Assembly (NCBI GenBank): GCA_002705125.1
Contig: PAHQ01000042.1
Location: 26,786 to 45,665 of the forward strand
Length of the DNA: 18,880 bases
Direction of reading: 5' to 3'
From: Verrucomicrobiales bacterium
Lineage (GTDB): Bacteria > Verrucomicrobiota > Verrucomicrobiia > Verrucomicrobiales > DEV007
Both the position numbers and the translations under genes were made by a program. This document shows positions 1 through 18,880 of the stretch, one piece after another. The stretch's first letter is position 1. Each line of letters opens with the position of its first letter. The notes beneath the pieces are model-generated. The model was not told the origin of the DNA. It searched no databases and worked only from the letters and a program-made list of their open reading frames with translations.

Positions 1-941
1 CCTTCAGTGTATTGAGCTCTGATTACGTTCTTTCTCACCTCTTCTGGACCCATGCCACGAATTGTTCTTAGAACTTTAACTTTTTCATCTCTGACACTAT
101 TTGCTGATAAATCAGTTGGAGGCTCCATCGCTATTAGGCTCAAGAGTTGAAGTAGGTGATTTTGAACCATATCTCTTGCTGCTCCAGCTTTGTCATAATA
201 TGCACCTCTGCCTCCTTCCATTCCCAGGTGTTCGGCACAGGTGATTTGTACATGATCAATAAATCGGCTCCTCCACAAAGGTTCAAAAATAGAATTGGCG
301 AACCGTAAAACCATTATGTTCTGAGCCGTTTCTTTTCCTAAGTAATGGTCAATTCTGTATGTATCGGATTCATGAAAAGTATCATTGACAATTCGATTGA
401 GATTTTGGGCCGTACCAAGATTTGATCCAAAAGGCTTTTCGATAATTACACGGGACCATCCTTTTTCAGGAGATAAGTTCAGTTGGACTTTTTTTAAATT
501 ATCTAATACAACGGGGAAAAAATCAGGAGCAGTTGAGAGATAAAAGAGTCGGTTATGAAATGTGGGTTCTTTTGTTTCGTGTCCTGTTATACATTGTTTT
601 AAATCAGAGAAGGATTCCTCAGAATTTAAATCCCCCCGAAAATAAAAAAGAGATTTTGAAAATTCATCCCATTTTTCTTCATCATGACCCGAGCGAGAAT
701 TATTGCGGTTTGATTCTTCAAGTTCTGATCGCCATATCTGATCATTTTTATCTCGCCTAGCAAAACCTATGATTCTGAATGAATGGGGTAATTCATCATT
801 TAAAAATAGATTGTATAAGGCGGGTACTAATTTCCTGTGAGTCAAATCTCCAGTAGCTCCAAAAATGACAATGCTACATGACCCTGGAATATCGCGAGAT
901 TTGAACCCGCGTCTTAGTGATTCCACATAGGGATCAGACAT
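1..941 (-). CDS. zwf: Glucose-6-phosphate 1-dehydrogenase, N-terminal part (cut by left window edge)
   Basis: First enzyme of the oxidative pentose phosphate pathway: oxidises glucose-6-phosphate to 6-phosphogluconolactone and makes NADPH in the cytosol. I translated the minus strand from an ATG at 939-941 and saw no stop down to base 3, giving 313 codons of a family usually near 480-510 residues, so the C-terminal third is missing. Near residue 29 is the nucleotide-binding motif GATGDLTHRKL; further on is the active-site signature RIDHYLGKE (coding bases near 330-360), followed by a region reading IFEPLWR and the GGRGAYYDKAGAARDMVQNH segment typical of G6PD. It begins 42 bp after the RpiB-GlyA fusion and is probably co-transcribed with it, joining the oxidative and non-oxidative arms of the pathway. 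No Shine-Dalgarno sequence precedes the start. The assignment is firm. Confidence 0.96.
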   Translation of the reverse strand, partial: MSDPYVESLRRGFKSRDIPGSCSIVIFGATGDLTHRKLVPALYNLFLNDELPHSFRIIGFARRDKNDQIWRSELEESNRNNSRSGHDEEKWDEFSKSLFYFRGDLNSEESFSDLKQCITGHETKEPTFHNRLFYLSTAPDFFPVVLDNLKKVQLNLSPEKGWSRVIIEKPFGSNLGTAQNLNRIVNDTFHESDTYRIDHYLGKETAQNIMVLRFANSIFEPLWRSRFIDHVQITCAEHLGMEGGRGAYYDKAGAARDMVQNHLLQLLSLIAMEPPTDLSANSVRDEKVKVLRTIRGMGPEEVRKNVIRAQYTE

Positions 942-983
942 AATAGCTTAATGATTTTAGGATTTATTGTATAAGGCCAGTTT

Positions 984-2660
984 TTAAGGTAATGGAAAAC
1001 CTTTATTAAGACTAATGACCTTCAATCTGATTTTTTCAAGGGCTTCAGGGTTTTCCCTGTTTTCAAGAGCTTCATGAATAAATTCGGCAATCACTAACAT
1101 TTCTGATTCAGTCATGCCTCTTGTTGTAACAGCTGGAGTTCCAATTCTAATGCCTCCTGCTTTGAATGGACTTTCCGTGTCAAAAGGGATTGAGTTTTTA
1201 TTAACTGTAATGCCAGCTTCATCTAAAGCATGCTGTGCTATTTTACCATTAATTTTGTTAGGCCTAACATCTACAAGCATTAAATGATTTTCAGTACCAC
1301 CTGATACAATACGGTAACCATATTCTTTAAGCTTTCCGGCAAGTGTGTGAGCATTTTTAACAATCTGCTTTTGATAAATTTTAAAATCTGGTTTTAATGC
1401 CTCTCCAAAGCATGCCGCTTTAGCTGCGATTACATGCATTAATGGGCCACCTTGAACGCCTGGGAAAACCATGCTATCAATTTTTTTGGCCCAATCTTCA
1501 CCGCATAAAATAAGACCGCCTCTAGGGCCCCTTAATGATTTATGAGTTGTCGTCGTTATAAAATCAGCATAACCAACCGGCGAAGGATGTACTCCACCAG
1601 CAACAAGACCCGCAATGTGCGCCATATCGACAAAGAGTAAAGCTCCAACAGACTTTGCAATTTCAGACATTTTTTCGAAATCTATAATCCTCGGATAAGC
1701 TGAAGCTCCAGCTGTAATCATTTTTGGTTTAACTTTCTCTGCTTGAGCCTTGAGCTGATCATAGTCAATTTGCTCTGTATCCTCATTAACACCATACGAA
1801 GAAATTTCATAAAATTTCCCCGAAAAATTTGCCGGATGTCCATGTGTTAAATGTCCACCATGAGAAAGGTCCATTGCGAGTATTTTATCGCCATACTCCA
1901 AAGAGCTGAAATAAACAGCTGCATTAGCTTGTGATCCGGAGTGCGGCTGTACATTTGCATGATCTGCTCCAAATAACTCCTTTGCCCTTTCTATGGCTAA
2001 AGCCTCTGCTATATCAACGTTTTCACAACCTCCATACCACCTTTTCCCTGGATACCCTTCAGCATATTTGTTAGTCAGATGACTGCCCTGCAGGAGACGA
2101 ATGTTCTCACTTGCGAAGTTTTCACTAGCTATCAATTCAATGTTATTTTGTTGTCTCTCAATTTCTTTATCAACAGCTTCAGCAAGTTCAGGATCAACTT
2201 TATCTAGACTAGTTGTTGCAGGGTTAATTTTGTTAATCCTACGAACGTGTCGCTCGCCAGCGTTAAAATCGGCATTAATAAATGATTCCGTGATTTCTTT
2301 GGCGGTTTCTAATTTCATTCTTTGAGCGCCTAAGCAAAGAACGTTTGCATCATTATGAGTTCTTGTTAATGATGCATCACTAGGTTCATTTACTACAGCT
2401 GCTCTAATGTGAGGGTGCCTATTAGCCGCAATACTCATTCCTATACCAGAATGACAAATCAATATTCCTAGTGTTGCTTCTTCGTGTGCTATCAATCCAC
2501 TTAGTTCATGAGCATAATCAGGATAATCAGTGGATTCAGAGGAGTTAGTTCCAAGGTCTTTAATTTCATGGCCTTTCTCGATGAGGTGGGCCTTGAGAGA
2601 TTCCTTTAATTCAAAACCAGCATGATCACTGGCAATAAGTATAGGTAGTGGTTTTGACAT
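984..2660 (-). CDS. Fused ribose-5-phosphate isomerase B / serine hydroxymethyltransferase
   Basis: One uninterrupted frame of 558 codons carries two complete cytosolic enzymes. Residues 1-147 are RpiB (ribulose-5-phosphate/ribose-5-phosphate interconversion): SDHAGFELK near the N-terminus, the active-site segment [13 protein letters not shown] with the presumed catalytic Cys69, and the family's closing [11 protein letters not shown]. Residues about 155-558 are a full-length GlyA, which converts serine plus tetrahydrofolate to glycine plus methylene-tetrahydrofolate: [36 protein letters not shown], and TTTTHK with the PLP-binding lysine at 374. It ends with the usual NKGFPLP-type tail. Only about ten residues link the two, so neither half looks degraded. 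The phosphatase gene ends 10 bp upstream and zwf follows after 42 bp. In B. subtilis rpiB and glyA are close neighbours, a likely ancestral state before fusion. The RpiB loop has His70 where most family members have Gly. Both domain calls are very secure; the fusion could only be an artefact if a frameshift error removed an intervening stop. Confidence 0.95.
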
Positions 2661-2670
2661 CTAAAAGTGG

Positions 2671-3138
2671 TCAGTTTTGTGTTTTAAGAAATTCTAATAT
2701 ATTAGGTAATGATACGTCTAGTAAGTCTTTTGTGTGTTCATATTCTTCAATTGTTCCACCGTAAGGATCAGGGACATCGGTGCCTTTGACTGACTCAGAA
2801 TCACAAAATTCTGTTACCAGGAAGGTCTTTTCAAGTGCTTTGGGAAACATGCTTTCTATCGCGCTCAAATGACCTGATGACATAGCAAATATATACGAGG
2901 ACCTATCAACTAATTCATGGCTGACAGGTTGACTGGTATTAGCTGATAAATCTATTTCTTCTTTTCTAAGAATATCTAGAGTGTGCTTACTGGGAGGTTG
3001 GCCGCCAAAGGTTGAAATTCCTGCAGATGAGATTTCAAAGGATAATCCGCTTTCATTGACTAGTTTTGAAAATAACCCCTCAGCCATTGGGCTGCGGCAT
3101 ATGTTCCCAGTGCAAATAAATAAGATCAAAGGTTTCAA
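2671..3138 (-). CDS. Low-molecular-weight protein phosphatase (Wzb/YwlE family)
   Basis: Small cytosolic cysteine phosphatase of 155 residues, the usual family length. The P-loop CTGNICRSPMAEGLF starts at Cys9 (nucleophile) with Arg15, giving C-x5-R, and the general-acid loop reads DVPDPYGG near residue 125. Family members dephosphorylate tyrosine on kinases or other proteins; the YwlE branch removes phosphate from arginine. The residue that separates them (Thr11 in B. subtilis YwlE) is Ile13 here, which favours phosphotyrosine. The start is a TTG at 3136-3138; no ATG is available, and beginning there gives the normal KPLILFICTGN N-terminus. It begins 13 bp after the upstream gene's stop; an AAGGA lies about 18 nt before the TTG, too far to be convincing. 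The phosphatase, RpiB, GlyA order matches the ywlE-rpiB-ywlG-glyA neighbourhood of Bacillus. Family call secure, substrate open. Confidence 0.92.
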   Translation of the reverse strand: MKPLILFICTGNICRSPMAEGLFSKLVNESGLSFEISSAGISTFGGQPPSKHTLDILRKEEIDLSANTSQPVSHELVDRSSYIFAMSSGHLSAIESMFPKALEKTFLVTEFCDSESVKGTDVPDPYGGTIEEYEHTKDLLDVSLPNILEFLKTQN

Positions 3139-3151
3139 GTTTTTTGATTCT

Positions 3152-3811
3152 TTAATTCCTTGTAGATAATTCTCTTATTGTATTGTACTGCCTGATAATT
3201 GAGTCGCATGAGCCAACGTCTAGTATTTTTGCTCGTCTCATTCTATCAGCTCTATCTCTGACGTCTTTAGTAATATCAGCAAACTCCATTGCAGCTTTAA
3301 CGCTTTTGGGCAGTATTATTCTATTAGCAAAATGAAACTGCACTGTATCGTTAATATCAGGAGAAATAAAATGGCCCACCACTAATAATTCTCCCCGCCA
3401 TGGGCCGTTAATAATTCTTGTTGCTCGACCTTCTTCAAGAGCTTCCAAACTTTCATCATTTTTGAATAAACCAAATTCTTCAGCGTTGTTATAATTTTCT
3501 CTCAAGACATCAGCGATTAGACTGGTTTCTTCCGGTGATATACTAATTTGTTCGACTATCTCATTAATCACTGAGCGTATTTCAAACTTTTTCCCTTTAA
3601 TTTTCTCTATTTGACTTAGGTGAAAGATTGATTGGAATACTAGTCTTTGAGATTGCCTATCATTTTTAGATGGAGGGCGTTCTAGAATTTCTGTTAGCGC
3701 GGTAATATTATTTTTGTAGGTATTATTTTCATCTTTCCATTCGAGCCAAAATTTTAACCCAATTATAAGAAGTATTAGGAAAATAATCTTCCAGAAGTAA
3801 TCAGCAATCAT
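3152..3811 (-). CDS. Unknown protein with an N-terminal membrane anchor
   Basis: I do not recognise this 219-residue protein. Residues about 6-24 (WKIIFLILLIIGLKFWLEW) form one hydrophobic segment that could be a membrane anchor or uncleaved signal; the rest is soluble, charged and mostly predicted by eye to be helical, with an Arg-rich stretch near 180-195 (RDRADRMRRAKI). A central piece (INGPWRGELLVVGHFIS) may be a small beta element. No catalytic motif is visible. It starts 35 bp after the second PilT-like ATPase and ends 13 bp before the phosphatase, so it is most likely in the same transcript. A link to pilus function or signalling is possible from position alone; nothing in the protein shows it. 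The start is the ATG at 3809-3811, which retains the hydrophobic segment; no Shine-Dalgarno sequence is present. Confidence 0.75.
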   Translation of the reverse strand: MIADYFWKIIFLILLIIGLKFWLEWKDENNTYKNNITALTEILERPPSKNDRQSQRLVFQSIFHLSQIEKIKGKKFEIRSVINEIVEQISISPEETSLIADVLRENYNNAEEFGLFKNDESLEALEEGRATRIINGPWRGELLVVGHFISPDINDTVQFHFANRIILPKSVKAAMEFADITKDVRDRADRMRRAKILDVGSCDSIIRQYNTIRELSTRN

Positions 3812-3846
3812 CGTTATTTTAGAATGTAATTAATCAGGGAATTAAT

Positions 3847-4935
3847 TCAAGCCTTTGTAGGTGGTTCTACAGCTTTAAAATTTTGGTGAATATATTCCGC
3901 ATCTCGACAATTGAGCAGCGCATCATTAAGTGAAATGTGTCTATTAGTTAGAAGGTGTGCAAGGCTCTCATCAATAGTGTGCATACCTTCTTGGCTTCCG
4001 ATTTGGATTAATCCTACGATTTGCTCAAATTTTCTTTCAATCATGCATGCTCGAATTCCATGATTAATTCTCATGATTTCTGATGCCATTACTCTCCCAG
4101 GGTGATCCTGTCTCGCAATTAATCTTTGTGAAACAACGGCCTGTAGGCAATTTGATAGCTGAGTGATTATCATTTCCTGTTGATCGGCTGGAAATACATC
4201 TATCATTCGATCTAAAGATTTAGGAGCGTCTATTGTGTGGAGAGTGCTGATGACTAAGTGCCCCGTTTCAGCAGCTGTTATAGCAGTCCGTATCGTTTCT
4301 AAGTCACGCAATTCACTAACGACAATGATATCAGGGTCTTGCCTGAGAGCGGATCTTAATGCATTTGAGAAGCTGTGTGTATCAGGCCCCAATTCTCTTT
4401 GTTTAACAAGTCCATAACCATGATCAAAGACATATTCGATTGGATCTTCTATAGTGACTGCAACACATGATCTCTCTTTTAATATTTTTTGAATCATTGA
4501 TGCAATGGTGGTGGTCTTTCCAGCACCAGTGACTCCAGTGACTAAAATAAGTCCTTGCCTCAATGAGCATAAATCATTAACTGACTGTCCGTGTCCTAAT
4601 TGAGGAAGCTCAGGTATTTCTGTAGGAATGTAACGAAAAGCACCTTCAATTGATCCTCTCACATAGTGTGCATTTGCCCTAAATCTACCTACGTTTTTAA
4701 TTGATATAGAAAAGTCTAATTCTAGGTCTTCTTCGAGTCGCGCTCTTTGCGACTCTGATATCACGCCCATTACTAATTCTTTTGCTTCATCTGGACTGAT
4801 ATCGTAGTCTGCTAGAGCTTCGAGTGTCCCATTTATTCTGCATGCAGGCGGGGCATCTGCAGTGATATGAAGATCAGATCCTCCTCTGTCTCTAGTCTCA
4901 GTCAAGTAGTCGACGATATGTTTTTTACTGCTCAT
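3847..4935 (-). CDS. PilT/PilU-family type IV pilus retraction ATPase (second of a tandem pair)
   Basis: Hexameric secretion-type ATPase at the cytoplasmic base of a type IV pilus, expected to drive pilus retraction. At 362 residues it is close to P. aeruginosa PilT (344). In order: an N-terminal PAS-like domain with SDLHI and RINGTLEAL; Walker A GVTGAGKT at 134-141; Asp box TIEDPIEYVF near 161-170; Walker B DIIVVSELRD at 202-211; His box ETGHLVISTLHT at 223-234; and the IDESLAHLL segment near 321-329. In PilT the region before this is the AIRNLIRE helix; here it reads GIRACMIER (293-301). Walker A and Walker B deviate slightly (Ala for Ser, Ser for Gly) but keep the essential Lys, Thr and Glu. 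It starts 9 bp after the first ATPase gene. No pilin, PilB or PilC gene is in the window, so the target machine must be encoded elsewhere. Whether it acts as PilT or PilU cannot be told. Confidence 0.92.
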   Translation of the reverse strand: MSSKKHIVDYLTETRDRGGSDLHITADAPPACRINGTLEALADYDISPDEAKELVMGVISESQRARLEEDLELDFSISIKNVGRFRANAHYVRGSIEGAFRYIPTEIPELPQLGHGQSVNDLCSLRQGLILVTGVTGAGKTTTIASMIQKILKERSCVAVTIEDPIEYVFDHGYGLVKQRELGPDTHSFSNALRSALRQDPDIIVVSELRDLETIRTAITAAETGHLVISTLHTIDAPKSLDRMIDVFPADQQEMIITQLSNCLQAVVSQRLIARQDHPGRVMASEIMRINHGIRACMIERKFEQIVGLIQIGSQEGMHTIDESLAHLLTNRHISLNDALLNCRDAEYIHQNFKAVEPPTKA

Positions 4936-4944
4936 TTAAAAAAA

Positions 4945-5997
4945 TTAAGATATGCCTCTCATGGCTCTGTCGAAATCAGATTCATTACCTGATGCCGTTG
5001 CCGCTTCTTCTTGTGTCAAATGTCCCTTCTGAGTGGCTTCGACTAATGCATCCATGAATAGTTTGTTATTGGGGTTATCTCCTCGGCCGATGAAATCAAC
5101 AATTTCTGGTATTCTGGATTCACGTACATAATTTCTAATCACTCCAGTGTTTTCTAAGTGTTCTGTCACTAAATGGAGCCCTCCATAAGCAGATGGCAAG
5201 AGAACTTGGCAGCAAATGCCTATCAACAGATTAGAAAGTAATTGCAGCTGACTTTCTCGGTCTTGGCTGGGGAAAAGGTTTGTTAGTCGTTCTATCGTTT
5301 CTGAGACGTTGGCACTATGCAAAGTTGCTAAAACTAGATGCCCAGTTTCTGCAGCTTGCAGAGCTATTTTTGCGGTTTCGGGATCTCTTATCTCCCCAAG
5401 AAGAATGACATCAGGCGCTTGTCTCAGTGAGCTTCTTAGTCCTCTTGCAAAAGAATCTGTGTCAGTATGAACCTCTCTTTGAGTAAAAAGTGATTTTTTA
5501 GATTCAAATAAGTACTCTATTGGATCTTCAATGGTAACAATGTGTTTTGATGAGTTTTGGTTAAGCCATTCAAGGCTGGATGCTAGAGTGGTTGATTTAC
5601 CAGATCCAGTTGGTCCAGTAATTAGGACAAGACCGGAGGGAGCAGAGACCCATTTGGTTAGAAGTTCAACCGGAAGGCCTAAACTTTCGATGCCAGGTAT
5701 TTCGGTGTTAATTTGTCTCAGCACAGCTCCGAGATTTCCAAGGTGCCGGTGCAAGTTGACTCTAAACCTTACGCCATTATGAGCAACATAACTAGAATCT
5801 CTGTCGCCATCATATTCTGGATCCGCACCACACCTTTTCCAGAAGGCGATCATGTCTTCAGATTCGATAGGGTCATCCCCAGCGATCATGAGTTGCCCGT
5901 TGACTTTCATTCTAGCCACGTGCCCTGCACTCAGAAAGATGTCACTCGCTTTATTTTCAAAAGCAGCCTTTATAAGGGATTCAATCATTGAACTCAT
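4945..5997 (-). CDS. PilT/PilU-family type IV pilus retraction ATPase (first of a tandem pair)
   Basis: 350-residue secretion ATPase related to PilT/PilU, with an expected role in type IV pilus retraction and twitching motility. Motifs in order: SDIFLSAG N-terminal domain; Walker A GPTGSGKS at 128-135; TIEDPIEYLF near 155-164; Walker B DVILLGEIRD at 196-205; His box ETGHLVLATLHS at 217-228; and VIRNYVRES (286-294) in place of PilT's AIRNLIRE. The Walker motifs are more canonical than those of the next gene. The end of the protein (about 330-350) is short and acidic/polar with no PilU-like extension. It is the first gene of a six-gene minus-strand run, preceded by about 100 bp containing a small inverted repeat. 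Two tandem retraction ATPases recall pilT-pilU pairs of proteobacteria, but by eye the two are clearly diverged, so this is not a recent duplication. ATG at 5995-5997 chosen; no Shine-Dalgarno sequence. Confidence 0.92.
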   Translation of the reverse strand: MSSMIESLIKAAFENKASDIFLSAGHVARMKVNGQLMIAGDDPIESEDMIAFWKRCGADPEYDGDRDSSYVAHNGVRFRVNLHRHLGNLGAVLRQINTEIPGIESLGLPVELLTKWVSAPSGLVLITGPTGSGKSTTLASSLEWLNQNSSKHIVTIEDPIEYLFESKKSLFTQREVHTDTDSFARGLRSSLRQAPDVILLGEIRDPETAKIALQAAETGHLVLATLHSANVSETIERLTNLFPSQDRESQLQLLSNLLIGICCQVLLPSAYGGLHLVTEHLENTGVIRNYVRESRIPEIVDFIGRGDNPNNKLFMDALVEATQKGHLTQEEAATASGNESDFDRAMRGIS

Positions 5998-6013
5998 TTG
6001 GAGAGATCTTTAA

Positions 6014-6028
6014 TGCCCAAGTGGGGCA
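6014..6028. repeat. Small perfect inverted repeat upstream of the PilT operon
   Basis: TGCCC-AAGTG-GGGCA: five-base arms around a five-base loop, 17 bases before the first ATPase start codon. On the minus strand it falls between a possible -35 (TTGCAC) and a weak -10-like TAAAGA with a 17-base spacer, so it could be an operator or a leader hairpin. On the plus strand a short T run follows a few bases later, but there is no plus-strand gene to terminate. Function not shown. Confidence 0.35.
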
Positions 6029-6097
6029 GGTGCAATTTTTTATAAAAATAGCTTTACTAGAAATAGATGAATAGTTGGAATCGATAGGTTTGGACTA

Positions 6098-7633
6098 TTA
6101 TCTTTTGGCATAATCTTGGTTCGACTCAAGTTCCTCCTTATCAGGAGTTTCACTTGATATTCCATCATCGGGAATTTTTAATCCAGCTATCCAGGCTACA
6201 GCATTGAGGCCGATCTTTCTAAAATTGTCATCTGCCCAATTATTATGAACATGTGCTCCTGTAAAACCGAAGCCTCTACCTGCCCCATTCTCATTTTCTG
6301 TAGCCCATACGACGTGCTGCTTTTCGTTCCGTTCAAGAACAGAAGCCCTTACGTGGGGATTTCCACTGTGGGCTCCATCACGTCTTTTAAGGGTTTCAGG
6401 TCCAGGGAGTGCACTAAGTATTGGGGTAATACCTTTCATTTCATCTCTAAAACGCATATGGTAATACCATTCATCATTTATCTTGAACGGCTTCACTCCA
6501 TTAGCAACTGGGTGATCTGGGAAAGTCTTGAATTCTGGGGTCCAGTGAGGGTTTACCGACCAGTGAGCCTCAAAAAATCCTCCCATCCAATCTAGGAACT
6601 TATCACCACCTTGATTGCCTTTTGGTATCTCAACAGCATAGTGAATAGAGCCAACTCCCATACCTCTTTTCTGGTGGTAGTCTATTTGTCTCAAGTGGAA
6701 TTTTGCAAAGTGAGACCCTCCTCCAGTACAAAACATAATTAGCGCGTCTGCATTTTGCATTGCAGTTGGGTCCTGAGGCCAGCCGTCTTTATATAAACTA
6801 GTGATAATCTTATCTCCATAGTGAGCTCTTAGCCTCTTTGCGAGAAGTATGTTTCCTGCATTGTGCTCATGAGCCCCCCAGCCGTGAGATCTTGAGCCTG
6901 CATAAAAACAAATCTTTTTAGCGTCTACAAGCTTAAGCCTCTTTAACATAATATCCTTAAATTGAACTTTCATTGGAGGCCCTGCATGAAGTTGTAAAGC
7001 CAGTATGCCTTGTCGTCTTTTCTTGGGACCATTATCCGTCACTTCAGCCATGAGCTTTCCATTGATAGATTGTTTTATATTATAACCCTTTGCAATAATA
7101 TGGTATTCATTCCAATCACCTTTCTTTATAACCTTATTTAGTTCCTTAGGATCACCAACAGCTTCCCCTTGCGTTTTTTTACCTTTATCGTCAACAGTGA
7201 CACGCTGCCCTCTTTTAGCAAAGACGCCGCCAAACTGTTCGCCATAAACTGTCCCACTCCAAGTGTCACCAGCCTCAAAATCTGCTTGGTAACCACCGAC
7301 TCTCCATTCATCAGGACCATTATCTAATTTGAAACTTCTTATTTGTATGCCTGAATTGCCTGCGTCTATTTTGAATTTTAGTTTAAGTTCAAAATCATCA
7401 AGTTCTCCAGCTTCCCAAATGATAAATGTATTTCCTTTTGTAGGATTATTTGAAGTGGTTTGACCGGTAATGGCCCCATCCTTAACGCTCCAAAATTTAG
7501 GGTCTCCATTCCAGTTTTTAAGACTCTTGCCATCAAAAATAGGCATAAAATCATTATCACCTTTTGCGTGATGATCAGCGAATAGGCTTGAGCTTGTAAG
7601 GCTCAAAATTGTAAGTATTGTGCGAATTTTCAT
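6098..7633 (-). CDS. Secreted DUF1080 (3-keto-disaccharide hydrolase-like) / ThuA-like two-domain protein
   Basis: A 511-residue exported protein. Residues 1-19 (MKIRTILTILSLTSSSLFA) are a signal peptide with likely cleavage before Asp20. Residues about 28-233 are a DUF1080 domain, a concanavalin-like beta sandwich now linked to hydrolysis or elimination of 3-keto glycosides; markers are FMPIFDGKSLKNWNGD, NSGIQIRS and the WNEYHIIAKG strand. Residues about 239-486 are a ThuA-like domain (class I glutamine-amidotransferase-like fold) starting ICFYAGSRSHGWGAHEH and continuing through ALIMFCTGGGSHF and FPDHPVANGVKPF. ThuA proteins are tied to 3-keto-disaccharide use in rhizobia. The tail (487-511) is short and polar. 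This combination points to extracytoplasmic processing of oxidised sugars and is a type very common in Verrucomicrobiota and Planctomycetota. The gene stands alone, with about 100 bp to the PilT genes, and diverges from a methyltransferase-like gene. Substrate unknown. Confidence 0.9.
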   Translation of the reverse strand: MKIRTILTILSLTSSSLFADHHAKGDNDFMPIFDGKSLKNWNGDPKFWSVKDGAITGQTTSNNPTKGNTFIIWEAGELDDFELKLKFKIDAGNSGIQIRSFKLDNGPDEWRVGGYQADFEAGDTWSGTVYGEQFGGVFAKRGQRVTVDDKGKKTQGEAVGDPKELNKVIKKGDWNEYHIIAKGYNIKQSINGKLMAEVTDNGPKKRRQGILALQLHAGPPMKVQFKDIMLKRLKLVDAKKICFYAGSRSHGWGAHEHNAGNILLAKRLRAHYGDKIITSLYKDGWPQDPTAMQNADALIMFCTGGGSHFAKFHLRQIDYHQKRGMGVGSIHYAVEIPKGNQGGDKFLDWMGGFFEAHWSVNPHWTPEFKTFPDHPVANGVKPFKINDEWYYHMRFRDEMKGITPILSALPGPETLKRRDGAHSGNPHVRASVLERNEKQHVVWATENENGAGRGFGFTGAHVHNNWADDNFRKIGLNAVAWIAGLKIPDDGISSETPDKEELESNQDYAKR

Positions 7634-7647
7634 TAATATGCATATTA
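7634..7647. repeat. Perfect 14-bp palindrome in the divergent promoter region
   Basis: TAATATGCATATTA reads the same on both strands and lies directly against the ATG of the DUF1080-ThuA gene. Beside it are two further inverted repeats: CCTCT-gcg-AGAGG at 7655-7667 and AGCTT-gt-AAGCT at 7670-7681. The density of dyad symmetry within 50 bp between divergent genes fits an operator, but AT-rich palindromes also arise by chance. Confidence 0.45.
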
Positions 7648-7670
7648 GCGCTCTCCTCTGCGAGAGGCAA
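7642..7670 (-). promoter_or_regulatory. Candidate sigma70 promoter for the DUF1080-ThuA gene
   Basis: Read on the minus strand: TTGCCT (7670-7665), a 17-base spacer, TAATAT (7647-7642), each four of six to consensus. Transcription would start only about seven bases further on, at or next to the ATG, so the message would be leaderless or nearly so. The -10 overlaps the 14-bp palindrome. This is a pattern match only. Confidence 0.35.
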
Positions 7671-7692
7671 GCTTGTAAGCTCTGTTAGTAAG

Positions 7693-8496
7693 ATGAAAGA
7701 CGAATCCACACCATCACCAATAACGAGATCTAAAGATTCCGGTCTTGGTGTCGTGATGTTTGACTCACTTTTATCACATTTTTCAGGTAAGAAAGAGATT
7801 TCAAATGTTGATCCAGTTTTATTAAAACGAATGCGTCAAGAATTTGAGAATAGTGAATTCTTTGGTGAAGATATGAGAAACCTTTGGCTAATGCTGGAGA
7901 GAATTCAAATTAAAGCAAACTTGGACCTTGGGAATAATGAAGATCATATTGATCTGTTGAATCTTGCGTGTGGGTATTGTGAGGAGGGTGCTATATTACC
8001 GGCTTTTTGGGGGAGATCTGGGCAATCTGTTCAACAATTTTCTGTCGACTTAAGGGATGCTGAAATCGACAAGGCGAAGAGAAGATATGCAGCTACTGAA
8101 TCGATTTTTAAATCAGTAATCGACCCTAAAGTTGTGAACTCATCAAATGAATCAAGTAATGTTGAATTCATTGCTGACAATGCCGTTAACTTAAGTATTT
8201 ATGGGCAAATACCATCAAAATTTGATGTTGTTTTTATCCGCCATCAGAACCTATGGCATGACAGACCAACTTGGCAGAAAATTTATGATTATGCCTTGGG
8301 TAGTTTATCTGAATCGGGGGTTCTTATTATAACATCATATTTTGATAGGGAGCACATGCTGGCTTTGGAATTAATCAAGCTTTTGGGAGGTAATGTTCTC
8401 GTTACTGAAAAAAATGAGCTCTCAAGAGAACTTGATTTTCCTGGTAAATCTATAGACAGGCATGTTGCTGCCATTGCCTTAAATACTCTTAACTAA
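7693..8496 (+). CDS. Class I SAM-dependent methyltransferase-like protein, substrate unknown
   Basis: The only plus-strand gene. The frame is open from a TTG at 7618, but that would overlap the divergent gene's start, so I chose the ATG at 7693 (267 codons); an ATG at 7756 is also possible and none has a ribosome binding site. The middle of the protein has a Rossmann-like glycine motif (DLLNLACGYCEEG, roughly residues 88-99), then an acidic end-of-beta-2 element (FSVDLRDAEIDKAKRRY), a later acidic DNAVNLS, and FDVVFIRHQNLWHD followed by a strand GVLIITSYF, the usual order for a class I methyltransferase. The N-terminal 60-80 residues are not recognised. It converges on the hydroxyacid dehydrogenase with only 12 bp between the stops and diverges from the DUF1080-ThuA gene. 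The fold call is fairly good; nothing identifies the substrate. Confidence 0.75.
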   Translation: MKDESTPSPITRSKDSGLGVVMFDSLLSHFSGKKEISNVDPVLLKRMRQEFENSEFFGEDMRNLWLMLERIQIKANLDLGNNEDHIDLLNLACGYCEEGAILPAFWGRSGQSVQQFSVDLRDAEIDKAKRRYAATESIFKSVIDPKVVNSSNESSNVEFIADNAVNLSIYGQIPSKFDVVFIRHQNLWHDRPTWQKIYDYALGSLSESGVLIITSYFDREHMLALELIKLLGGNVLVTEKNELSRELDFPGKSIDRHVAAIALNTLN

Positions 8497-8513
8497 ATAA
8501 GATTACTCTTATT
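8496..8513. terminator. Possible bidirectional terminator between convergent genes
   Basis: AATAAG-attact-CTTATT: perfect six-base arms with a six-base loop, spanning the two convergent stop codons. The stem is AT-rich and no strong T run follows on either strand, so it would be a weak intrinsic terminator at best. Position is the strongest argument. Confidence 0.35.
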
Positions 8514-9393
8514 GGTGTCTACCTTTAAAAGTGAGCTCAGCGACTCCAGATTTATCAAGCTCTCCTTTGCCATCAGTGACTAGTTTATTGAACTGTGCAC
8601 AAGTTGCATCGTTGAGTGGAAGTTTTACTCCAGCATCATTAGCAATGTCTGCGGCAATTCCTGAATCCTTGGCGGCATGTTCAGCACTGAACCATGCTTC
8701 ATGGTCTCTAGCGATCATGTCTTCTGCATCAGTTTCAAGCACACGTGAATTTGCCCCGGTTTGTGAAAAAACATCACAAACCATTTCAAGGTCAAGTCCC
8801 AGTGCATCCGCTAGACCCAGCCCCTCGGCAAGTCCAGCTGTGTTAATATTCATTACCATATTGACAAGAGCTTTAACCTGGGCCGCTTTACCAATCTCAC
8901 CAATATGCTTGAGGTTAATACTCATATCCTCTAAGACGGGTTTCATTGAATTGAATATTTCCTCTTTGCCTCCGATCATTAAATAGAGTTTACCTTCTCT
9001 TGCCTGAGGTATACTTGATGCCATACAGCCCTCTAATACCCCTGCGCCTAAGGCTTCAGCTGCATCAGCGACCTCTTTTTGAATGCCTGGAGATAATGTA
9101 GCACAATTAATAAAAGTTTTACCTTCTGCATTTGTTAGCAAGTTATCACTTTCTGAGAAATATATACTTCTCATGGCTTTGTCATTGGTAACAACCGTAA
9201 AAATAATATCTGATGATTCAGTGACTTGAGCTAGGGTTTCGGCATGCTCGCATCCTAGTTCCTGGGACAGTTCAGCTGCCGCATCCTTATTCACATCATT
9301 AACTGATGATATTTCGTAGCCTTTATCTTTTAGGTTTCTCGCCATGTTGGCGCCCATTCTTCCAATTCCTACAAATCCAATTTTTTGATTCAT
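8509..9393 (-). CDS. NAD(P)-dependent beta-hydroxyacid dehydrogenase (3-hydroxyisobutyrate dehydrogenase family)
   Basis: Cytosolic oxidoreductase of 294 residues, the standard length. The N-terminal Rossmann domain opens IGFVGIGRMGANMARNL (G9, G11, G14, then M13 and A18 as in the family signature). VNDVNKD near 31-37 follows the second strand; the absence of a basic pair makes NAD more likely than NADP, but this is weak. The substrate segment reads GCMASSIPQAREGKLYLMIGG (122-142), and the catalytic lysine is probably Lys174 in KALVNMVMN with Asn178 downstream. Relatives act on 3-hydroxyisobutyrate, tartronate semialdehyde, succinic semialdehyde or sulfolactaldehyde; the sequence does not decide. 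The gene is monocistronic, has a good sigma70-like promoter, and sits next to secreted sugar-processing genes, so a role in sugar-acid metabolism is plausible. ATG at 9391-9393, no Shine-Dalgarno sequence. Confidence 0.9.
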   Translation of the reverse strand: MNQKIGFVGIGRMGANMARNLKDKGYEISSVNDVNKDAAAELSQELGCEHAETLAQVTESSDIIFTVVTNDKAMRSIYFSESDNLLTNAEGKTFINCATLSPGIQKEVADAAEALGAGVLEGCMASSIPQAREGKLYLMIGGKEEIFNSMKPVLEDMSINLKHIGEIGKAAQVKALVNMVMNINTAGLAEGLGLADALGLDLEMVCDVFSQTGANSRVLETDAEDMIARDHEAWFSAEHAAKDSGIAADIANDAGVKLPLNDATCAQFNKLVTDGKGELDKSGVAELTFKGRHQ

Positions 9394-9633
9394 TATAATA
9401 TTATTTATTTTTATATTCGGGACATACCTGGATCAGGCTAATTTACCCAATTATAGTAATGTGAAATGGTCAGTCAATTCTTTTCAGGGTTTTCAAAAGA
9501 GGTGGGTGTTCTCAATTAGTGTCCCCACTTTAATGTCAATATCTTCTTATTTCCTTTACATGTACCATGGGTAATATTGGCGTGTTTAGGGTTATGGCTT
9601 TTTCCGCCTTCAAATTCTACTTTATAACCATCA
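9394..9633. other. 240-bp intergenic region
   Basis: Between the end of the giant gene and the start of the dehydrogenase gene. It holds the dehydrogenase promoter (9450-9477). The rest is ordinary AT-rich sequence plus the tail of a short open frame (9516-9725) that overlaps the giant gene and looks spurious. A GTGGG/CCCAC pair near 9502-9528 is too widely spaced to call a terminator. No RNA gene seen. Confidence 0.6.
9450..9477 (-). promoter_or_regulatory. Sigma70-type promoter for the beta-hydroxyacid dehydrogenase gene
   Basis: Read on the minus strand: TTGACT (9477-9472; five of six to consensus), a 16-base spacer, then TATAAT (9455-9450; perfect). Transcription would begin near 9443, giving a leader of about 50 bases that is AT-rich and has no Shine-Dalgarno sequence. 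It is the closest match to a housekeeping promoter that I found in the window. Confidence 0.65.
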
Positions 9634-12600
9634 CTAAGATGCTGGAACCGTAAGTCCGAGGCACCAGAGAACGGCGTTGCGGTAGATTCTCTGGACGTTA
9701 GGATTTTCAAAGCTTTTGCGGGCACCGATAGTGGTTGCGACGGCGCGGCGGTTTTCTTTGCTCTTAATCGTCCAGACTATAGGATGAGGGCTGCCTATGA
9801 GACGTCCTTGGTCTTCAGTCGATAAAACCATGGCGTGGTTGTGGCCACCGATTTTTTTAAAAGTAGCAGATTTGCGACCTTTAAGACCTTGCCCAATCAT
9901 GAGGGGTGTGCATTCGATGCTGAGGGGATTGACTGCATAGTGAAAGTCGGGGGTCCAGAAGCGGGGTTCGATGCCTTTCATGATTGGATGTTTTGCTGCC
10001 ATAACGTAATTGAGTTGACTAGAATCGTGACCGTGGTGCCCGCGGTAAGGTGTCCCAAAGTGACGGTTAGGGAATGCTCGGTTTTCGTCTGCTAGTTTGG
10101 ATTCCTTGGGGAAATCAAAGAGGTGGGTAGTTGTGCGTACGGCGATATAGGGCTTGTGGCTGAGAAATTGATCTAGTGCTTTGTATTGGGATTCTTCGAG
10201 ATTCACAAATCGAAGGGAGAGAATCAAAAGATCAACCTTCGTTAGGTGCTTGGAGAGATCCTGAAATCGATGGGGATTTGTGCTGCGGTTAAGTTCGAGA
10301 TGAGTGATTTTGAGTTGGTGATCTTCCTCTAGCTTCTTCCCGATTTCACTCAGGGACCTCCGTGTTCCATATTCAGGTTCCCCGGTGAGAATAAGCACTC
10401 TCTTATTAACTTTATTTGATGTTGAGGATGTTTTGGTATCATCGACAATCATTGTTCCTTGCATGATGCGCCAGTGTCCAGGAACTGTGCAGAGAAATGG
10501 ATACGAGCCAGGTTTCTTCGGAGTGATAAAGCGGAGAGCCACCTCCTTATGAGGATTTGCCATCGGAGTTGCAAAAAGAACTTCAGGAAGATCTGGAATC
10601 CAATCTCGTTCTATGGCTTTCGGGTTGGCTAGGATATCGTCAACGGCCGCACCGACTTTTATCAGTGAATTGGGAGAGCAGATGACGAGATTGTGTTGAA
10701 TAGAGTCGGGGTTGTCCAAACGAAGTTCAACCGGGGTGTTCGCTGGGACGCGTATGGATGTTTGATTGAAACGCAGTTGATCGGGGACAGTGGCAATTTC
10801 CACCGGTACCAATTGTAGGGATTGAATTCGAGCAACAATATCGGGAACTTGGTGGATGTTAGCGATTGACGTGAGAAGCTTGGAAGCAAGCTTAAAGGAG
10901 GTGGATCCACGTTTTTCCACGGGGGTTTTCTTTAGGGTGACAAGATGAGTATCCATAAGAGCGAGGGCCTCTTTAGCCGGCCAGCTCTCACGGGGACGGT
11001 TAAGAATAGCCTCTGCTGCTGTTGCAGTGAGCTCAGGGCTAAGGAATTTTTTGGCGAGAATGGTAAATATTTTGGCATCATTTCCAGGTATATGGCCGAG
11101 GCAAAAAAGAGCTGCTTCTTGGTTGTCTTTTGAAGAAGAAAGAGCTTTTTGGGCAGGATCGAGATAGGTAGCTTTAATTTCGAGTGAATCGATTCGGGCG
11201 ATGGACCGAAGTGTGTCTGGATCGAGAGGAAAAGAAGTGATTTGACCGGATCTTAGTTTTGCAGCGAAGGCTGCTTGCCTTATAGATGAGTTTCTCGATT
11301 TCGATAACGGACTGAGAACGCTGATGGAAGAGACCTTGGTTGAGTCGAGGATTTCAAGCCAATCTCTAAGGGAGAGACGTTCTTCTCGGTCGAGTTGTTC
11401 GATGATCTCAACTAACACCTTCTCTTTTGTTTTGGATTTTTCCTCAGCTAAGTGGTTAAGAGCCTTAACCCTTAGCTTGATATCTAGGTTGGGGCGGCGG
11501 ATGATTACATTCAATACACGTTCATCGAGAGGAAGGTCTGCAAGTTTCTCTAGAGGAATCGTCATAGGGTGATTTTCAAGAGTGGAGCCCAGGGATTTAC
11601 GGGCATTATTGATAGCGAATTTGAGATAGCTGTCCTGAGGATGCTCGTTTACTAAATCAAGCACTACGACCGCAATAGATGGATCGGCCCAAGTTGAAGA
11701 GACGACAGTTTCGAGGCGGACCTTGGGATGTTCGTCATTCGCGAGGCGAGAGAAATGGCTGTGAGCGTTCGGAAGATCTTCACACCAATGTCGCAGAAGA
11801 TGTGCGGCAGCCGCTCGGCTTTGATGGTCACGGTGGGTAGAAACTTTTTGAAAGAGTTCCTCGTTGATCCAACCTCTTTGTTGATGGAGCCAAAGAGCTT
11901 CGGTGAGATGGTGGGGATAGTTGACTTCTGAAGGGTTGAGTGAGATTAACCATTTTTTTAGTGCTGGACGCAGAGTTTCTTCTGAGAGATTCCAAAGTGC
12001 GCGTCGAGCACGGTATCGGTTGCGGTCTTCGTAGGCTTTGAGGAGGTCGAGTAATTCTTCAACGTTAGCGTCCACAATTTTGGCGGGTTTGTCGAGCGGT
12101 CGATCTTTCCAGGTAACTCTCCAGATTCGTCCTTTCCTTGAGTCGCGTCGTTCATCACGAAGAGAATATTGCATATGTCCTAGGACTGGATTGTACCAGT
12201 CGGCAACGTAAAGGGCGCCATCAGGACCAAGCTGAAGGTCGACTGGAATACATGCTTTGTTTTGGGCTTCGAATACCTTGCCGAGGCGTTTGTGATCATA
12301 TGTTGTTCCTTTATCTGTCCAATCATGGATAAGAACGCCCTGAAAATTCTTGTATTGGTTAGTGAAAACTTTGCCCTGGAACTCGTCAGGCCAATGCCTA
12401 CTCGAAATAAATTCTTGGCCGCAGGTACGGTTATCACGGTTTCCGTAATTGGCGTTGGCAACGTTACCGGACTCAGGTTGATTGATAAGTGATGCGTTGT
12501 TATGACGAGCAACATAGAGATGTTCTCCCCACCGATTGATCGCATAGCCCCAAGGATTCCCTCCGGGAGGGAGCCGAGAAACAATTTCCAAGCGATGAGT

Positions 12601-14136
12601 TCGCGGGTCAAAACGGTAGATGGCATTGTCCTTGCTGCGACGAGGTCCATAAATGGTTTCTACCTGAGTGTTATGAAATACACTTTCTTGCATATAGAGC
12701 CCTCCGCCTGGTCCCCAAACGAAGTTATGTATGGCATGGTGGCAATCTTCGCTTCCAAAACCGTGCAAAAGGATGGTCTCTTTATCGGCCTTATTGTCTC
12801 CATCTGTATCCTCGAGAAAAACAAGATTTGGCTCCTGTGAAACATAGATTCCATTCTTGCCGAACTCGAAGCCGAGTGGCAGGTAGAGGTTTTCTGCAAA
12901 AATAGTGCGTTTGTCGGCTTTACCGTCTTGATCAGTGTCTTCAAGAATAATAATCTGATCGTTGGTATTGACTCCCGGAAGTGCGTGCGGGTATGAGGGC
13001 ATGGTTGCAACCCAGAGGCGACCCTCAGCATCAAAATTTATTGAAACTGGATTACGAAGCTCAGAAAATTCTTGCTCTGATGCAAAGAGTTCCACTTGGA
13101 AGCCTTCTGCGATCTCGAACTTGGCTCTTTCTTGAGCAGGTGTTAGTGATGGAGAGGTTCCTCCTCGTTTACTTGGGAGCGTAGAGGGAATTTCAACTGT
13201 GGAAGAATCGTCGATCTTGGTGGGAAGGTCCTCGCCACGGGCTGCTTTCCAGATTCGTTGATCTCGAAGGCTGGTCATTTGCAGAAGTTTTTTTCGCTCA
13301 AGAGGAAAGTTGACTGTACCGTAAGGGTTTTTTCGGTCGCCATGAATATAGAAGCTATTCACGGTGCGGTACCAATCAAAGAAAGTATCATTCTTTTCCA
13401 TTACTTCGGCTCTAATTTCATTGAGAGGTGCCTCAGCAGGTAGAGGAGCAAAGATTTGGTTTGGAAGAATTTTAGATGCTAGTTTTATGTATCCCTGTGA
13501 GGTAAGGTGAATGCCGTTAATTGTATAGTTCGTCTCCTTACCCTTTTGATACAACTTTTGGGAGGCGGAGTAGAGATTAACAAAATGGATTCCGAGTGAA
13601 TTTGCAACACGCTCCATTGTATTTGTGTATAAAGAAAGTAAGTGATTCCGTGTGGTAGTATTGGGTACGGTGATGCCTTCACATGCGAGTGGGGAGTAAA
13701 GAACGATCTTAGGAGAAGAAAAATTGTTGTAGTTTTTGCTTTGTAATTCTTTGAGAAAACTCGTCAGATTACTTTCGAATCGAGTGATTCCTTGATTTCC
13801 CTCGTAGTCCCAAGTTTCGTTGAAGCCATAGCAGGCTAGAATTACATCGGCTTTTGCTTCGAATAGATAGTGGTGGATGTCGCCGAAATCTTTGGGTCGA
13901 GGGCGTAAGGTAATAGTATCTGCTGACCAGGCGAGGTTACGAATAACAAGGTTGTGTTTTGGGTAGCGCGCGTGTAGCCGGCTTTCAATTTCTCCGAAGT
14001 ACTGCATTCGCTCTGCGAAAGTGTTACCTATCCACACGACATGATTACCTCGCTTTAGTTCGAGGGATGCTGCCTCGGTTGTATTGGTTGAAAAAAGAGC
14101 AAGTAGATAGGGGATGAGGATGCAGCGAGAAAACAT
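9634..14136 (-). CDS. Secreted multidomain protein: SGNH-like, PVC 'membrane-bound dehydrogenase' propeller, helical repeats, azurin-like cupredoxin, ThuA
   Basis: A 1500-residue exported protein; signal peptide about 1-23. Residues about 28-235 resemble the SGNH-hydrolase domain of Planctomycetes/Verrucomicrobia proteins (GFNE 104-107, NGIH 207-210), but the GDS position reads IGNTF, so esterase activity is doubtful. Residues about 335-680 form a beta-propeller like PQQ sugar dehydrogenases (the Pirellula/Verrucomicrobium membrane-bound dehydrogenase family: FEIAEGFQVELFA, GRLWVATMPSYPH, NPWGYAINRWG, LGPDGALYVADWYNP). It contains two Ca-loop-like repeats, DTDQDGKAD and DTDGDNKAD. Residues about 690-1100 look like HEAT-type helical repeats. 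Residues about 1110-1232 are an azurin-like copper domain with likely ligands His1148, Cys1216, His1221 and Met1225 (FLCTVPGHWRIMQGTM). Residues about 1243-1500 are a ThuA domain. There is no CxxCH haem motif, although such proteins usually have a cytochrome c domain. The gene is markedly richer in G+C than its neighbours. Expected job: periplasmic oxidation of a sugar or polyol with copper electron transfer; substrate unknown. Confidence 0.9.
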   Translation of the reverse strand: MFSRCILIPYLLALFSTNTTEAASLELKRGNHVVWIGNTFAERMQYFGEIESRLHARYPKHNLVIRNLAWSADTITLRPRPKDFGDIHHYLFEAKADVILACYGFNETWDYEGNQGITRFESNLTSFLKELQSKNYNNFSSPKIVLYSPLACEGITVPNTTTRNHLLSLYTNTMERVANSLGIHFVNLYSASQKLYQKGKETNYTINGIHLTSQGYIKLASKILPNQIFAPLPAEAPLNEIRAEVMEKNDTFFDWYRTVNSFYIHGDRKNPYGTVNFPLERKKLLQMTSLRDQRIWKAARGEDLPTKIDDSSTVEIPSTLPSKRGGTSPSLTPAQERAKFEIAEGFQVELFASEQEFSELRNPVSINFDAEGRLWVATMPSYPHALPGVNTNDQIIILEDTDQDGKADKRTIFAENLYLPLGFEFGKNGIYVSQEPNLVFLEDTDGDNKADKETILLHGFGSEDCHHAIHNFVWGPGGGLYMQESVFHNTQVETIYGPRRSKDNAIYRFDPRTHRLEIVSRLPPGGNPWGYAINRWGEHLYVARHNNASLINQPESGNVANANYGNRDNRTCGQEFISSRHWPDEFQGKVFTNQYKNFQGVLIHDWTDKGTTYDHKRLGKVFEAQNKACIPVDLQLGPDGALYVADWYNPVLGHMQYSLRDERRDSRKGRIWRVTWKDRPLDKPAKIVDANVEELLDLLKAYEDRNRYRARRALWNLSEETLRPALKKWLISLNPSEVNYPHHLTEALWLHQQRGWINEELFQKVSTHRDHQSRAAAAHLLRHWCEDLPNAHSHFSRLANDEHPKVRLETVVSSTWADPSIAVVVLDLVNEHPQDSYLKFAINNARKSLGSTLENHPMTIPLEKLADLPLDERVLNVIIRRPNLDIKLRVKALNHLAEEKSKTKEKVLVEIIEQLDREERLSLRDWLEILDSTKVSSISVLSPLSKSRNSSIRQAAFAAKLRSGQITSFPLDPDTLRSIARIDSLEIKATYLDPAQKALSSSKDNQEAALFCLGHIPGNDAKIFTILAKKFLSPELTATAAEAILNRPRESWPAKEALALMDTHLVTLKKTPVEKRGSTSFKLASKLLTSIANIHQVPDIVARIQSLQLVPVEIATVPDQLRFNQTSIRVPANTPVELRLDNPDSIQHNLVICSPNSLIKVGAAVDDILANPKAIERDWIPDLPEVLFATPMANPHKEVALRFITPKKPGSYPFLCTVPGHWRIMQGTMIVDDTKTSSTSNKVNKRVLILTGEPEYGTRRSLSEIGKKLEEDHQLKITHLELNRSTNPHRFQDLSKHLTKVDLLILSLRFVNLEESQYKALDQFLSHKPYIAVRTTTHLFDFPKESKLADENRAFPNRHFGTPYRGHHGHDSSQLNYVMAAKHPIMKGIEPRFWTPDFHYAVNPLSIECTPLMIGQGLKGRKSATFKKIGGHNHAMVLSTEDQGRLIGSPHPIVWTIKSKENRRAVATTIGARKSFENPNVQRIYRNAVLWCLGLTVPAS

Positions 14137-14262
14137 CAGATTGTTAAAATAATAAGTATACAGATTTCAGGGTTTTTTTTAATTTTTTACAGGATGATGA
14201 ATTTGCCATCTAATCTGGAATGTTTTCTCATAGTGTTCTCATTTTTAAGATCAAATAGGGTA
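14137..14262. other. 126-bp intergenic region upstream of the giant gene
   Basis: AT-rich, with long A/T runs (on the minus strand an A-rich tract near 14172-14190). It must hold the promoter of the giant gene unless that gene is read through from the operon above. TATACT at about 14155-14160 on the minus strand is a possible -10 but no good -35 accompanies it. No clear terminator for the upstream operon. Confidence 0.4.
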
Positions 14263-15105
14263 TTATGAGTCTGTTGAGGGTTCTTTATTTTTAAATTCTG
14301 GATAAAAAGGATTCATTTCTTTTTCCTCTTTAATTGATGTAATTGGCCCATGCCCTGGACATATTACAGTATTATCAGGTAGAGAGAAAATATGTAGCCT
14401 ATTTGTTTTTAATGCATCTTGATATGACACCATGCCGCCGCCCATTGAGCCGGCAAAAAGTGCATCTCCTACGATTGCCACAGGTCGATCTAATCCATTA
14501 ATGAAGTATGTTAGTCCACCTATTGAGTGTCCATGTGTTAAATATGCCGTTCCAGAGAGATTGCCTATTTGAAATTGATGGCCACAATTAATCAAAATTG
14601 CCCCATCTAGAGGTTCTCTTGAGGAAACATATACATCAGCTTTAGGGTAATTTTTTATCATCTTATCCAGATCTGCGATGTGATCATTATGAGTATGAGT
14701 TAGATAGATTGAAGTTATTTCAAGGTTTCTAGATTTTGCTTCTTTCCTTAAATTTTTGGAATCTGATCCTGTATCAAAAGCTGCAGCAAGCCCAGTTGAT
14801 TGGTCCCATACCAAGAAAGAATTAACCATCATATCATGCCACTTAGAATTAAAATTTTTTAAACCATGAAGAGAAACGTCTCTAGGTCTCCAAGATTTTT
14901 TTCCAGATATTAGAAGCGATGCTGAATCAAGTTGTAAGTGGGGGGCAATTGAGCGCACTACCGATTCCTCACATTTACCACTTAATAATTCTTTAATTTT
15001 GATTTCCGGTATATCAGCAAGATTAGCTAATTGCTGAATTGAAATGCCCATGCCTCTCATTGCCTTACTTACAATATCTTCAAGAAAATCTTCAATACTT
15101 ATCAT
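14263..15105 (-). CDS. HTH-like domain fused to a glyoxalase II-type metallo-beta-lactamase-fold hydrolase
   Basis: 280 residues, probably cytosolic. Residues about 19-62 (GISIQQLANLADIPEIKIKELLSG and following) read like a Cro/C1-type helix-turn-helix with the usual LA.....P...I..L.SG spacing. Residues about 85-275 are a metallo-beta-lactamase fold with metal ligands HTHNDH (His137, His139, Asp141, His142), His193 in YLTHGHSIGG, Asp214 in GDALFAGSMGG and His252 in CPGHGP. The closing GHGPITSIKEEKEMNPF matches the hydroxyacylglutathione hydrolase/YcbL group, whose members hydrolyse thioesters; a persulfide dioxygenase is a less likely alternative. It is the last gene of the Moco run, 22 bp after fdhD. 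The front domain could be a DNA-binding regulator or a degenerate fold used for dimerisation; I cannot tell. ATG at 15103-15105, no Shine-Dalgarno sequence. Confidence 0.82.
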   Translation of the reverse strand: MISIEDFLEDIVSKAMRGMGISIQQLANLADIPEIKIKELLSGKCEESVVRSIAPHLQLDSASLLISGKKSWRPRDVSLHGLKNFNSKWHDMMVNSFLVWDQSTGLAAAFDTGSDSKNLRKEAKSRNLEITSIYLTHTHNDHIADLDKMIKNYPKADVYVSSREPLDGAILINCGHQFQIGNLSGTAYLTHGHSIGGLTYFINGLDRPVAIVGDALFAGSMGGGMVSYQDALKTNRLHIFSLPDNTVICPGHGPITSIKEEKEMNPFYPEFKNKEPSTDS

Positions 15106-15127
15106 AAGATAAATTAGTCCAAAAAAA

Positions 15128-15931
15128 TTAGCTCTGTGTATATAGGTTCATGGTGTTGTTACGAAGAAAACCTATTAGATTTTGATTAGATTTTCTTGCG
15201 AAATCTACTGCTAGTGAACTTGGAGCTGATATTCCAGCTACAGTAGGGATTCCGGCAGCCAAAGATTTCTGCATGAGTTCAAAAGAAATTCGGCCACTCA
15301 ATAACAGAGTGTGATTTGATAGGGGAAGTTTATCGTAGAGTAATGCAAATCCAATCACTTTATCCAATGCGTTGTGTCTACCCACATCTTCACGAATGAT
15401 TATAATTTCTCCGTTTTGATCAAAGAGAGCACTTGCATGCAATCCACCCGTTTTTTTGAATGTTTCTTGCGCAGACAATAGCTTTTCAGGCATATCCAAT
15501 ATTTTTTTTTCTATGATATCATTTCTTTTTTCGAGTTTTGGAAATTCCATCATTGCTGATTCGATGGTGGCTTTTCCGCAGATTCCACAACTTGATGATG
15601 TATAAACGTGTCTTGTTAGGTTTTTAAAATCAAATTCGGTCCCTTTTGTTAAAATGATGTCTACATAGTTTCCTGTTTCCTCACTATCGTTCGCTCGACT
15701 AAGGCATTCTGATATTTCAAAAATTTCTTTAGAATTTGTTATTACCCCTTCGCTTAGTAGAAAGCCGGCAGCTAGCTCTTTATCATTTCCAGGAGTTCGC
15801 ATAACAATAGCGACGCTTTTGCCTTCAACTCTTATCTCAAGAGGTTCCTCAACTGCTACCGAGTCTTCAATAAGAATTTCCTCATTTTTTTGGATTTTTC
15901 TTAGATGAATTTTCTTTGAAGGTTCAGCCAT
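15128..15931 (-). CDS. fdhD: Formate dehydrogenase accessory sulfurtransferase FdhD
   Basis: FdhD passes sulfur from a cysteine desulfurase to the molybdenum cofactor, giving the sulfido-ligated form needed by formate dehydrogenases, in the cytosol. The protein has 267 residues, the normal length. The redox/sulfur-carrying loop is SSSCGICGKA with Cys115 and Cys118, and the strongly conserved REDVGRHNALDKVIG follows near 188-202, then LLSGRISFELMQKSLAAGIP and APSSLAVDFA near the end, all typical of FdhD. Its start lies inside the end of mobA (8-bp overlap), so translational coupling is likely. Its presence implies a formate dehydrogenase or related molybdo/tungsto enzyme elsewhere in the genome; none is in the window. 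Very secure. Confidence 0.97.
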   Translation of the reverse strand: MAEPSKKIHLRKIQKNEEILIEDSVAVEEPLEIRVEGKSVAIVMRTPGNDKELAAGFLLSEGVITNSKEIFEISECLSRANDSEETGNYVDIILTKGTEFDFKNLTRHVYTSSSCGICGKATIESAMMEFPKLEKRNDIIEKKILDMPEKLLSAQETFKKTGGLHASALFDQNGEIIIIREDVGRHNALDKVIGFALLYDKLPLSNHTLLLSGRISFELMQKSLAAGIPTVAGISAPSSLAVDFARKSNQNLIGFLRNNTMNLYTQS

Positions 15932-16481
15932 TATTTTGGTAGTTTAGGTTTTTAAAGAAATGTAATTCAGAATCTCCAATGGGTCGTTCTTTGAGGAACC
16001 TTTCTTGGATACCTTCATGAACAACATCTTGCATTCTAAATTTTTTCAGACTTAGATTTCTTTCAGCTAATGGGAGCATGCTTCTGGGGTAGACAGCAGC
16101 TAGTGGTTCGGTCATACCATTTTTATGAACAGGTACAGTGCCGCAACCGGCGTAAATTAATTCACCAAGGAAGTTTATAGAAATATTTGGTAGGTCTACC
16201 GCTAGTATTAGTATTCTATCAGCTTTAGTTGCATTAAGAATATCAACTATTCCTCTGAGTGGCCCTTGATCCTTAACTGAATCGACAATAATTTTGTGGT
16301 GAGTATTGAAGCTTTGATTTTCATTGCTTGAGATTATTATCTCAGAGGGCATTAATTGGCTCACTTTTTCAACTTGGTCCTCCCACAAAGTAGTGTTCTG
16401 GATTTTGTGAAAAGCCTTATCTGATCCAAATCTTTTAGATTTTCCTCCAGCAAGAATAGCTGCTGCAAAAGTTCCATTCAT
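15924..16481 (-). CDS. mobA: Molybdenum cofactor guanylyltransferase MobA
   Basis: Attaches GMP from GTP to Mo-molybdopterin to make the guanine dinucleotide form of the cofactor used by DMSO-reductase-family enzymes, including formate dehydrogenases. 185 residues, near the usual 190-200. The nucleotide-binding signature AAILAGGKSKRFGSDKAF occupies about residues 7-24, followed by DQGPLRGI (about 71-78), the metal-binding AVDLPN near 94-99 and TEPLAAVYP near 124-132. It begins 3 bp after the MOSC gene's stop and overlaps fdhD, so the three are almost certainly one message. The pairing of MobA with FdhD is a common arrangement. No Shine-Dalgarno sequence upstream. Confidence 0.95.
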   Translation of the reverse strand: MNGTFAAAILAGGKSKRFGSDKAFHKIQNTTLWEDQVEKVSQLMPSEIIISSNENQSFNTHHKIIVDSVKDQGPLRGIVDILNATKADRILILAVDLPNISINFLGELIYAGCGTVPVHKNGMTEPLAAVYPRSMLPLAERNLSLKKFRMQDVVHEGIQERFLKERPIGDSELHFFKNLNYQNNG

Positions 16482-16484
16482 TTA

Positions 16485-16961
16485 TTAAGCTGAGCGGTCT
16501 GTGTGAAGGCGGCCACTGGTTAGTATTTTGGCTCTTAATCCGCCTCTTCCTTTCATTGCATTTTCTGCCCCCTCTGCGACGACACCATTCATCCAGTAAC
16601 AAGGGGCTGCTTCTTGTGTGCCCAGAAAATCTATACCTTGTATATTGAATTTCTTATTGATTAGTGAATTTAAATCAACCCCACTAGTGATAACATTTCT
16701 TCTAAAAACTGAAGGTGAAACGTCAGTTAATTTAAAATTTGTACAAATGTCTTTGTATACCTCCAGGGAAAAAAATGTAATTTGTCCTTTGTAGTCCTCT
16801 TTATAATTATGAAAACGGTCGCCAATAATACCTTTACCGGCCTCACACTCCACGCTATCAAGCTCAATCATGGGATTACTACCTGGCTCTTTTCCATGAT
16901 GACCATAGAAGTTGTGATCATCAGAAATATATATATTATGAATAGTAATTTCGTCTAACAT
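16485..16961 (-). CDS. MOSC-domain protein
   Basis: A 158-residue stand-alone MOSC (molybdenum cofactor sulfurase C-terminal) domain. Family features: GKGIIGDRFHNY near 42-53, the FRRNVITSGVDLNSL block near 86-100, FNIQGIDFLGTQEAAPC with the conserved Cys121, and GRGGLRAKILTSG near 138-150. MOSC domains are thought to bind and deliver sulfur or Moco to enzymes; stand-alone members such as YiiM and YcbX reduce N-hydroxylated compounds. Placement directly before mobA (3-bp gap) and fdhD supports a Moco role. It starts 12 bp after the acyltransferase gene. The N-terminal 35 residues carry an unusual His-rich HNFYGHHGKEPGS. Family call secure, exact role open. Confidence 0.88.
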   Translation of the reverse strand: MLDEITIHNIYISDDHNFYGHHGKEPGSNPMIELDSVECEAGKGIIGDRFHNYKEDYKGQITFFSLEVYKDICTNFKLTDVSPSVFRRNVITSGVDLNSLINKKFNIQGIDFLGTQEAAPCYWMNGVVAEGAENAMKGRGGLRAKILTSGRLHTDRSA

Positions 16962-16973
16962 GTAATTGAGAAA

Positions 16974-18215
16974 TTAAAATAGTTCATTTCCAATGCTGTC
17001 GTTTTTTTTGTTTATTTTGCTAATATCGTCTTGAATGCTTCTTTCGAGATCTTCCGTCAATTTGGCTATTGAGTTCCTTCCAATTTTCCCATCCGAATTA
17101 ATTCTAGACCTTAAATCAATAGGTGTTCCAATATTGGCGAATACGTCTCTTTTTCCTAGGGGTTTCTCTATTTGTGAATGGATATCTTCATGTAGTCGAA
17201 TAATTGTTTCAGTGACGCGATCTAGACTTGGATTTTGTTTCGCGTATCCCCCTGAATATCCCAATATCCTTAATGCTAGCATCGCCTCAGCTGCAATATT
17301 CTCAAAAGTTTTATGTTGATCTTTATTTTCGGTATCAATTCTCAATGAATGAATTTTTGATCGAATTTTTCGTATTCTTGAAACTGATTCCGTGTCCTTC
17401 TGAGAAGATATATTAAGTTCATGTTCTAATTTTTGAATTATATTTTCCGAGGTTCTTTCTATTAGATGCTCAACATCAATATTCTGATTGGGAGTTTCAT
17501 AACCATGATCTTTTAATTCCTCCGCCAATGTCAATATGCTGATTCTAGTTATCTCATCAAGAATAGGTTCTTCATTTGATAAGGTATCCTTAAATTGTTT
17601 AGCTATTGATCGTAGTTTATTTAAGGCAGTTGATCTTACATCTTCGATGTGGGTGTATTTTAATGAGATGGGAACTGCGTAAACAGGTTCATCATTACCC
17701 AATTTCATTTGTGCCCTGAGTGCTATGAATGCTGCCCCTTCCGCAAATGGTGTTACTCTATCATTACAAAGGTAAACATTGCCCTCGGGAAATATGACAA
17801 GAGGGAATTTCCCTTGTTCGATGATTTCTCCTGCACATTTCATTGCTTTACGATCACTTGCATCTCTATCAATGCTGAATGCCCCTATTCTTTGCATTAT
17901 CCAAGATACCATTTCGCTTCTTGCGAAGACATCGTAAGCAGCCATGAAAGCAGGTTTTACTCCTATCCTTCTACATATCTCATTTACGACTTGTGGGTCA
18001 CTGTGCGTGGGATGATTGCAAACAATAATGTATCTAGCTTTTGGGTTTTCAGCTGTTTCCAAAAGACCTTTTTTTCCTGTTAATCTAATTTTTCTTATTA
18101 GGTGATTTCTACTAGGTAGTCCAATGAAGCGATTAATTAATCTTCCAAGACCGATAATTAAACGATTTGGTTTTGGGGGAACAAATTTGTAGGGTAAGTC
18201 GCTAAATTCTAGCAT
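16974..18215 (-). CDS. PlsC-like 1-acylglycerol-3-phosphate acyltransferase with a long C-terminal extension
   Basis: Membrane-associated acyltransferase expected to esterify a lysophospholipid. From the ATG at 18213-18215 it has 413 residues; a TTG two codons upstream is less likely. The catalytic HPTHSD (H-x4-D) is at residues 68-73 and the substrate-binding FPEGNVYLCNDRVTPF starts near 142, with PFAEGAAFIALRA next. About 200 residues after the acyltransferase domain form a charged, helix-rich extension (SRIRKIRSKIHSLRID and similar) absent from typical PlsC of about 240 residues; the final stretch FANIGTPIDLRSRI may still belong to the fold. It starts 30 bp after the phospholipase D-like gene, another lipid enzyme, and 12 bp before the MOSC gene. 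There is no Shine-Dalgarno sequence. Acceptor and acyl donor unknown. Confidence 0.85.
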   Translation of the reverse strand: MLEFSDLPYKFVPPKPNRLIIGLGRLINRFIGLPSRNHLIRKIRLTGKKGLLETAENPKARYIIVCNHPTHSDPQVVNEICRRIGVKPAFMAAYDVFARSEMVSWIMQRIGAFSIDRDASDRKAMKCAGEIIEQGKFPLVIFPEGNVYLCNDRVTPFAEGAAFIALRAQMKLGNDEPVYAVPISLKYTHIEDVRSTALNKLRSIAKQFKDTLSNEEPILDEITRISILTLAEELKDHGYETPNQNIDVEHLIERTSENIIQKLEHELNISSQKDTESVSRIRKIRSKIHSLRIDTENKDQHKTFENIAAEAMLALRILGYSGGYAKQNPSLDRVTETIIRLHEDIHSQIEKPLGKRDVFANIGTPIDLRSRINSDGKIGRNSIAKLTEDLERSIQDDISKINKKNDSIGNELF

Positions 18216-18245
18216 AACCAAAACTATAATTAAGAGTGAAGATGA

Positions 18246-18880
18246 TTACAATTTTAGTTTTTGATGAAATTCTTGTAAGAATGCAATCATCGAGCTGTAA
18301 TTCCCAAGGGTTCCAATGTCAGTTACCTCATCACATGACTGTTTTCTTGTATCAGCTAAGTTCATGAAATCTCTTACAATTTTTGGATCTTTAATGAATA
18401 CATTTAATTCGCCTGAATACTGCATTGAGAAAATTGACAAATTAGCTGAACCGCTCACTACTATTTTTCTGTCAAATGCCAGCATTTTAGAATGTATCAT
18501 TTTCGAGGAGAGATAAATTTTTGCGGAGCTATTCTTCATAATAAGTTCTGCTCTCTTGTAATTATTTTCATTACCAATATTGGCTGCCTTGGATAATATT
18601 AAATCAACTTTCACATTTCTATTCGCTGCGTTAATAATTGCTTCATCTACGTCGTGGTCACCAATGTATGCAACTTCCACATAAATATTCTCCTTTGCTT
18701 GATCAATGAGTTGAATTAACACGGGTTTAATCTCAAATCGGTTCTCATTATTCATTGGTTGGTTGAAAATGAATTCAATATTTTGATCTAGATTATAAAC
18801 TCTCTCGCCTGCCATTCGTGAATGAAAATGTTCACACAAATCATTTTCTTCAATGTGAATCATGTAATCATAATAATCTC
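18246..18880 (-). CDS. Phospholipase D / cardiolipin synthase-like protein, C-terminal part (cut by right window edge)
   Basis: The frame has an ATG at 18863 but remains open to the edge, so the gene probably starts beyond it. The visible 205 residues from that Met contain one HKD catalytic motif: MIHSKMLAFD (His124, Lys126, Asp131) followed by SGSANLS (137-143) and GELNVFIKDP, the pattern of phospholipase D-like transferases. The first 20 residues (MIHIEENDLCEHFHSRM) resemble the stretch after a first HKD motif in two-motif enzymes such as cardiolipin synthase, suggesting the missing part holds the other HKD motif. The enzyme would act on phosphodiester bonds of phospholipids or, in distant relatives, nucleic acids. 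The neighbouring acyltransferase favours lipids. Secure as a family, not as a substrate. Confidence 0.85.
   Translation of the reverse strand, partial: DYYDYMIHIEENDLCEHFHSRMAGERVYNLDQNIEFIFNQPMNNENRFEIKPVLIQLIDQAKENIYVEVAYIGDHDVDEAIINAANRNVKVDLILSKAANIGNENNYKRAELIMKNSSAKIYLSSKMIHSKMLAFDRKIVVSGSANLSIFSMQYSGELNVFIKDPKIVRDFMNLADTRKQSCDEVTDIGTLGNYSSMIAFLQEFHQKLKL

Follow-up and report, generated by a model that had tools for sequence, protein, structure and literature searches.

A cupredoxin attached to a verrucomicrobial propeller protein of the PVC "membrane-bound dehydrogenase" family, and haem in its place among relatives

The locus and its principal gene

The window, by which we mean the whole 18,880-nucleotide stretch analysed here, contains a gene of 1500 amino acids at 9634..14136 on the minus strand; the frame as read from the window agrees with a preliminary description of this DNA, which had left the strand unsaid. 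Judged by eye, residues 1–23 (14068..14136) are a probable signal peptide, a hydrophobic stretch followed by TEA-AS, and because of it the protein is probably secreted or periplasmic. There follow, in this order toward the C terminus and all on the minus strand, an SGNH/GDSL-like domain (residues 27–232, 13441..14058; PF13472, E 1.2e-8), a DUF7133/TIGR02604 beta-propeller identified by profile matches (residues 340–687, 12076..13119), a HEAT-like region (residues 692–1106, 10819..12063), an auracyanin/azurin-type cupredoxin recognised by both sequence and profile matches (residues 1112–1231, 10444..10803), and a ThuA domain (residues 1244–1494, 9655..10407) whose PF06283 score of 33.7 bits, against a cut-off of 33.4, is marginal. 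The propeller scores 225.6 bits with TIGR02604 (curated cut-off 122.2, E 1.2e-66) and 227.9 bits with PF23500, the DUF7133 model (cut-off 27, E 3.3e-67). Though the HEAT-like region reaches only 16.7 bits with PF13646, below the cut-off of 27.7, the same model is recorded for many relatives of the protein. As had been noted before, the 1500 residues contain no CxxCH motif; nor does any of the six frames of the whole window.

The gene was recovered, at 79%, in one of nine other same-genus genomes, several of which are incomplete. A misplaced contig as the source of this unusual gene was considered and rejected: the window's rpiB-glyA gene has a 94% identical counterpart in a genome of the same genus, and therefore the contig fits its genome. 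That frame (984-2660, minus strand, 558 amino acids) fuses RpiB (ribose 5-phosphate isomerase B) to serine hydroxymethyltransferase, and near full-length matches in one frame were found in 15 of the 18 genomes searched, its own included; the fusion is therefore ordinary for the order. Also on the minus strand are two adjacent frames for PilT-like ATPases (3847-4935, by a T2SSE match, and 4945-5997, by eye), a metallo-beta-lactamase fold protein (14263-15105; PF00753) whose N-terminal part looks helix-turn-helix-like by eye, and adjoining FdhD, MobA-like and MOSC genes (15128-16961) that have the look of a small molybdenum cofactor cluster. We saw no conserved operon: 13 other genes of the window were tried by tblastn at 1e-10 against 16 related loci, many of them short, and not one was recovered. 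Across 12 verrucomicrobial loci, an Exo_endo_phos gene with an APH-type kinase occurs in six, a CBM20-like gene in five and a GFO/IDH oxidoreductase in three.

Copper and haem on one propeller family

The cupredoxin had been described as azurin-like, with four named residues as type 1 copper ligands, and closer examination bears this out, with the refinement that, among solved structures, auracyanins are closer to it than azurin proper is. For residues 1111–1231, E values are 8e-14 with auracyanin B (1ov8), 5e-12 with auracyanin A (2aan) and 4e-5 or weaker with azurins, and a profile of the family matches 2aan at 1.5e-23 and 1ov8 at 2.8e-23, its H, C, H and M columns aligning with those of the solved auracyanins. 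The residues are present where they had been placed: His1148 (10693..10695), Cys1216 (10489..10491), His1221 (10474..10476) and the axial ligand Met1225 (10462..10464), all read on the minus strand and identified by sequence and family profile. We take these to correspond to azurin His46, Cys112, His117 and Met121, respectively, and the protein thus has the type 1 set H, C, H, M with azurin spacing. In an alignment of the window fragment with 73 of the best 120 listed homologues, 74 sequences in all, neither the four ligands nor the Asn that follows the first His vary. On the auracyanin matches and the invariant ligands, the domain is a real cupredoxin, far beyond chance, and very probably a type 1 copper site. 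It shares with auracyanins A and B and with azurin the ligands and their spacing, the C-T-[VF]-P-G-H-x3-M loop and the Asn after the first His, but those proteins are stand-alone electron carriers, whereas the cupredoxin of the window is one part of a multidomain protein. Furthermore, the azurin equivalog model TIGR02695 gives the window protein 22.5 bits, below its cut-off of 105.1; by sequence, then, the domain is a relative of azurin and not azurin itself.

Of 8000 proteins scored in a search with residues 330–1240, 1428 reached E <= 1e-3, and the best 120 of these were examined together with the window protein. In this set, which is biased because the query contained the cupredoxin, 120 of 121 proteins carry a cupredoxin with an intact C-x4-H-x3-M, the sole exception (P0030, 1043 amino acids) stopping in the HEAT region. 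A CxxCH motif occurs in 22 of the 121; in P0027 it is a chance match within the propeller, and in the other 21 it always lies downstream of the cupredoxin. Among these are three close relatives of the window protein, P0028, P0029 and P0040, in which the motif comes after ThuA; TIGR02603, the model of the haem domain, matches them with E values of 1.5e-15, 7.2e-15 and 7.1e-16, respectively, all short of its curated cut-off. The same model matched all five of the 21 proteins that were tested with it, P0049 over the cut-off and P0076 below it. Source names in the list of the best 120 include Verrucomicrobiota, Luteitalea, Dyadobacter, Larkinella and a Gemmataceae bacterium, and the JGI entry name "glucose/arabinose dehydrogenase/azurin" also appears there, so annotators have already met this fusion. 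Entries of that kind share with the window protein the propeller, the HEAT-like region and the cupredoxin in the same order, but among the 121 proteins ThuA is present in only 33 and the SGNH part in 48, and CxxCH follows the cupredoxin in 21. Among the papers listed from the open-licence literature we found nothing on a fusion of azurin with this dehydrogenase propeller, and a single one that names TIGR02604.

With a haem-type propeller as the seed there were 7959 matches among 8000 scored, and of the best 120 examined, 118 have CxxCH after the propeller, two have neither module and none has a cupredoxin; an N-terminal ThuA is present in 63, of which 62 also have CxxCH after the propeller.

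The comparison of cupredoxin and haem attachments that the preliminary description had called for finds both modules on one propeller family. In the window's own genome (2.98 Mb, 83.7% complete), TIGR02604 matches 25 frames at E <= 1e-3. Six of these carry a cupredoxin, nine have CxxCH after the propeller and two before it (11 with CxxCH in all), eight have neither module and none has both; two of the eight are cut by an end, and for one, on contig C52, GSDH protein is the better description. Counting only the 18 frames over the curated cut-off, the corresponding figures are five, seven, zero, six and zero. The window propeller was also searched in 57 genomes of the order, of which 43 matched, and every third of the best 118 rows from outside the own genome, ranked by likeness to the window, was sampled. 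In the resulting 40 stretches, with 41 propeller frames, there are 11 cupredoxins, 27 haem modules, three frames that are cut and undecided, and no frame with both. Ten of the 27 haem frames have the order ThuA, SGNH, propeller, HEAT, haem, that is, the parts of the window protein with ThuA at the opposite end and haem for copper. More generally, the PVC-type (TIGR02604/DUF7133) haem proteins resemble the window protein in the propeller, the HEAT-like region, the frequent presence of SGNH and ThuA parts and the residues of a putative pocket; they differ in having haem instead of the cupredoxin and in that their ThuA, where present, is N-terminal.

These counts qualify two earlier statements. 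That the family normally bears haem holds for 27 of 41 frames in the order sample, but in the own genome CxxCH is absent from 5 + 6 of the 18 frames over the cut-off, so in practice the motif is no defining trait of TIGR02604. Likewise, copper does stand in the place of haem, in that the cupredoxin follows the HEAT region where those 27 of 41 frames have CxxCH, but the idea of a unique replacement is rejected, with 120 of the 121 examined proteins carrying the domain.

Some loci of the window's genome may divide these parts among separate frames. On the window's own contig, three adjacent minus-strand frames (L024, contig C40, within the segment 10000-26785, at 15483-22416) encode a 614-residue cupredoxin protein, a short protein with a weak propeller and a protein with CxxCH and a weak propeller, which together may be the copper, propeller and haem set in divided form. 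Elsewhere in the same genome (G000), a separate CxxCH frame lies directly upstream of a contig C16 propeller that has neither module (L027, C16:44156-47602), and another lies directly downstream of the cupredoxin-propeller of contig C41 (L022, C41:10286-16033); from these adjoining frames, some outlets may be separate proteins.

It is informative to place the modules on trees of the propeller. A quick tree of 90 propellers, labelled as copper, haem, both or neither, requires 12 label changes, whereas shuffled labels average 36.7; counting starred branches alone, and with a warning about long branches, there are at least six changes for copper-only, four for haem-only and three for both. On a more careful tree of 64 propellers, the presence of copper needs four changes and that of haem nine; each change may be a gain or a loss, and either state may have come first. 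Two sister pairs with 100/100 support join the classes directly: own-genome frames C101 (copper) and C22_4629 (haem), a pair on a long stem, and L141 (copper) and L147 (haem), of which L141 is cut at its C-terminal end and so could carry a haem too. Also on the careful tree, P0028 and P0029, which have copper and haem together, fall in the window's supported group of six. On the evidence of these counts and trees, a single propeller family has copper and haem as alternative modules, exchanged more than once. Two unrelated one-electron carriers on a propeller that has changed little are best read as interchangeable electron outlets, and the exchange hints at a plug-in way to drain electrons from a putative oxidation. 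It also bears on the idea that the cupredoxin, joined to a protein without redox function, is a copper store, a sensor or a periplasmic copper chaperone, for which nothing in the analysis spoke specifically: such a role would have to accommodate an intact type 1 site with azurin spacing, auracyanins as the nearest solved relatives and the exchange with haem, and we consider it very improbable.

The propeller, its putative pocket and the cofactor

The preliminary description had the propeller oxidising a substrate and its electrons leaving through copper, and for this the fold offers a distant precedent. The propeller profile is colinear with the aldose sugar dehydrogenases (GSDH; E 1.1e-13, probability 98, 264 columns, 20% identity); an initial local alignment was shifted between blades and was set aside for later colinear ones on a broader alignment. 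His466 (12739..12741, minus strand) aligns by profile with the catalytic His of these PQQ enzymes, which we take to be H144 in sGDH, and is conserved in 74 of 74 aligned sequences and in all 60 copper-class and all 38 haem-class propellers; N527 falls on the Asn of the NP motif and is kept. Searches of solved structures with propeller profiles returned mostly NHL-type repeats; 2g8s came up at 2.6e-7 in one search and at 0.04 in the other. The reference for the colinear alignment, a GSDH-type aldose dehydrogenase (L060, G019:C22), matches solved 7cdy at 2e-85 and 2g8s at 1e-84. The N-terminal part of this reference protein matches cytochrome c chains.

The residues that we presume to bind PQQ and calcium in sGDH (R228, a Gly-Pro stretch, K377, R406 and R408, in what we take to be its numbering) are for the most part missing. 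With the equivalences resting on one profile alignment at 20% identity, the place of R228 is Ala or Gly in 60 of 74 sequences, the calcium-binding Gly-Pro stretch has no counterpart, the place of K377 is Lys in 22 of 74 (the window protein among them), that of R406 is Arg in 52 of 74 and Ile in the window protein, and that of R408 is Val or Ile in all 74. Of these places, on that alignment, the window protein keeps K377 only. Therefore a standard PQQ enzyme is not indicated, and a standard PQQ site is rejected despite the retained catalytic His and NP Asn. Likewise, PqqE was found in none of the 57 genomes of the order at 1e-40, a weak result as no control genome matched, and in the own genome it gave one weak partial match far below the cut-off. 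The fuller form of the earlier proposal, in which the propeller is a PQQ-dependent sugar dehydrogenase and copper replaces the usual cytochrome acceptor, draws on the colinear GSDH match and the two retained residues, and PQQ could be imported; set against it are the unconserved R228, Gly-Pro and R408 equivalents, the uneven retention of K377 and R406 and the absence of PqqE matches, and we think it quite unlikely. The window family thus shares with the aldose sugar dehydrogenases and sGDH (PF07995, for example 2g8s and 1c9u) a colinear propeller, the catalytic His and the NP motif, but differs in having only about 20% identity and in lacking most PQQ and calcium residues.

What the family does conserve is a putative pocket of its own, made up of D464, H466, N527, W529, D646, W647, H654, R660, R664, R670 and R673. 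Each is unchanged in at least 56 of the 60 copper-class rows, from which own-genome frame C101 (copper) was left out, and in at least 36 of the 38 haem-class rows. Hence the part of the earlier proposal in which electrons leave an oxidising propeller through copper fits the repeated exchange of copper and haem on a conserved propeller; the standard PQQ pocket is the part that is not indicated.

Substrate, accessory domains and the proposed electron outlet

Only one assayed TIGR02604 member was found in the open-licence literature, and neither an oxidation by, nor a cofactor for, any member. This protein, Lac161_ORF7, is a TIGR02604-HEAT_2-cytochrome c protein from a Chthoniobacter-like clone; in the accessible part of the paper, its purified form is reported as a beta-galactosidase that hydrolyses lactose with release of glucose and a Km of 1.8 mM (PMC5342196). 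According to its authors, it has the TIGR02604 propeller and HEAT_2 region, as does the window protein, but it is a haem version and its reported activity is lactose hydrolysis (PMC5342196). The release of glucose from lactose makes a sugar substrate plausible. It also lends weight to a different reading, in which the propeller is a glycoside hydrolase or lyase with no net exit of electrons and the copper or haem module serves in binding, anchoring or protection. The mostly missing canonical PQQ residues and the eight of 25 own-genome propeller frames with neither redox module would suit such an enzyme. However, copper and haem repeatedly take one place and keep their metal ligands, a pattern difficult to account for unless redox work is involved, and we regard the hydrolase or lyase reading as unlikely.

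A possible further clue lies about 2 kb downstream of the main gene, where a PF06439/DUF1080 3-keto-disaccharide hydrolase domain is fused to a second ThuA (6098..7633, minus strand). In the accessible part of one paper, one DUF1080 (PF06439) protein is a 3-ketotrehalose hydrolase, another is proposed to hydrolyse 3'-ketolactose, and an endo-xanthanase is also noted within the family (PMC9007349). The nearby fusion, taken together with these 3-keto-sugar hydrolases (PMC9007349), suggests by analogy that ThuA may have a role with 3-keto-sugars. Work on 3-keto-glycosides in verrucomicrobia was not found in the open-licence literature.

The SGNH-like and ThuA parts had both been recognised earlier, and both are present, the ThuA marginally so; for the SGNH part, the name promises more than its residues do. 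Hydrolases of the SGNH superfamily have a catalytic Ser in block I and a catalytic Asp in block V. The window protein reads GNT at the GDS position and NGIH where DGxH would be, and among the proteins matched by motif search when the 121 were scanned, the place of the Ser is Thr in 46 of 48 and that of the Asp is Asn in 46 of 46. With Thr and Asn where the catalytic Ser and Asp are expected, an active SGNH hydrolase is rejected, and the part is therefore probably not an ordinary hydrolase. Single-sequence searches found no solved relative for either the ThuA or the SGNH part.

Our preferred reading, to which we give a probability of roughly 0.58, is that the window protein, probably secreted, is an oxidoreductase of the PVC "membrane-bound dehydrogenase" family whose propeller electrons exit via the attached copper domain. 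The propeller, a distant relative of the soluble aldose dehydrogenases, would probably oxidise a sugar or glycoside at a pocket containing His466. From there, electrons would pass to the type 1 copper domain, which may in turn hand them to an acceptor in respiration, for instance a CuA oxidase; the window's genome encodes a subunit of such an oxidase. The copper domain would thus do the job of the haem domain in sister proteins, with some members having both in series, while ThuA probably acts on the oxidised sugar and the SGNH part probably has a carbohydrate-binding role and not that of an ester hydrolase. What the sequences themselves show are the domains, the ligands, their conservation and the repeated exchange; the oxidation, the direction in which electrons flow, the substrate, the acceptor and the parts played by ThuA and SGNH are inferred. 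Counting against a copper outlet are the own-genome frames with neither module (about a third), the report of the sole assayed relative as a hydrolase in the accessible part of its paper (PMC5342196), the failure to find redox activity of any member in the papers searched, the loss of most PQQ and calcium residues of sGDH together with the weak PqqE result, and the catalytically altered look of the SGNH part.

One can imagine a more elaborate version, which we put forward only tentatively and think improbable as a whole. Here the family would be a plug-in redox system of its own, in which a glycoside is oxidised at a cofactor site that is not of the classic PQQ kind, the outlet is exchangeable (type 1 copper, haem c, or the two in series) and ThuA, in the same polypeptide, takes the 3-keto product further; on this view, what was reported for Lac161_ORF7 as "beta-galactosidase" activity would be an oxidation with subsequent elimination and not ordinary hydrolysis.

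With 25 frames matching this propeller family in the window's genome alone, the question of what the propeller does is of some consequence. The exchange of copper and haem on one conserved pocket lets sister proteins be compared for the function of the propeller, and such a comparison could show whether the choice of metal follows the supply of iron or copper.
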